Assembly (NCBI GenBank): GCA_019358975.1
Contig: JAHHIL010000003.1
Span: 1-64,000, forward strand
Reading direction: 5' to 3'
DNA length: 64,000 nt
From: Trichocoleus desertorum ATA4-8-CV12
Lineage (GTDB): Bacteria; Cyanobacteriota; Cyanobacteriia; FACHB-46
Below are positions 1 to 64,000 of the stretch, one piece after another. Each line of letters opens with the position of its first letter. Position 1 is the first letter of the stretch. A model generated the notes under the pieces. That model made no database searches, was not told the origin of the DNA, and worked only from the letters and a program-made list of their open reading frames with translations. A program made the translations under genes and the position numbers.

Positions 1-2
1 CC

Positions 3-122
3 TCTACGTCTAATCCCCAGGCAACTGGAGGATGGAAGCAAGCGTGGGAGAAGAAACGTCAAAAACACCGCAGCTTGGAGGACTCAGGGTTAGAAACCCC
101 GTCCTCCTGTGAGGCGGGGTAG
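3..122 (+). CDS. 3' end of an IS200/IS605-type tnpB (partial)
   Basis: This frame is open from the window edge for 39 codons to a TAG at 120-122. It is rich in Lys, Arg and Gln and ends in ETPSSCEAG. Its last codons run through a GC-rich hairpin ending GGGGTAGTTCAT, an arrangement I associate with the 3' end of cyanobacterial IS605 OrfB genes, where the coding end, the omega RNA and the transposon right end overlap. The catalytic part lies outside the window, so family membership is inferred from the end structure. Frame 1 is also open, to position 93, and cannot be excluded. Confidence 0.45.
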   Translation, partial: STSNPQATGGWKQAWEKKRQKHRSLEDSGLETPSSCEAG

Positions 123-129
123 TTCATAG
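94..129 (+). mobile_element. Right-end hairpin of an IS200/IS605-type element
   Basis: ACCCCG at 96-101 pairs with CGGGGT at 115-120, with partial pairing inside, and is followed by AGTTCAT. A subterminal GC-rich hairpin followed by a short single-stranded tail is the usual right end of IS605-group elements, whose transposase recognises hairpins. The element body lies to the left of the window. The exact boundary is not determined, but it falls at or just after the stop codon of the neighbouring kinase gene. Confidence 0.5.
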
Positions 130-1968
130 AGAGGGTTCTGAAGGAGCGTCACGGTTTACCTGGGTTGGCAAGCAGATGGTAAACACAGAGCCTTGACCAA
201 ACTCACTGGCGACTGTAATGTCACCCCCCATCATGTGACAGAAACGGCGACTCAAGGATAACCCTAAGCCAGTACCACCATAGCGACGTGTAGTTGAGGC
301 ATCCGCTTGCGTAAAAGGCTGAAAAATCTGTTGCATTTGCTCAGGCGTAATGCCAATTCCAGTATCAGCAATCTCAAAAATAAAACAGTCCAAGCCCGTA
401 GCGGCTCCGGTCGCTGCATTGGTCTTACTTTTGTAGACTGTTAGGGTAATCAACCCTTGTCGCGTGAATTTAGTGGCATTGTTTAACAGATTGCATAGTA
501 CCTGACGCACCTTCATCAGGTCGGCCTGCATCAAACCCAAGTCAGAGGCTAGGTTCACCTGTATCTTGTTATCGTTTTCTCTTAAAGAGAGATAAATAGT
601 CGCAACAACTTCCTGTACCAAGGCAGCTAGGTCAAATGTCTCAATGTAGAGATCCATTTTGCCTGCTTCAATTTTGGAGAAATTCAGAATATCGCTGATG
701 AGTACGAGCAGATGATGCCCTGACCTACGAATCGTCTCCAGACCAGGGGTATATTCGTCGTGCCCCATTTCCTCAAGTTCTTCTTGGATGAGCTCACTGT
801 AACCAATGACGGCATTGAGCGGAGTGCGTAATTCGTGGCTCATGTTGGCGAGAAATGTATTTTTGGCTCGATTAGCCGCTTCAGCCGCATCTTTAGCTGC
901 CTGCAATTTAGCTTCAGCTTGCTTACGTTCGGTAATATCCCGCCAAACAATTAAGCGCCCTGTAAGCCGATCGTAGGAGTCAGTCAAGGGAGAGATCCGC
1001 AGATCGAAACAACGTTCTTCAGCCCCTGTACCTAAGCTAATTTCTGCGTGAGCTTCCAGAAGATTGCCGTACTGTTGCAACAAATGCGGCCACTGGGCCA
1101 ATACTCGCATGACGGGTTGCCCGATCGCTGTTGTATTCCACCCAATCATCTGTTGAGCCGCAGGGTTTAGATCTACGATGCGATTCTGGATATCTAAAAC
1201 CATCACCCCATCACTCATCCCTTCAATCACCGCGTCCCTTGCCACAGGCACAATGTCGAGCAGCCGAAAGCGAAACAGTCCCCAGGCCATTGCCATCCCC
1301 GTCACCGTAAAAGCAAAAGGAGTCAGGTCTAGATGGGGAAAAGGATTTAAGCGTAGAAGGTAGAGCGCATTAGCAAGCCAAGGCGCGATCGCCCCAATTA
1401 ATAAAGCCCAAGCTTGCCCTCGATAGAGTTGAGGAGAACGCAGCAGCGCCCGCACAATCAGCAGCGTACCTAACCCAGTTAAGCAATAAGAGTAAGCGGC
1501 GTGAACCCAAAACCCGATACCGTGGGTCACCCTCATGAGGGTGAAGGAGCCAATTAGCTGCAAGCTCGTTTGGGACCAAACCAACCGATGCCACTCGTTC
1601 GTCCACACTAGAAGCGACATGGCCAAAGGTTCGATGGTTAGCAGTAGCAGATTTCTGCGAGTGATCCATTTGGTTCGCCCTGTGTACTGGAGGGCAAAGA
1701 GCAACCAAGCCGCTGGAACGACTACAATGCCCAGGTACTGAGCTTTTCCCGCTAAAATTTTGCTGGGTAAGTCAATGCTACTGACTTCCCAAATGTAGCC
1801 GAGCAACCATTCTGAGACGGCCAGCATGAACAGCCCAAATGTAGCCGCAATCCTAGCAGAACGACGTCGCCACGCTAGGCACACGAGGGTAATGGAGGCC
1901 CCAGTGGCAATGATCAGCGGAAAAGCATAAGGAGTAGACTGCCAATGCAGCATACTGGGAATTCCCAT
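124..1968 (-). CDS. Membrane histidine kinase (7TM sensor, PAS, HisKA, HATPase)
   Basis: A 614-residue sensor kinase. About seven hydrophobic helices fill residues 12-240 and resemble the N-terminal 7TM region found in some histidine kinases. A PAS domain follows at about 245-345 (VIEGMSDGV start). A coiled linker leads to HisKA with NMSHELRTPLN, where His378 is the likely phosphorylation site. The HATPase domain has the N box LLNNATKF (about 495-501), the G1 motif ADTGIGI and the G2 motif GGTGLGLS. The next gene downstream in the text, transcribed first on this strand, is a lone receiver (1984-2355), a likely partner. The stop codon overlaps the end of an IS605-type element, so the natural C-terminus may have been altered. 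The signal sensed is unknown. Confidence 0.9.
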   Translation of the reverse strand: MGIPSMLHWQSTPYAFPLIIATGASITLVCLAWRRRSARIAATFGLFMLAVSEWLLGYIWEVSSIDLPSKILAGKAQYLGIVVVPAAWLLFALQYTGRTKWITRRNLLLLTIEPLAMSLLVWTNEWHRLVWSQTSLQLIGSFTLMRVTHGIGFWVHAAYSYCLTGLGTLLIVRALLRSPQLYRGQAWALLIGAIAPWLANALYLLRLNPFPHLDLTPFAFTVTGMAMAWGLFRFRLLDIVPVARDAVIEGMSDGVMVLDIQNRIVDLNPAAQQMIGWNTTAIGQPVMRVLAQWPHLLQQYGNLLEAHAEISLGTGAEERCFDLRISPLTDSYDRLTGRLIVWRDITERKQAEAKLQAAKDAAEAANRAKNTFLANMSHELRTPLNAVIGYSELIQEELEEMGHDEYTPGLETIRRSGHHLLVLISDILNFSKIEAGKMDLYIETFDLAALVQEVVATIYLSLRENDNKIQVNLASDLGLMQADLMKVRQVLCNLLNNATKFTRQGLITLTVYKSKTNAATGAATGLDCFIFEIADTGIGITPEQMQQIFQPFTQADASTTRRYGGTGLGLSLSRRFCHMMGGDITVASEFGQGSVFTICLPTQVNRDAPSEPSL

Positions 1969-1983
1969 GTTGTAAGGGATAGC

Positions 1984-2355
1984 TTAAATGGGTTTGCTTA
2001 AAAAGAACTGCATTTTTTCGATTAATTGATTGAAGTTTACTGGCTTAGTTTCATATTCATCACACCCTGCGGCCAAACATTTTTCACGATCGCCTGCAAG
2101 GGCATGAGCGGTCAGCGCAATGATGGGGATGCTGTAGGTGGCAGGAATAGCCTTGATCTGCTGCGTTGCCTGCCAACCATCTAGGACGGGTAGGCTCATA
2201 TCCATCAGAATCAAGTCGGGGGCTTCCGATTGCGCGATCGCCACGGCTTGAGCACCATCCACAGCATGTATGACTTGATAACCCCGCATCCGTAGCCGTC
2301 GCAACATCATAAAAGAGTTCACCTCGTTGTCTTCAACGAGTAAAATTTTAGTCAT
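1984..2355 (-). CDS. Single-domain response regulator (CheY-like)
   Basis: At 123 residues this is a receiver domain with no output domain. It has the acidic pair Glu8/Asp9, the phosphoacceptor Asp52 in LILMDMSLP, the switch Thr in ALTAHA and the conserved Lys in TKPVNF. The form resembles receivers that act in phosphorelays with hybrid-type kinases. Its stop lies 15 bases before the start of the 7TM histidine kinase on the same strand, so the two are probably cotranscribed and form one signalling pair. The upstream region to 2500 is AT-rich and probably holds the promoter, but I could not assign one. Confidence 0.9.
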   Translation of the reverse strand: MTKILLVEDNEVNSFMMLRRLRMRGYQVIHAVDGAQAVAIAQSEAPDLILMDMSLPVLDGWQATQQIKAIPATYSIPIIALTAHALAGDREKCLAAGCDEYETKPVNFNQLIEKMQFFLSKPI

Positions 2356-2550
2356 ATATTTTCTTGGCAGCCTGCTGGCGCAATGACGGCTAACCTTGCT
2401 GCTGTATAAGTGGTTGCTGTATAACTAAGCGCCTCTATATCTAGTTGTATAGCAAGATACTAAAATAACCACCGAGTTCCTACAGGGGTTAACTGTGCCC
2501 TAGGCAAAGTGTATTCAGTGTCTATCAGTACTGTATATTTAGCAACTTCA

Positions 2551-3402
2551 ATGCCAATCCCTGCTACCTGGATGATTCGGAATATTCGCTTCGATTGGGG
2601 GCGGCGTACTTACCTAATGGGCGTACTGAATGTAACGCCAGATAGCTTTAGTGATGGGGGCCAATTTGACTCTTTAGCGGCAGCCTTAGAGCAAGCGAAG
2701 CGTTTGGTAGCAGCAGGGGTAGACATTGTAGATGTTGGTGGTCAGTCTACGCGACCCCAAGCCGCTGAGATTGATGTAGAAACAGAACTGGAGCGGGTAA
2801 TTCCAGTTATAGAGGCGGTGCGATCGCAGCTGGATATGCCCATTTCGGTAGATACAACCAGAGCGGTTGTTGCTAAAGCAGCTGTAGAGGCTGGAGCTGA
2901 CATTGTCAACGATATTTCGGGCGCAACATTTGATCCAGACATGCTACCGACTGTCGCAGCTCTGCAAGTGCCCCTGATCTTGATGCACATTCGAGGCACA
3001 CCCCAGACGATGCAGCGATTAACCGATTACGAAGACTTGGTTGGAGAGATTCAAGCATTTCTGCAAGATCGCATAGAGGCAGCGATCGCGGTGGGGATTG
3101 ACCCTGCTCACCTCATGATCGATCCAGGAATTGGCTTTGCCAAAACTTACTCGCAAAACTTAGAGCTGCTGCGCCGAGTCTCAGAATTTCGAGCCTTAGG
3201 GTGCCCTGTTTTAGTTGGGCCTTCCCGCAAAAGTTTTATTGGGCATATCCTCAACCAACCAGATCCACAACAACGAGTTTGGGGCACAGCGGCTGCTTGT
3301 TGTGCGGCGATCGCTGGCGGCGCTGACTTGCTTCGGGTGCATGATGCCCAGGAACTACGAGAGGTTTGCCTGGTAGCGGATGCCATTTGGCGGCAAGCTT
3401 AG
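2551..3402 (+). CDS. folP: Dihydropteroate synthase
   Basis: This enzyme condenses p-aminobenzoate with 6-hydroxymethyl-7,8-dihydropterin pyrophosphate in folate synthesis. The pterin-binding TIM barrel is complete: MGVLNVTPDSFSDGG near the N-terminus, DVGGQSTRP, ISVDTTRA, VNDISG, LMHIRGTP, IDPGIGFAK and GPSRKSFIG. The open frame extends upstream to a GTG at 2509. I prefer the ATG at 2551 (MPIPATW), about 30 codons before the LNVTPDSF motif; the ATG at 2572 is also possible. No clear ribosome binding site decides among them. It is divergent from the response regulator and convergent with the SPFH gene. Confidence 0.93.
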   Translation: MPIPATWMIRNIRFDWGRRTYLMGVLNVTPDSFSDGGQFDSLAAALEQAKRLVAAGVDIVDVGGQSTRPQAAEIDVETELERVIPVIEAVRSQLDMPISVDTTRAVVAKAAVEAGADIVNDISGATFDPDMLPTVAALQVPLILMHIRGTPQTMQRLTDYEDLVGEIQAFLQDRIEAAIAVGIDPAHLMIDPGIGFAKTYSQNLELLRRVSEFRALGCPVLVGPSRKSFIGHILNQPDPQQRVWGTAAACCAAIAGGADLLRVHDAQELREVCLVADAIWRQA

Positions 3403-3423
3403 CTCAAGGGCCAAAAAACTCAG

Positions 3424-4254
3424 TTAGCCGGGATAAGAGCCATTGCCAGGACCGCTCCCACCTCCTCCATCCATGCCATCTGGAGTAGTTGGTGTTTCCA
3501 TCAAGTTCTCCAAGGCTTCGCTCATCGCCTTCGGGTCCATAAAGATGACTTTGGAGTTAGGGCTTTCACTAATCTTTTCATTGGCTTCCACATACCGCTG
3601 AGCAATCAGGTACTTCAGCACCTCACTCGTATTGGGTTGAGCTTGGAGGGCTTTAGCGATCAAGCGCATCGATTCGACAGTACCTTCTGCTTCAGAAATA
3701 GAGGCACGTTTGCGAATTTCCGCCGCCCGCTGCTGGGCCATTGATTCTAAGAGAGAGGCAGGTGGCGAAATGTTTTGCACCTCAACCCGCGTCACTTTCA
3801 CGCCCCAGGCTGCGGTCGCTTCATCCAGCTGATGCAAGAGGGTTTGGTTAATCTCAGAGCGAGATGAATAGGTTTCTTCCACCTTCATTTGGCCCAGGGC
3901 TGAGCGTAGAGTCGTGAGCACGAGGTTTTTGATGCCTAACTCCACATCTTCCACCGAGTAAAAAGCTCGCTCTAGTTCTAGAATCCGCCAGTAGACTACC
4001 GCGTCTGCTTTCAGACACACGTTATCTTTCGTAATCGCTTCTTGGGGTTCCACGTCCAACACTTGCTCCCGCACCGTGTCTTCCAGAACGATCGAGTCCA
4101 CAAAAGGCACGATAAAGTTCAATCCGGGAACGAGCTTGCGGTGGTAGCGGCCCAACCGTTCTACCAGCGCTTCATTACCTTGGTTGATGATTTTTACAGA
4201 GCCAACGGTATAACCGACAATGACTAAGGCTAAGGCGGCAAGAATAGACTCCAT
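3424..4254 (-). CDS. SPFH/Band 7 membrane protein (paraslipin/stomatin type)
   Basis: A 276-residue protein. One hydrophobic N-terminal segment (residues 2-20) is followed by an SPFH domain: INQGNEALVERLGRYHRKL, PGLNFIVPFVD and REQVLDVEPQEAIT. An Ala/Glu-rich helical stretch follows (QRAAEIRKRASISEAEG). The C-terminus is a Gly/Pro-rich tail after METPTTPDG. Proteins of this family form membrane-associated oligomers involved in membrane organisation or protease control. It lies 87 bases from an NfeD-like gene on the same strand, the classic stomatin/NfeD pairing. The exact role here is not known. Confidence 0.9.
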   Translation of the reverse strand: MESILAALALVIVGYTVGSVKIINQGNEALVERLGRYHRKLVPGLNFIVPFVDSIVLEDTVREQVLDVEPQEAITKDNVCLKADAVVYWRILELERAFYSVEDVELGIKNLVLTTLRSALGQMKVEETYSSRSEINQTLLHQLDEATAAWGVKVTRVEVQNISPPASLLESMAQQRAAEIRKRASISEAEGTVESMRLIAKALQAQPNTSEVLKYLIAQRYVEANEKISESPNSKVIFMDPKAMSEALENLMETPTTPDGMDGGGGSGPGNGSYPG

Positions 4255-4341
4255 AAGTTCATCAACTCCCGATGAGTGGGTTAGGCAGAAACGCAGAGCT
4301 AGAATTACTCAGACTACAACTTTTCAGTTTAGTTGTTAGTT

Positions 4342-4800
4342 TCATTCGCTTGAGGGCAGTCTGTCCGAAATATTCAGGTCTGGGTAATCAGTCGGGATAA
4401 CAATCAGGGTGTTGCGTTGACGCCCAACCACATAGACTCGTTGCTGGGGTGCGATCGCCACATCTGGTAACTGGCAGCAAGCCTGCCACAGCGTCCCTTC
4501 ATAAATAACGCGCCCCACCCCACCCGCCGGAATGGCGGTTCTCGCCCAAGCTTCGGTATCATGCTTGAGAGTTTTGGCTTCTTTCGGCATCAGCGATCGC
4601 ATGAAATTAGCTAGGGTGAATGACAGCACACCCCATAAAATCATTTGGGCGAGGGGAGAAGGAATGCTGAGGGCGGCGATCGCAGTAATAATGGCGGCTA
4701 TGCCTAAAGCTGGAATACTAGGCTCCGGAATTAGTGACCCCAAGGCGAGGCAGAGCATACCGCCAATGAGCCACAAAGCATGAGCAGGTAGAGTGACCAC
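4342..4800 (-). CDS. NfeD-like membrane protein
   Basis: A 152-residue protein. Its N-terminal half is two or three hydrophobic helices (residues 5-70), and its C-terminal half is a small beta-rich domain: PAGGVGRVIYEGTLWQACC through YVVGRQRNTLIVIP. The motif GGVGRVIYEGTLW is typical of the OB-fold NfeD domain. NfeD proteins are usually encoded beside SPFH proteins and this one is upstream of such a gene on the same strand, so the two products probably form one complex in the membrane. The start codon is a GTG at 4800 with no obvious ribosome binding site, so the exact N-terminus is uncertain. Confidence 0.85.
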   Translation of the reverse strand: MVTLPAHALWLIGGMLCLALGSLIPEPSIPALGIAAIITAIAALSIPSPLAQMILWGVLSFTLANFMRSLMPKEAKTLKHDTEAWARTAIPAGGVGRVIYEGTLWQACCQLPDVAIAPQQRVYVVGRQRNTLIVIPTDYPDLNISDRLPSSE

Positions 4801-4997
4801 CAGTAGTGACCCGTAAACATAAGGCAGGATATTAGCTTTGCAATGTGACTAGGTGGAATGATGGGGCGGTGAGCCGCAGAGCTACAAGCTACCCTGCACG
4901 ATTATTCAGTTGCTAGATCCTACTTCCAGTGTACAAACTGGTTTCTAATTACACCGAATTGTCATAAGGGAGTTTTGCCACCACTTTGAACTATCCG

Positions 4998-6833
4998 CTA
5001 TCCCCTAGATGCTTTGCGCCGAGAGCCGAGTTGCCACGCAGAACTACCAGAGGCGCTGACGGTATAGAGCACTGAGTTACAGGCGACAAAATAGTAAGCC
5101 AAGGTAGAAACTCGCTGACCGACTTCTGTATGTAACTGCTGAGGCGGAAGAGATGCGACTTTCATCCAAGGCGCTAGACTGGCGGGCAATTGAGTGTTCA
5201 AGCGCAGAGGAATTTGAGCCGTGGAGAGCGATTGAGCATAGCCAGAGGTCAAAAACGGCTGATACAACTTAGCTTCTGGCGTGAGCTGTTTGATGAAAGC
5301 TAGACTCACGCCTTGCAGAAGTTGCCGAAGATGCTCTGTCTCTGGGCCTTGTCGCTCTCGAACTAGCGTGCTTTGGGTAATCAGATCACTAAAATTCGCT
5401 GGATCACCGACGCTTAAATGCGTACCGCCGATCGCCGTTACCAAATATTTAGGCTGAGGCAACTGGGCGAACGGTTGTAATTGGTGGGTTAAGGTAGGGG
5501 TCAGATTGTCTTCTGTCCCAGTCAGGATCAGAGTTGGGGTCGCCACTCGCTTCAATCCATCGGGGCCAAACAGACGACCAACGACTGGATTGAGGGCGAT
5601 CGCTTGAGCCACTCTGGGGTCACGTAGTTGGACGCGACGTTCTGGTAAATCAATCGCAGTACATTGCAACCAATCAGCAGGAGCTAAGCCCAAGGGAATG
5701 CGCTCTTGGCAAAACTGACGCAACCCTTCCACGTTCAGTTCGGCACCTGCTAAGGCTAGGGCTGTATAGCCACCCAAAGAGTGCCCCATAACACTGACTT
5801 GATTGGTATTAAGTTTTCCTTGCAAAGCCCCAGGTTTTTGATTGCGCTGAGCGAGTTGATCGAGCAAAAAGCTGACATCCCGTGGCCGTTCCACAAACTC
5901 TGCCGCTGAAAGCAAAGTATCGCGGGCTAGACCCGGTGAAGGGCTGGCGAGCCAAGCCAGATTGCTACCTGGATGCTCAATGGCGGCTACCGTCAGACCA
6001 TAGGAAGCGAGATGACGCGCTACATAAGCGAGAAAAGTCCGATTTGCCCCAAATCCGTGGGAAATCACAACTAAGGGCCCTGTAGGGCGATCGCTCCAGT
6101 AGAGATCAACAGGCAGGGTGCGCTGGCGTTGGCGATCGCGCAGCACCAAAGTTTTTTGCTGGACTTCCTGAGAACCAGACATCGTGGGGTCAAAAGTAGC
6201 CTTAAACGCTGGGCTCTCCACCTTCAACTCTCGCTCTAGAATGGGGCTGAGCGCTTGGCTTTCCCAATAGGAAAAGTTGAGTTGTGAGGCGATCGCAGCA
6301 ATCGAGCTGACGTCGATCGTGACAGTCTCTTGGGGAAATGCTCTCAAGATCGCCAGTACACTTAAACCGTTTGCCTGACGAGCGGCCAGCGTCACGGCGG
6401 CTTGCAGTTGTTCTACTGTACTGCCTGGAATCGCCACCCCTAAGGCCGCTAGCATTCTTTGTCCGGCGGGAGAGCGCAACAGCTCATTCACCACCTGATC
6501 GCCAATGTTGGGGTCAAGTTCTAGGCGATCAGCGAGGGCTTTGCGAACATCGGGGGTTAGAACTAGCGCATAAGGTTTGAGCGCAGGAGACAATTCTCCA
6601 GTTTTGGCAAATGCTTCTAAATCCGCGATCGCGATCGTCTGCTGAAATGGCCCCAAGCGAAACGTCAGACGCTCTGCCGCTTGACCAGGCATGGCAAAAC
6701 TACAACTAAGTGCGACGACCGCGCCACACAAAAGCCCTTGCATCCATTTTCTAGAACGTTGCACCAAGACTGTTTGGATGGTTGGGGCTGGGGAGTTAGT
6801 AATCCCCTGTTGAAGCCAGAAAGACTGTGGCAT
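4998..6833 (-). CDS. Secreted alpha/beta hydrolase with DUF1400 domain
   Basis: A 611-residue protein with a signal-peptide-like segment near residues 30-53 (MQGLLCGAVVALSC...GQAAE); translation may start at that Met rather than at residue 1. A DUF1400-like region follows at about 54-200 (ERLTFRLGPF, LAAIASQLNFS). The alpha/beta hydrolase core has the oxyanion-region motif VISHGFGANRTF and the nucleophile elbow GHSLGGYTAL. Further on are LTGTEDNLTP, probably the acid-strand region, and GGTHLSVGD, the catalytic His. This architecture is common in cyanobacteria and substrates are uncharacterised. Esterase or lipase activity on an exported substrate is an inference. Confidence 0.85.
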   Translation of the reverse strand: MPQSFWLQQGITNSPAPTIQTVLVQRSRKWMQGLLCGAVVALSCSFAMPGQAAERLTFRLGPFQQTIAIADLEAFAKTGELSPALKPYALVLTPDVRKALADRLELDPNIGDQVVNELLRSPAGQRMLAALGVAIPGSTVEQLQAAVTLAARQANGLSVLAILRAFPQETVTIDVSSIAAIASQLNFSYWESQALSPILERELKVESPAFKATFDPTMSGSQEVQQKTLVLRDRQRQRTLPVDLYWSDRPTGPLVVISHGFGANRTFLAYVARHLASYGLTVAAIEHPGSNLAWLASPSPGLARDTLLSAAEFVERPRDVSFLLDQLAQRNQKPGALQGKLNTNQVSVMGHSLGGYTALALAGAELNVEGLRQFCQERIPLGLAPADWLQCTAIDLPERRVQLRDPRVAQAIALNPVVGRLFGPDGLKRVATPTLILTGTEDNLTPTLTHQLQPFAQLPQPKYLVTAIGGTHLSVGDPANFSDLITQSTLVRERQGPETEHLRQLLQGVSLAFIKQLTPEAKLYQPFLTSGYAQSLSTAQIPLRLNTQLPASLAPWMKVASLPPQQLHTEVGQRVSTLAYYFVACNSVLYTVSASGSSAWQLGSRRKASRG

Positions 6834-7044
6834 GTTCTCAGAGTACGACCAGTATCAACGTCAACAAAGTGCTGGCGAGCATTCAGCAACTAGCTCTGCG
6901 GCATGCAGGAGTCCGATACCAAAGCTGCTAATCAGACAAATTGGTAGAAGGGATCTGTCGCAGGTTGTTCCCACCTACTTTCAAAGGTAGTGGAAAGTTG
7001 AGAAGTTTGATGTGTCCTTGATGCCGAGTTTACCAAAAGATCGG

Positions 7045-7773
7045 TTAGGGAGTTCTGGCAGGCACCGCAAATTCTTGAGCCGCAAATTTACGTCCAGACG
7101 CCGGATCAATCACAACTCCGTAACCAAATTTGACATACTCTGGCTTCAGGATGTTCTGACGATGCCCGTTGCTGTACATCCAGCCTTTCTGAAACATCTC
7201 AATATCGCGATAAGTCAGCCCCATACTGGATTCTTGGACGTAGATGATATTTTCTCCTACACCCACCCTAGGATTGCCGCCGATCGCATGAAAGCGATTG
7301 GTTGGCGTGTGGCCCTCTAAAGATTGGTGTGCGAAATAGCGACGGTTCATCATGTCTTGGGCATGAAGCTGGGCTGCTTGGGAGAGCAAGGGATCTTCTA
7401 CCAAAACAGGCAGGCCATTGAGTTGGCGATCGCGGTTCATCACCTCTAGGGCAAGCAACCGCAACTCTGGCAGGGATCGAGGAGTTGCCGCAGTCCAAAG
7501 CGTTGCAATCGGCAGGCCAATCTTCCAATTGCGACCGCCAGGGCCGTTGTAAAGACCGAGGTGAAAAACTTTTTGAGGAGATAACTCAGCCCAAAAGTAA
7601 TGAGCATCCAGGGGATGACCTCGCTGAGCTTGCTTAACGTAATGGAAAACAGGAGGCAACGTCCATAAAACCGCAAATAAGGCGGCGTAGCTGAGCCAAA
7701 TACTTTTAGGGCAAAACCGCTTAGTACCTGTTTTGTACCAAACTAATCGCGGCTTGGGGGACAAACTTGACAT
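7045..7773 (-). CDS. CAP-domain (SCP-like) protein
   Basis: A 242-residue protein. A membrane-spanning segment near residues 25-45 (LSYAALFAVLWTLPPVF) acts as an anchor or uncleaved signal. The CAP domain begins at about residue 105 with LEVMNRDRQLNGLPVL and contains LSQAAQLHAQDMMNRRYFAHQS, the core GHTPTNRF, GVGENI, NGHRQNILKPEY and FGYGVV. These match the bacterial CAP/SCP-1 fold, including the His and Glu residues of the cavity. Bacterial members are extracytoplasmic and mostly uncharacterised. The gene stands alone, on the same strand as its neighbours. Confidence 0.88.
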   Translation of the reverse strand: MSSLSPKPRLVWYKTGTKRFCPKSIWLSYAALFAVLWTLPPVFHYVKQAQRGHPLDAHYFWAELSPQKVFHLGLYNGPGGRNWKIGLPIATLWTAATPRSLPELRLLALEVMNRDRQLNGLPVLVEDPLLSQAAQLHAQDMMNRRYFAHQSLEGHTPTNRFHAIGGNPRVGVGENIIYVQESSMGLTYRDIEMFQKGWMYSNGHRQNILKPEYVKFGYGVVIDPASGRKFAAQEFAVPARTP

Positions 7774-7921
7774 ATGGCGATCGCCCCATAGGACGCAGCA
7801 TTTTCCGGGTTCATCCTATAAACAAGGCAGCGGCTAGAGATACCGTAAAAGCACCATTGCGATCGCTTCTTAGAAATTCAGTGCCCGTAAAAGTGCGCCA
7901 TTAACGCCATTCAGTTGAACG

Positions 7922-8341
7922 TTACTCTCCAGTGATATGCACCACCAACTCACGGGTATGGCTGCGCTGGCGGTGTTCCCATACATAAATTCCTTGCCAG
8001 ATGCCTAGAACTAATTGTCCCTGAGCGATCGGAATTTGCTCGGAACTGTGAGTGAGAGCGGTACGGATGTGAGCAGGCATATCATCCGGGCCTTCAGCAC
8101 TGTGAATGTAGCGTTGGCTATCTTCGGGCACCAGTTTAGCGAAGAAGTTTTCTAAATCGCGCAGCACGTCCGGGTCAGCATTTTCTTGAATTAGCAGGCT
8201 GGCTGAGGTATGCCGTAGAAACAAGGTGCAAAGCCCAGTTTCAATCCCTGACTCTGCCACGATCGCCTGGATTTTTGAGGTGATTTTAGCCAGTGACTTA
8301 CCCGCAGTTGAGATGCTCAGAAAACGTTGGTAATGGCGCAT
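7922..8341 (-). CDS. YjbQ/UPF0047 family protein
   Basis: A 139-residue single-domain protein. It matches the YjbQ family along its length: LFLRHTSASLLIQENADP, LRDLENFF, MPAHIRTALTHSSEQIPI, GQLVLGIWQGIYVWEHR and a C-terminal RELVVHITGE. YjbQ proteins carry a weak secondary thiamine-phosphate synthase activity, but their main role is unsettled. The conserved His residues (HTSAS, HIRTALTHS, WEHR) are present, so it should be folded and active. It lies 43 bases downstream of the MurG-like gene on the same strand and may be in its operon. Confidence 0.9.
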   Translation of the reverse strand: MRHYQRFLSISTAGKSLAKITSKIQAIVAESGIETGLCTLFLRHTSASLLIQENADPDVLRDLENFFAKLVPEDSQRYIHSAEGPDDMPAHIRTALTHSSEQIPIAQGQLVLGIWQGIYVWEHRQRSHTRELVVHITGE

Positions 8342-8384
8342 GAATTTTGAGTAGCTGCTTGATTGAACTGATTAACGAATGGCT

Positions 8385-9464
8385 TTACTGGGCAAAGTGT
8401 TGCATTACCGCTTCAGCGATCGCCTGATTGCCATTGGTGCTGACGGGTTCAGGCGATCGCGGGGGTTGGGGGGATTGGTGCAAAAATTCCCAGTCAGTGT
8501 GGAAGAATTCTTCTGGCTGCAAAATTTGATGGTGAGCATAATTCTGGATGCCTTCTAGCAAAACTGGCGATTCGGCAAAGTCGTCGCGAGTAATGGTAAT
8601 AATCGGCAAGCTTTGACGGCAGGCTTCGGCAAAGGTGCTGTAACCCGGTTTTGACACCAAGCGGCTACACAAAGGCATAAAGTCAACCGGACGATATTGA
8701 TGATCTGTGACCTTGCGTAAGTTCGGTAAATCTGGCGCTTGGCGATCGAAGGTGATGAATTGCCAATCGGGAAAGCGCTGCAGATTATGGTAAGGAATTT
8801 CATCCAGACCCAAGCCGCCAAAGGTCAGCAAAACTGTCCGCTCTGGCGATGTATCGAGATTAAACGTGGTGCGGAGCTGAGCTAAATCAAAGCGAGGAGA
8901 GCCACCCGTTAAACCCACATCGGTAATCTGGGGAAAGGCACTCATCGGTTCATGAAAGGGCAGGCGAAACAGGCGATCGCACTGTTGGAAACAACCCCGA
9001 ATCCAATCAGCAATTTCTACAAACTCGCCACCCCAAGCTTGATAAATAAAGTCCCAGCCAAAGTTGCTCATCATCCAGCAGGGCACCCCGGCGGCTTGAG
9101 CAATTTTGGCAGCTAGGGGGGGAATATCCGCCAACACCAGACCCACCCGATTTTGCTGAATAAAGTTAACTTCCGAGGCAATCAGCGATCGCTCTTGCGC
9201 CCGGATGTGCCGCAGTTTTTCCAAGGTGGCCGCTTTATCCATCGTGATGCTGTCACTTTGGATAATCCCCACATCCAAACCACGGGGACGGTGAATAAAA
9301 TCGCCGCTGACATACGACTCCAGCAACCAACGCGGTGCCGTTGTCACCATTGCCACCAGAATCTCCGGGCAAAGGCGCTGAATTTCTGCCACTACTGAAG
9401 CAGCGCGGGTGGCATGACCAAAACCGTGATTGGTGATCGCCACATATAAAACGGGTCGAGACAT
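8385..9464 (-). CDS. MurG-like GT-B fold glycosyltransferase-type protein
   Basis: The product is 359 residues from the ATG at 9464; the frame also offers a TTG two codons upstream. The N-terminus VLYVAITNHGFGHATRAASVVAEI is the donor-fold loop seen in MurG and other GT-B enzymes. The C-terminal half has LLTFGGLG, a UDP-sugar-site-like segment (VSKPGYSTFAEAC) and then the ITRDDFAES region. The acceptor and donor are unknown. It starts 16 bases after the stop of the class V aminotransferase gene (9480-10694) on the same strand, so the two are likely cotranscribed and may share a pathway. A role in peptidoglycan is not implied. Confidence 0.75.
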   Translation of the reverse strand: MSRPVLYVAITNHGFGHATRAASVVAEIQRLCPEILVAMVTTAPRWLLESYVSGDFIHRPRGLDVGIIQSDSITMDKAATLEKLRHIRAQERSLIASEVNFIQQNRVGLVLADIPPLAAKIAQAAGVPCWMMSNFGWDFIYQAWGGEFVEIADWIRGCFQQCDRLFRLPFHEPMSAFPQITDVGLTGGSPRFDLAQLRTTFNLDTSPERTVLLTFGGLGLDEIPYHNLQRFPDWQFITFDRQAPDLPNLRKVTDHQYRPVDFMPLCSRLVSKPGYSTFAEACRQSLPIITITRDDFAESPVLLEGIQNYAHHQILQPEEFFHTDWEFLHQSPQPPRSPEPVSTNGNQAIAEAVMQHFAQ

Positions 9465-9479
9465 GCCCAAGCTCTCCTA

Positions 9480-10694
9480 CTAGCCCACCGTTTGACAAAA
9501 CTGCTGCACGCCTGCCACCAAGCGATCGATCTCAGATTCTAGGGTCAGGTAATGGACACAAGCCCGGACACAATCAGGATTTAAGATCGTCCGAATCATC
9601 AAACCTTGACTTTCTAAAAATTGAGCCAGTTGGCGGTGCGATCGCCCAGAAACTTGGTCTGCCAACTGAAACGAAACCAAGCCTGATTCTGGCGGAGTGG
9701 TACGCAAGCAATGGACTGGAGGTAACTCGCGGAGTTGTTGCCAAAGATAGGCACTCAGAGCTTGAAGGCGCTGGTAGCGAGCTTCAATGGAACCCCACTC
9801 GGCCTGAGTCGCGATCGCCACTCTCAAAGCAGGGTACAGCGCATAGTCAGAAGTGGCTACTTCAAACCGTTTGCCGCCTCGTTCCCATCCGGTGGGTTGA
9901 CCGTTCGCATCCGTGGTGATGCCTCGCCAGCCAATAAAGGTCGGTCGCAGGGTTTCTAGCACTTCTGGGCGAACATACAGTCCACCAACGCCTGCTGGAC
10001 CACACCACCACTTATGGCCTGTAAACGCATAAAAGTCTACCTGTAGTGCTGCCAGGTCAAGCGGTAAAACTCCCACCGATTGCGCCGCATCTACCAAAAC
10101 CCGCACCGGATGCTGCTGAGTTAGGTAGGCATGACAAGCCGCCACAATTTCCCCTAGAGGGAGCACCTGACCCGTATTCCATAGGACATGGCTGAGAGCA
10201 ACCAGGCGAGTCTGCGCTGTTAAATGTTGGGCGATCGCTGCGACGGGATCTCCCCCATTCAAAGTTGCCATTAGGGGGCAAACATCCACCGACACCCCAA
10301 ACCGCCGTTGAATTTCTTGCACCGTAGCGATAATGCTTTGGTGTTCACAGTCGGTGATTAAGATGCGATCGCCCGGTTGCCACTCAATGCCCCAAAGCGC
10401 AATATTGCAGCCTGTCGAGACGCTGTCAGTCAAGGTGATGGTTTCAGCCGTAACTCCCAGTTCTGTAGCGATCGTTTGGCGAGTTTGCTGAGTTTCCTGA
10501 TGAATCCAAGTATTGGTGCTATTAGAAAAAGGGCCAGCTTGTTGAATATGCAGATGAGCTTGCTGCATAGCTGCTAAAGCCGCTTGAGGCATTGGACCCT
10601 GGCCACCATAGTTGAAATAAGCTTTATTCGCTAAGGCGGGAAACTGGTGGCGATGACGCTCTAGAAGGTGCTGAACCGGAAGCGTGCTGGTCAT
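9480..10694 (-). CDS. Class V aminotransferase (cysteine desulfurase-like, PLP)
   Basis: A 404-residue fold-type I PLP enzyme. It has an N-terminal YFNYGGQGPMP segment, the stretch LTDSVSTGCNIALWG, LVALSHVLWNTG, a VDAAQSVGVLPLDL segment with the cofactor-binding Asp, and FTGHKWWCGPAGVGGLYV, whose Lys is the expected Schiff-base residue. The C-terminal domain carries SFQLAD and VRACVHYLTLESEIDRLV. A Cys on the usual cysteine desulfurase loop is not evident, so aminotransferase or lyase chemistry on another substrate is more likely than iron-sulfur sulfur donation. The first gene of a probable operon with the MurG-like protein. Confidence 0.85.
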   Translation of the reverse strand: MTSTLPVQHLLERHRHQFPALANKAYFNYGGQGPMPQAALAAMQQAHLHIQQAGPFSNSTNTWIHQETQQTRQTIATELGVTAETITLTDSVSTGCNIALWGIEWQPGDRILITDCEHQSIIATVQEIQRRFGVSVDVCPLMATLNGGDPVAAIAQHLTAQTRLVALSHVLWNTGQVLPLGEIVAACHAYLTQQHPVRVLVDAAQSVGVLPLDLAALQVDFYAFTGHKWWCGPAGVGGLYVRPEVLETLRPTFIGWRGITTDANGQPTGWERGGKRFEVATSDYALYPALRVAIATQAEWGSIEARYQRLQALSAYLWQQLRELPPVHCLRTTPPESGLVSFQLADQVSGRSHRQLAQFLESQGLMIRTILNPDCVRACVHYLTLESEIDRLVAGVQQFCQTVG

Positions 10695-10890
10695 AGCGGC
10701 TCAAGTCATGGGGCAAGCCCTAGCATTTTAGCAATTTAAGTTATAGCGACATGAGCGTAACCTGAGAATTTCCGATAATTGAGCAGTTTGATTAGAGAAA
10801 TCAATCCTGAGATACATCCCCAATTGGATAGATTCTTATAGATTAGTGAAAGAAAAATATTTAGTATTTGTGTGAGGAATTAGAGTCCCT

Positions 10891-11793
10891 ATGGCAAACT
10901 GGCAACTTCGTAGCTCCTTGCTGAAATCTGCTCTGATTGTTGGACTAGCAACTGTAATGGGTGTTGGTGGCAGCATCAGCATGGCTCTGATCGGAGCACA
11001 GAGCGCGATCGCTCAAGAGACTCCCGCTGAAGAGACTCCTGCTGAAGAGACTCCCGCTGAGGAAGCTCCCACTGAGGAAACCCCTGCTGAAGAGACTCCC
11101 GCTGAGGAAACCCCTGCTGAAGAGACTCCCGCTGAGGAAGCTCCCACTGAGGAAACCCCTGCTGAAGAGACTCCCGCTGAGGAAACCCCTGCTGAAGAGA
11201 CTCCCGTCGAGGAAACTCCCACTGAGGAAACGCCTGCCGAGGAAGCTCCCGCTGAAGAAACTCCTGCTGAGCAAACCCCCGCTCCTGCTGAGCAAGCTTA
11301 TGACCAACAAGTCCTTCCCATTGTGCTCGTCTCCACTGATGGAGAAACTGTTAGCACCAGAGCCATTCCTGGCTACCAGACTCGCTTTAGCAGAATTTTG
11401 GGTAGTGGTGCCTTGCTAGTAAACGCTGAGGATCAAGTCACAGGCTATTACTTCACCACTACGGGTCTAGAACCTAGCCAAACCCTGCCTTATCACTTCC
11501 ACGCAGCCATGACGGGTGCTAACCCCACTAGCTGCGAAGGTGATAAAGCTCTACTAGACTCCGAAGTAGGGGGCGATGTGATTACAGATTTAGCTGCGAT
11601 CGCGCCCTTGCAATCCAGTGCAGGTGGCGTAGGTCGGGTAGGTTCACCGTTCAGTCCCGTGCAACTACCCACCCCTGTAGCTCTACAGGACATTGGTTAC
11701 TTGAACATCCACTCCACTCAGGGAACTCCAGTGGGGCCTGGGATTGTTTGTGCCAATGTGCGTCTAGATCCTGCTGGCTTCATGCGCAAATAA
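10891..11793 (+). CDS. Secreted protein with TPAEE tandem repeats and a CHRD-like C-terminal part
   Basis: A 300-residue protein. Residues 1-42 are a signal peptide ending near AIAQE. Residues 43-132 are a highly acidic low-complexity region of about 18 five-residue units (ETPAE, EAPTE), encoded by near-identical 15- and 30-base repeats. The C-terminal 165 residues form a globular domain: ILPIVLVSTDG-type start, QTRFSRILGSGALLV, LPYHFHAAMTGANP, CEGDKALLDSEVGGDVITDL, then VALQDIGYLNIHST and GPGIVCANVRLD. The ending resembles CHRD or superoxide dismutase-like extracellular domains (IHS plus IVCANVRL), a weak inference. The repeat region is probably an extended spacer. Start ATG at 10891 has a weak GAGG upstream. 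Confidence 0.8.
   Translation: MANWQLRSSLLKSALIVGLATVMGVGGSISMALIGAQSAIAQETPAEETPAEETPAEEAPTEETPAEETPAEETPAEETPAEEAPTEETPAEETPAEETPAEETPVEETPTEETPAEEAPAEETPAEQTPAPAEQAYDQQVLPIVLVSTDGETVSTRAIPGYQTRFSRILGSGALLVNAEDQVTGYYFTTTGLEPSQTLPYHFHAAMTGANPTSCEGDKALLDSEVGGDVITDLAAIAPLQSSAGGVGRVGSPFSPVQLPTPVALQDIGYLNIHSTQGTPVGPGIVCANVRLDPAGFMRK
11017..11289 (+). repeat. Tandem 15/30-bp coding repeat
   Basis: About 18 consecutive 15-base units built on the theme gctgaagagactccc / gctgaggaaacccct encode (E)TPAE or EAPTE. Pairs alternate in a regular two-unit, 30-base period. Codon-level identity between units indicates recent expansion by slippage or unequal recombination. Copy number should vary between strains. 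Confidence 0.9.
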
Positions 11794-11907
11794 TTGTCCT
11801 ATCGCTACTGCTGATGCGTTGATGCCTATAGGTTTTTCGACGATGTAGGCTGATTTAGTAGTTTCTGAGTACCACAACTAGGCAAATTTCCTGCTAGCGT
11901 TGAAGGC

Positions 11908-13383
11908 ATGTTCCTGACTACTGAACTCCTACTACAGTATCAACGCTGTAGTCGAAGAGCCTTCCTGGATACTTATGGGGATCTCACTCGACGAGATCCT
12001 CCGAGCGACTACCTGCTCAAATTAATCCAAGACAGCACGGCTCACCGACGAACGGTGTTAACAGACTATGCTTGGCAGCAACCTGTTTGGCCGCCAAGAG
12101 ATTGGATTGCCGGAGGGCAGGCTACCCTCGAAATGATGCGGCAGGGCGTAGAGTGCATTTACCAAGGCATTCTCGTCACGGAGACACCGGAAGGAGTCAC
12201 CTTGGTGAGCCAGCCCGATCTCCTGATTAAACAGCCAGGTCAGTCCTATTTTGGCGATTGGATTTATGTCCCAACTGAAATCAAGTTGGGCAAGCGTCCC
12301 AAGCTGGAATATCAGATCATCGCTACATTTCACACCTATGTTTTGGCTGCGGTTCAAGGAGCTTGGCCTGAAACAAGTTGGCTAATCCTACGAGAAAAGG
12401 GAGCCTACGAAGTCGATTTGTGGACGCTGTTGCCACAGATGCAGACGATCTTGCAGGACTGTGTGGAGACGCTGTTAGCGCCAGAAGCCCCAGAAGTTTT
12501 TATTGCTCGCAATCGCTGTAATCTTTGTGGCTGGCTGAACTACTGTTCGGGAGTGGCGCAAGCGCAACGGCATTTATCACTCCTGCCAGGAGTTACTGCT
12601 AGCCGATACACTCAGTTGCAAGCCCTCGACCTAGTCACAGTCGAATCTTTAGCCAGCTCTACACCCACCAGACTAGAGACTTTACCCGGTTTTGGCCCAG
12701 AGGTGGCTCAAAGGCTAGTTTGGCAAGCGCAAGCCGTATTAGAGAACCGGGCGATCGCCTACCCAGACGAGTCACCTACCAGCCAGCCTTTAAACTTGGC
12801 TCAAGAACTGCCCACTGCTCCGGTCGAACTTTATTTTGACATTGAAGCCGAACCAGATCTGAATGTAGCCTTTCTACACGGTGTGCTCGTGGTGGATCGC
12901 CGAACTCAGCAAGAAACGTTTTATCCTTTGTTGGCAGAGCGACCAGAAGATGAAGTTTTGGCTTGGCAACAGTTCTTAGAGTTAGTCCATAGCTACCCAG
13001 ATGCCCCCATTTTCCACTTCTGCCCCTACGAACCTCAAACAGTAGAGCGTTTAGCCAAACTGTACGATACGCCATCCCACTGGGTGCGTCCGCTGATCAA
13101 CCGCTTTGTCGATTTGCATGAGCGGGTGACTCGTACTGTAATTTTGCCCGTCGAAAGCTATGCCCTCAAACCGATCGCCCGCTGGGTGGGGTTTGATTGG
13201 CGCGATGCCAAGGGAAATGGAGCACAGGCAATTTGTTGGTATACCCAGTGGTTGGAAACAGGCGATCGCACTTACCTAGACGCGATCGTGCAGTACAACG
13301 AGGATGATTGTCGCGCCACTTACCAGATCAAAGATTGGTTGGTGGGGTTCCTACAAGAAGCGCTCTGCTCAGAGTTGGTCTAG
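11908..13383 (+). CDS. TM0106-type RecB/Cas4-like nuclease with HhH and RNase H-like exonuclease domains
   Basis: A 491-residue nuclease fusion. The N-terminal part looks like a Cas4/RecB-type PD-(D/E)XK nuclease: RCSRRAFLD with the first Cys, VSQPDLLI with the metal Asp, PTEIKLGKRPKLEYQ with the E-x-K pair, and CNLCGWLNYC providing three more Cys for a likely 4Fe-4S cluster. A helix-hairpin-helix segment follows (LETLPGFGPEVAQRL). The C-terminal part is a DEDD-type exonuclease of the RNase_H_2/YprB kind: YFDIEAEPD, FHFCPYEPQT, RFVDLHERV, YNEDDCRATYQI. The family is probably involved in DNA repair or processing, but its substrate is not established. It overlaps the GNAT gene tail-to-tail by 15 bases. 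Confidence 0.85.
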   Translation: MFLTTELLLQYQRCSRRAFLDTYGDLTRRDPPSDYLLKLIQDSTAHRRTVLTDYAWQQPVWPPRDWIAGGQATLEMMRQGVECIYQGILVTETPEGVTLVSQPDLLIKQPGQSYFGDWIYVPTEIKLGKRPKLEYQIIATFHTYVLAAVQGAWPETSWLILREKGAYEVDLWTLLPQMQTILQDCVETLLAPEAPEVFIARNRCNLCGWLNYCSGVAQAQRHLSLLPGVTASRYTQLQALDLVTVESLASSTPTRLETLPGFGPEVAQRLVWQAQAVLENRAIAYPDESPTSQPLNLAQELPTAPVELYFDIEAEPDLNVAFLHGVLVVDRRTQQETFYPLLAERPEDEVLAWQQFLELVHSYPDAPIFHFCPYEPQTVERLAKLYDTPSHWVRPLINRFVDLHERVTRTVILPVESYALKPIARWVGFDWRDAKGNGAQAICWYTQWLETGDRTYLDAIVQYNEDDCRATYQIKDWLVGFLQEALCSELV

Positions 13384-13884
13384 AGGTTCGGTTCCAGAAA
13401 TTTTGCGTCCTACAATCACTAAATCTCGATCCACACCGTCTAAAGTGGCGACTTGCGGCAGATAGCCCCACTGTTGAAAGCCAAATTTCTCAAATAACTG
13501 CAAGCTGGGTTGATTGTGAGCAAAGATAAAGCCGAGCAAGTTTTTTAAGCCTAACTTTGGGCTTTGCTCAATGGCTTGCTGTAAAAGTGTTCGCCCAATC
13601 CCCTGGCGCTGATAATGTGCAGCTACATAAACACTCACCTCTGCGGTGGCTTGGTAGGCGGGTCTGCCATAAAACGACTTAAAGCTGAGCCAACCCACGA
13701 CCTTTTGCTCTTGTTCCATCACCCATAAGGGCCGAGAGAGCGGGTCGCGATCGCATAACCAAGCTAAGCGGCTCTCCACCGTCACAGGATGAGTGTCAGC
13801 CGTCACCATGCGACTAGGAATGGTGGCATTGTAAATCGCTACGATCGCGGGCAGGTCAGCCTCAACCGCATCTCGAATTGGCAT
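13369..13884 (-). CDS. GNAT N-acetyltransferase (phosphinothricin acetyltransferase-like)
   Basis: A 171-residue acetyltransferase. IRDAVEADLPAIVAIYNATIPSR at the N-terminus, SFYGRPAYQATAEVSVYVAAHYQRQGIGRTLLQQAIE and GFIFAHNQPSLQLFEKFGFQQWGYLP match the Pat/Bar-type GNAT family. The acetyl-CoA loop is QRQGIGRTLL. Chromosomal members acetylate amino-acid-like amines such as methionine sulfoximine analogues, and the native substrate is usually unknown. The gene is convergent with the Cas4-like nuclease, with a short overlap of coding ends. Confidence 0.88.
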   Translation of the reverse strand: MPIRDAVEADLPAIVAIYNATIPSRMVTADTHPVTVESRLAWLCDRDPLSRPLWVMEQEQKVVGWLSFKSFYGRPAYQATAEVSVYVAAHYQRQGIGRTLLQQAIEQSPKLGLKNLLGFIFAHNQPSLQLFEKFGFQQWGYLPQVATLDGVDRDLVIVGRKISGTEPLDQL

Positions 13885-13975
13885 CTAAATAAATCCCTCA
13901 GGAACAATTTGAGCAGATGTTTGACAAACCCGTGAAACATCAGCATAATAGAAATCGCGTTCGCAAAGAACACAA

Positions 13976-14049
13976 GGGACTGTAGTTCAATTGGTTAGAG
14001 CACCGCCCTGTCACGGCGGAAGTTGCGGGTTCGAGCCCCGTCAGTCCCG
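13976..14049 (+). tRNA. trnD: tRNA-Asp (GTC)
   Basis: A 74-base cloverleaf. The acceptor stem GGGACTG pairs with CAGTCCC. The anticodon stem CCGCC/GGCGG holds the loop CTGTCAC with anticodon GTC. The T arm contains GGTTCGAGC. The discriminator is G and no CCA is encoded. It lies upstream of gltX on the same strand. Confidence 0.97.
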
Positions 14050-14072
14050 TAAAATAAAATTTGAAGGATGAG

Positions 14073-14111
14073 GGATGAAGGATGAAAAAAATTCTAATTC
14101 ATCCTTCATCC
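14073..14111. repeat. 14-bp perfect inverted repeat between tRNA-Asp and gltX
   Basis: GGATGAAGGATGAA at 14073-14086 is the exact reverse complement of 14098-14111, with an 11-base AT-rich spacer. Extra copies of the 7-base unit (GGATGAG, TTTCATCC) flank both arms. It could terminate the tRNA transcript or be a member of a small intergenic repeat family. There is no long T-run directly after it. Confidence 0.75.
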
Positions 14112-14141
14112 TTCCTGTTTCATCCTTCTACATCTTGACCT

Positions 14142-15587
14142 ATGACTGTTCGCGTCCGTCTTGCCCCCAGCCCCACCGGGAACTTGCATATTGGTACTGC
14201 CAGAACTGCGGTTTTTAACTGGCTGTTTGCTCGCCATCAGGGCGGTCAATTTATCTTGCGGATTGAGGACACTGACATAGAGCGATCGCGGCCAGAATAC
14301 ACCCAAAACATCCTGGAAGGTTTGACCTGGCTGGGAATGACTTGGGACGAAGGGCCGTTCTACCAAACGCAACGGATGGACTTGTATCGGCAGGCCATTC
14401 AATCTCTGCTCGACAAAGGCTTAGCTTACCGCAGCTACGAAACGCCTGAAGAGTTGGATGCCATGCGGGAAGCGCAGAAAGCGAGAAACGAAGCGCCTCG
14501 ATATCACAATCGTCACCGGAACCTGACGCCTGAGCAAGAAGCAGCTTTTATTGCTGAGGGTCGTCAGCCAGTGATTCGATTCAAAATCGAGGATAGTCGA
14601 GAAATTCATTGGAATGACCTAGTCCGGGGCAAAGTCAGCTGGAAAGGTCGTGATCTGGGTGGGGATATGGTGATCGCGCGGGCCGCTGCTGCCGATGAGA
14701 TTGGGCCACCCCTCTACAACTTTGTCGTGGTCGTCGATGACATCGACATGCAGATTTCCCATGTCATTCGGGGAGAAGACCACATCGGCAACACCCCCAA
14801 GCAGATTTTGCTCTACGAAGCCTTAGGTGCGACAGCCCCGGAATTTGGGCACACTCCACTAATTCTGAACTCAGCGGGAGCCAAGCTCTCTAAGCGGGAT
14901 GGCGTCACTTCCATTTCCGACTTTAAACAAATGGGCTATGTACCTGAAGCTTTAGCCAACTACATGACCCTGCTCGGTTGGTCTGCACCAGACGCCACTC
15001 AAGAGCTGTTTACCCTATCCGAAGCGGCTGAACTGTTCAGTTTCGATCGCGTCAACAAAGCAGGAGCTAAGTTTGACTGGGATAAGCTGAATTGGATTAA
15101 CAGCCAATACTTACATGCGATGCCGATCGATCGCCTGACGGATCTGCTGATTCCATTCTGGCAAGAGGCTGGGTATGAGTTTGACCCCACAGGCGATCGC
15201 GCTTGGCTAGAGGAACTGACGAACTTATTAGCTGCTAGCTTGACGCTGCTAAAGGATGCGGTCGAGATGAGCCAACTCTTCTTTACCCCGATTGATTTCA
15301 CGGATGGAGCCAAAGCCCAACTCCAGCAAGAGGGATCTGCGGCTACGCTGCAAGCAGTGGTGGCGGCCCTACCAAGCGACCATAGCCTGACTGCCGAGCA
15401 AGCCCAAGACATCATCAAGCAAGTGGTGAAAGACCAGAACGTCAAGAAAGGTTTGGTGATGCGATCGCTACGGGCAGGACTCATGGGTGACATGAATGGT
15501 CCTGATTTATTACAATCCTGGTTGCTCCTCCACCAGAAAGGCCAAGATTTGCCTCGCTTCCAGCAAGCTTTATCAATAGCACAGTAA
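14142..15587 (+). CDS. gltX: Glutamyl-tRNA synthetase
   Basis: A 481-residue class I synthetase charging tRNA-Glu, which also feeds tetrapyrrole synthesis in cyanobacteria. It has the HIGH-type motif [26 protein letters not shown], a [12 protein letters not shown] segment, the KLSKRDG form of the KMSKS motif and a normal C-terminal anticodon-binding region ending near [11 protein letters not shown]. Its length matches bacterial discriminating GluRS. The ATG at 14142 follows directly after the tRNA-Asp and inverted repeat. Tandem hairpins occur after the stop codon. Confidence 0.97.
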
Positions 15588-15649
15588 ATCTTCGCACAGG
15601 TTTTGTAGCAAATTAATTAGATCAAAACCAAAAGTACTGGCTGCTGAGG

Positions 15650-15673
15650 GAGATAGGGTGGTAAAACTATCTC
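15650..15673 (+). other. Hairpin downstream of gltX
   Basis: GAGATAG at 15650-15656 pairs with CTATCTC at 15667-15673 across a 10-base loop. No T-run follows, so it is not a standard terminator by itself. It lies directly before the intrinsic terminator at 15682 and may stabilise the gltX 3' end. Confidence 0.5.
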
Positions 15674-15681
15674 AAGAAAAT

Positions 15682-15718
15682 GGTAGGGAACTCCACTAGG
15701 AACCCTACCGTCTTTTTT
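15682..15718 (+). terminator. Intrinsic terminator of gltX
   Basis: GGTAGGG at 15682-15688 pairs with CCCTACC at 15703-15709 and is followed by a run of T (gtctttttt). It sits 95 bases after the gltX stop. Confidence 0.8.
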
Positions 15719-15878
15719 ACAAGAGTAATTCTCACCAATCATTTATGGAGTGGGTGGAGCGAGAGCATGCCCATTACACTCCAAACAAAAAATGTACGTT
15801 TAGAACAATCATGGCCTCTGCTAGAGACGTGATTGCTGTTCGCTACATTTCGTCGGCAAGCAGTTAAGGGCAACCAGA

Positions 15879-16382
15879 ATGCGCAACAGTGGGTTAAGCA
15901 GAGGAGTGGGATTACCAATCGCGATCGCGATCGTAGCTGGAGGGTTGGTCACGACCCCAGCACAAGCGCAGTCAGCCCAATCTCCCTTACTTTCGATCTT
16001 CGAGAATGTTAAGCTCAGTCCCAAATTTTCCCCAGACCCCACCAGAATTCAGGGTATTAGTGGTGGCTCAGTAGCGGCTACAACCATAGCAGGGCGTAGC
16101 GATACGATTACAGGGCCATGCAGCGGCTACATGGATACTAAGCCAGACCACACCCTCTCGCTGACAGGCTTTTTCAATTACCTCAGCTTAGAAGTAGAAA
16201 GCCCTGAAGACACTACTTTGGTCATTCAAGGGCCAGGTGGGACTTGGTGTAACGACGACCATCAAGGTAAGAATCCTGGTATTGCAGGCCAATGGCTCGC
16301 TGGCACTTATAGAGTCTGGATTGGTTCTTATAAACCCGGAAGCTATCATCCGTACCGCATTAAGCTGTCAGAAGTTCGCTAG
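15879..16382 (+). CDS. Small secreted protein with a pre-peptidase C-terminal-like fold
   Basis: A 167-residue protein. Residues 1-31 are a signal peptide with an AQA-type cleavage site near TTPAQAQS. After a Ser/Pro stretch the mature domain reads GRSDTITGPCSGYMDTKPDHTLSLTGFFNYLSLEVESPEDTTLVIQGPGG-like, then WCNDDHQGKNPGIAGQWLAGTYRVWIGSYKPG. The order beta-strand, ESPEDTTLVI, CNDD, LAGTYRVWIGSY resembles bacterial pre-peptidase C-terminal domains, with Cys pairs that may form a disulfide. Function is not known. It stands alone between gltX and the coiled-coil gene. Confidence 0.75.
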   Translation: MRNSGLSRGVGLPIAIAIVAGGLVTTPAQAQSAQSPLLSIFENVKLSPKFSPDPTRIQGISGGSVAATTIAGRSDTITGPCSGYMDTKPDHTLSLTGFFNYLSLEVESPEDTTLVIQGPGGTWCNDDHQGKNPGIAGQWLAGTYRVWIGSYKPGSYHPYRIKLSEVR

Positions 16383-16511
16383 CGGTTTTCAGCCCATCGT
16401 TCCTGGAGATCAACAGACTGCCTCAGATTGAGTGGGGAGTTTATGCAGTGTCAATTCCGTTACTCCACACTCAATGCTTGAAGCATCGATTGAACTTCTA
16501 CTTCAAATAGT

Positions 16512-17390
16512 TTAGAAGTCTTCTAGAAGCGAACTGAGTCGGCTCAGAATTGGATCAGGTTCATGAGATGAAGCTGCTGCGGCGGCTTGGGGGACTGGCT
16601 CCTTAAAGCTGAGGATAGGGGCAACGGCGATGGGGGCAGCAGTCATGGCAGGCTGAGCTGATGATGGTTCTGGCGGAGCTTCAGCCACGCTAGACGCAGG
16701 AACTGGAACTGTCAGGGCTGGTTGATTTTGGTTGAACTGACGTTGGTTGAGTTGAGATTGCAGGTCGGCAAATTGTTGAGCAATTTTAGTCTCGATCACT
16801 TCAACTTGGGTCGTCAAGTGGATGAGCTGACTAGTTAATTGATTGAGATATTCCGTCGTTGGATTGTTGGTAGGTTGTTTCCAGCTAGAGAGTTGAGTTT
16901 GAACGGTTTCTACTTGCTGCTGCAGGTTGGTGTTACTTTGCTCAACGCCTTGTAATAACTGCATAAGCTCTGATAAGGAGTCTGTGGGGTCTACCGCAGA
17001 AGTAGATTGCAGCGCCGAAATTTCAGCTTGCAATTCTGAGAAACCGCGATCGCCCTTGGTATGCAGCCCCTCTAATTGCTGAGTAGTGTGCACTAGTTGT
17101 TGGTTTAGCTCATCTAAGCGCTGAGATTGACTAGCGAGTAATTTAGCCTCTAGTTGGGCTACTTGCTGCTGAATGGGTGCTAGAACTGCTTCTAAGCCAG
17201 TATTAGAGTTGGTAAGTTGAGCAGATTCGGGGTCTAGTAAAGCTTGGTGTAGAGCTTGCTTGCAGAGGTCGCTGAAACTGTCGTACTGCGCCTCGGTCAA
17301 CGCTTGCTCGATCGCCGCCAGCAAACTTTGATCAGCAGCTTCCGGAGTAAACGTAATAGATTTATTCGTCTTTTTGGCGGGGGTGGGCAT
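16512..17390 (-). CDS. ParR-like partner: N-terminal ribbon-helix-helix plus coiled coil
   Basis: A 292-residue protein that I do not recognise by name. Residues 8-52 fit a ribbon-helix-helix pattern: a short strand (KSITFTPEA), a helix (DQSLLAAIEQALTEA) and a second helix (SFSDLCKQALHQALL). Residues 65-225 are Gln/Leu-rich heptads, predicted coiled coil. The rest is a Pro/Ala linker ending in a short amphipathic tail, DPILSRLSSLLEDF. The start codon is 6 bases after the stop of the actin-like ATPase gene, so the two are translationally coupled. The order ATPase then DNA-binding RHH protein matches plasmid parM-parR operons. ParR-like function is an inference from fold and position only. Confidence 0.7.
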   Translation of the reverse strand: MPTPAKKTNKSITFTPEAADQSLLAAIEQALTEAQYDSFSDLCKQALHQALLDPESAQLTNSNTGLEAVLAPIQQQVAQLEAKLLASQSQRLDELNQQLVHTTQQLEGLHTKGDRGFSELQAEISALQSTSAVDPTDSLSELMQLLQGVEQSNTNLQQQVETVQTQLSSWKQPTNNPTTEYLNQLTSQLIHLTTQVEVIETKIAQQFADLQSQLNQRQFNQNQPALTVPVPASSVAEAPPEPSSAQPAMTAAPIAVAPILSFKEPVPQAAAAASSHEPDPILSRLSSLLEDF

Positions 17391-17395
17391 GGCAG

Positions 17396-18487
17396 TCAGA
17401 CCTGGGTGAGTTGAGGGTTAACAGTCGCCAGTTGAGCGCGGCCATAGAGGTATTGGCCTAGTGCATTCGCCTTGCGCGACGGTTGAGCCAAGTGAATCCG
17501 CAGTTGGGCTTCCTCTAGCAAGGGTTGAAAATCTGGCCAGAAAAATTCGCCTCCCCCACCACTGACAATCACATCTGTAACCCGCTCTGGAAGCCAAGCG
17601 ATTAAGCGGTTCGACAATTCACGAGCAAAGCTCTTACGCAAGCTAGGCAGAATGGTATCTAGATCAGTGGGACGAGTGGCACCACGAGGTCGATAAAACC
17701 GTTGCCCCTGGGGCCGATTCACCGCTTCGATCAACGACAGAGATTGACTATCTGCCCCTTGAATTTGACTCGCCACTTGGTCGTAAAACTGGTTCATGGC
17801 AAAAGGTTCGCTCTTAGAGGCTCCCCGCGCAAACCGGAAGCGATCGACCATGAGAAAGTCGGTAGTTTGGTGACCAATATCCACGATCGCGACTGACAGA
17901 TTTGGCAAGTCAGGACTCTGAGCTTCTTTTTCTTGGGCTTCGCACCAAATTAAGCTGCCATACCCTTCTGGCATCACCCAAACTTGCTGAATGTTGACCG
18001 CGATCGCTTCTCCTCGGTAAGACAAAACATGGGGCGATCGCAGCAAGCCAATCAGTTGCTCTTTCTCGCGATCGAACTGCTCTTGGGAGTGATAGGGCAA
18101 GCCTAGAACAATGGCTAAGTCGCCTGAGAGATTGAAATATCCAATACAAGCTAAAACCTTTACTAGCGCATCTTCGACCTTAGATTGGCCCACGCCTAAG
18201 TTGGCTCCAAAGTCTGCGGCTAATTGACCGATCGCGTAACCTCGGCCTTGATGCTCTAGCCAAATATCTAACAGCGCATCCGTAGAGCGGGACTCAAACC
18301 CGCCCCGACGCACCTGATCAACGCTGAGATGCGCTACATTGGCAGCAATCAGCACGACATCATCGGGATAGCGGCTGACACAGGCTTTAGTGGAAGTTCG
18401 CCCTAGGTCAATACTTAAAACCGACGTGTGGTTGGACTGACCATTGAGTGAAGTGGTCAGTGAATTAAAGGGTTGTCTGGCAGTCAT
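17396..18487 (-). CDS. Actin-like ATPase (ParM/StbA type), chromosomal
   Basis: The product is 363 residues from the ATG at 18487. The frame also offers a GTG at 18499, but the purine run GAGAGG sits better for the ATG. Actin-fold motifs are in order: phosphate-1 LSIDLGRTSTKACV (near residue 25-40), phosphate-2 VAIVDIGHQTTDFLMV and the adenosine loop VIVSGGGGEFFWP. A ParM-type segment DKFRFARGA-like (FRFARGASKSEP) and the C-terminal ANALGQYLYG follow. ParM-type proteins polymerise with ATP and push DNA or other cargo apart. The gene is first in a two-gene operon with the RHH/coiled-coil protein. No plasmid or phage genes are near, so the cargo may not be a plasmid. Confidence 0.82.
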   Translation of the reverse strand: MTARQPFNSLTTSLNGQSNHTSVLSIDLGRTSTKACVSRYPDDVVLIAANVAHLSVDQVRRGGFESRSTDALLDIWLEHQGRGYAIGQLAADFGANLGVGQSKVEDALVKVLACIGYFNLSGDLAIVLGLPYHSQEQFDREKEQLIGLLRSPHVLSYRGEAIAVNIQQVWVMPEGYGSLIWCEAQEKEAQSPDLPNLSVAIVDIGHQTTDFLMVDRFRFARGASKSEPFAMNQFYDQVASQIQGADSQSLSLIEAVNRPQGQRFYRPRGATRPTDLDTILPSLRKSFARELSNRLIAWLPERVTDVIVSGGGGEFFWPDFQPLLEEAQLRIHLAQPSRKANALGQYLYGRAQLATVNPQLTQV

Positions 18488-18979
18488 CGAATTATTCACC
18501 TCTCGTTTAAATTCTTAACTGTGCATGCCCTGGATTCCACTCCTAGGAACTGATTCGAGTACCTGGGAGGGATGGTTGAATGCCGAAAACTCGGTAAAGT
18601 TTTGAGGTAGGTGTTTAGGAAATTGCTCCTAGATGAAGGTTTGAATTTGGCTGAACTGAGTGCTGGGTAGGTCTAGTTCTAATGAGCCTAGAGCGATCGC
18701 TTTTTTCTCATTTCAGCTTCATAGTACAAAAGTACTATATCTCATGTTTATGAGGAGACAACCCTCTATAGTTGCTCCAATCCTGATAATTAAGTTAAAT
18801 TTGATTAAGAATCTGTTCTAACCGCTCCTGAGCAAGTTCCTGCAAAACTGAGCTTGTTAGATATGAAACGAAGGGAAATTTATTTATCGACCCTTGATTC
18901 AAAAACTTATTCTGCGGGTGAGATGACTCGCTCACGCCGAATCTAGCTGTTGTGCTCCGTATATAGAGGCCACTAACTT
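18488..18979. other. Divergent intergenic region between the parM-like gene and ftsH
   Basis: About 490 bases without a supported gene. It holds the LexA-like box at 18723-18736 and a TCCTAGGA palindrome near 18540. CCTAG recurs near 18628 and 18687, and two GGTAGGT copies lie near 18605 and 18666. In plasmid par loci the centromere lies in this position, upstream of parM, but no regular iteron array is visible here. AT-rich sequence from 18780 to 18900 probably contains the ftsH promoter. Confidence 0.6.
18723..18736. promoter_or_regulatory. LexA-type operator candidate
   Basis: AGTACAAAAGTACT matches every position of the cyanobacterial LexA consensus RGTACNNNDGTWCB. It extends to a 7-base inverted repeat, ATAGTAC-AAAA-GTACTAT (18721-18738). 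It lies almost midway between the divergent starts of the parM-like gene (18487) and ftsH (18980). Binding has not been shown. Confidence 0.55.
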
Positions 18980-20866
18980 ATGAAATTGTCTTGGAAAACA
19001 GTGCTGCTGTGGGCACTGCCCGCTGTGGTCATCGGTTTCTTCTTTTGGCAAGGCGCTTTTGCTCCCACTCCAGTAGATATGAGCAGCAATGCGGCGAGTA
19101 CCCGCATGACCTACGGTCGCTTTCTGGAATATTTAGACACAGGTCGAGTCACAAGTGTTGACCTCTATGAAGGAGGACGGACAGCAATTGTAGAAGCGGT
19201 TGATCCAGAATTAGACAACCGGGTGCAGCGGCTGAGAGTAGACCTACCTGGTAACGCTCCAGAACTGATTTCCCGCCTTAGAAACGACAAAATCAGTTTT
19301 GATGTGCATCCGCCTCGCAATGATGGTGCCATCTGGGGCCTATTGGGAAACCTAGTCTTCCCCATCTTGCTCATCGCTGGACTCTTCTTCTTGTTCCGTC
19401 GCTCTAACAACGTGCCAGGTGGTCCGGGCCAAGCCATGAACTTTGGCAAGTCTCGGGCTCGTTTCCAAATGGAAGCTAAAACTGGCGTCATGTTCGATGA
19501 CGTAGCAGGCGTGGAAGAAGCCAAGGAAGAACTCCAAGAAGTAGTAACCTTCCTGAAAAAGCCAGAGCGCTTCACGGCAGTTGGAGCCCGCATTCCTAAG
19601 GGTGTACTGCTAGTTGGCCCTCCGGGAACTGGTAAAACCCTATTGGCTAAAGCGATCGCGGGGGAAGCGGGAGTGCCATTCTTCAGCATCTCTGGTTCTG
19701 AGTTCGTTGAAATGTTTGTCGGTGTGGGTGCGTCTCGCGTCCGTGACCTGTTCAAGAAAGCGAAAGAAAATGCGCCTTGCATCATCTTTATCGATGAAAT
19801 TGACGCAGTGGGTCGGCAACGGGGCGCAGGCATCGGCGGCGGCAACGATGAGCGGGAGCAAACCCTCAACCAGTTGCTCACTGAGATGGATGGCTTTGAA
19901 GGCAACACTGGCATCATCATCATCGCGGCCACCAACCGTCCTGATGTCTTAGACTCGGCGCTGTTGCGTCCCGGTCGCTTTGATCGTCAAGTCACGGTAG
20001 ATGCTCCCGACATCAAAGGGCGCGTAGAAATTCTGCAAGTGCATGCCCGCAACAAGAAGTTATCTGACGAAGTTTCGATCGATTTGGTGGCTCGTCGGAC
20101 TCCTGGCTTCACAGGCGCAGACTTGGCAAACTTACTGAATGAGGCTGCTATCCTAACCGCGCGTCGCCGTAAAGAAGCGATCACCATGCTAGAAATCGAT
20201 GCCGCAGTCGATCGCGTGGTGGCTGGGATGGAAGGCACTCCTCTGGTCGATAGCAAGAGCAAGCGCTTGATTGCTTATCACGAAATTGGTCATGCGGTGA
20301 TTGGCACCTTGGTCAAGGCTCATGACCCTGTGCAAAAGGTTACTTTGATCCCCCGTGGACAAGCTCAGGGCTTAACCTGGTTCACCCCTAGCGAAGAGCA
20401 AGGCTTGATTTCTAAAGCGCAACTGATGGCTCGCATCATGGGTGCTCTAGGCGGTCGGGCGGCTGAGGAAGTGATCTTCGGTGACTCTGAGATAACCACT
20501 GGAGCGGGCAATGACCTGCAACAAGTCAGCGGCATGGCGCGACAAATGGTGACTCGGTTCGGAATGTCTGACTTAGGGCCTTTGTGCCTCGAAAGCCAAT
20601 CGGGCGAAGTGTTCTTGGGCCGCGACTTGATGACTCGCTCGGAGTTCTCCGACGAAATTTCGTCTCGGATCGATGGTCAAGTCCGCTCGATTGTGGAGCA
20701 CTGCTACGATGAGTCTCGCCGCATCATCCGCGAGAACCGCACTGTAGTCGATCGCCTAGTGGATCTCTTAATCGAGAAAGAAACCATTGACGGCGACGAG
20801 TTCCGTCAGATTGTGGCCGAGTACACCGTCGTACCTGAAAAAGAACAGTACGTACCTCAGCTCTAA
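18980..20866 (+). CDS. ftsH: ATP-dependent zinc metalloprotease FtsH (thylakoid FtsH2/Slr0228 type)
   Basis: A 628-residue membrane AAA protease. There is an N-terminal TM ([18 protein letters not shown]), a lumenal/periplasmic domain at 30-115 and a second TM ([19 protein letters not shown]). The AAA domain has Walker A GPPGTGKT at 213-220, Walker [12 protein letters not shown] and the SRH region [13 protein letters not shown]. The zinc protease motif HEIGH lies near residue 435. The N-terminal sequence resembles Synechocystis FtsH2, which removes photodamaged D1 from photosystem II in a hetero-oligomer with FtsH3. The paralogue assignment is by recall of the sequence. A terminator follows at 20895. 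Confidence 0.96.
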
Positions 20867-20894
20867 TTTCTAAAAGCAAAAAATTCTGAATATG

Positions 20895-20922
20895 GGGGAT
20901 GGTGGAAACCGTCCCCTTTTTT
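20895..20922 (+). terminator. Intrinsic terminator of ftsH
   Basis: GGGGATGG pairs with CCGTCCCC (one G-T pair) around a TGGAAA loop and is followed by six T residues. It begins about 28 bases after the ftsH stop. Convergent gene 20926-21231 ends just beyond it. Confidence 0.85.
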
Positions 20923-20925
20923 GTT

Positions 20926-21231
20926 CTAGACAAACTCGATCGATTCGTAATATCGACAGTCCTGACAAGGGCCAATCGGATTCACGGCACAACGAATGTG
21001 AGGCGATCGCGCATTGAACCGACAGGTAATATCCCCTGTGAGAAACCCAATGCCTTCCACATACTGTTGCTCACCCGAAGCTCGCTGGATGGTCTGCATA
21101 CCTCGTCGTTCGGCTGCTGCCATTGCCGCTCTTAGTCGGCTCTGGGCACGTGTTGCAGCTCGCCGCATGAAGCACAGCGATAAGAGGGGAGGTAGCAAAC
21201 CTAGAATGACCACAAAGATAGTTTCGATCAT
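20926..21231 (-). CDS. DUF6464-like small protein with an N-terminal membrane helix
   Basis: The product is 101 residues from the ATG at 21231; the open frame extends 14 codons further, but MIETIFVVILGLLPPLLSLCFM is a natural hydrophobic N-terminus. The rest is a basic helix (RRAATRAQSRLRAAM) followed by ITCRFNARSPHIRCAVNPIGPCQDCRYYE, with four Cys. I associate this pattern with DUF6464, a conserved cyanobacterial family of unknown function. The Cys pairs suggest metal or disulfide binding. It is convergent with ftsH. Confidence 0.72.
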   Translation of the reverse strand: MIETIFVVILGLLPPLLSLCFMRRAATRAQSRLRAAMAAAERRGMQTIQRASGEQQYVEGIGFLTGDITCRFNARSPHIRCAVNPIGPCQDCRYYESIEFV

Positions 21232-21367
21232 GCAGCTCACCTTGCTACAGGCATGATGCGATCGCCAAACCATACGGCCCTAAGACCAGCATGATTGACA
21301 AGCCCTACTTATCTCAATCCTAGTGAATTCAGCAGGCAAGTGTCCAGCTAACGCAAAACCTCGTAAG

Positions 21368-22312
21368 CTAAGCCTTTTGAGCCACGATGGTACGGTGGCG
21401 GGGGCTATTGGAAGTAATGGTGGGTGGATGGAAGCCCGCTTCGACGAGCGCCTTTTCTATATCCAAAGCGAAGTATTGATCGAGATAAGGCTCAGTGCTT
21501 TTGAGCAACGTCAAAATGTAGGGTGGCATCTTGGCGTAGATCTCGGACTGGGGGTTCATGTCCATGATCGTCAAGTGCCCACCGGGACGCAAAACTCGGC
21601 TTGCTTCTCGGAAAATTGCGATCGCCGCACTTTGAGGCAGTTCATGAAACACCAAGCAAGCCGAAACCAAATCGAATGAGGCCTCGGGTAAGCCTGTGTC
21701 TTCGGCTTTAGCATGAACCCAATCAATCGGAGCTTGGTGTTGTTGGGCTTTGTAGCGAGCAACCGCCAAGAAGTAAGGGGACAACTCCAGACCCGTTACC
21801 TTTGCCTGAGGATAGGTCTCTTGTAGTGCGAACGTGCTCATGCCGACACTACATCCCAAATCCAGAATATCCTTTGGGTCCGCGAGAATCTCGGCTTTCA
21901 ACACGTTGTGGTAGCTCTGGCGCAGCTTAGCATCACCTTGCGCTCCTGCTTCTGGCCAAATTCGAGCATGGACTGCGTGCGCTGCCACCTCAACTTCCGT
22001 CGCAGGCTCCCATCCCATATTGCCTTCTTCGTAAGCGTGGAACGAGGTCAGGTAATAGTCTGGGTAAGTCAGGTTAGGATTCTGAACTTGCGCTAAGTCT
22101 GCCTCCCACTCTGGCGAAAATTCGGCAGTGCCACCTCGCGCTTTGAGAATTTGCACCTCTTTTGGCCAATAAACTCCAATGGTTTCAGCCCGCTTAATCA
22201 TCATGTTGCGAGCACGGTTCTTGGCTAGTTTGGCCAAGGGTTTAATGGAAAGTACTCCATTTACCAAGCGAGAAGCTAAGCGGGGAGCAGTCTTGGCAGC
22301 AGTGGCAGTCAT
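21368..22312 (-). CDS. Class I SAM-dependent methyltransferase
   Basis: A 314-residue protein with a central Rossmann methyltransferase domain: motif I ILDLGCSVGMSTFAL, the acidic loop VTGLELSPYFLAVARYKA, DWVHAKAEDTGLP, FDLVSACLVFHELP and LRPGGHLTIMDMNP. About 100 residues precede the domain (RMMIKRAETIGVYWPKE...LTYPDYYLTSFHAYEEGNM), a segment I have seen in cyanobacterial methyltransferases of unknown substrate. The order motif I, II, III, VHE resembles ubiquinone/menaquinone and sterol methyltransferases, but the substrate is not identified. Confidence 0.85.
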   Translation of the reverse strand: MTATAAKTAPRLASRLVNGVLSIKPLAKLAKNRARNMMIKRAETIGVYWPKEVQILKARGGTAEFSPEWEADLAQVQNPNLTYPDYYLTSFHAYEEGNMGWEPATEVEVAAHAVHARIWPEAGAQGDAKLRQSYHNVLKAEILADPKDILDLGCSVGMSTFALQETYPQAKVTGLELSPYFLAVARYKAQQHQAPIDWVHAKAEDTGLPEASFDLVSACLVFHELPQSAAIAIFREASRVLRPGGHLTIMDMNPQSEIYAKMPPYILTLLKSTEPYLDQYFALDIEKALVEAGFHPPTITSNSPRHRTIVAQKA

Positions 22313-22483
22313 AGAGTGATGTTAAAACACAGCTTTCAACAAGCTCAATTATCGCAAACTCCCTGCCTGAGAAGGCGCAGCTTTACGAACTTCAACTTAT
22401 AAGTGGCGAGCTAGCGGCGATCGCACAAGGCACAATTGAAGAGTTGCTTGTCTCGTTTCTGCTGTCTCATTTCTGCTGAACTC

Positions 22484-23374
22484 ATGCCTGACGCTGCCAC
22501 CTGGATTCCTCAACTCACCAATGATGGCTCTTTCACTTTCTTTTCTGAGGAATTTAACGAGACCTTTCATAGTAGTCAGGGAGCCAAGGCAGAAGCATTT
22601 CTCAAATTCGCTAAAGCCACTGATTTAGTGGAGAAGGCGCAGCAAGGACGAGTACGATTACTTGATGTCTGCTACGGACTTGGCTACAACACGGCGGCAG
22701 CGCTAGAAACGATTTGGACCGCCAACGCAGATTGCCAAGTAGAAGTCTATGGGCTGGAGCTGGATGCCACGGTTCCCCAAGCCGCGATCGCGCCTCCCTT
22801 AATAGAGTCTTGGTCTCCTACGGTGCAAACGATTTTGATTGCCTTGGCTAAGGAACATGAATATAAGAGCGATCGCTTGCACGCCAAAATATTGCTCGGA
22901 GATGCGCGACAAACCATTCAATCACTAGCAGCATCTCAATTTCAAGCTGATGCTATTTTCTTCGACCCCTTTTCTCCCCGTCGTTGCCCCCAGTTGTGGA
23001 CAGTAGAGTTCTATACCCAAGTTGTGGGTTGTTTAGCTCCGACCGGAAAGTTAGCCACCTACTCGCGATCGGCTTCCGTGCGATCGGCGATGCAAGCGGC
23101 AGGGTTATGTATTGGCACCATTCCTCTCAGCGAGGAAGCAGTTTACGAATCGCATGAATGGTCTCAAGGAACGATAGGCAGTTTTAATTCTGAAACTCTG
23201 CATCCCCTATCGCAAATGGAGCAAGAACATCTGCAAACTAGAGCCGCCATTCCTCTGCGTGATCCTGATTTGAGCAATCGCGCCGAAACTATTTTGCAGC
23301 GACAAAAAGATGAACAATCACAATCTCAACGAGAATCCACTTCCAGTTGGCGACGACGTTGGGGCATCAAGTAG
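22484..23374 (+). CDS. MnmC-like methyltransferase-domain protein
   Basis: The product is 296 residues from the ATG at 22484 (MPDAATWIPQLTNDGS); the frame opens 16 codons earlier. It matches the methyltransferase half of MnmC: TNDGSFTFFSEEFNETFHSSQGAKAEA, LLDVCYGLGYNTAAALE, LLGDARQTI, DAIFFDPFSPRRCPQLWT and TYSRSASVRSAMQAAG. In E. coli MnmC the domain methylates nm5U34 of tRNA; here the FAD oxidase half is absent, as in other stand-alone members. The stop codon lies inside an arm of the inverted repeat at 23373. The next gene, mug, is on the same strand. Confidence 0.85.
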   Translation: MPDAATWIPQLTNDGSFTFFSEEFNETFHSSQGAKAEAFLKFAKATDLVEKAQQGRVRLLDVCYGLGYNTAAALETIWTANADCQVEVYGLELDATVPQAAIAPPLIESWSPTVQTILIALAKEHEYKSDRLHAKILLGDARQTIQSLAASQFQADAIFFDPFSPRRCPQLWTVEFYTQVVGCLAPTGKLATYSRSASVRSAMQAAGLCIGTIPLSEEAVYESHEWSQGTIGSFNSETLHPLSQMEQEHLQTRAAIPLRDPDLSNRAETILQRQKDEQSQSQRESTSSWRRRWGIK

Positions 23375-23440
23375 GGGCGAAGCATTTGCTCAGGATTGTT
23401 CTTACTTCCTTCAACGTGTTGCTACAAATGCTTCGCCCCT
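23373..23440. repeat. Dispersed inverted repeat (16-bp arms)
   Basis: AGGGGCGAAGCATTTG at 23373-23388 is exactly complementary to 23425-23440 across a 36-base spacer. The left arm begins at the last bases of the preceding gene. The sequence GGGGCGAAGCATTTG is, from memory, a common intergenic repeat in cyanobacteria. It may be a miniature mobile element or a hairpin affecting 3' end stability. Confidence 0.7.
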
Positions 23441-23460
23441 TCAGTTATTGGTGATAATTA

Positions 23461-24018
23461 ATGGCCTCTCTACGCAGACCAACCAAAGCAGAAATCCAAG
23501 GGGCGATCGGCAAAACAATGATTGATGTCATCGCGCCTGATCTCAAGGTGCTGTTTTGTGGCATCAATCCCAGCTTCTACAGCGCTGTGGTGGGTCATCA
23601 TTTCGCGCGTCCTGGCAATCGCTTTTGGCCGACTTTACATATGGCTGGCTTCTGCGATCGCCTATTTGACCCTGCCGAGGATCGTGACCTGCTCAAACTC
23701 GGCTACGGCATCACCAACGTAGTCGATCGCGCTACCGCTACAGCCGATGAGTTATCCAAGCAAGAACTATTGATCGGCGGTCAAAATCTAGCAACCAAGG
23801 TAGAACAATATCGCCCACGCTGCTTAGCCGTGTTAGGAATTGGCGCATATCGTACTGCCTTCAGCAAACCCAAAGCTGTAGTCGGACGACAAGAAGAAAC
23901 CCTCCACAACGCGATCGTCTGGGTATTGCCGAACCCCAGTGGTTTAAATACTCATTATCAACTCAAAGATTTAGCTGAGGTCTTTCGAGAATTGTTAGTT
24001 GCAATCAAAAATTTCTGA
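23461..24018 (+). CDS. mug: G/U(T) mismatch-specific DNA glycosylase
   Basis: A 185-residue protein of the Mug/TDG branch of the uracil-DNA glycosylase superfamily. It has the GINPSFYSA catalytic segment, here the Asn form typical of Mug, followed by GHHFARPGNRFWPTL, YGITNVVDRATATADELS, LAVLGIGAYR and VLPNPSGLNTHYQ. It removes uracil, ethenocytosine or thymine opposite guanine. The gene follows the MnmC-like gene by 86 bases, with the inverted repeat between them. Confidence 0.93.
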   Translation: MASLRRPTKAEIQGAIGKTMIDVIAPDLKVLFCGINPSFYSAVVGHHFARPGNRFWPTLHMAGFCDRLFDPAEDRDLLKLGYGITNVVDRATATADELSKQELLIGGQNLATKVEQYRPRCLAVLGIGAYRTAFSKPKAVVGRQEETLHNAIVWVLPNPSGLNTHYQLKDLAEVFRELLVAIKNF

Positions 24019-24282
24019 TCACAACATGAATGAGAGAAGAGCGATTACCTTAAAACAAAACAGCAATAGGAATTGTAGAAATGATGGTAATTCACAGAAA
24101 CCATCTGTCTAGCCACTTTGCTTAAGGAGGATAAGTAGAGCCTTCCAACCTGCTCCATAGTTGGGCCGCTTCATATCGGTGTAAACAATGTATGTTGAGG
24201 TTATGTCTTAGTTGTTCAAGCAGGAGATTGGGCTAGAATTCATTTGCTACACAAAGTTTTAAAGGAACCTAGGTAGGGCTTG

Positions 24283-25692
24283 ATGAGGATAGGTAAGCAC
24301 ATAAAGTTAAGTAGACAAGCAGAACTTTTAGAATCAGAGCTTGAAAGCCTAAAACATAGTATATGGGAAATTGATTGCTCACAAGTAACTATTAAAAGCC
24401 GTTCACCTCAAAATCCATCTATTTTTAATGGCTCTGGTTTCCTTAAACAAGTACTTAGCCATCAACTCACCTTTAAGGTGTATGCAAATGCTGAGGGCTA
24501 TGTTTCGACAAACAGAAATCTTCGACTAGGAGAAACAATTCCGGAAGAGACTTATTACGACTTAACTGCTCTAGACTTCAGAGGTAGACTATGGCATTGC
24601 GAACGGATACTCATTAATATTGATAGATCTGCTTCAGGAGATTTTGTCATTCAAGGAATTATTCCAAGGATTACCTGTGAGGGAAATATTCCGCAAGAAG
24701 TGAAGTGCGAAGGTAGCAGCTTGGAAATAAGAGTCTTTGACAATATAAATATTCCTCGTAATGAAAGAACTTTAATTAGAAAATCAGTTGCAAGAGGAGT
24801 CCAATCATCAGAATCCATGTCGCGTAACGCTTGGAGTTTTAAATGCTGCAAGCTAAATTTTCTTTTGGTTAAGGAAGACAAAAAGCTTTTAGTCATTAAT
24901 ATAGCCTCCAGTCAAGAGAATATCCCAGAGTATCTTAGGGAACGTATTCTTGAGACATTACAATTTATTCTAGGTTATCCAATTAATTGGGCAACTTCAT
25001 ACAAACGTGTTGGGCATATAACAGAAGTTACTCTATGCAGTCCTAGGCAACGGTCACTCAGCTCTCGCTTTCAGCCCCCTTTCATACTCGGTGGATATTT
25101 CATCAATGAAGCTCAGGTTTTTCGCTGCCTCTTTACAAAATATCTACAACATATAATTAACTACGATCAACCTCTTCATCCACTGTGGGCACAATTGAAC
25201 GCAATATATGAGGCAAGTAGTGGAATGTTCATTGATGCTCATGCACTAACTCTAACAGTTGCAATCGAGAGTATAATATCCAGTGAGTTTCCTCATCTTG
25301 GCAAATTAACTAAAAAAGAGAAAAATACTATTCAAAAAGCTTTGAAATACATTGAAGAGTGGACTGACAATACAGGAATAAAAGACCGTATTAAAGGATC
25401 AATTAATGCAATGCACCAGCCTCGTGTGGGAGATAGGATGAGAGCCTTGGAGAAGGCTGGTGCAATAACGAAAGCACAATCAAAGGCTTGGCAAAATCTC
25501 CGCAACAAAAGTGCTCATTCCTACCAAGCTCATAGTTCAGAAAGCTCTAAATTTGTTGATCTCATTTTTCAGATAAATGTTCTTTTCTATCATCTCATTT
25601 TTTATACTATTGGCTATAAGGGGCCATATATGGATGTTAGTGAAGTTGGTTTTCCAATTAAGCAGTATCCATCCCCCAACGATACAAAATAG
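24283..25692 (+). CDS. HEPN-motif protein of unknown family, AT-rich
   Basis: A 469-residue protein from the ATG at 24283. I do not recognise the family. The C-terminal 150 residues are helical and contain LRNKSAHSYQ, an R-x4-H motif (Arg407/His412 in this count) characteristic of HEPN ribonuclease domains. A preceding helix has LTVAIESIISSEFP, as in the first HEPN helix. The N-terminal 300 residues are beta-rich. There is no HIP1 site inside it and codon use is visibly AT-rich, unlike its neighbours, which suggests acquisition. HEPN proteins are common in phage defence, toxin and RNA-cleaving systems, so defence is a reasonable guess but not shown. There is an SD-like GGTAGGG before the start. 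Confidence 0.72.
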   Translation: MRIGKHIKLSRQAELLESELESLKHSIWEIDCSQVTIKSRSPQNPSIFNGSGFLKQVLSHQLTFKVYANAEGYVSTNRNLRLGETIPEETYYDLTALDFRGRLWHCERILINIDRSASGDFVIQGIIPRITCEGNIPQEVKCEGSSLEIRVFDNINIPRNERTLIRKSVARGVQSSESMSRNAWSFKCCKLNFLLVKEDKKLLVINIASSQENIPEYLRERILETLQFILGYPINWATSYKRVGHITEVTLCSPRQRSLSSRFQPPFILGGYFINEAQVFRCLFTKYLQHIINYDQPLHPLWAQLNAIYEASSGMFIDAHALTLTVAIESIISSEFPHLGKLTKKEKNTIQKALKYIEEWTDNTGIKDRIKGSINAMHQPRVGDRMRALEKAGAITKAQSKAWQNLRNKSAHSYQAHSSESSKFVDLIFQINVLFYHLIFYTIGYKGPYMDVSEVGFPIKQYPSPNDTK

Positions 25693-25825
25693 TTTGGCGG
25701 CATCAATCCATAATTCTGATGCAGCAGATTGACAGAGGCTCGTTGTAGTGTTGTGCAGTTTGCGCCAAACGATGACTAAAATCCCTAGAAACAGAGCGAT
25801 CGCTTAGAGAAAAGCAATAGCCAAT

Positions 25826-26038
25826 ATGCAAGTTAAGTACGAACTAATTATTTACTGGAGCGAAGTCGATCAGGCCTTCATCGTCGAAGTGCCCGAATTG
25901 CTTGGTTGTGTGGCAGATGGTGAAACCTACCAGGAAGCAGTGCAAAACGTCGAAGTTGTGATTCACGAATGGCTTGAAACTTCGCAAGAGCTAGGACGAC
26001 CCATTCCGGAACCTAAAGGTCGATTGTTATTTGCCTAA
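25826..26038 (+). CDS. hicB: HicB-like protein, no adjacent HicA
   Basis: A 70-residue partial-RNase H-fold HicB domain: YELIIYWSEVDQAFIVEVPELLGCVADGETYQEAVQNVEVVIHEWLET. It lacks the C-terminal DNA-binding extension of longer HicB antitoxins. HicB usually antagonises the mRNA interferase HicA, but no HicA-like frame is found in the 133 bases upstream or 105 downstream. It may be a solitary antitoxin, or act with a partner elsewhere. It lies just downstream of the HEPN gene. Confidence 0.85.
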   Translation: MQVKYELIIYWSEVDQAFIVEVPELLGCVADGETYQEAVQNVEVVIHEWLETSQELGRPIPEPKGRLLFA

Positions 26039-26143
26039 TGGTTGGTCTATGCGCTCAAACGGATATTGGTTGATTTGGCGATCGCTCTAGGGAATCAGTA
26101 TCTAGTTAGGTGGTAGAGAGCACGCCGTAATGCAGCGATCGCC

Positions 26144-27841
26144 TCAATGCAAATCTGCATCCCACACCCCGATGTAAATCCGATCGCGATCATCTCGCTG
26201 GATCACACCCTTTACCCCATTGCGCTCGAATGAATATTGACTGGTTTGGCGATCGCGCACTTGTTTTAAGGCCGCTTCAATCTCCTCACTAGACCCGCCG
26301 CTGAGCATGCCATTTAGCGCTACCCGCATCACCAACGGATCAGATGAGGGAGGAAACGACACCTCTGTTTGCCGCACTCGATTCGAGTCGCGATCGTAGA
26401 TGTAGCCCAGATTTACGCCATTGCCCAAATCATACAAAGCCGAGCGAGTATTGGGCCAATAGCCCGTCTGGAGGCTAGCAGGTGCTCCTAACACTTGTTC
26501 CACTTCACTTTTGGAGCTGCCCGTGGGAATTCCGGGTACGGGTTGGTTGCTTGGAATTGTGGAAGTGCGATCGCCCGTCTCATTTCTTGTTGGTTTCTCC
26601 TTAGGTTGATCCGCTGGTTCCTCAAAATTAATCGGTGGAGAAGGCTCTATTACTGGCGTTGGGGTAACAGTAGGCGAAGCTTCTAGCGGGGGAGGCTCAG
26701 AAGGTGTGATGCTAGGTGTAGGAGAGAGAGCAGGGGTAGGTGTGGGTGTCACCTCTGGGCTAGGGGAGGCACTGGAAGTCACAGTCATTTCTGTCGCAGG
26801 TTGGCGAGACTTCAGCGCCACTGTTCCTAACGCCACCGCAGCCACAGTCGCGATCGCCACGCCTCCTAGGAGCAAAGGTAGAGGCACACCAGTTCGCCTA
26901 TCGGGAATCATCGCATTCGTGCGATCGCCTACTGGAGTAGGTTGGGGTGATACCACCGGATTTCGGGGAGCCACTGCTACTGTCGCCACAGTCTGAGTTG
27001 CTGCTACAGGTGCTGCGGGTGTCGTGGGTGCCGCCTCTGGTAGCATCGCCAGCCATTCATCAATCGTTGCAGGACGATAATGCACTTCCACCGCCATCCC
27101 TCGCATCACCGCTTGGTTTACTGCTGGGCTGAGTTCAGGGCGGAGATCTCGCGGGGCAGGCATTTGTTGGCGATCGCGCAAAATCGATGCGACCGGAATT
27201 TGAGCGGTCAATAGAGCATACAAAGTTGCTGCCAACCCATACACATCTGTGGCTGGAGTACGCTTTTCATGAGAAACATATTGCTCAATCGGCGCATAAC
27301 CCGACGAAATCATGCTCGTATGAGTTTGGGCCACACCGGGAGTAAACTCTCGCGCAATGCCAAAATCAATCAGCACCACTTCTTGAGTGCCTTGGCGCAG
27401 AATAATGTTTTGGGGTTTGATATCTCGGTGCAGCAACCCATTGCGGTGTACCACTTTCAGAGCGTCACCAATCTGCCGCATGTAGTGAATCGCGATCGCC
27501 TCTGACAAAGGATGATCTGGAAAAACCACAGCCTCTAGCGTGGAGCCAGGGATGTAGTCCATCACCATGTAGGAGCGGTCATCCTCGATAAAAAAGTCGC
27601 TCAGCCGCACAATATTGGGATGCACACACAATGCCAATCGCCGAGCTTCATCCTGAAACTTAAGCTCAAACTCGGCATAGTTTGGTTGCTGGCGCATCCC
27701 TTCATTCAGGGTTTTGATCACCACAGGTTGCCCCAAATAGCGATGGATGGCCTTGAACGTAATGCCAAAGCCACCCCGCCCTAGTTCTTGCTCTAGGGTA
27801 TATTTGCCACCCTGTAAGGTTTTGCCGAGGAGTGTGTCCAT
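26144..27841 (-). CDS. Serine/threonine protein kinase, membrane-anchored
   Basis: A 565-residue Hanks-type kinase. The kinase domain occupies residues 10-270: the Gly loop [17 protein letters not shown], the catalytic loop [11 protein letters not shown] and [10 protein letters not shown], which takes the DFG position. Then comes a Pro/Thr-rich linker, one TM segment ([21 protein letters not shown]) and a long Ser/Pro/Thr stretch. The last 130 residues form a separate domain ([23 protein letters not shown]...[10 protein letters not shown]), probably extracytoplasmic. This type is abundant in cyanobacteria and targets are unknown. The gene is followed by a CTAACCCC repeat. Confidence 0.93.
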
Positions 27842-27872
27842 GTTGTTAGCGGTTAGCAGCTATTATTCTGAC

Positions 27873-27957
27873 CTAACCCCCTAACCCCCTTCCCTACAAG
27901 GGAATGGAGAACTTAAAAGCCACTCTGCGCTTCGGGGAGGGGTTGGGGAGGGGTTAG
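27873..27957. repeat. Intergenic CTAACCCC inverted repeat
   Basis: CTAACCCC at 27873-27880 is complementary to GGGGTTAG at 27950-27957. The interior is C-rich on the left (CTAACCCCCT, TTCCCT) and G-rich on the right (GGGGAGGGGTTGGGG). The pattern is a familiar cyanobacterial dispersed repeat. It lies between the divergently separated kinase start and the Omp85 stop. Confidence 0.6.
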
Positions 27958-28010
27958 CCAATTGCCAACAGCCAACCCCTTTTCGTTCACTCTAGCTTAG
28001 AACTGCTAGC

Positions 28011-30167
28011 TTAGAACCGCTGCCCTAGACCGAACTGGAGGCGATCGTCTCCTTGATCGTTGATACCGTAATCAGCCCGAATGATGCCCAGAGGCGACTT
28101 AACTCGCACTCCCAGCCCATAGCCAAATCCTGTACCTGGTTTCTCCCGCACCGCCCCTGGATCGCCAGGAACCGTATTGCCAGAGCCTAAATCGGAGGCA
28201 AAGTCCGCAAACACTACTCCACTCACAGGCGATGACAAGATGGGAATGCGGTACTCCGCGGAGGCTAAAACATAGCTGCGACCCGTAGCAACTTCCCCTT
28301 GGCCGTAACCCCGTACTGTATTCGGGCCACCTAAGTTGAAAGCATTGTAGGGAGGCAGATCACCAATTGTGGTTCCTCCTTGCAAGTTGAAGGCAAAGAC
28401 TTCTGGCTCTTTCTCGCTAGAGTTGATGATGCGAGTTGGGACATACTGCGTGTAGTTTGCTTGCAGCCGATTCGAGAGAATATTGCCCTGTCCTACAGGA
28501 ACCGATTGAGCGGTGCTGAGGGTCAACACTGAACCATCGGTTGGGTTCACAGGATTGTTGCGGCGATCGCGCGTGGCTCCAAACGAAACCGTCGTCAGAT
28601 CATCAATGCCTGTACCGCTGAAGGAAAGAGGATTGCCAAGTTCATCTACTGGGGAAATATTGCCTTCGCTGTCCCGGATGCTGGTGCGAGTATAGTTCAG
28701 CCCCGCCGAACCTTGCCAATCTCCCAACGGTCTTTGGAGCGTGACACCACCCCCAAACTTACCTTCGCGAACTTTGTCGCCGTTGGGTAGCCCAATATCT
28801 TCGTTAAACGTGGAGGAAAGACCTCGTTTGCGGAAGGTATCTACTTGATAACCAATCTTGTCAGGTTGGCTGGCACGGTAAGGACTCTTGAAGTTGGCAT
28901 CAAACTGCACATCTCGGCGACCCACCAGCACATTACCGCCAACACTTTGGCCCACGCCGCCAATGTTTTGGTCTTGGTAGTTGACGGTGCCATAAAGCCC
29001 ACTGTCTTCGCTGTAGCCAGCCCCCACGTTTACGGCTCTGGGCGAACGCTCTGTAAGATTGTAGGTGACATCCACCTGCCGAGAATCACCATCTAACGTA
29101 ATTTCGGCATTATCAAACAAGCCCAGTTGGTAGAGGCGCTGTAAATCTTGCCGTACCACGTCTTCTCGGAAGGCTTGTCCTGGCTGCAACTGGATTTCTC
29201 GTCTCAGAAATGATTCCTGAGTTCTACCCTGAATCGTTTTGCCTTCTTCATCGACGGTTTCTCCCTGGGTATTCACAAAGAGGAAGTTGATTTTACCAAC
29301 CGTTCCTTCCGCTACTTCTAGAGTAACGACCCCGTTTTGGCTGGGTTCAATGGCAATGACCCTGGCTAGAGAGTAACCATTTTTCTTGTACCACTCATTA
29401 ACATTGCGTCCCGCTTGGTCGAGGGCGGCGGGACTCGCTGGAGCACCTAACTGAGCAGCAAATAATTCTTGGGCGATCGCGGGAGTGAGGACTTTGGCCC
29501 CAGTCAGTTGCAGCGATCGCACCACCACTGGCGTGACTTGATAGGTGACATCCAAGCCCGAAGGGTTACTACGGCTGCTGACCCTCGCAGTGGCAAATAG
29601 CCCTGTACTCAAAATTCGGCTCACATCATCTTGCAATTGGCTTTGGCTCGTGTTTCCACCTGTGCGAGTGCGAATCACATTTTGGATGATTCGTTGCAGG
29701 TCTTCGTTGGCTCCTAGGATTTGCACATCCGTGGCAGTGACGACCAGATCGCCATTGGTAGCGGGTGGTGTGGTTGTGCGATTGGGCGTAGCGGCAACTT
29801 GAGGCTTAGGAGCGATCGCATTAGAGCCCGTAGTTTTTGGAGTAGAGGGCGTGGGGAAGGCGGCAGGCTGAGTCGGAGGTTGAATGGGCGCAGTTGGGAC
29901 TACGACAGCGGGTTGATATTGTTGGTAGTACTGAGCGCTGTCGCTCACCTGGGTCGTATTGTCTGAAAACTGCTGAGCGACTAGAGTTTCTGGGGGGGCG
30001 ATCGCTTCTACCGTCGTGGGCGCAGTGGTTTCAGCAGGAACGACAAAGTTGCTGGCTGTGGGCTGTGGGGCGACGGCTTTCGGTGCCTGACCAGCGCTCG
30101 CTTGGTGAGTTAAATCCCAGGCCGCCACAGCAGCTAGGGTACAAAGTGCAAGAGTTGGGACACGCAT
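28011..30167 (-). CDS. Omp85-family outer membrane protein (BamA/TamA type)
   Basis: The product is 718 residues from the ATG at 30167; a TTG seven codons upstream is less likely. It has a signal peptide (VPTLALCTLAAVAAWDL) followed by a Pro/Ala/Thr-rich region to about residue 145. Three POTRA-type domains span 150-390 (VVTATDVQILGANEDLQRII, VTYQVTPVVVRSLQLTGAKVL, GRTQESFLRREIQLQPGQAF). A beta-barrel forms the rest, with VRGYGQGEVATGRSYV, GFGYGLGVRVKSPLG and a final aromatic residue (LQFGLGQRF). Terminal Phe and the VRGY motif are typical of BamA/Omp85. It inserts outer membrane proteins. Cyanobacteria have several paralogues; which one this is cannot be told. Confidence 0.9.
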   Translation of the reverse strand: MRVPTLALCTLAAVAAWDLTHQASAGQAPKAVAPQPTASNFVVPAETTAPTTVEAIAPPETLVAQQFSDNTTQVSDSAQYYQQYQPAVVVPTAPIQPPTQPAAFPTPSTPKTTGSNAIAPKPQVAATPNRTTTPPATNGDLVVTATDVQILGANEDLQRIIQNVIRTRTGGNTSQSQLQDDVSRILSTGLFATARVSSRSNPSGLDVTYQVTPVVVRSLQLTGAKVLTPAIAQELFAAQLGAPASPAALDQAGRNVNEWYKKNGYSLARVIAIEPSQNGVVTLEVAEGTVGKINFLFVNTQGETVDEEGKTIQGRTQESFLRREIQLQPGQAFREDVVRQDLQRLYQLGLFDNAEITLDGDSRQVDVTYNLTERSPRAVNVGAGYSEDSGLYGTVNYQDQNIGGVGQSVGGNVLVGRRDVQFDANFKSPYRASQPDKIGYQVDTFRKRGLSSTFNEDIGLPNGDKVREGKFGGGVTLQRPLGDWQGSAGLNYTRTSIRDSEGNISPVDELGNPLSFSGTGIDDLTTVSFGATRDRRNNPVNPTDGSVLTLSTAQSVPVGQGNILSNRLQANYTQYVPTRIINSSEKEPEVFAFNLQGGTTIGDLPPYNAFNLGGPNTVRGYGQGEVATGRSYVLASAEYRIPILSSPVSGVVFADFASDLGSGNTVPGDPGAVREKPGTGFGYGLGVRVKSPLGIIRADYGINDQGDDRLQFGLGQRF

Positions 30168-30635
30168 AACAGTCACTTCGTTTGTCAATCTGGGTTTAAT
30201 GAGTCACAACAGGCTTTTCTCGCCATACCTACAACAACATTTGCTTACTAATGAATTGGGTTCAGTGCCAACACTGCCCTCTATTCTGCCTTGACCTTTG
30301 CTTAACCTTGGCGGAGCAAGCTCTCAATTGATATAAGGTTGCAGAAATACATTAATTACTTTATTAACTGTTAAAAAACTCAAACAAGTCCCATGATTTA
30401 GCAATATGCTAAACCTCCACACCACAAAATTAAGTTTGAACAGCAAATGTTGTCTAGTAACCTGAGCAAGCAGGAGTTGCAGCCATGACCGCCGCCATTG
30501 AGTATCTGGCAACGTGATTGGCTTTGTTCACTTTGACTGCAACTCAGCTCATCAGGTTCCAGGCTGCTGCAATTGGCCTTGGGTTAGCTCTACAACTGGC
30601 TACAAACTACAACCTACTGTTCTGTGATCTAGAAT
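30168..30635. other. Intergenic region, no supported gene
   Basis: About 470 bases between the start of the Omp85 gene and the stop of the DUF2062 gene, both on the minus strand. It is AT-rich in the middle (30340-30440). Two short frames (62 and 73 codons) lack known motifs and I do not support them. It probably holds the Omp85 promoter. Confidence 0.6.
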
Positions 30636-31157
30636 TCAATGAAATTGCGAGCGATCGCGATACTGCAAATGCTTGTAAAAACGGGCCTTGCGCCGCTTTA
30701 ATCGGCGGGCTAGATTGCGCCGCTGAATCTCATCAATAACTGGAATACCCACAAGATAACTGACCACCCCAAAAGCCAACCCGATGATTAAACAACCCAT
30801 CAAGTAGCTGGTGAAGAAGTCGCCACCCAGTTCCAAAACTGTATCGAGCGATCGCAAGTTTTCGGTTGGTAAGTCTTCCCACTCCCGTCCTAGCACCGAC
30901 TGCCCCACATGAAAGTTAAACGCAGTCAACGGTAGAGTGGTCAAAGGATTGCTAAACCAAGTCCCTGCCGCCGCCGCCAGTTTGCTGCCACGAAGCACAG
31001 CGGCACTTACGACTGCGATCGCCATTTGCAGTCCAGGGAGCGGAAACATCCCCCAAAAAATGCCCAAAGCAAAACCCCGTGAGATCTGCTCAGGTGTTGC
31101 TTGCAACCGGATGAACCTTAGGTAGAGATAACGGAGCCCCCGTTGCCACTGCTTCAT
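30636..31157 (-). CDS. DUF2062 membrane protein
   Basis: A 173-residue protein. A basic N-terminus (LRYLYLRFIRLQATPEQIS) leads to RGFALGIFWGMFPLPGLQMAIAVVSAAVLRGSKLAAAAGTWFSNPLTTLPLTAFNFHVG, the DUF2062 core with the helix ending in PLPGLQM and the WFSNPLT motif. A hydrophobic helix follows (LMGCLIIGLAFGVVSYLVGIPV), then a basic tail (RRNLARRLKRRKARFYKH). The family is a small inner membrane protein of unknown role. Confidence 0.88.
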   Translation of the reverse strand: MKQWQRGLRYLYLRFIRLQATPEQISRGFALGIFWGMFPLPGLQMAIAVVSAAVLRGSKLAAAAGTWFSNPLTTLPLTAFNFHVGQSVLGREWEDLPTENLRSLDTVLELGGDFFTSYLMGCLIIGLAFGVVSYLVGIPVIDEIQRRNLARRLKRRKARFYKHLQYRDRSQFH

Positions 31158-31325
31158 GACTTAATTTGTTCCTATGTCCCTAAACAAAAATTACACGGGA
31201 CTAGATCAATATTCCGTATCTCCTAGGGAGATTGTCCTCTCTAGTTATAAGTTATGGAAATTTGACGGCTCTTTGCTCCTTCTCCAGGGGGAAAGCCGAT
31301 CCCCAGCCTGCTGAGAATCTCAATC

Positions 31326-31339
31326 GGGGCGATCGCCCC
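31326..31339. repeat. HIP1-extended palindrome
   Basis: GGGGCGATCGCCCC is a perfect 14-bp palindrome around the HIP1 octamer GCGATCGC. HIP1 is overrepresented across the whole window. This extended form sits about 90 bases upstream of tRNA-Leu. Confidence 0.5.
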
Positions 31340-31426
31340 TAATTGCCAGCTCCAATTTCAATATTTATTCGCTACCAGTAGTTGATTTTCGTTTTGCTCT
31401 GCTATCATAGTTAAGCTAGATAACAG

Positions 31427-31508
31427 GCGGATGTGGCGGAATTGGCAGACGCGCTAGATTTAGGTTCTAGTTCCTCACGGAGTGAAGGTTCAAGTCCTTT
31501 CATCCGCA
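31427..31508 (+). tRNA. trnL: tRNA-Leu (TAG)
   Basis: An 82-base class II tRNA. The acceptor stem GCGGATG pairs with CATCCGC. Anticodon stem CTAGA/TCTAG holds the loop TTTAGGT, anticodon TAG. The variable arm is long (TTCCTCACGGAGTGAA region) and the T arm is GGTTCAAGTCC. Discriminator A. No CCA is encoded and no intron is present. Confidence 0.96.
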
Positions 31509-31596
31509 TCTAAACTAAAGATTAAAGGATCTCCTGACTACGTCATTGAATGATTGTGAGACAGGAGATTTTAGTCTTTTGAGGTTGCAATCATCA

Positions 31597-31848
31597 ATGG
31601 TGAATATCTCACTTCCAGACCAAATTCAATCATTCTTAGATCAGCAAGCAACCGCCGCTGGTTTCGATACGGCTAGCGAGTACGTCTATCACCTGATTCT
31701 GCAAGAGCAGGAGCGGCTTAGCCAGCAAGAGCAGGTCGAAGGGCTACTACTAAAAGGCATTGATAGTGGAGAGCCAATTGAAGCAACGGATGACTGGTGG
31801 CAGCAGAAGCGTCAGGAACTCGTCGAGCGATATGAGCACCTAGCTTAG
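31597..31848 (+). CDS. parD: ParD-like ribbon-helix-helix antitoxin
   Basis: The product is 83 residues from the ATG at 31597 (MVNISLPDQIQSFLDQQ); the open frame extends 17 codons upstream. VNISLPDQIQSFLDQQATAAGFDTASEYVYHLILQEQERL is the RHH domain of ParD/CC2985-type antitoxins. The tail (WWQQKRQELVERYEHLA) is the toxin-binding part. No ParE follows on this strand. The ParE-like gene next door is convergent and already has its own antitoxin, so this ParD is orphaned here. Confidence 0.85.
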   Translation: MVNISLPDQIQSFLDQQATAAGFDTASEYVYHLILQEQERLSQQEQVEGLLLKGIDSGEPIEATDDWWQQKRQELVERYEHLA

Positions 31849-31863
31849 TAGTAGCAGTTGGGA

Positions 31864-32154
31864 TTACGAGAATTGGTTTTCAATGTCTCTTGATTGATGC
31901 AGAATCCTCATAATTTCAACACCATCCAAGATTTTTGTATAGAAGATAATGTAGGACTTAAGCGGAAAGCTTTTTAAGTTGGGGAGCAAATTATCGCGCT
32001 GCCTACCCATATCAGGAAACTGAGCCAGCATTGGAAATCGGTTAAGGATTTGAGCAACTTGCTGGTCGGCTAAAATTTCATCTTGTTGGGCAAGGTATAT
32101 CCAGATATCCTCTAAATCTTGCTCTGCCTGCTTAGAGAGGCGATAGCGATTCAT
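31864..32154 (-). CDS. parE: ParE/RelE-superfamily toxin
   Basis: A 96-residue type II toxin fold: YRLSKQAEQDLEDIWIYLAQQDEILADQQVAQILNRFPMLAQFPDMGRQRDNLLPNLKSFPLKSYIIFYTKILDGVEIMRILHQSRDIENQF. FPLKSYIIFY and ILHQSRDI are the characteristic ParE strands and C-terminal helix. ParE toxins poison DNA gyrase. Its ATG overlaps the stop of the upstream 97-residue gene by 4 bases (ATGA), so the pair is translationally coupled. The 3' end faces the ParD-like gene. Confidence 0.88.
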   Translation of the reverse strand: MNRYRLSKQAEQDLEDIWIYLAQQDEILADQQVAQILNRFPMLAQFPDMGRQRDNLLPNLKSFPLKSYIIFYTKILDGVEIMRILHQSRDIENQFS

Positions 32155-32444
32155 TCAACTGGCTCCTGTTGCAATCTCAGCTTGCCGCGAGTCCTAATAG
32201 TGTCTAGCAAGCTGGGTAACGATGCGTCATCGTATTCCGTGTAATCGCCGCCTCTTAGTTGTTCTGCACCAATTGCAATATCTTGTTGCAAGGCTTGTTG
32301 CTTTATTTTCAATTCCTCTTCTGAAAACTGAGAGTGTTGAATTTTTTGCTCTAGCAGTCGGCGTTCTTCAGCGGTCAGAGACAGAATAATTTGAGCAAGA
32401 GAATCAATCAATTTGGAGTTAATTGGAGTAGTAGATTGGCTCAT
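32151..32444 (-). CDS. Probable antitoxin of the ParE-like toxin (non-ParD)
   Basis: A 97-residue acidic helical protein with no RHH or HTH motif I can name: LAQIILSLTAEERRLLEQKIQHSQFSEEELKI. I do not know the family, although similar sequences occur upstream of ParE toxins in cyanobacteria. Antitoxin function is inferred from position only: it overlaps the toxin start by 4 bases. The Asp/Glu-rich centre (YTEYDDASLPSLLDTIRTRGKLRLQQEP) may bind the toxin. Confidence 0.7.
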   Translation of the reverse strand: MSQSTTPINSKLIDSLAQIILSLTAEERRLLEQKIQHSQFSEEELKIKQQALQQDIAIGAEQLRGGDYTEYDDASLPSLLDTIRTRGKLRLQQEPVE

Positions 32445-32577
32445 CGTGAAAGCTCTTGAGCAGTTGCCCTTATTGTAACCAAAGGGGCGATCGCCCTAAA
32501 TTTTCCAAATACCGTGGAGATTTGACGTTTGAATCCGGAACGGCAAGCAAAGTTGAGGCCAACTCCAAGCTATTGCT

Positions 32578-35220
32578 TTATGGTTGCGATCGCTTCTCTA
32601 GATCAGAACTGGAAAGCTTTGAGCTGCTTGATGGAGCTAGATTGAGTTTTTGGTGTCCACCTAACCCGATCAGCCAAACGACTACAACCACCCAATGAAC
32701 AAAAGCGATCGCCCACAAAGAGCCTGTCACCCCATAGGCCAGTGTACAAGTCAGCCCTAGTAAGCCTGTCAAAATCAGAAAAATAGGATCGAGAAAGGTA
32801 GTTGCACCAGCCTTATACAGAGTTTTGCCGTTGAGCGGGTGATAGAGGATGAATAGCAGTAAACTCAGTGTTGCCCAGCCAGTCCAGATATACCAAGCCA
32901 CCCCCACTGTGGGATGGGGAAGTAGCAATACTCGGAAGCCTAACTCCTCTAATAGCGCTGGTGTGAGTAATGCTCTTAGGGTCAACAAAAAGTAGCTGAG
33001 CCAGTTGGCAGGCCAAGGGTTGACTTGTAGAAAACCAGAGGCAAAGCCTAGAGGTAAAGCGATCGCTCCGTAAAGGAACAGCAACCCTACTGTAATCAGC
33101 CAACCTCGTAGATCAGAAGGATTCAGAGCACTTAAAACCCGACTGAGCAAAATAGAAGCGATCGGAGCTTTTGCAACTGGAACGGTTAGCTGGCCTAATA
33201 AGGCAGTAGGTGCAACGGGGACAATATCTGGGTTCCAGCCGCCTACTTGATTCGTGCGGAGAAACCAGAGCTGTGCCCCGTGTTGCAAGAACAAGTTAGC
33301 CAATTCATCTTGGGCTTGTCGGGGAATCATGGTTCGCCAACTGGTCAGCCCTGCTAATGCGTCACGGCTACTCGTAAAGCCTGGTCGAGAACTGGTTCCC
33401 GCTAAAGCAGTTGCGTTTTGTTGCCAATCCGATCGCAAAATCCCTAGTGGAATCAGCTGCTGTTCGAGATCTTTGGCTAAGGATACGAGCCGCTGAAACT
33501 TTAGGGTTTGCTCGTCGTTAGGATGCGCGGCTAGCCAACTTTGAATCGCTGGATTGGAACTGACTTGCTGCTTGATATGCAGAATCGTGGCATAAAGGGC
33601 TTGGTTAGAGTCTTGCACGCAAGAGGTTGCAGGCGTTACGGTAGCGCTCCCTGTGCCGTCTCCCACTCGATACCGCGCCATCATTACCTGTAACTGTTGC
33701 TGAAATTCTCGTAGGGGCGAGAGCGTAATGCCACCGAAGTCATAGTCTCGCAGCACTGGGTCAAATTTCACTAGGACATCTGAAACAGGCCGAGTTCCCA
33801 GCCAACCCCACTGCAAATTGCCCATGTAGTTCGGCCAGGTCGTGGTGCCCGAAATAATGGCATTGGGATTGTGAGCGTAAACCTGCTGATACTGAACAGC
33901 AAACTGTAACTCTTGGGTCAACGGTTCACGAACGACCTCGGCTAGCCCATAGGAAAAGTGGCCCGTGACCGTATAACCTAGGGCCGCTTCTGCTTTTCTG
34001 CCACCAATGCCGCCAAAAGCATGTAGAACGATCGCGCGATCGCCCAACTTCCACTTGAAAGGGATTGCTTTGGCCTTCGCGACGGTTGAGCCAGGTTTAA
34101 CTAAAACTTTCCGAAGAGTGCCTTTCTGCGTTTCAACCTTCTGCCAGTTTTGCTGGTTGATGTAAGTTAATCCTGAGGGATGGCCTAAAACGACTCGCTC
34201 TGGCTGCAACTGTACTAGCGATCGCGGCTGAATCGCTTGCACCACAAAAGCCCCTTCAGCACTTTTGGCCCCATAAATGTACCAACCTGCTTTTCCGGCG
34301 GGGGATGTTTCGATGTGGCGAGGAGTTGAGGGCGCAATGCCGCTACGTCCAGCCAGTTGTTGTGGGATGCGGACCGTTTCTAAAACTCCATCAAATTTTT
34401 TAGAAACTGAATTGTAGTGTTGAACGCGAAAAAACTCATGAGCGCAGAAAGGAGGTTTTGGGCAGAGGCTGAGCGCTGCTTGCTTACCCGCCTGGTCATC
34501 TAGGCCCAAAATTTTTACCAATCCGTAGAAGCGTCCCGTTGCTAGAACAGGTTCTTGACTAATTTGGAGAATGCTGGAAGAACTGCCTGCTGGGAGGACG
34601 ATGACATCCTTGAGCGTGACGATGACATCATCATTGGGTCTGGCTCCAGCTAGAGACTGCAATGGCCCTACATCTTTGTGACCATTCAGGCGATCGGGAT
34701 GGACATTGCCCTGCTGTTTACTGGTCTCGGTCCTAGCCGTAAAGCTGACATTTTGCGTGACGGCTTGCACATAAGCTTGAACTTCTGGTCGGGGACTCCA
34801 TTCCAACCGGGCAACTTTCCCAACTAAGCTTTGCGCTTCGCTGGGTGCGTGCTGCACTTCTATCCAGACCCAATCTGAGGCAGCACTTGCTGGATTAAGT
34901 TGTGACTGCTGATCATTTGATAGCTTTGGATCAGATAGGTTCGGGTCAGACAGGTTTTGGCTAGGCAAGATCAGCCGACCCACCCAATCCCCTACAGGTT
35001 GATAGAGATTGGCGGGTAGTTTTTGGCTCAGAGGATAAAACTGGGGTTGGTTGAAGCTTAACTGCGACTGGATTCCGTAGTCAGTTGACTGGAACGCTGA
35101 CTTGGGTTTAGGCACAAGCAGTAAGCAGGCGATCGCAGTCAATGCCACTAACAAAACAAAAACGCCTAACTGGTATCTCCCGCTCTGGCCTAACTTTCGT
35201 TTGATGTTTTGTAGAGCCAT
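32578..35220 (-). CDS. Large membrane protein with a C-terminal CPBP-type protease domain
   Basis: 880 residues. One TM segment near residues 18-36 (VFVLLVALTAIACLLLVP) precedes about 600 residues of extracytoplasmic sequence. That part includes segments such as VKFDPVLRDYDFGGITLSPLREF and a GXXXY pattern I do not recognise. The last 200 residues are six or more TM helices with the CPBP (CAAX protease and bacteriocin-processing) motifs EELGFR (758-763) and FILYH (790-794). The His at 842 is followed by V rather than N or D in the third motif. Such proteases cut membrane substrates or prenylated or bacteriocin peptides. The N-terminal domain is much larger than in normal CPBP proteins, and its role is unknown. 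Confidence 0.75.
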   Translation of the reverse strand: MALQNIKRKLGQSGRYQLGVFVLLVALTAIACLLLVPKPKSAFQSTDYGIQSQLSFNQPQFYPLSQKLPANLYQPVGDWVGRLILPSQNLSDPNLSDPKLSNDQQSQLNPASAASDWVWIEVQHAPSEAQSLVGKVARLEWSPRPEVQAYVQAVTQNVSFTARTETSKQQGNVHPDRLNGHKDVGPLQSLAGARPNDDVIVTLKDVIVLPAGSSSSILQISQEPVLATGRFYGLVKILGLDDQAGKQAALSLCPKPPFCAHEFFRVQHYNSVSKKFDGVLETVRIPQQLAGRSGIAPSTPRHIETSPAGKAGWYIYGAKSAEGAFVVQAIQPRSLVQLQPERVVLGHPSGLTYINQQNWQKVETQKGTLRKVLVKPGSTVAKAKAIPFKWKLGDRAIVLHAFGGIGGRKAEAALGYTVTGHFSYGLAEVVREPLTQELQFAVQYQQVYAHNPNAIISGTTTWPNYMGNLQWGWLGTRPVSDVLVKFDPVLRDYDFGGITLSPLREFQQQLQVMMARYRVGDGTGSATVTPATSCVQDSNQALYATILHIKQQVSSNPAIQSWLAAHPNDEQTLKFQRLVSLAKDLEQQLIPLGILRSDWQQNATALAGTSSRPGFTSSRDALAGLTSWRTMIPRQAQDELANLFLQHGAQLWFLRTNQVGGWNPDIVPVAPTALLGQLTVPVAKAPIASILLSRVLSALNPSDLRGWLITVGLLFLYGAIALPLGFASGFLQVNPWPANWLSYFLLTLRALLTPALLEELGFRVLLLPHPTVGVAWYIWTGWATLSLLLFILYHPLNGKTLYKAGATTFLDPIFLILTGLLGLTCTLAYGVTGSLWAIAFVHWVVVVVWLIGLGGHQKLNLAPSSSSKLSSSDLEKRSQP

Positions 35221-35582
35221 TTTGTTGCAGCCGTAATGTTGTGCTTTGGTCGTGGCTATGGTTAAAGCACTTGGTTTAAAGCATTGTTCCCATCTGCTGA
35301 CTATGCACCGCTAGCTTCATCCCCCATACCAATCCTTTAAACAAACAGCTAGAGCATTTTTCCTGGTACAACCTATAGATTCTGCTCAATGCCAGAGCTT
35401 TATTGATGCGATCGCTTTCCTAGGTTAGAAGCCAAGCATTTTGAGTTGCGTTAAGTTGAGACAGCGCTCTACAAATCAAAAACTCTTAAAATTACACTCA
35501 ACTCTGCTTAAGCAGCTTAGTAATAGCGCTATTCACAAGTTTTATGGAAATGTAGACAAAGTAATCGGCGAGGGGTGGAACT
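35221..35582. other. Intergenic region upstream of the invertase gene
   Basis: About 360 bases between divergent genes, AT-rich, with no supported gene. It must carry the promoters of both the CPBP gene and the invertase gene. AGGGG at 35571-35575 is a ribosome binding site 7 bases before the TTG start at 35583. Confidence 0.6.
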
Positions 35583-36995
35583 TTGGGCAAAGCAACTCTA
35601 GAACAACAAGCATCAGAAGTGGCCAAATCAGCGCTCGACCAACAGGCATGGGAAGCCCTAGAACAGTCCATTATTTATTACCAAGACCGTCCTGTAGGTA
35701 CAGTGGCGGCCCGCGATCCAGAACTCACAGCCCTTAATTACGATCAGTGCTTCATTCGTGACTTTGTTTCTTCTGCCCTCGTCTTCCTGATCAGGGGCAG
35801 AACCGACATTGTTCGCAATTTCCTAGAAGAAACCCTCAAGCTGCAACCTAAGAAACGCCAGTTTGACTGCTCCAAACCAGGCCGTGGCTTGATGCCAGCC
35901 AGCTTCAAGGTTGAGTCATCCCACGGGCACGAACGGCTCAAGGCAGATTTTGGGGAACATGCGATCGCTAGGGTTGCTCCGGTTGACTCTTGCCTATGGT
36001 GGCTAATTTTGCTCCGGGCTTATTTCAAAGCTACCCACGACGAAGAATTAGTCAGTCGAGAAGATTTCCAGCAAGGGATTCGGCTGATTGTTGAGCTTTG
36101 CCTGGTCGCTCGGTTCGATATGTACCCCACACTGCTGGTTCCAGACGGCGCTTGCATGATTGATCGTCGAATGGGGCTTTATGGTCACCCGCTAGAAATT
36201 CAATCTCTGTTTTATGCCGCGTTGCGCTCTGCCCAAGAGTTGTTGCTGCCTACCAAGCACAATCGATATTTCATCGACGCGGTCAACTCTCGCTTGGAGC
36301 CAGTCACTAAGCACATCCGCGAAAACTACTGGCTCGACACCCACCGCCTCAACGTCATTTACCGCTACAAGGTAGAAGAGTATGGCGAGCAGGCTCTCAA
36401 CCAGTTCAATATCTACTCCGATTCCATTCCGTTCTATCAACTCACCGAGTGGCTACCCACAGAAGGGGGCTACTTAGCAGGCAACCTCGGCCCCTCCCAA
36501 ATTGACTGCCGTTTCTTTGCCGTGGGCAACCTGATGGCTGTACTTTCTGGCCTGTCGAGCAAGAAGCAATCTCAAGGAATTTTGCAGCTCATCGAATCCC
36601 GTTGGGAAGATCTAGTTGGAGACATGCCGATGAAGCTTTGTTATCCAGCCCTAGAAGATCAAGGCTGGAAAATTCTCACTGGATGTGACCCCAAAAATCG
36701 ACCTTGGTCTTATCACAATGGCGGCAGTTGGCCCGTTTTACTTTGGATGTTGGCAGCAGCAGCCCAGAAGGCAGGTCGGCCAGAAATTGGCAAACAAGCC
36801 CTCAAAATTGCCGAGGATCGCTTAGCTGAGGACGAATGGCCCGAATATTATGACGGCAAAAACGGGCGGCTGATTGGTAAAGAAGCCAGAAGATACCAAA
36901 CCTGGACGATCGCGGGTTATTTACTCGCCAAAGAGATCATTCAGAAACCCAGCAACCTCTCGCTCATTTGTTTCGAGGAATTGGAGTTTGCTTAA
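35583..36995 (+). CDS. Alkaline/neutral invertase, GH100
   Basis: A 470-residue cytosolic sucrose-hydrolysing enzyme. It matches the GH100 family over its length: [99 protein letters not shown] and [14 protein letters not shown]. The acid and nucleophile Asp/Glu positions expected in the (alpha/alpha)6 barrel are in these conserved blocks, but I do not assign them individually. The start is TTG at 35583, supported by AGGGG just upstream; an in-frame TAA at 35562 prevents an earlier start. Neutral invertases split sucrose to glucose and fructose. Confidence 0.93.
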
Positions 36996-37012
36996 AGCTC
37001 TATAAAATAAAA

Positions 37013-37048
37013 AAGAAAGAGGGATACAAGTGCTGTACCCCTCTTCTT
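37013..37048. terminator. Bidirectional terminator between the invertase and pntB
   Basis: AAGAAAGAGGGATAC pairs with GTACCCCTCTTCTT with small mismatches around AAGTGCT. A-rich and T-rich edges flank it on both sides, so it can serve both convergent transcripts. Confidence 0.75.
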
Positions 37049-37066
37049 ACGTTTAAAGTCTCTAAC

Positions 37067-38467
37067 TTAGAGTTGTTTCACTTCCGAAACCAACTTGTCT
37101 ACCACTTCTTTGGCACCGCCAAACATCATCATCGTTTTGTCCTTGTAGAACAAATCGTTATCAACTCCCGCAAAGCCCGTGCTCATTCCCCGCTTAATCA
37201 CAATTGTGTGTAGTGCCTTGTCTACTTCTAAAATGGGCATACCGTAGATCGGGCTGCTAGCATTATCCCGTGCCGCTGGATTCACGACATCGTTGGCTCC
37301 AATTACCAAGGCCACATCCGTGCGATCGAGGTCTGGGTTAATGTCTTCCATGTCGCAGAGCTGGGGGTAAGGCACATTCGCTTCGGCTAGCAACACATTC
37401 ATGTGACCAGGCATCCGACCCGCTACCGGATGGATGGCGTACTTCACAGTCACATTCAGTCTTTCCAATTGGTCAGCCAGCTCTCGGACTGAGTGTTGAG
37501 CTTGAGCAACTGCCATGCCATATCCCGGTACAATCACCACTGAGCGAGCATAGCCCAGCATCATTGCGCCTTCTTCTGGGTCGATGGAGTGAATCACTTT
37601 GTCGCCCTGAGCGCCTTCGGCTGTAGTTGCAGCAACACCACTGCCAAAAGCACTGAACAGCACATTAGTGAGGGATCGGTTCATCGCCTTACACATAATC
37701 TGGGTCAAAATGATCCCAGAGGCACCGACTAAAGCACCCGCGATGATCAGCATGTTGTTACCCAGGATGAACCCTGCCGCACTAGCCGCCAAGCCAGAGT
37801 AAGAGTTCAGTAGCGAAATGACGACTGGCGTATCTGCTCCCCCAATCGGGATCACAAATAGCACACCCAAAAGTAAGGAAATGCCAACCAATCCTAGAAA
37901 GATAGAAGCGTTGTGAGGTTCAACTATTAGGTAGGCACTGCCTGCCAAAAAGATCAGCAAGAGCGAGAGGTTAAAAGGCTGTTGGAACCCGAAGGTAATA
38001 GGGGCACCGGGCATAATGCCTTGCAACTTGGCGAAAGCAACCAAACTACCCGTGAGTGTTACCCCGCCAATTAGCACTCCTAAAATGGTGGTGATTGTGG
38101 CTTCTAGGGGCACTGCGGCGGCGGTGCCAAGTAGCCGCCAAAATTCAGCGATCGCGACTAGAGCCGAGGCAGCACCACCCAACCCATTGAGCAGACCCAC
38201 CATCTGGGGCATTTCGGTCATGGCGACTCTTTGGGCCGCGATCGCGCCGATCACAGAGCCAGCAGCGATCCCCAACAAAATCATTTCGTAGTTGAGGACG
38301 TTGCGATCGAGCAAGGTAACAACGATGGCGATTAACATCCCAACTGCCGCGATCGTGTTGCCTTGGCGAGCTGTAGCGGGTGATCCCAAACGCTTCAGAC
38401 CAATAATGAATAGAGAAGAGGCAATTAAGTAGCTCAGTTCGATGCCAGTAGAACCAAAGTAGCTCAT
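37067..38467 (-). CDS. pntB: Proton-translocating NAD(P) transhydrogenase subunit beta
   Basis: 466 residues. Nine or so TM helices fill residues 1-265. The NADP-binding domain (dIII) follows from about 285: VVIVPGYGMAVAQAQHSVREL, VKYAIHPVAGRMPGHMNVLLAEANVPY, ALVIGANDVVNPAARDNASSPIYGMPILEVDKA, KRGMSTGFAGVDNDLFY and MMFGGAKE. These are complete and typical. The enzyme transfers hydride from NADH to NADP+ using the proton gradient, or the reverse. Its start overlaps the pntA2 stop by 4 bases. It is the last gene of the pntA1-pntA2-pntB operon. Confidence 0.96.
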   Translation of the reverse strand: MSYFGSTGIELSYLIASSLFIIGLKRLGSPATARQGNTIAAVGMLIAIVVTLLDRNVLNYEMILLGIAAGSVIGAIAAQRVAMTEMPQMVGLLNGLGGAASALVAIAEFWRLLGTAAAVPLEATITTILGVLIGGVTLTGSLVAFAKLQGIMPGAPITFGFQQPFNLSLLLIFLAGSAYLIVEPHNASIFLGLVGISLLLGVLFVIPIGGADTPVVISLLNSYSGLAASAAGFILGNNMLIIAGALVGASGIILTQIMCKAMNRSLTNVLFSAFGSGVAATTAEGAQGDKVIHSIDPEEGAMMLGYARSVVIVPGYGMAVAQAQHSVRELADQLERLNVTVKYAIHPVAGRMPGHMNVLLAEANVPYPQLCDMEDINPDLDRTDVALVIGANDVVNPAARDNASSPIYGMPILEVDKALHTIVIKRGMSTGFAGVDNDLFYKDKTMMMFGGAKEVVDKLVSEVKQL

Positions 38468-38757
38468 GCCTTCACCTCTTTTTTCTTAAACATTTGCAGC
38501 ATCCGGTCTGTAACTAGAAAGCCACCGACAACGTTGATTGTTGCCAGAACGATGGCAATCAAGCCCAAAATGACGCTTAGGTTCGAATCTCTAGGGCCAG
38601 CTACTAGAAGTGCACCAATCACAGCGATCCCAGAGATGGCATTAGAGCCAGACATCAGGGGTGTATGGAGCGTGGGCGGTACTTTGTTGATCACTTCCAC
38701 CCCTATAAAAGAGGCAAGGACAAAAACGACGAGTCCTGCAATTAATCCTGCTGCCAT
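38464..38757 (-). CDS. pntAB: NAD(P) transhydrogenase subunit alpha part 2 (membrane)
   Basis: 97 residues, three TM helices: LIAGLVVFVLASFIGVEVINKVPPTLHTPLMSGSNAISG-type core and NVVGGFLVTDRMLQMFKKKE. This is the C-terminal membrane part of the alpha subunit encoded as a separate gene, as in many cyanobacteria. The segment HTPLMSGSNAISG is highly conserved. It starts 4 bases after pntA1 and overlaps pntB by 4 bases. Confidence 0.95.
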   Translation of the reverse strand: MAAGLIAGLVVFVLASFIGVEVINKVPPTLHTPLMSGSNAISGIAVIGALLVAGPRDSNLSVILGLIAIVLATINVVGGFLVTDRMLQMFKKKEVKA

Positions 38758-38761
38758 TACG

Positions 38762-39937
38762 TTAGTGGCTCCTTTCCATTATTTGTTCGTTTGCTGCTGC
38801 CAAGGCATCCTTAATCCGCTGGTTGCGAATTTCTCCCGCATGGGTGATGCAAGCCGCATCGATAATGTCGTCAGCAAAGTTCAGATTTAGCACTTGGTCT
38901 TTCACCAGATGCTGCACTAAGGTCAAGACGTTCTTGGCATACATTTGGCTGGCGTGAATAGGCACCGAAGAAGGCAGGTTGATGGGGCCAATTACAGTCA
39001 CACCATTTACTAGTACGTCCTTTCCTGGCTTCGTACAGGCGCAGTTGCCGCCTTGCTCTGCTGCTAAATCCACGATCACTGAGCCTGGTTTCATTTGAGC
39101 CACCATTTCTTCAGTGACGAGCAGGGGTGCTTTTCTGCCAGGAACTTGAGCGGTGGTAATCACAGCATCGGCGGTCTTGACATGCTCAGCAACTACTTCA
39201 CGCGATCGCTGTTTAGCGGCCTCAGAAATTTCTTTGGCGTATCCACCTGCCGCTACCGTATCTTCTTCGATCGGGACTTCGACAAATTTTGCCCCTAAGC
39301 TTTGCACTTCTTCCTTAACCGCAGGACGAATGTCAAATGCTTCTACCACAGCACCCAAACGACGAGCAGTGGCGATCGCTTGCAAACCTGCCACTCCCGC
39401 CCCCATGATAAACACCTTGGCAGGGGGGATCGTTCCCGCCGCTGTGGTCAACATAGGGAAGTACTTGGGTAAGGCAGCAGCAGCAATCAAAACAGCTTTA
39501 TAGCCCGCCACACTCGCTTGAGACGACAAAGCATCCATACTTTGCGCTCGCGTGGTACGTGGAATCATTTCCATACTGAAAGCTGTCACTTTGCGATCTG
39601 CCAACCGTTGAGCTAAGGTCGGAGTCCCTAAGGGATCAAGGAAACCAATGACTACTTGGCCCTCTCGCAACAAATCGGCCTCATGCTGTCCATCCCCACG
39701 TTCTTGAAGCGGTGATACTTTCAGGAGCACGTCAGCCTCTCCCCAAAGAGCCGCTGTATCGCTCACAATTCTGGCTCCAGCGGCTTCGTAGATATCATCC
39801 GAGAAGCAAGCTCGTTCTCCAGCCCCCGCTTCAACCAAAACTTCTATTCCCTGCTTCACTAAACGAGCAACCGTATCTGGGATCAAGGCAACCCGACGCT
39901 CACCGACTTCACTTTCTTTAGCAACTGCTATTTTCAT
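38762..39937 (-). CDS. pntAA: NAD(P) transhydrogenase subunit alpha part 1 (NAD domain)
   Basis: A 391-residue soluble domain. It has VAKESEVGERRVALIPDTV, the NAD-binding Rossmann motif VFIMGAGVAGLQAIATARRLGA, VEAFDIRPAVKEEVQSLGA, VITTAQVPGRKAPLLVTEEMV and VIVDLAAEQGGNCACT. It binds NAD(H) and works with pntA2 and pntB. It is the first gene of the operon. The upstream region is long (over 1 kb) and AT-rich. Confidence 0.96.
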   Translation of the reverse strand: MKIAVAKESEVGERRVALIPDTVARLVKQGIEVLVEAGAGERACFSDDIYEAAGARIVSDTAALWGEADVLLKVSPLQERGDGQHEADLLREGQVVIGFLDPLGTPTLAQRLADRKVTAFSMEMIPRTTRAQSMDALSSQASVAGYKAVLIAAAALPKYFPMLTTAAGTIPPAKVFIMGAGVAGLQAIATARRLGAVVEAFDIRPAVKEEVQSLGAKFVEVPIEEDTVAAGGYAKEISEAAKQRSREVVAEHVKTADAVITTAQVPGRKAPLLVTEEMVAQMKPGSVIVDLAAEQGGNCACTKPGKDVLVNGVTVIGPINLPSSVPIHASQMYAKNVLTLVQHLVKDQVLNLNFADDIIDAACITHAGEIRNQRIKDALAAANEQIMERSH

Positions 39938-40966
39938 GAACTCTCCTTCGTAATCAATAACTCGCCACTTCTAGAAGCAGCAATTTAAGGTGGTGAAATT
40001 TTGACTTCTATACAGCCTGAATTTTGAGGCGGATCTCAGCTTTTAAGACAAAGTGAAATCTAGCCAGTATAAATTCATAGACGTAAATTCATTTCGAGCA
40101 AAGCAAAAATTATAGGAGGGCGATCGCTCACTTGCGCTTGTCAGAATACACATCAGGCATGAAGTGAATCTGTTCTATTACTAACATTAATAAAAACAAA
40201 GCTTTGAACGCTCTCTCAGCACCAAACCAACCATTTTAGCCAAGCTACATTTCTGACCAACGAATCGCCAAACCTTAACTTCCAAGTGTGATGCTGGTTG
40301 CAATAGCGCTCCTGCTATTATTCTCCCTTTCCCATCCAGCGATCGCGCCTTGTCCAAAGACAAGCTCTACTTCCTCTTGGCTAACTCGGCCATATTGTCC
40401 TAAGCAATCATGACAGATGGGGTCAGCTTGTAAATTGACTTGACTTACTCGACTTAAAAAAAACAATTCTAGGGATTCCCAGCTAAGCGTAGAGGTGTAT
40501 TTCGCATAGTAGGTTGATCCCCAAAATCCGATAGGTATCTTTAACTTGTTTTAATAGATTTCAATATTTAAAGACACAACTTTGAAGACAGCATCAATGG
40601 AACCAAGTTCTTTGGTTGCAGCAAGCTGAGCCATTTTCTGCTAAATGTCCGCTCTCATCACCTAGGAGAAATTTTGCAACTTTTTTAGTCCTGTTTTAGG
40701 TCTGTAATTTAGATATGTCATGAGTTTTATGCATCATCTCATGCCTAAAATCCATGACCATCCAAGCTCATCAATTTAGTAACCTACGCTAGTACTTTTT
40801 GCCGACCTCATGAGCCTAAAGTTGGGTCTAGGTTCAGGCAGAGGGCACTTTTTAGTAGGCGTATCGTCACCCAGCTCAGGATGGAACTTGATCAATCCTG
40901 GTACAGTCAGTATTGGTGAAGTTTTGCAACTCAACGACTCAACCCTATTGTCCAACCACAAGGCTT
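39938..40966. other. Long intergenic region between pntAA and the DUF2808 gene
   Basis: About 1 kb with only one weak open frame (40275-40466, minus). It is AT-rich with long A and T stretches and one HIP1 site at 40122. It carries the promoters of the divergent pnt operon and DUF2808 gene. There is no recognisable RNA gene or repeat. Confidence 0.6.
40275..40466 (-). CDS. Possible small CxxC protein (uncertain)
   Basis: A 63-residue open frame starting at TTG: VNLQADPICHDCLGQYGRVSQEEVELVFGQG. The CHDC pair and the acidic SQEEVELVFG tail look more protein-like than random sequence. There is no clear ribosome binding site and I cannot name a family. It may be a shadow frame. Confidence 0.25.
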   Translation of the reverse strand: MFFLSRVSQVNLQADPICHDCLGQYGRVSQEEVELVFGQGAIAGWERENNSRSAIATSITLGS

Positions 40967-41500
40967 ATGTTCTCTAAAAAACTGACAGCTCGAAGCGCTT
41001 TTTCTACTCTCGCGATCGCAGGTTGCTTATTGGGTGCAATCCCTGCTGTCACGTTGGCTCAAAGCTTGCCTGGATTGACCATCTTTAGCGGCGTCAAGCC
41101 AGAATATCGGCTCAGCTACCGCTTGGACTTTGGGGGCCATACTAACGGTTGGGATCGCTACCGCCTCCGAGTTCCAGCCAAGAAAATGAAATTGGCAGTT
41201 GCCCAATTCAGTATTACCTATCCCGACTATTACAAAGGTAAATTCGATCAAAAAGACATGGAGATTCGGGTCAAAGGCAAGAGCGTACCCCTCCAAGAAG
41301 TCAATTGGAATAAAGAAAGTCGAGTTATTGAACTGATTCCTGAAGAACCCATTCCTGCTAACAGTGCAGTTGAGCTAGTCTTCTCTAACGTCAAAAATCC
41401 CTCTAGCCCTGGCATCTTTTATTTCAACTGTCAGATTCTATCTCCTGGAGATGTGCCGCTACTCCGTTACTTGGGCACTTGGGAAATGAGCATCAGCTAA
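40967..41500 (+). CDS. DUF2808 secreted protein
   Basis: The product is 177 residues from the ATG at 40967; the frame extends 18 codons upstream. The signal peptide is MFSKKLTARSAFSTLAIAGCLLGAIPAVTLAQS. The mature part has DFGGHTNGWDRYRLRVPAKKMKLAVAQFSITYPDYYKGKFD, a KSVPLQEVNWNKESRVIELIPEEPIPANSAVELVFSNVKNP-type segment and FYFNCQILSPGDVPLLRYLGTWEM. These fit DUF2808, a conserved cyanobacterial extracytoplasmic family of unknown function. It stands upstream of rpmH on the same strand. Confidence 0.85.
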   Translation: MFSKKLTARSAFSTLAIAGCLLGAIPAVTLAQSLPGLTIFSGVKPEYRLSYRLDFGGHTNGWDRYRLRVPAKKMKLAVAQFSITYPDYYKGKFDQKDMEIRVKGKSVPLQEVNWNKESRVIELIPEEPIPANSAVELVFSNVKNPSSPGIFYFNCQILSPGDVPLLRYLGTWEMSIS

Positions 41501-41581
41501 TCGAGCCAAATTCAGTGGTACGATGGTAGACTGTGGCTTTTTTCACGCTTATCGGTTAGCACGTTTGGAGCAACTTGGACT

Positions 41582-41719
41582 ATGACTAAGCGAACTTTTG
41601 GCGGTACCTCTCGAAAAAGAAAAAGAACTTCCGGATTCCGGGCTCGTATGCGCACTAAAAATGGCCAGCGAGTCATCAAAGCCCGCAGACAAAAAGGCCG
41701 CCAACGTCTTGCAGTCTAG
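41582..41719 (+). CDS. rpmH: Ribosomal protein L34
   Basis: A 45-residue basic protein: [19 protein letters not shown] then [26 protein letters not shown]. Length and sequence are those of L34. It is followed 41 bases later by rnpA, the usual rpmH-rnpA order. Confidence 0.97.
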
Positions 41720-41760
41720 GCATTATTCATCTCAATTAACGGAGTGGCTCGAAGACTGAC

Positions 41761-42135
41761 GTGTCCCTGCCCCAGTTAAATCGGCTCAAACGGCGACAAG
41801 ATTTTAGCGCTGTCTATCAAGGTGGAATTCGTCGCTCAACCGCGCATCTAACCTTACGAGCCTTAAATAAACAAGGCCATTTCAACCATTCCAGCCACTC
41901 TCAAGTATTACCCACTCAAATTGGTATTTCTGTTAGTCAGAAAGTCAGTAAACGTGCCGTAGTACGCAACCGCATTAAGCGGCAGATTCGGGCTGCTCTG
42001 CGACAATTCTTGCCTAAGTTATCCTTGGGCTGGCAGCTGGTGGTTGTGGTACGTCCCGCAGCCATTCAGTGCGATTATCATCAAATTCTGCGAGAATTAG
42101 AGCAGTTGTTGGCAGATGCTGAGGTCTTACGATAA
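41761..42135 (+). CDS. rnpA: Ribonuclease P protein component
   Basis: A 124-residue basic protein starting at GTG. It has LNRLKRRQDFSAVYQGGIR, a GISVSQKVSKRAVVRNRIKRQIRAALRQ segment with the RNR motif, and LVVVVRPAA. It helps RNase P RNA bind and process precursor tRNA 5' ends. The stop overlaps the start of the PH-domain gene. Confidence 0.95.
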   Translation: MSLPQLNRLKRRQDFSAVYQGGIRRSTAHLTLRALNKQGHFNHSSHSQVLPTQIGISVSQKVSKRAVVRNRIKRQIRAALRQFLPKLSLGWQLVVVVRPAAIQCDYHQILRELEQLLADAEVLR

Positions 42136-42533
42136 TGGCGATTAATGAGGAAGCGTACTACGAGGGTGGTCCTCACATTGGCGATCTGATCATTAACCTG
42201 TTACTGGGATTCACCATTATTTGTATCCCCCTCAGTGTCGGAGCAATTGTTCGCGCTTTGTGGGTTCGCTATCGCATTACCAACCGTCGGATCTCTGTAA
42301 CAGGGGGTTGGATGGGACGCGATCGCTCGGATATTATCTATTCCGAAATCGCCAAGGTGGTTACTGTACCTCGCGGACTGGGGGGCTGGGGCGATATGGT
42401 CATCACTCTCAAGGATGGCAGCCGTCTAGAGTTGCGATCGGTGCCTAAATTTAGAGAGGTCTACGATTACATCAATGAGAAGCTTTCCACCAGAGCTCAG
42501 CAAGCCAGTGGGGCGGTAGGTGCTAAATCTTAG
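42135..42533 (+). CDS. PH-domain (DUF/bPH2) membrane protein
   Basis: 132 residues. A hydrophobic helix (LIINLLLGFTIICIPLSVGAIVRALW) is followed by RYRITNRRISVTGGWMGRDRSDIIYSEIAKVVTVPRGLGGWGDMVITLKDGSRLELRSVPKF, which fits the bacterial PH domain. Its start base overlaps the rnpA stop (TAATG), so it is in the same operon. The family is often in this locus in cyanobacteria. Its function is unknown. Confidence 0.85.
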   Translation: MAINEEAYYEGGPHIGDLIINLLLGFTIICIPLSVGAIVRALWVRYRITNRRISVTGGWMGRDRSDIIYSEIAKVVTVPRGLGGWGDMVITLKDGSRLELRSVPKFREVYDYINEKLSTRAQQASGAVGAKS

Positions 42534-42661
42534 CCCTTAACCCTCCTAAGCTAAGAACCTGAAAACCCTTTCTTACCAACAGCGCAGTCTTAGTCTTGAC
42601 CATCCATTTTAGTCTTGATCAGCAATACGGTTGTTTGCGATCGCCTAGACTCGCCTCCTTT

Positions 42662-42682
42662 AGCCCTTAAAGGGCTTTATTT
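42662..42682 (+). terminator. Candidate terminator before yidC
   Basis: AGCCC and GGGCT flank TTAAA and are followed by TTATTTAT. It lies 130 bases after the PH gene stop and about 80 before yidC. It is a weak T-run, so possibly attenuation rather than full termination. Confidence 0.5.
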
Positions 42683-42763
42683 ATGTCAATGCCTCTCCAG
42701 GCTGAATTAATATTAGATAGATTAGATTAGAACATTCAGAGCACGTAGGTTGACTTAGAGCGA

Positions 42764-43906
42764 ATGGACTTCGGTGTAGGATTTCTCTCCAACAATGTCA
42801 TGCTGCCAATCCTGGACTTTTTCTACGGGATTGTGCCTAGTTACGGTCTAGCCATCGTGGCTCTGACACTAGTGATTCGCTTTGCCCTCTATCCTCTCAG
42901 CGCTGGCTCGATCCGGAGTATGCGCCGAATGCGCGTAACTCAACCCGTAATGCAAAAGCGGGTCAAGGAAATTCAAGAGCGTTACAAAGACGATCCGGCT
43001 AAACAGCAGGAGGAAATGAGCAAAATTTACAAAGAGTTCGGCAACCCACTGGCAGGCTGCTTTCCCGTTTTAGTGCAAATGCCTGTGCTATTTGCGCTCT
43101 TTGCAACTCTGCGTGGTTCACCGTTCTCAGATATAAACTACAGCGTCAATTTACAGATCTTGCCTCAGGAGCAGATCACTCAAGTTCAGCCTCAAGCATT
43201 TGCAACTGCCCCTCAGAACATCTTTGTCGCTGACAAAATTCATGCGCCCGTTGTGGCTCTGCTTCCTGGTGGTAACCGCTTAGCAGTAGGCGAGAAAACC
43301 AAAGTTGAATTTCAAACGGTAGAAGGTAAGCCGCTCAGTAGCCTGCTAAAAGAGCATTCCGAAACTGAAATTCAACCTCGCTGGACAATTACTAAAGGCG
43401 AAGAGCAAGTTCGCATTGATGAGAATGGCAATTTAGAGGCTTTACAACCTGGGGAAGCCACTATTCAGGGGGTGGTTCCTGGTCTAGCAGCCGACAAAGG
43501 CTTTCTCTTCATTGATGCGCTAGGACGAGTAGGCGCAATGGATGCAGATGGCACGATCCACTGGGATATTGTCGGCATGGTGCTCTTCTTTGGCGTTAGC
43601 TTGTACATCAACCAGCTCTTGTCAGGTCAAGGGCCCAATTCCAACCCCCAACAGGCGACGATCAACAAGATTACGCCCATTCTCTTTTCTGGGATGTTCT
43701 TGTTCTTCCCACTGCCAGCGGGCGTTCTGATGTATATGCTGTTGGCTAACATCTTCCAGACCTTCCAAACCTTTATCCTGTCACGCGAACCCCTACCGGA
43801 AAATCTGCAGAAGATTGTGGATGAAGAAGCTAAAACTTCCGGTGGCACTAGTACAGATAGAGAATCCCTACCTTTTGAACCAGGGCGAGCTAAGAAAAAA
43901 GCCTAG
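42764..43906 (+). CDS. yidC: Membrane protein insertase YidC
   Basis: A 380-residue YidC/Oxa1/Alb3 protein. It has the first core TM with [21 protein letters not shown], the cytosolic [43 protein letters not shown] hairpin region, [16 protein letters not shown] and the C-terminal TMs. About 140 residues (roughly 130-260) form an inserted lumenal domain with a Big-like core ([22 protein letters not shown]), typical of cyanobacterial YidC. It inserts membrane proteins into cytoplasmic and thylakoid membranes. Confidence 0.96.
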
Positions 43907-43949
43907 TTCGATCAGTTAGGCAATTCACGTTCCGGAGGACAGTCGTCGC

Positions 43950-44477
43950 GTGCAACAAGGTCGAGAGTGGCTACAGGAGTTATTGAGATTAGTGGATCTG
44001 CCTGTAGATGTACAGGTTGCTGAGCAAGCATCCAGCAATTTGGGTTCTACAGAACCCACAACCAGTAACTCCCTAGAAGACAGAGCCAACTATTGGTTGA
44101 CTATTGACGAAACAGGGCTGACTCCAGAGCAAATTCAACAACTGACGGGGACTAATGGTGCTGTTCTGGACGCGATTCAATATCTTGCCAACACTATTCT
44201 TAATTTAGGTCAGGCTGAAGACCAGCAAAAAGCCTATACGATCGAGTTGGCAGGATATCGCGCCCGTCGTCAAGCCGAGTTACAGTCTATGGCAGAGCAG
44301 GCAGCCGAGCAAGTTAGACAAACAGGCCAAGAGGTTGAAATGAAGGCGCTCTCTTCCGCTGAGCGTCGGCAGATTCATACATTTTTGAAGTCTTATCCCG
44401 ACCTGGAAACTTATAGTCGGGGGCGAGAACCAGATCGGCGCTTGGTTGTGAAGCAGGCGCAGACAGAGACAAGCTAA
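43950..44477 (+). CDS. jag: Jag/KhpB-type KH-R3H RNA-binding protein
   Basis: A 175-residue protein starting at GTG (SD GGAGG at 43934). A KH-like domain is in the centre (LTPEQIQQLTGTNGAVLDAIQYLANTILN). The R3H domain follows (SSAERRQIHTFLKSYPDLETYSRGREPDRRLVV). Jag/KhpB proteins bind RNA and influence cell division or elongation. It is part of the rpmH-yidC cluster, as is usual. Confidence 0.93.
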   Translation: MQQGREWLQELLRLVDLPVDVQVAEQASSNLGSTEPTTSNSLEDRANYWLTIDETGLTPEQIQQLTGTNGAVLDAIQYLANTILNLGQAEDQQKAYTIELAGYRARRQAELQSMAEQAAEQVRQTGQEVEMKALSSAERRQIHTFLKSYPDLETYSRGREPDRRLVVKQAQTETS

Positions 44478-44569
44478 CTAAGCCTTCATCTACCGTTGCC
44501 CCGAAACTCAAAGCTATAAATTGCTAGGGTAGAGTAGCATCTCAACTTTTTGACTGGCACACAATCTGT

Positions 44570-45073
44570 ATGGACGCCATTTATATTCCTCAGCTAACAA
44601 GAGCTCCTGAGCAGACAGAAGTTCTTGAGTTTAAAGAGTTTCTTCCCGATCTAGAAACCCTGACCCCCGTTCAAGGCCAACTCAAGGTGACTCATCGGGG
44701 CAACTATTTGGAAGTTTCAGCGCAAGCCGAGACTATCATCACTTTGGCTTGCCACCGTTGTCTGCAAAACTACAATCATCGCTTGGTAGTGAATACTTCC
44801 GAGCTGATTTGGTTGGATGAAGCAGCAAGTGATGCAGATGCGATCATTTTAGATCGCGAGGTGGGAATGGAAGATTTGGTAGAAAGCTTGTCTCCTCAAG
44901 GTTCTTTTGATACTGGCAAGTGGCTCTATGAGCAATTGTGTCTTGCAATTCCCCAGCGACAGCTCTGTGATGAAGCGTGTGCTGGTATCCAGCTTTCGGA
45001 CTCACTCTCTACTTCAGGAACGGATCGTCGCTGGGCCTCTTTAGAAGCTTTGAAAAAACAGCTACCTTCTTGA
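44570..45073 (+). CDS. yceD: DUF177/YceD-family protein
   Basis: A 167-residue protein. Two CxxC-type pairs are present: LACHRCLQNYNH, and LCDEACAG near the C-terminus. Other conserved segments are EDLVESLSPQGSFDTGKWLYEQLCLAIPQ. The family is linked to ribosome biogenesis and 23S rRNA processing in bacteria, and in plants and cyanobacteria to rRNA accumulation. It is followed by the Ycf46-like ATPase gene in the same direction. Confidence 0.9.
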   Translation: MDAIYIPQLTRAPEQTEVLEFKEFLPDLETLTPVQGQLKVTHRGNYLEVSAQAETIITLACHRCLQNYNHRLVVNTSELIWLDEAASDADAIILDREVGMEDLVESLSPQGSFDTGKWLYEQLCLAIPQRQLCDEACAGIQLSDSLSTSGTDRRWASLEALKKQLPS

Positions 45074-45101
45074 TGTCGTTGTCCTGAGTTGGGTCTTCCT
45101 T

Positions 45102-46625
45102 ATGAACTTTAGTGATGAGTTCGAGCTACTGCTGCGAGCCCGCTATCCTCTGATTTATATTTCGACTCGTGAAGAAGAGCGAGTGGAGGCAGCGATCGCG
45201 CAGTCTGCGAAACATCAGGGCAATCGAGCCGTTTATATCTGGGATTTTGTCGATGGCTACCAAGGCAACCCCAATGACGTGGGCTTTGGTAAGCGTAATC
45301 CGCTACAAGCCCTAGAGTTTATCGAAAAACTTCCTGCGACAGCCCCTGCAATCTTTATTCTGAGAGACTTTCATCGCTTTGTAGAAGATGTTTCTGTTTC
45401 TCGGAAGCTGCGGAATCTGGCCCGATTGCTAAAGTCCCAGCCTAAGAATGTAGTTCTGGTAGCAGCACAAATTACCATTCCGGATGAGCTGAGTGAAGTT
45501 ATCACTGTTTTGGAGTTCCCGTTACCTACTCCTACAGACATCAAAGTCGAAATTGAACGCTTGTTGGCGGCGACAGGCCAGTCTCTCGAAGGCCGAACTT
45601 TAGATGATTTAGTGCGGTCTTGTCAGGGTCTTTCTATTGAGCGAATTCGACGGGTATTGGCACGAGCGATCGCCACGCACCGAGAGCTGCAACCAGACGA
45701 CGTAGATTTGATCTTGGAAGAAAAACGCCAGACGATTCGGCAAACCCAGATTTTGGATTTTTATCCTGCTACCGAGGAAATTTCGGACATTGGGGGTCTG
45801 GATAACCTCAAAGATTGGCTGTTGAGGCGAGGCGGTGCATTTTCTGACAAAGCTCGGCAGTATGGCCTACCACACCCTAGAGGCATGTTACTGGCAGGCA
45901 TTCAGGGCACTGGCAAGTCCTTAACCGCCAAGGCGATCGCCCATCACTGGCACTTGCCTTTACTCCGCCTAGACGTGGGACGGCTATTTGCTGGGTTAGT
46001 AGGTGAGTCAGAATCTCGCACTCGCCAAATGATTCAGCTAGCAGAAGCATTAGCGCCTTGCGTGCTATGGATTGACGAAATAGACAAAGCCTTCTCTGGC
46101 TTTGATAGCAAAGGGGACGCAGGAACAACTAGCCGGGTCTTTGGTACTTTCATTACTTGGCTGGCAGAAAAAACTTCTCCCGTTTTTGTGGTCGCAACTG
46201 CTAATAATGTCCAAGCACTGCCGCCTGAAATGCTACGTAAGGGCCGATTTGATGAGATTTTCTTTGTGGGGTTGCCTAGCCAAGAAGAGCGTCGAGCCAT
46301 TTTCGCGGTGCATTTGTCTCGCCTCAGACCCCACAACCTGAAAAGTTATGACTTGGATCGACTTGCCTACGAAACTCCAGACTTCTCAGGCGCGGAGATT
46401 GAGCAAACCATCATAGAGGCGATGCATATCGGCTTCAGTCAAAATCGGGATTTCACCACCGACGATATTTTGGAAGCAGCCAGCCAAACGGTGCCATTGG
46501 CCCAAACCGCACGGGAGCAAATTCAATTTCTTCAAGATTGGGCTGCCGCTGGCAAAGCACGTTTAGCATCTCGGCATGGTGGCTTAAGTAGCCGCGTCTC
46601 CCGCTCTCTGCAATCTCCTGACTAA
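45102..46625 (+). CDS. ycf46: Ycf46-like AAA ATPase
   Basis: A 507-residue AAA+ protein. The N-terminal half is a degenerate AAA region ([24 protein letters not shown]). The C-terminal AAA domain has Walker [16 protein letters not shown], Walker [25 protein letters not shown] and [28 protein letters not shown]. This matches plastid and cyanobacterial Ycf46, implicated in photosynthesis regulation and CO2 response in some species. It ends the cluster. Confidence 0.92.
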
Positions 46626-46739
46626 AGCGAAGCAGGACTATTCGGCTGCTAGTCTTTACAAGCTACGGAAGATTCCTCAACTAAATCCAAATAAATTCGG
46701 GATCGGCAATGTAGAATACAGTCTGATTTGGTTTTAGCC

Positions 46740-47204
46740 ATGAAATGGTCTGGCCTGATAAACCTGATAAAGTTTTTGCTGGGTTTTGCACTGGCGATCG
46801 CTCTCCTAGGTCTAGGAGGAGTGGTGGCTGCCCGTTATTTTGTCACTAAACTTACCGCTCCTCCCCCAAGGCCCACGTTTGCGAACGATAAGCCCGCTGC
46901 AACTAAAGCTGCTGTAGCGGCCTCAGGTGCCTCCGGGAATACTGCGGCTCCTCAAGGTGACAGCTCAACCGCACCAACCCCTGCTTTAGAACCAGGTGCC
47001 TATCAAGCTCGCGTAGTGCAGCCCATTGGTCTAATTTTGCGGGATGGCCCTGGCAGTAATTCTAACCAAATCGGTGGTATCGAGTATAACAGCCGGGTAG
47101 TAGTGCTAGAAGAAAGCCCCGACAAAGTGTGGCAGCGAGTCCGAATAGAAGATAGCGATCGCACAGGTTGGGTAAAAGCAGGCAATACCGAGCGTGTAAA
47201 TTGA
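46740..47204 (+). CDS. Membrane-anchored SH3-domain protein
   Basis: 154 residues from the ATG at 46740. A single TM helix is at residues 9-31, followed by a Pro/Ala/Thr linker. A bacterial SH3 domain fills the end (YQARVVQPIGLILRDGPGSNSNQIGGIEYNSRVVVLEESPDKVWQRVRIEDSDRTGWVKAGN). SH3_3 domains bind peptidoglycan or peptides. Likely a cell wall-linked membrane protein. Confidence 0.85.
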   Translation: MKWSGLINLIKFLLGFALAIALLGLGGVVAARYFVTKLTAPPPRPTFANDKPAATKAAVAASGASGNTAAPQGDSSTAPTPALEPGAYQARVVQPIGLILRDGPGSNSNQIGGIEYNSRVVVLEESPDKVWQRVRIEDSDRTGWVKAGNTERVN

Positions 47205-47418
47205 TTAGCCTGATCAAGCAGCTTCCTTTTTGGACTCATATTTTGCAGTATCGTCTGGCTCAACCGGCCACTTCACATCACCAGTCAGTTCTCCAGATAA
47301 AATAAATTCTCTGTAAAATTACTGATTAACCCCAATAAAAATGCCATAAAATATAGCCAATAGAAGTTTGAGGCATCCTCTAGCTTTGGCTCGTGAGTCA
47401 GCACTTTACAGAAGTTCT

Positions 47419-48507
47419 ATGGAAAACCTTGCCTATCTTCACCTAGCCTCGACCTACGAGACGGCTCCTTTGAGTCAGCTGGCTTCAACCAATTTTCGCC
47501 TTTCCTCATTTAATGCACTGAAATGCTTAAGGCTGCCTAGCTGGATTTTACTCAGGCTATTGCCAGTTGTCGTCATGCTGTCTATTGTCAGCTTTGTGAG
47601 TGCCGTCCATGCCCTAGAGAATGGTGATAGTGGGCCTGAAGTAACAGAACTGCAAACTCGACTCAGCAACCAAGGATACTATGACGGGCCCATTACGGGT
47701 TACTATGGCACCCTGACTCAAGAAGCAGTAATCAGGTTTCAGCAAGAGCGGGGGCTGGCTGCTGATGGGATTGCGGGTGAGAGAACTTTATCAGCATTAG
47801 AAGGTTTCAACCAAGCAACGACTGCATCAGGCACATCAGGAGCCCTAAGATTAGGTGCTACGGGGGACGCAGTCAGTACCTTGCAAAACTCTTTGCGGGC
47901 AGCAGGATTTTATGAAGACGCAACGACAGGATATTTTGGGTCTTCAACTGAAGCCGCTGTCATTAGGTTTCAGCAGGCAAATGCCTTGGAACCAGACGGG
48001 ATTGTTGGCTCCAACACGCAGGCAGTTCTACAGCGTTATCCAAGCACAGCTGCAACGACATTTTACCCAGCTCAGCCTTATAACAATCCTTTTCCCACTC
48101 CCGTCTCCAGCAGTAGTTCATCGCTGGGCCGAGGCGATACTGGTCCTGCTGTCACCAACTTACAAACTAGGCTCAAAGCCGCAGGCTTCTTCGACGGCCC
48201 TATCACAGGTTACTTTGGCTCTCTAACTGAAACCGCTGTCATTCGCTTCCAGCAAGCTAGGGGGCTTCCTGCCAATGGTATTGTAGGTAGCGCCACTTTA
48301 GCAGCATTACCTGGTTCGACGTCTAATCCAAGCGGAACAGTTGCCAATCAATTCAGCGTTTTGGAGTTACAACGACGATTGAAAGCTAGAGGCTTCTACG
48401 CAGGCTCATTAGATGGAGACATGGGACCCTCAACGCAAAGAGCGATCGCGGCGGCTCAGCGTTTTTATGGGGTCAGCGATCGCGACGTTCGCAATGGACG
48501 CTTTTAG
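47419..48507 (+). CDS. Peptidoglycan-binding-domain protein
   Basis: The product is 362 residues from the ATG at 47419. A hydrophobic anchor is near residues 45-65 (ILLRLLPVVVMLSIVSFV). Three complete PG_binding_1 domains follow (VTELQTRLSNQGYYDGPITGYYGTLTQEAVIRFQQERGL and two further copies) plus a shorter fourth (LELQRRLKARGFYAGSLDGDMGPSTQRAIAAAQRFYG). Thus it is an envelope-bound repeat protein with no catalytic domain visible. A likely cell wall anchor. Confidence 0.88.
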   Translation: MENLAYLHLASTYETAPLSQLASTNFRLSSFNALKCLRLPSWILLRLLPVVVMLSIVSFVSAVHALENGDSGPEVTELQTRLSNQGYYDGPITGYYGTLTQEAVIRFQQERGLAADGIAGERTLSALEGFNQATTASGTSGALRLGATGDAVSTLQNSLRAAGFYEDATTGYFGSSTEAAVIRFQQANALEPDGIVGSNTQAVLQRYPSTAATTFYPAQPYNNPFPTPVSSSSSSLGRGDTGPAVTNLQTRLKAAGFFDGPITGYFGSLTETAVIRFQQARGLPANGIVGSATLAALPGSTSNPSGTVANQFSVLELQRRLKARGFYAGSLDGDMGPSTQRAIAAAQRFYGVSDRDVRNGRF

Positions 48508-48528
48508 CACCTAAAACACCCTAATTTT

Positions 48529-48984
48529 CTACATTGGCGTTAATGAACGTTGGCAAGTTGGGCAGATCGCATGAATTGACAACTGGCAATCCAGCAGATG
48601 ATATCCCTCTTTCTGCGCTGTTTTTGTGCCAATTTTTAGAATCGAGTCACTCTTAAACTCAGTTGTTTTGTTACAGCGGACGCAAATGAGATGGTGGTGA
48701 TAGTAGGGATAGGGTTGGTTTAGCTCGTAATGTTTGTGGCCCTCTGCCAGCTCTAGTTCGCGCAGAATTCCCATTCGGGCCATTAACTTCAAAGTCCGGT
48801 AGATGGTGGATAGGCTGATTCGTTCCCCATCGGTTTGCAGCTCATTGTACAGATCTTCAGCGCTCAGATGATTTCCCTTGGGGAGATTCTGAAACACTTG
48901 CAAAATAGTCTCTCGTTGCGGTGTTAGACGCCAGCCTCGCTCGTTCAGTTCAGCCTTTAGTGAAGACGTGGTGTAGAGAGACAT
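48529..48984 (-). CDS. fur: Fur-family regulator, FurA type
   Basis: The product is 151 residues from the ATG at 48984 (MSLYTTSSLKAELNERGWR). Winged helix: LTPQRETILQVFQNLPKGNHLSAEDLYNEL and ISLSTIYRTLKLMARMGIL. Metal sites: HKHYEL, YYHHHLICVRCN and HAICPTCQ, with two CxxC pairs that coordinate zinc. The closeness to Anabaena FurA over the N-terminus, by recall, suggests iron-responsive Fur rather than Zur or PerR. It is divergent from nothing nearby and has an inverted repeat upstream at 49029-49064. Confidence 0.9.
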   Translation of the reverse strand: MSLYTTSSLKAELNERGWRLTPQRETILQVFQNLPKGNHLSAEDLYNELQTDGERISLSTIYRTLKLMARMGILRELELAEGHKHYELNQPYPYYHHHLICVRCNKTTEFKSDSILKIGTKTAQKEGYHLLDCQLSIHAICPTCQRSLTPM

Positions 48985-49028
48985 AAACAACCTTCCCAAT
49001 AAAGTCTCTTATTGAGAAGGATACACAA

Positions 49029-49064
49029 TCAACAAGGTTATTATCAAGAGAATCACCTTGTTGA
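49029..49064. promoter_or_regulatory. Inverted repeat upstream of fur
   Basis: TCAACAAGGT at 49029-49038 is an exact inverted repeat with ACCTTGTTGA at 49055-49064. The 16-base spacer is AT-rich. Between it and fur lies TCTCAATAAG on the minus strand (near 49005-49020), similar to cyanobacterial Fur boxes. Autoregulation is an inference. Confidence 0.5.
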
Positions 49065-49175
49065 CAATAATATTTAATTAAGGGGCTGGTACGAATCTAC
49101 CATTATTTAGAACCAACCCGAAAGCCCTAGGAGCGATTGGCGCTCAGAAACCTCTCTAGGTCTTCGTACTAGCTC

Positions 49176-50423
49176 TTAGCTCAGGGATTCTAGATAATCT
49201 CGCACCCGGTTACGCCGCTTGGGTTGACGCAGTTTTTGCAAAGCTTTCGCTTCAATCTGACGGACTCGTTCCCGCGATAAGTCTAAAGCTCGACCAATTT
49301 CAGCCAAGGAGTAAGGATGACCATCCCCTAAGCCGAACCGCATCAAAATCACATCCCGCTCCCGACTAGTGAGGTCTGTCAGCAGTTGTTGAAGATCTCG
49401 ACGCAGAGATTCCCGCATCAAAATCTCCTCAGGTGAGACATCCTCGGTTTCTAGCAAATCTCCTAGTTCTGTATCTTTCTCTTTACCCACTTTGGTTTCG
49501 AGAGAAACAGAGCGGGGGACTCGCAGCAATACTTCTCTAACTTGCGGAGCAGTCATTTCTAGCTCTTTGGCAATGTCCTCAATCGTGGCCATGCGCCCTT
49601 TTTCTTGAGAAATTTTGCGTTGAGCTTTTTTAATTTTGTTTAGCTTCTCTGTGATATGAACAGGTAGGCGGATCGTACGGCTCTGGGTCGCGATCGCCCG
49701 TGTAATGCCCTGACGAATCCACCAGTAAGCATAGGTGCTAAAGCGATAACCTTTTGTGGGATCAAACTTCTCCACGGCTCGCTCTAAGCCTAGGGTGCCT
49801 TCTTGAATCAAATCTAGCAGTTCTAAGCCCCGGTTCTGGTACTTCTTAGCAACAGATACAACCAAGCGTAAGTTCGCTTTGATCATGTGTTCCTTGGCTC
49901 GCAGACCTTCTGTTTGGATCTGCTCCAGCTCTGTCACCTCTAGCGCGACAACCTCGGCCCAGCGACGTTTTCCTTGAGCCACAATTGGCTTTAGGTCTGC
50001 GACAGTAACGCCTGCTTGAGCGGCCCAACGCTCTAAGGAAGGTCGATGACCCAGTTGAGACGCTAAACAGTCATGAGCTTCAATTAAATCAACGTAGCGC
50101 TTAATAGGCTCATCTCCTGCGGTTGCTACTTCATTACGTAGCTCCAGCAATCGCATGTAGCGCTGAACCCTTTGCGCTTCCGAAACTTCTTCATCTCGCC
50201 CTAACAAGCGAACCCGGCCAATTTCTTGGAGATACAAGCGCACCAAATCGGTAGTGCGGCGGCTCACATTTTTGCGTACCCCACCGACTGGATCGGCATA
50301 CCCCATGTCTAAGTCAACGAGATCATCTACACTTGGTTCGATGTCCTCATTGCTCAACCGAAAGCTAGTAGCGTTCAGTTGATCGTCATATTCTGCATCA
50401 GCGTAAAAAGATGTTGCTGGCAT
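49176..50423 (-). CDS. sigC: Group 2 RNA polymerase sigma factor (SigC-like)
   Basis: A 415-residue sigma-70 family factor. Region 1.2 (TDLVRLYLQEIGRVRLLGRDEEVSEAQRVQ), regions 2.1-2.4 (KEHMIKANLRLVVSVAKKYQNRGLELLDLIQEGTLGLERAVEKFDP, FSTYAYWWIRQGITRAI), region 3 and region 4 (SLAEIGRALDLSRERVRQIEAKALQKLR) are complete. The N-terminus MPATSFYADAEYDD is like SigC of other cyanobacteria, by recall. These nonessential factors respond to nitrogen, stress or heat. The 490 bases upstream to gpsA contain its promoter. Confidence 0.9.
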   Translation of the reverse strand: MPATSFYADAEYDDQLNATSFRLSNEDIEPSVDDLVDLDMGYADPVGGVRKNVSRRTTDLVRLYLQEIGRVRLLGRDEEVSEAQRVQRYMRLLELRNEVATAGDEPIKRYVDLIEAHDCLASQLGHRPSLERWAAQAGVTVADLKPIVAQGKRRWAEVVALEVTELEQIQTEGLRAKEHMIKANLRLVVSVAKKYQNRGLELLDLIQEGTLGLERAVEKFDPTKGYRFSTYAYWWIRQGITRAIATQSRTIRLPVHITEKLNKIKKAQRKISQEKGRMATIEDIAKELEMTAPQVREVLLRVPRSVSLETKVGKEKDTELGDLLETEDVSPEEILMRESLRRDLQQLLTDLTSRERDVILMRFGLGDGHPYSLAEIGRALDLSRERVRQIEAKALQKLRQPKRRNRVRDYLESLS

Positions 50424-50915
50424 AGTGATCGTCTCAGTCGCTCCGGGTAATTATGGGGCTTGCTAGCTAGGTCTCGCTGCTATTGTTCCCGTCATGTCAG
50501 ACTTCAGAACGCTGCTGAGAGTTCCACAGCCAAATCCGTCAAGCTTTCTTAACATGATTTGAGCCATAACCATCAGCGGCAAATTCAACAGCCAGACCTC
50601 CTAGGTAAGATTTGAGTCCTAACGGCTCAAGGGCTAGCTTCATGCTTCAACTAGCTCTACAGTAGGCACCCGTCTTGTTACTCGCACCCAATTTGAGATC
50701 TACTCGTAGGTAGATGCAGTCAAAACCTGTTTTACCTAGCTATCCAAACTATAAAGAGAGAATAGGAAAGCATGAGTGACTCAGGTCAGGTGTTAGGTTA
50801 ATCTACATCACCCGATCCAATATTTCCTGATCACTAGACGAATTTCACTAGATCTGCACCTAGAGCTGATTTCTAATTAAGCTTTGATGTAGGTTGTACT
50901 AACTCAACTTCGCTT
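50424..50915. other. Intergenic region upstream of sigC
   Basis: About 490 bases, AT-rich, no supported gene. It contains the sigC promoter and the gpsA 3' end. I see a weak hairpin (TTGAG-N9-CTCAA) near 50615 and no repeat. No RNA gene is recognised. Confidence 0.55.
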
Positions 50916-51851
50916 CTATAAATTGAGAAGGTTGTACTCTGGTTTAGTATTTCTCAGCATGAGGGCTTCGGTGGCCTGTTGCGGCGTAATTTCGCTTTCT
51001 AGCAAGCGATAGACTTGATGCGAAATAGGTACAGAAATATTGTGTTGACGAGCCAGCGGAATTAACACTTGAGTCGTGTTGATGCCCTCAGCCGTGCCTT
51101 CTAAAGTCGCTAGTACCTCCGAAAGCGTCTGACCTTGAGCCAAACCATAGCCAACTCGGTAGTTGCGGCTCAGAGGGCTATTGCAAGTGGCTAGCAGGTC
51201 ACCTAAACCAGATAAGCCATAAAAGGTTTCTGTTTTTGCTCCCCAGTGAGTGCCAACTCGAATGATTTCTGTGAGCCCACGAGTTACAAGAGCTGCTTTG
51301 GCATTGGTTCCCAGTTGGAGACCGTCACAAACTCCAACCGCGATCGCAATAATATTTTTGAGCGTGCCACCCAGTTCTACCCCTAAGGGATCGGGATTGG
51401 TATAAACCCGAAAAACACCGGACGAAAAGACCGCCTGTACCTGCTCAGCTGCGACCAGCTTCTCGCTCGCAACTACAGTGGCAGCAGGCAATCCCTGCTC
51501 GATTTCCTTCGATAAATTGGGTCCAGATAGTACCACAACTGGATGCCTGGGAAAAGCTGCTTGCCAAATTTGGGCGGGAGTGAGTGTTGTTGTGGGATCT
51601 AAACCCTTAGTTGCGGTGACTAAAATTGCCGACTCGGCGATCGCTAGGGACTGTAGCTGCTCCACCACAGGTCTCACACCCTGCATAGAGATCGCTGACA
51701 CAATCAAGTCAGCCCCTTCTACTACCTCTCCCAAACTTTGAGAATGGCGACGTGACCAAAGGCGCACGGAATGACCCTGCTTGGCTGCTAAGTTTGCCAA
51801 GGCTGAACCCCATGCGCCTGATCCCAGTACTGCCAGCGTTACAGTTTGCAC
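50916..51851 (-). CDS. gpsA: Glycerol-3-phosphate dehydrogenase [NAD(P)+]
   Basis: The product is 311 residues from the GTG at 51851; the frame opens 16 codons upstream, but that would overlap lipA. It has the Rossmann motif VLGSGAWGSALANLAAKQGH, the SGPNLSKEIEQGLPAA segment, GVELGGTLKNIIAIAVGVCDGLQLGTNAKAALVTRGL and LSGLGDLLATCNSPLSRNYRVG. It makes sn-glycerol-3-phosphate for lipids. Lies downstream of lipA with a 10-base gap, so the two are probably cotranscribed. Confidence 0.95.
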   Translation of the reverse strand: MQTVTLAVLGSGAWGSALANLAAKQGHSVRLWSRRHSQSLGEVVEGADLIVSAISMQGVRPVVEQLQSLAIAESAILVTATKGLDPTTTLTPAQIWQAAFPRHPVVVLSGPNLSKEIEQGLPAATVVASEKLVAAEQVQAVFSSGVFRVYTNPDPLGVELGGTLKNIIAIAVGVCDGLQLGTNAKAALVTRGLTEIIRVGTHWGAKTETFYGLSGLGDLLATCNSPLSRNYRVGYGLAQGQTLSEVLATLEGTAEGINTTQVLIPLARQHNISVPISHQVYRLLESEITPQQATEALMLRNTKPEYNLLNL

Positions 51852-51861
51852 AGCCCTTTTC

Positions 51862-52770
51862 TCAATCCAGTGGTAAAAGGTTGGCTGTGGGCACACCAAT
51901 GGTACGAGGGTAGCGTTCCATCAACACCCTTACTTGCTCAGCATGGTAAGAACTGCGGGTTAAAGGTGAAGACACGACTTGCAAAAAGCCGATAGACTCA
52001 CCAAATTCTCTCCAAGCGTCGAACTGGGCTGGGGGGACGAAGTTTGCAACGCCCAAGTGTTTTTGGCTGGGTTGCAAGTATTGACCGATTGTGAGGATGT
52101 CGCAATCTACGGCTCGTAGATCCTGCATGGCTGCCCGCACTTCTGCGTCAGTTTCACCCAAGCCCACCATGATGCCAGACTTTGTATAAACCCAAGGGGC
52201 TAGTTCTCGCGATCGCTTTAGCAATTCCAAGGTGCGCTCATACTGGCCTTGAGGACGAACACGCCGATAGAGCCGAGGTACAGTCTCTGTGTTGTGGTTG
52301 AGCACTTCTGGCTGCGCCTGCAAAATCGCCTCTAACGCCTGCCAATTGCCACACAAATCTGGAATTAAAACTTCGATCGTCGTGCTGGGAGAAATTGCTC
52401 GAATCGCTTGAATACAGCGCTCAAACTGCGATGCGCCGCCATCAGGTAGATCATCTCGGTTGACAGACGTAATGACTACATGATTGAGGCGTAATCGATG
52501 CACTGCCTCAGCCAAGCGATCGGGTTCAGTCGGATCGAGCGGTTGGGGCTTTTTCTCAAAATCAATATCGCAGTAGGGACAAGCTCTAGTACAAGCGGGT
52601 CCCATGATCAAAAATGTTGCTGTACCGTGATTGAAGCACTCACCGATGTTTGGACAAGATGCCTCTTCACAGACGGTGTTGAGTGCTAAATCTCGGAGGA
52701 TTTCTTTAACACTACCGACTCGCTCCCACTGAGGAGCTTTGACCCGTAACCACTCTGGCTTAACGACCAC
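51862..52770 (-). CDS. lipA: Lipoyl synthase
   Basis: A 302-residue radical SAM enzyme. The auxiliary cluster motif is [13 protein letters not shown] (CX4CX5C). The radical SAM cluster is [11 protein letters not shown] (CX3CX2C). It also has [19 protein letters not shown] and [11 protein letters not shown], and the expected RSSYHA at the C-terminus with its conserved Ser. It inserts sulfur into octanoyl groups on lipoyl-dependent proteins. It starts the lipA-gpsA operon. Confidence 0.96.
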
Positions 52771-52878
52771 GCTGAGTTTTGATTGCTGAAGTTATGTATG
52801 ATTAATCTTAACAAGTCGCGGCACATCACAATATCTTTGTGCCTATGGTACGCTAAACTTGATTGATTAAGACTACAA

Positions 52879-52952
52879 CGGGATGTAGCGCAGCTTGGTA
52901 GCGCACTTCGTTCGGGACGAAGGGGCCGCTGGTTCGAATCCAGTCATCCCGA
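52879..52952 (+). tRNA. trnP: tRNA-Pro (CGG)
   Basis: A 74-base cloverleaf. The acceptor CGGGATG pairs with CATCCCG. The anticodon stem CTTCG/CGAAG holds TTCGGGA, anticodon CGG. The T arm is TGGTTCGAATCCA. Discriminator A, no encoded CCA. It ends 28 bases before the hetR stop codon, on the opposite strand. Confidence 0.96.
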
Positions 52953-52980
52953 TTTTCAACTTTTGGATGAATGTCTTGAC

Positions 52981-54424
<1,444 letters not shown>

Positions 54425-54598
54425 TCACCTGCCGCTGCCACGATGAGGCTCTACACCATTGTTTCTTTGGGATGCTAGAACTTCTTGAGTGTGAACAGAT
54501 AGCGAAGAATTGTGTAAGCTATAGCTAATAGGTTGCAAACTAAATGCCCAGGCAACCGTCAGCAAACCAACTGCTATGACAGATTGATAAGTGTGCAT
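54425..54598 (-). CDS. patX: PatX: RGSGR pentapeptide precursor
   Basis: The product is 57 residues from the ATG at 54598 (MHTYQSVIAVGLLTVAWAF); the frame continues upstream to 54649 with another possible start. A hydrophobic signal-type N-terminus (residues 7-20) is followed by a polar, poorly conserved middle and ends exactly in HRGSGR before the stop. RGSGR is the HetR-inhibiting peptide of PatS and PatX. PatX genes are known near hetR across filamentous cyanobacteria. The match is to the architecture: signal segment, short length, terminal pentapeptide and position beside hetR. It is expected to be exported and processed into the diffusible inhibitor. Confidence 0.85.
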   Translation of the reverse strand: MHTYQSVIAVGLLTVAWAFSLQPISYSLHNSSLSVHTQEVLASQRNNGVEPHRGSGR

Positions 54599-54918
54599 AG
54601 GAAGTATCCATCTCAGAGCTGCTACTTTCTGATACGGAACTTTGGGCACCTGATCAGGAAAAAAATTTCTATAGCTACCTTTGACTCGGCAGAATCTGAA
54701 TCAAAGCTGTGTTTTTGCTAATTTGATCTCATCATCGACTAGTACTCTGCTACGTTAATTTTGCTGGTTGGGATTCCCCTGAATCAGCCACCTAATTGCT
54801 ATTGACCAAGAGGCTCAGATTGAGTACCAACTTGGAGTTAGCGATATACCGATCGCTTGCCACTTCCTCGTAGACTAAAGGCAGCAAGTGACGTACTCCT
54901 GAACTGGGGGCAGCCGCC
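54599..54918. other. Divergent intergenic region between patX and mgtE
   Basis: About 320 bases with AT-rich stretches and no supported gene. It should carry the patX promoter (minus) and mgtE promoter (plus). GTA-N6-TAC near 54742 lacks the N8 spacing of an NtcA site. Confidence 0.55.
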
Positions 54919-56310
54919 TTGACTGAGTATCTCTCTTCTCCTTTGCAACCTACTTCCCGAACTGAATTACGACAATTGGTGCGATCGCAACTCCAAACCC
55001 TCTTAGAGCAAGGAAATTTGCCGGGGGCGAAGGCGTTGTTGGTGCCTGTGCAAGCGCCTGATATTGCCGAAGCGATCGAGGGCTTACCCGAAACCCTCCA
55101 AGTGATTGCTTTTCGCTTGTTACCAAAAGATGAGGCGATCGAAGTTTATGAGTATTTAGATCCTTCGGTGCAACAAGCTCTAATTGAAGAGTTTAAGCGT
55201 CAGGAAGTGCTAAACATTGTTGACAAAATGTCTCCCGACGACCGAGTGCGCTTGTTTGATGAATTGCCTGCTAAGGTCGTTACCCGCCTGCTAGAGCAGT
55301 TAAGTCCGCTAGAACGCCAGTCTACGGCTTTGCTGTTGGGCTACGAATCTGGCACAGCGGGGCGGATTATGACGCCTGAGTATATTTCCTTAAAGGAGAG
55401 CTTCACGGCTTTTCAAGCTTTGGAGAGAATTCGCGGCCTAGCGAAATATACTGAGACTGTTTACTACCTTTATGTAACCGATGCGGCTCGTTGCCTAACG
55501 GGAACTCTATCCTTGCGGGAATTAGTAGTGGCACAGCCTCAGCAGACGATTGGGGAAATCATGACCCGTGATGCTTTATTTGTGCAGACAGATACTGATC
55601 AAGAAGAAGTAGCTCGCTTAATTCAGCGCTACGATTTCCTCGCTGTGCCCGTGGTAGATGCAGAGCAACGGCTGGTCGGGATTGTGACGGTCGATGATGT
55701 GATCGATATTCTGGAGCAGGAAACCACTGAAGATATTTATGCGCTGGGTGGTGTCCAGGCCGATGGTGACAACTACTTCCAAACTAATTTATTAACCGTA
55801 GCGCGACGACGGGTTGTCTGGCTCTTGGTATTGTTGCTGACCAATACTGTGACTGGCACTATTATCAAAGCTCAGGAAGAGTTGTTGCAGCAGGTGGTGA
55901 CATTGGCAGCATTTATTCCCCTCCTGACTGGAACGGGGGGCAATGTCGGCGCTCAGTCCTCTACGGTCGTGATTCGAGGCTTGAACACAGAGGACATTCG
56001 TCTGAAAGAAGCGCTTCGCATTATTCGACGCGAGGCGATCGCAGGACTTCTACTCGGCCTAATTTTGGGGACCATCACGATCGTCTGGGCCTACTTTCTC
56101 CAAGGCAATTTTTTGGTGGCGCTGGCTGTGGGAGTGAGTTTAGTGGCGATCGCGCTGCTTGCTTCAGTATCTGGCTCGGCTCTGCCATTTCTCTTTCGGT
56201 ATCTCAAGCTAGACCCAGCCCTGATGTCCGCTCCCTTCATTACCACGGCTGTTGATGTAGTGGGCGTGCTGATTTATTTCAATCTGGCACGACTGATTTT
56301 GCAGTTATAG
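54919..56310 (+). CDS. mgtE: Magnesium transporter MgtE
   Basis: 463 residues, start TTG with GGGGG upstream at 54906-54910. The N domain (LEQGNLPGAKALLVPVQAPDIAEAIEGLP...ALLLGYESGTAGRIMTPEY) and two CBS domains (IMTRDALFVQTDTDQEEVARLI, VVDAEQRLVGIVTVDDVIDIL) are present. Five TM helices follow, with TGTGGNVGAQSSTVVIRGL and DVVGVLIYFNLA. It is the usual Mg2+ channel with cytosolic gating domains. Alternatively it can pass Co2+. Confidence 0.95.
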   Translation: MTEYLSSPLQPTSRTELRQLVRSQLQTLLEQGNLPGAKALLVPVQAPDIAEAIEGLPETLQVIAFRLLPKDEAIEVYEYLDPSVQQALIEEFKRQEVLNIVDKMSPDDRVRLFDELPAKVVTRLLEQLSPLERQSTALLLGYESGTAGRIMTPEYISLKESFTAFQALERIRGLAKYTETVYYLYVTDAARCLTGTLSLRELVVAQPQQTIGEIMTRDALFVQTDTDQEEVARLIQRYDFLAVPVVDAEQRLVGIVTVDDVIDILEQETTEDIYALGGVQADGDNYFQTNLLTVARRRVVWLLVLLLTNTVTGTIIKAQEELLQQVVTLAAFIPLLTGTGGNVGAQSSTVVIRGLNTEDIRLKEALRIIRREAIAGLLLGLILGTITIVWAYFLQGNFLVALAVGVSLVAIALLASVSGSALPFLFRYLKLDPALMSAPFITTAVDVVGVLIYFNLARLILQL

Positions 56311-56324
56311 AGTTCTTTTACCTA

Positions 56325-56360
56325 CAAAAAAAGTGAAGACTTTTGCGGTAAGCCTTCACT
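56325..56360 (-). terminator. Terminator for the choice-of-anchor A gene
   Basis: AGTGAAG at 56332-56338 pairs with CTTCACT at 56354-56360. On the minus strand the stem is followed by a run of seven T. It lies about 150 bases beyond the stop of the minus-strand gene at 56507. The same stem also lies just after mgtE. Confidence 0.75.
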
Positions 56361-56506
56361 CGCACTTCAGGGATTCATAACTATCAAACTTGCCACAAAC
56401 AGCTCTCGATTATAAGCTTGCGACTATACACTAAAGACATCTCAGTTCTCAATCAAATCCACTAGGCAGGCTCTAGTTTCGGAGCTGTTGTTTGACAGGT
56501 TTGCTG

Positions 56507-57418
56507 CTACGCAGCCTGCTTAGTTTTCCGACGAGATGTTGCTAAAGCTGCTGCCGCAAAGCCTAAGCCAGTCAGAGCCGCAGGTTCAGGAACACTAGCA
56601 GGGGGCTGTTCAACTGGGGGCCGACCTACATGATTAAACTGGCCATTGCCCTCTAAGCTAGCGGCTACTAGAGTGCCATTCATCTGACCGTTGTTAAATA
56701 CAGCCTTGGCTTTGGGAGCCAGGAAGCTACCTTCAATCCCTAACCCAGAAGCAGTCAGGTTAGTGGCTTCAAAGAAGTTGAATAGAATGTTTTGCTTTTC
56801 AACGCCGCCGAGGTTAAAGCCAAAATTCTTGATGTCGATGTTCTCGCCACTGACATTAACAATAAAGCTGCCTACCCCTTTAAAGTTCAAGCTACTAGCG
56901 TTGTTCAAAGCTGCGCCCGCTAGGTTGAAGACATTATTAGAGCCGTTGCCCTCTAAAGTAATCCCACCCTCTTTAATGTCTGCTTGACTAGCAGAGCCAG
57001 ACAGATAGGATGCTGACAAATTCAGCAAAGATTGCTTTGCTTTGCCGAAGTCAATCGGGTTACCCGACTTCAGTGCTCCACCTTGGAAGTCAACATTACT
57101 GACCGTAGAAGTACCACCTACAAAGGCATTACCGTAAACGGTACCGCCCTGGAAGTTGAGGTTTTTGCCAACGACCAAGGCATCGCCACCTTGATCTTTG
57201 AAGCCGACACTGTAGTTACGAAGGGTCGCATCGCCACCGATCGCCATTTTACCTTCAGTATCAGAATCAAGGTCTACATCGCCTAACACGAAAACGTTGT
57301 AGCCTGTTGCGGAACCGAGATTAACAGTAGCAGCACTGACCTGGGTAGAAAAACCGAAAACCGCAGTTGCTCCCGCAGCTACGACAGGCACCCATGAGAA
57401 AAAAGTTTTAGTATTCAT
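56507..57418 (-). CDS. Choice-of-anchor A family protein with PEP-CTERM anchor
   Basis: 303 residues. A signal peptide (residues 1-29, VVAAGATAVFGFSTQVSAAT) leads into the choice-of-anchor A domain: LGSATGYNVFVLGDVDLDSDTEGKMAIGGDATLRNYSVG, GGDALVVGKNLNFQGGTVYGNAFVG and EGSFLAPKAKAVFNNGQMNGTLVAASLEGNGQFNHV. The C-terminus is VPEPAALTGLGFAAAALATSRRKTK, a PEP-CTERM sorting signal: the VPEP motif, a hydrophobic helix and a basic tail. So it is probably exported, anchored and cut by an exosortase, and may be in the extracellular matrix. A 10-bp inverted repeat lies upstream at 57512. Confidence 0.88.
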   Translation of the reverse strand: MNTKTFFSWVPVVAAGATAVFGFSTQVSAATVNLGSATGYNVFVLGDVDLDSDTEGKMAIGGDATLRNYSVGFKDQGGDALVVGKNLNFQGGTVYGNAFVGGTSTVSNVDFQGGALKSGNPIDFGKAKQSLLNLSASYLSGSASQADIKEGGITLEGNGSNNVFNLAGAALNNASSLNFKGVGSFIVNVSGENIDIKNFGFNLGGVEKQNILFNFFEATNLTASGLGIEGSFLAPKAKAVFNNGQMNGTLVAASLEGNGQFNHVGRPPVEQPPASVPEPAALTGLGFAAAALATSRRKTKQAA

Positions 57419-58092
57419 CGCTGTGAACTACGAAAAGTTACGTAAGTTACAGACTCATCCTATGAAGCGAATCTACGGAAAACAATCAAGCAAAGAGATT
57501 TTCAATACAGTCTTTATAAAAAAATTGTGTTTTATAAAGTTGTCATAAAACCAGCAGGTTCTTGAGCTAATGGCATCACTGAATATGCGGATGTATAAAA
57601 AAACACGAGTGATTGATGTATGAAAAGTAGAGTTGTGGCTTGTTCCTATGCCTCTTTTTCTAAATGCTAAAAGCTACCTAAGAATTCAGAGATTTAGAGT
57701 TCGAAAACATCACCGTTTCTACTTCTTTGGTCGTACTCCCAAAGGAATAGAAACTGTAAAACGTAGTGGGATAAACGATCGCGAAGGTAAGAACGTTCCA
57801 GGCGGTGTCTTGTCAGGTCGTGTATCGAACGGCAAACTTCATTAGGTGAACAGGCGATCGCTCAGTCAAAATAGGAAACAGAACTTTTAGTAACCGCCCA
57901 CCCCTAATCCTGATTAAGATAAGTTGAGGTCAGTGGTTCGAGTGCTTTGTTGTCTGTTGACCCTTTGCCGCCAGCCTGATTGCTAGATTGCTGCCATATC
58001 TGTAGCTTGAGCTACAGCTTGGAAAATAGGCGCAGTCTACCTCAACCCCGCTCTAACGTGGATTGTGTCCCGACGGACTGATAAAAACCTGA
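57419..58092. other. Divergent intergenic region upstream of the DICT kinase
   Basis: About 670 bases between divergent genes. It is AT-rich to 57620 and contains the inverted repeat at 57512-57539. A 70-codon frame (57633-57845, TTG start) has no family I can name. It must hold both promoters. Confidence 0.55.
57512..57539. promoter_or_regulatory. 10-bp inverted repeat upstream of the choice-of-anchor A gene
   Basis: CTTTATAAAA at 57512-57521 is an exact inverted repeat with TTTTATAAAG at 57530-57539, spaced by 8 bases. It lies about 95 bases upstream of the start codon, where an operator would be placed. The binding protein is unknown. Confidence 0.45.
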
Positions 58093-60195
58093 ATGAGTAC
58101 CAACACTTCCCTGCTGGAAGCTCTGCTACAAGCTCTACCCCAATTAAGACCGCAACTGTACTTCAAGTCTTCCTTGACAGCGCTGTCTCACGCAATGGAA
58201 GACCAGGTTTTGGCAGGGACAGAGCGGCCCTTAGTCATTGCTAGCTTTCAGCGAGAGCGTTTCTATCGGCAGGAAGCGCATCGTTATCTACGAATCGCAG
58301 AGCGCACTGATCAGGTCTATGTCTTAGCAGCCCCAGAAACCGATTTTGCCAACCGCTCTGAAAGGTACGAAACAGTTGCCTTTGAACCTGCTGACGAATT
58401 AAGCCACGAGTGGCACCTAATTGTGATTGGGCAGCAGTACGCGAGTTGTTTAGTCTGCCGAGAGCGAGAAGAGGCGACCAGCGGAGTCAATATTCGGCGC
58501 GACGCAGTGCCACCACCAGAACAGCCTGCAATGGATCAGACTCGTCGGTTTGAGGGAGTCTGGACGTTCGATCGCCAAGCGACTTGCAGAGCTGCTGAGC
58601 TTTTGCTAGACCGAGTTTTGGTGTATCGACCAGAACTGGTAAAAAAAATAGCCCAAGCTAAAGCCGAATTTTTGGTGGAAAAGCCGTCTGGTTTCCAAGG
58701 CGTTGATCCCGATCCTTTTGTGGAGCGACTGCTTACTTATCTCCAAGCGGGCCAGTACAAGCTGCTGAAAACCTATCGCTCGATCGCGGCCCAAGAGCGC
58801 AAAGAGCGGTTAGTCAACTCCATCAGCTCTGCGATTCGGCGATCGCTCAACCCAGACGAAATCTTTAAGGTGGCAGTGCAGGAACTCGGACAAACCCTCC
58901 GAGTGTGTCGCTGCTTGATGTATCGTTGCCGTGCCACAGATGCGACAGCCACAATTCAGTATGAGTTTTTGAGCCACAATGCAATTTGTGCCGACTCTAT
59001 AGCCGACTCTATAAAAAATGGGACAACGGCTCCTGCACTCAGCACAGCACCGACAACGGCACCTTCTTTAAGTGGTCAAGCTTGGCCGCTTCAAAACAAT
59101 CCTTTATTTCAAGAAATCGCTCAAAAGCGCGAATTTATCCACATTGAGGATACGGCCAAAGATGTCCGCGTCCTTGCCACCCCAGACGTGCAGGCACTCA
59201 CCGATCGCTGGCAGATTCGCTCTTGGCTAATGGTGCCCTTACTTTATCAAGATCGCTTAATGGGAATGGTAGAACTGCATCACTGTGGTGCTTTCCCTCA
59301 CCGTTGGGCCGATGATGAGTTGTCTTTAGTAGAGGCGATCGCCACCCAAGTGGGAGTCGCCTTGATTCAAGCAGAAGCCTACGCCAACTTAGAAGATCTT
59401 AACCAGCAACTCGAAGCCTTCGATCGCACCCGCAGTAACTTGATCGCCATTACCGGGCACGAGCTGCGTACTCCCCTCTCCACCATTCAGGTATGCCTAG
59501 AAAGCCTTGCCAGCGAGCCAGATATGCCTTTGGAACTGCGGCAAGTCATGCTCAACACAGCCTTAACCGATGCTGAGCGGATGCGTAAACTGGTGCAAGA
59601 CTTCTTGACCCTATCGCGCCTGGAGAGCGGGCGGGTAGAGTGGAACTTGGAGCCATTACCTTTGCAGGAATGCGTAGATCTCGCTCTAAGCAGTATTCAC
59701 TCGCGGCAAACTCAAGATCAGTTACCCCGGATTGCGGCCCAAGTGCCTCCAGAATTGCCACTAGTGCGAGCGGATGGCGAATGGTTGGTGGAAGTCCTCT
59801 CGAAACTGCTGGAAAACGCTTGCAAATTTACTGAACCAGAGGGCCAAGTCACCATTGAGGCGCGTCGGAACGGGGGCCAAATGCTAGAGGTGACGATCAC
59901 AGACACGGGCCGAGGCATTGAACCCAACCGTCTTGAAGCCGTTTTCGATCGCTTCTATCAAGAAGAAGGGGCATTGCGTCGAACCACAGGCGGTACTGGT
60001 CTGGGCTTAGCCATCTGTCGTCAAATTATTACCGGGTTAGGCGGGCAAATTTGGGCCGAGTCGGCAGGTCGAGATTGCGGGAGCCGCTTCCATTTCACGA
60101 TTCCAATTAGTCAAGAGGGACGAGAGACGCGATCGCCTAGCCCTCAAAAAGGAAACGCCAAGCTCCGAAACAAGCGGGTATCCACTCGTCCTTAA
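58093..60195 (+). CDS. DICT-GAF histidine kinase
   Basis: 700 residues. The N-terminal DICT domain (residues 1-150: LYFKSSLTALSHAMEDQVLAG, LVIASFQRERFYRQEAHRYLRIAERTDQVYVLAAPE) is a cyanobacterial sensory module often tied to light or redox sensing. A GAF domain follows (RRSLNPDEIFKVAVQELGQTLRVCRCLMYRC to VGVALIQAE). The kinase core has HisKA with ITGHELRTPLSTIQ (the His is the phosphosite) and HATPase with LLENACKF, TDTGRGIEPNRLEAVFDRFYQ and GGTGLGLAICRQI. No receiver is nearby, so the response regulator partner is elsewhere. Soluble: no TM segment. Confidence 0.9.
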   Translation: MSTNTSLLEALLQALPQLRPQLYFKSSLTALSHAMEDQVLAGTERPLVIASFQRERFYRQEAHRYLRIAERTDQVYVLAAPETDFANRSERYETVAFEPADELSHEWHLIVIGQQYASCLVCREREEATSGVNIRRDAVPPPEQPAMDQTRRFEGVWTFDRQATCRAAELLLDRVLVYRPELVKKIAQAKAEFLVEKPSGFQGVDPDPFVERLLTYLQAGQYKLLKTYRSIAAQERKERLVNSISSAIRRSLNPDEIFKVAVQELGQTLRVCRCLMYRCRATDATATIQYEFLSHNAICADSIADSIKNGTTAPALSTAPTTAPSLSGQAWPLQNNPLFQEIAQKREFIHIEDTAKDVRVLATPDVQALTDRWQIRSWLMVPLLYQDRLMGMVELHHCGAFPHRWADDELSLVEAIATQVGVALIQAEAYANLEDLNQQLEAFDRTRSNLIAITGHELRTPLSTIQVCLESLASEPDMPLELRQVMLNTALTDAERMRKLVQDFLTLSRLESGRVEWNLEPLPLQECVDLALSSIHSRQTQDQLPRIAAQVPPELPLVRADGEWLVEVLSKLLENACKFTEPEGQVTIEARRNGGQMLEVTITDTGRGIEPNRLEAVFDRFYQEEGALRRTTGGTGLGLAICRQIITGLGGQIWAESAGRDCGSRFHFTIPISQEGRETRSPSPQKGNAKLRNKRVSTRP

Positions 60196-60241
60196 CAATC
60201 TAAAGAAATAATCTAAAGAATTATCAAGCCGCAATACTGAA

Positions 60242-60256
60242 GAACTGTAACAGTTC
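60242..60256. promoter_or_regulatory. Palindromic element upstream of psaD
   Basis: GAACTGT-A-ACAGTTC is a perfect 7-bp inverted repeat with one central base, about 76 bases before the psaD start. The minus-strand reading contains GTTACAG, resembling one half of an RpaB HLR1 site. A second TTACA half is not seen. Confidence 0.45.
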
Positions 60257-60305
60257 CTGACAAAGTAGATAGACGTGTCTCGTCTCAGTGATAGGATGCC
60301 GTAAA

Positions 60306-60321
60306 ACGTTCAGACGTTCAG
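60306..60321 (+). repeat. Tandem 8-bp repeat in the psaD leader
   Basis: ACGTTCAG occurs twice in direct succession at 60306-60313 and 60314-60321, just before the purine-rich ribosome binding region (AGAGAG) of psaD. It could be translational control or a chance duplication. Confidence 0.5.
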
Positions 60322-60331
60322 AGAGAAATTC

Positions 60332-60757
60332 ATGGCAGAAACCCTTACTGGACAAACTCCTTTATTTGGCGGCAGTACAGGTGGCCTACTAACCAAAGCT
60401 CAAGTCGAAGAGAAGTACGCCATCACTTGGACTAGCCCCAAAGAACAAGTGTTTGAAATGCCAACGGGTGGAGCGGCAGTTATGCGGCAAGGTGACAACC
60501 TGCTGTACCTAGCTCGTAAAGAGCACTGCATCGCCCTCGGAGGCCAGCAACTGCGGGCAAAATTCAAAATCACTAACTATAAGATCTATCGGATTTTTCC
60601 GAACGGCGAAATGGAGTATCTGCATCCTAAGGATGGCGTATTCCCTGAGAAGGTGAATGCAGGTCGTCCTTATGTAGGTAAGAAAGAACGCCGCATTGGT
60701 CAAAACACTGACCCTGCTAAAGTGAAATTTAGTGGTGAGTCAACTTATAGCATCTAG
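60332..60757 (+). CDS. psaD: Photosystem I reaction centre subunit II
   Basis: A 141-residue stromal/cytoplasmic PSI subunit that forms the ferredoxin-docking site. It has the conserved [42 protein letters not shown] start, [33 protein letters not shown] and the terminal basic stretch [17 protein letters not shown]. Length is as usual. It stands alone with its own terminator at 60881. Confidence 0.98.
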
Positions 60758-60880
60758 GACGGGCTTGCTTGAGTTCCCATCTCAAAACTTGATGGCGTTT
60801 TTGAAAATTCAAAAATTCTTTCAGGGTGTTTGGATGGCTACTTAGTGCAGTTTAATTGATTGACAGGACAAAGACAGTTG

Positions 60881-60920
60881 AGTCTCGGATGGCTTGCTCC
60901 CTCCGAGACTTTACTTTTTA
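60881..60920 (+). terminator. Intrinsic terminator of psaD
   Basis: AGTCTCGGA at 60881-60889 pairs exactly with TCCGAGACT at 60902-60910, followed by TTACTTTTTA. It lies about 125 bases after the psaD stop. Confidence 0.85.
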
Positions 60921-60972
60921 AATAAGGAAGTGTCTTAATTCGTTTCTCCACCCTCAACAAGGCATGACTTAA

Positions 60973-61110
60973 TTGACACTCCACCGTCCTAAAGGGCGGG
61001 GATTCTTGGTTCACCGAGCCAACTTGTCTAAGCCAGTTGCCTGACTCAGATAGAGGTCGTTCTCTCCCCAAGCTTGAATTTCCGTGTGCCCCACGGTATT
61101 TAGACCCTTC
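60973..61110 (-). ncRNA. Putative TnpB omega RNA (3' end of the element)
   Basis: TnpB proteins use an RNA made from the 3' part of their gene and the right end. Here that would span the last codons, CGGTGAACCAAGAATCCCCG and the right-end hairpin, and read into the flank as its guide. The position is inferred from the family. The 5' end is not known. Confidence 0.45.
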
Positions 61111-62198
61111 TTCAGAATGTTGATCGCAGCGTTATGATCTCTGTCTTGAACGTGCCCACAAGGTCCACAAACATGAGTTCTGGCCGAGAGAGTCTTCTTA
61201 ACCGTCTCACCACAGTTCGAGCAGATCTGGCTGGTGTATTGGGGTGCAACAGCAACCGTAGCCACGCCAAACACTTTGCCGAAATACTCAACCCATCTCC
61301 TGAACTCACCCCATGCGGCATCGCTAATGGATTTAGCCAGATGGCGGTTTTTCACCAGGTTGCGGATCTGCAAGTCTTCAAACGCCACAAAGTCGTTAGA
61401 CTTCACTACGCACCTTGCTGTCTTTGCAGCAAAGTCTCTACGCTGGCGTTGAACTTTCAGATGTGCCTTACCCAAACGCTTGACCGCTTTGCGGCGGTTG
61501 CTCGATCCCTTCTGCTTCTGAGATGCTTGGCGCTGCAACCGCTTCAGCCGTTTCTCAGCCTTTCGCAGATGTCGCGGGTTTTCCACCGTATTTCCATCGG
61601 AGTCGGTATAGAAGTGGTTCAGCCCCACATCCAGCCCAATCGTTTTTCGGGTAGGCTCTCGATCTGCTGTTCGCTCTACGTCCAGAACAAACTGAACGTA
61701 GTAGCCATCAGAACGGCGAACGACCCTCACTCGATTGATCTGGTCGCTCTGGTAGAAGCTCAGATCGCGAGTCCCCTTCAGCTGGAAACGACCTGCCCCA
61801 ACTTTGTCTTTGAAGGTGATGGACTTCCGGTCGTTCGACAGTTTCCATCCCGTTACCTTGTATTCCACAGATGCACGGGTGGAGTGCTTTTTGAACTTGG
61901 GAAAACCCTTCTTACCGGGCTTATTGATCTTGCAGTTGTCGTAGAACCGAGCGATCGCCGACCAAGCCCGTTCAGCCGCAGCCTGTCTTGCTTGAGAGTT
62001 AACCTTGCTTGCCCAGGGAAACTCCGTATTGTCTGCCAACACCTTGCAGTGTTTGTACAGATCGTTGCGGCTGACTTTGGCGTTATCCATCCAGTAGCGC
62101 AAGCAAGAATTCTGGATAAAGCGAAAGGTCCGAATGGCTTCATCCAAAGCCTCGAACTGTTGCACTTTACCTTTTATCTTTGCTTCAAGTACCAGCAT
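61011..62198 (-). CDS. tnpB: TnpB RNA-guided nuclease (IS605 OrfB family)
   Basis: The product is 395 residues from the ATG at 62198 (MLVLEAKIKGK); the frame begins 8 codons upstream. An N-terminal helical region (ALDEAIRTFRFIQNSCLRYWMD) and the OrfB central part are present. The RuvC-like residues are intact: Asp in TIGLDVGLNH (198 in the longer numbering), Glu in AFEDLQIRNL (282) and Asp in DRDHNAAINIL (362). The zinc-ribbon Cys are CSNCG and CGPCG. So the nuclease should be catalytically competent. TnpB cuts donor sites left by transposition and helps keep the element. It is inserted between psaD and trpE. Confidence 0.95.
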   Translation of the reverse strand: MLVLEAKIKGKVQQFEALDEAIRTFRFIQNSCLRYWMDNAKVSRNDLYKHCKVLADNTEFPWASKVNSQARQAAAERAWSAIARFYDNCKINKPGKKGFPKFKKHSTRASVEYKVTGWKLSNDRKSITFKDKVGAGRFQLKGTRDLSFYQSDQINRVRVVRRSDGYYVQFVLDVERTADREPTRKTIGLDVGLNHFYTDSDGNTVENPRHLRKAEKRLKRLQRQASQKQKGSSNRRKAVKRLGKAHLKVQRQRRDFAAKTARCVVKSNDFVAFEDLQIRNLVKNRHLAKSISDAAWGEFRRWVEYFGKVFGVATVAVAPQYTSQICSNCGETVKKTLSARTHVCGPCGHVQDRDHNAAINILKKGLNTVGHTEIQAWGENDLYLSQATGLDKLAR

Positions 62199-62339
62199 GA
62201 CCCGCCAGTAAGTTGACTCCAACTGTTATAGCGTAAAAAGCCGTCCTAGAAGGACGGGGCTTTAGACCCAGATTTTCGGTAAGTTCATTTCGCCAGTAAA
62301 GTGTTTACTTGAGGCCCACCCAGACTGAACCATACAGCC

Positions 62340-63890
62340 ATGATTTTCCCGGATTTTTCGCAATTTTCAGCCCTCGCTCAGCAAGGTAATTTCATTCCGG
62401 TTTACCAGGAATGGGTGGCAGATTTGGAAACGCCTGTTTCAGCTTGGTATAAAGTTTGTGCGGGACAACCCTACAGTTTTTTGCTGGAATCTGTAGAAGG
62501 GGGTGAGCAACTGGCTCGCTATAGCTTGTTGGGTTGCGATCCGCTGTGGATTTTGGAATCAAGGGGCGATCGCACTACCCAAACTCATCGCGATGGTTCC
62601 GTTCAGGAATTTTCCGGTAATCCGTTAGATATTTTGGCGAGTTGCTTGCAACCTTACCAACCTGTCAAACTGCCAGAGCTACCGCCTGGTATTGGGGGAC
62701 TATTTGGGTTCTGGGGCTATGAATTAATTCGCTGGATGGAACCCCGCGTGCCTGTTTACCCCGCTACAGAGACAGACCTTCCCGATGGTCTGTGGATGCA
62801 GGTAGACAACTTGTTGATTTTTGACCAAGTGAAGCGCAAAATTTGGGCGATCGCTTATGCCGATGTGCAAGCGCCCAATGTAGATCTGGCTCAGGCTTAC
62901 CAGCAAGCTTGCGATCGCGTCCAACAGTTAGTTAACAAATTACAGTTACCGCTCTCTGGCACCGATACCGTTCTGGCTTGGACACCACCTAGCAGTAATA
63001 GTGGACAAGCGCCTCCCCTGGACTACACCAGCAACACTTCACAAGCTGAGTTCTGCGCCAATGTGGAGAGAGCGAAAGAGCACATCAAAGCGGGTGACAT
63101 TTTCCAAGTAGTGATTTCGCAGCAATTGAGTACAGAATACAGTGGTGACCCGTTTGCGCTCTACCGTTCCCTACGCCTCATCAATCCCTCGCCCTACATG
63201 GCTTATTTCCACTTCCAAGACTGGCAAATTATTGGCTCTAGTCCAGAAGTCATGGTTAAAGCCGAACGGACTACTGACCCGCAAAGCCCTCTAACTGCAA
63301 CTTTACGCCCGATCGCGGGTACTCGTCCCCGTGGCAAGACTCCTACAGAGGATGAGGCTTTGGCCAAAGATTTGCTCCAAGACCCAAAAGAGATTGCAGA
63401 ACATGTGATGCTGGTCGATTTGGGTCGTAACGACTTGGGGCGTGTCTGTCGGAGTGGCACAGTCAAAGTTGATCAGGTGATGGTGATTGAGCGCTACTCT
63501 CACGTCATGCACATCGTCAGTAATGTCATCGGCGAATTGGCTGCTGACAAAACAGCCTGGGATTTGTTGAAAGCTTGCTTCCCGGCGGGCACCGTCAGTG
63601 GTGCTCCTAAAATTCGAGCAATGGAAATTATCCATGACTTAGAGCCTTGTCGGCGAGGGCCTTATTCTGGGGCTTATGGCTACTACGATTTTGAGGGGCA
63701 GCTCAATACCGCGATCGCCATTCGTACAATGGTGGTACGCAGCCAAGGCAATGGCAAGTATCGGGTGAGTGTGCAAGCGGGAGCAGGCTTAGTAGCAGAT
63801 TCAGAGCCAGAACGCGAGTATCAAGAAACCCTCAATAAAGCCAGAGGTTTGCTAGAAGCTATTCGCTGCCTTCATTCTGGCTCCGCTTAA
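62340..63890 (+). CDS. trpE: Anthranilate synthase component I
   Basis: 516 residues. The TrpE N-terminal half includes LLESVEGGEQLARYSLLG. The chorismate-binding half includes FQVVISQQLS, NPSPYMAYFHF, GSSPEVMVKAE, RPIAGTRPRGKTPTEDEALAKDLLQDPKE, EHVMLVDLGRNDLGRV, HIVSNVIGELA and CFPAGTVSGAPKIRAMEII. It converts chorismate and glutamine to anthranilate with TrpG. The LLES motif of tryptophan feedback sites is present. Length is typical. It follows the tnpB element. Confidence 0.96.
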   Translation: MIFPDFSQFSALAQQGNFIPVYQEWVADLETPVSAWYKVCAGQPYSFLLESVEGGEQLARYSLLGCDPLWILESRGDRTTQTHRDGSVQEFSGNPLDILASCLQPYQPVKLPELPPGIGGLFGFWGYELIRWMEPRVPVYPATETDLPDGLWMQVDNLLIFDQVKRKIWAIAYADVQAPNVDLAQAYQQACDRVQQLVNKLQLPLSGTDTVLAWTPPSSNSGQAPPLDYTSNTSQAEFCANVERAKEHIKAGDIFQVVISQQLSTEYSGDPFALYRSLRLINPSPYMAYFHFQDWQIIGSSPEVMVKAERTTDPQSPLTATLRPIAGTRPRGKTPTEDEALAKDLLQDPKEIAEHVMLVDLGRNDLGRVCRSGTVKVDQVMVIERYSHVMHIVSNVIGELAADKTAWDLLKACFPAGTVSGAPKIRAMEIIHDLEPCRRGPYSGAYGYYDFEGQLNTAIAIRTMVVRSQGNGKYRVSVQAGAGLVADSEPEREYQETLNKARGLLEAIRCLHSGSA

Positions 63891-64000
63891 GCAAGTGTAA
63901 GCCAGCATACTTGACCTTGCCCTAAGCAGCAGTTACCCTAGTTGAGCCATACTGCTACTTTGTCAGCGGACTTTGTGAGCAAAATCACAGGTAGCATAAC

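Follow-up and report, generated by a model that had tools for sequence, protein, structure and literature searches.

The segment between positions 16512 and 18487 of a 64,000-nucleotide stretch of Trichocoleus desertorum DNA (the window) is almost certainly the fcmB-fcmC operon, in which a cassette for plasmid partition, now chromosomal, has been recruited to control cell shape. The locus belongs to an already described family, which the initial annotation of this DNA missed, since FcmBC was reported in mSphere in 2025 and the pair found here is the orthologue of that Nostoc punctiforme system (PMC12645912). The first protein reaches 646.4 bits against the NCBIfam equivalog NF052678 FcmB (cut-off 300) and the second 134.8 bits against the equivalog NF052682 FcmC (cut-off 90). 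Moreover, FcmB matches Pfam ALP_N over its cut-off (55.8 bits) and the solved chain 9rmi_G with an E of 7.4e-156, the name of this chain, CorM, being taken from the PDB label of 9rmi.

The work that described fcmB and fcmC in N. punctiforme revealed that FcmB builds membrane-bound filaments encircling the cell, and that FcmC is required for this placement, as in its absence the filaments are cytoplasmic (PMC12645912). Rod shape depends on both genes, and the interaction of their products was positive in a two-hybrid test (PMC12645912). The FcmB family was derived in the same work from plasmid-partition actins, not from MreB (PMC12645912), in agreement with the ParM/ParR ancestry that had been proposed from the letters of the window. 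By orthology, we infer that FcmBC would have the same function in T. desertorum. In this family, machinery that once sorted plasmid DNA has plainly become a cytoskeleton that shapes the cell; the interest of the locus itself is limited by its known function, and that of the side findings reported below is modest.

Organization of the locus

Both genes lie on the minus strand with fcmB directly upstream of fcmC, an order that the initial annotation gave correctly, although the gap between them is of 5 bases and not 6. The fcmB frame is open from either an ATG at 18487 or a GTG at 18499 (363 or 367 aa, respectively) and its stop ends at 17396; the ATG is the start common to orthologues, since M5 is an invariant column in an alignment of 18 of them. 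The fcmC frame extends from an ATG at 17390 to 16512 and encodes 292 aa. The features of the region are the following:

17396..18487, minus strand: fcmB (= corM), ParM-type bacterial actin (NCBIfam NF052678, PDB 9rmi, Pfam ALP_N)
18386..18409, minus strand: FcmB phosphate-1 motif DLGRTSTK, invariant in 18 orthologues
17858..17881, minus strand: FcmB phosphate-2 motif DIGHQTTD, invariant in 18 orthologues except H210 (>=90%)
17549..17560, minus strand: FcmB adenosine motif GGGG, invariant in 18 orthologues
16512..17390, minus strand: fcmC, ParR-like partner of 292 aa (NCBIfam NF052682)
17238..17366, minus strand: RHH-like N-terminal domain of FcmC, residues 9-51 (AlphaFold model, structural matches, strand-to-FSDLCK spacing)
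16728..17231, minus strand: predicted coiled-coil region of FcmC, residues 54-221, of lineage-specific length (AlphaFold helices, orthologue lengths)
16557..16727, minus strand: low-confidence Pro/Ala-rich linker of FcmC, residues 222-278 (pLDDT <50 over most of 233-276)
16515..16556, minus strand: conserved C-terminal tail of FcmC, DPILSRLSSLLEDF, residues 279-292 (conservation in 48 orthologues)
16427..16475, no strand assigned: inverted repeat of 14 nt located 3' of fcmC, a weak candidate for a terminator (arms 93% complementary and 21 nt apart, no T-run scored)

No Rfam RNA was found at the fcmB-fcmC locus. The flanking genes, gltX (576 bits) and ftsH (794 bits), place the pair among chromosomal housekeeping genes, as the earlier description of a chromosomal cassette implied, and set it apart from the plasmid carriage of ParMRC. 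The source genome is a draft assembly of 90 contigs, and the chromosomal placement of the pair is judged from these two flanks. A clear copy of mreB is present in the same genome.

Conservation of the ATPase and of the gene pair

The actin phosphate and adenosine motifs, noted from the start as complete, correspond to D31-L-G-R-T-S-T-K38, V206-D-I-G-x-Q-T-T-D214 and G314-G-G-G317, and are conserved in 18 orthologues. Within 242 genomes of the class, FcmB was over the cut-off in 64, with a total of 66 copies, and FcmC was adjacent on the same strand at 64 of these copies, the two exceptions being the copy of genome G023 (different contig) and the second copy of genome G115. All FcmC matches compared with the FcmB list fall in genomes with FcmB, in a comparison that excluded the weakest FcmC rows, which were partial coiled-coil matches. 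In a sample of Nostocaceae FcmB was over the cut-off in 144 of 145 genomes, and phages yielded a single weak relative, at 24% identity. The pair, whose presence in other cyanobacteria the initial annotation asked about, is thus conserved. That annotation had named as outcomes against it a partner without an RHH fold, lost ATPase residues and the absence of conserved pairing; instead, the pairing and the ATPase residues are conserved and the RHH fold, as described below, is supported though not proven.

Architecture of FcmC and a proposed mechanism

The AlphaFold model of FcmC agrees with the N-terminal RHH pattern and long coiled coil read from the sequence, and starts with a beta-alpha-alpha unit, extended at residues 9-15 and helical at 18-32 and 39-51, with a pLDDT of 82-89 per ten-residue block over residues 11-50. 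Long helices are predicted at 54-61, 63-130, 136-170 and 179-221, and after residue 221 a disordered stretch of low confidence leads to a C-terminal helix at 280-289. In a structural comparison, all five rows covering residues 5-68 belonged to RHH proteins (NikR and ParD twice each, and the ParB of pCXC100), with Z values of 2.8-4.5; in a Foldseek search both short-domain matches were also RHH proteins, at non-significant E values above 1. Moreover, the spacing from the strand to the FSDLCK motif is 25-27 in 47 of 48 sequences. A Pfam scan of FcmC matched no RHH family and returned coiled-coil matches only, all below cut-off; since no Pfam RHH model was matched, the modelled RHH fold is supported but short of proven. 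In the FcmC of Geitlerinema sp. BBD 1991-9 (L028:5069-5728), the RHH-like unit at the N-terminus is duplicated in tandem.

At the other end of the protein, we find a tail with the consensus DPLLxRLxxLLEDF, whose last residue is F in 48 of 48 orthologues; positions -14, -13 and -9 are occupied by D, P and R, respectively, in 45 of them. The three departures correspond to a frame cut short (L038), a tail shifted by one residue (L062) and a real variant (L027). Such invariant ends in proteins whose whole length varies between 113 and 318 aa indicate that the coiled coil, placed between two constant ends, has been extended in a lineage-specific manner. This arrangement, an invariant RHH-like domain and an invariant tail on a variable linker, suggests by analogy a ParR-like filament-binding tail. 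A membrane-binding amphipathic helix, in place of an FcmB-binding tail, is a less likely reading of the same residues: the tail is predicted helical and its leucines are regularly spaced, but it is acidic and its carboxy terminus is an invariant F, nearly always preceded by D. To our knowledge, an acidic tail ending in F is untypical of membrane-targeting helices. FcmC foci are indeed membrane associated (PMC12645912), but in ParR, where an N-terminal RHH domain and a three-helix cap are combined with a conserved C-tail, it is this tail, at the same place, that binds the filament, through a hydrophobic pocket of ParM (PMC5016525).

With the ParR analogy, the tail of FcmC is most likely the filament-binding end, and a mechanism can be proposed in which FcmB with ATP would form membrane-associated filaments encircling the cell, while FcmC would dimerise via its N-terminal RHH-like domain, in a presumed dimer geometry, and would be spaced by its coiled coil. 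The invariant tail would then hold the end of the FcmB filament, as the tail of ParR does with ParM, and this end-holding would place the filaments at the membrane. To approximate the complex, a chain in which FcmB and FcmC are naturally joined by stop read-through (L019) was modelled with AlphaFold; the model had a pLDDT of 51.7 and gave no usable interface.

A probable membrane rather than DNA cargo

The initial annotation had considered a filament system for a chromosomal or membrane cargo, and the membrane half of this proposal holds, in line with the localisation of FcmB in Nostoc, whereas the chromosomal half lacks support. The stretch 18500-18980 had been suggested as the place to look for iterons: at 18500-18979 the best repeat family had 3 copies against a shuffle mean of 3.7, and no direct or tandem repeats were found at 18490-18985, whereas in a positive control, the parC region of an E. 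coli plasmid, the best family reached 8 against a shuffle mean of 4.5, a value attained by 0 of 60 shuffles. Among the upstream regions of 11 orthologues two were marginal, L012 and L014, with 5 copies each (reached by 4/60 and 2/60 shuffles, respectively), and neither is significant once the number of tests is counted. On the side of the protein, the strand positions of FcmC predicted to face DNA are variable and include E and D. A chromosomal or DNA cargo for FcmBC is therefore not supported. Altogether, despite the RHH-like domain of FcmC and the descent of FcmB from plasmid-partition actins, a working ParMRC-like cassette for segregation of the chromosome or of an integrated plasmid is highly improbable, given an upstream region without iterons under a procedure that detects parC, the variable DNA-facing positions, the gltX and ftsH flanks, and fcmB and fcmC mutants that lose rod shape with normal nucleoids (PMC12645912).

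Distribution and fused paralogues

The FcmBC pair was also observed in a family identified as Gloeomargaritaceae (L063-L070, from genomes G018, G036, G062, G073, G049, G084 and G095), where at least eight genomes (f17) have FcmB over the cut-off with an adjacent FcmC. The FcmB copies of genus g17 form one clade with a support of 100/100. The FcmB of L022, on a contig titled Gloeomargaritaceae (G073:C29), falls outside this clade, so this contig may be mis-binned, although the family assignment is based on the genome as a whole. Two tandem RHH-like units were seen in the FcmC of L063-L065 and L067, all of the same family. Gloeomargaritaceae are unicellular, and Xenococcaceae, usually not filamentous, are represented by one metagenome-assembled genome titled with this name that also holds the pair (L027). 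The presence of FcmBC in Gloeomargaritaceae runs against the statement that unicellular strains lack FcmB completely (PMC12645912). A complete pair was also noticed on a contig binned as Thiomargarita, of the Pseudomonadota (L029), most likely a cyanobacterial contamination of that assembly.

Relatives of FcmB on Nostocales plasmids share 51-58% identity with the FcmB of the window and have no FcmC annotated in adjacent position. In six FcmB paralogues from Nostocales (L074, L080 and L083-L086), with frames of 514-633 aa (3145-5047 for L080), the FcmB domain is preceded by a hydrophobic helix at the N-terminus and by a stretch resembling a coiled coil, and the downstream frames listed for them showed no FcmC-like protein. 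A job of FcmC in membrane tethering would fit such paralogues, with their fused transmembrane helix and coiled coil and no FcmC. In the plasmid copy L080 the annotated start is truncated. The FcmB-like genes on two Nostocales plasmids have in common an upstream neighbour of 336 aa (L079:2540-3550 and L081:2509-3519), with an HNH-like stretch, glycine-rich hydrophobic hairpins and no Pfam match.

Both the FcmBC of Gloeomargaritaceae and the fused Nostocales paralogues go beyond what was reported in PMC12645912. A broader reading, on which our opinion is evenly divided, is that FcmBC is untied to multicellularity and represents an old module also present in unicellular Gloeomargaritaceae, that FcmC is a two-ended adaptor with an RHH-like dimer end and a ParR-like tail for the filament end, and that some Nostocales FcmB paralogues replaced FcmC by a fused transmembrane helix and coiled coil. 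With the comparative data, two points become accessible to test: by which of its ends FcmC holds the filament, and whether FcmBC predates filamentous growth.

Comparison with known systems

The closest counterpart of the locus is the FcmB-FcmC pair of N. punctiforme (Npun_R4472-R4471; PMC12645912). The two have the same gene order, a chromosomal location and no sign of a centromere, and their proteins are orthologues that exceed the curated cut-offs. The FcmC described here, of 292 aa, differs from those of Nostocales, of about 165 aa, due to a longer coiled coil and linker. With the ParM-ParR-parC systems of R1 and pB171 the pair has in common an actin-like ATPase whose gene precedes that of an RHH-like partner, and a conserved tail at the C-terminus of this partner, but FcmBC is chromosomal, lacks iterons and has a function in shape. 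As the initial annotation pointed out, the partner is unlike a standard ParR: a coiled coil takes the place of the three-helix cap, and a profile comparison of FcmC with the solved ParR (2jd3) showed no similarity. On the other hand, FcmB resembles the MreB rod system in that both form actin filaments which are bound to the membrane and determine rod shape; FcmB differs from it in its origin among plasmid-partition actins (PMC12645912).
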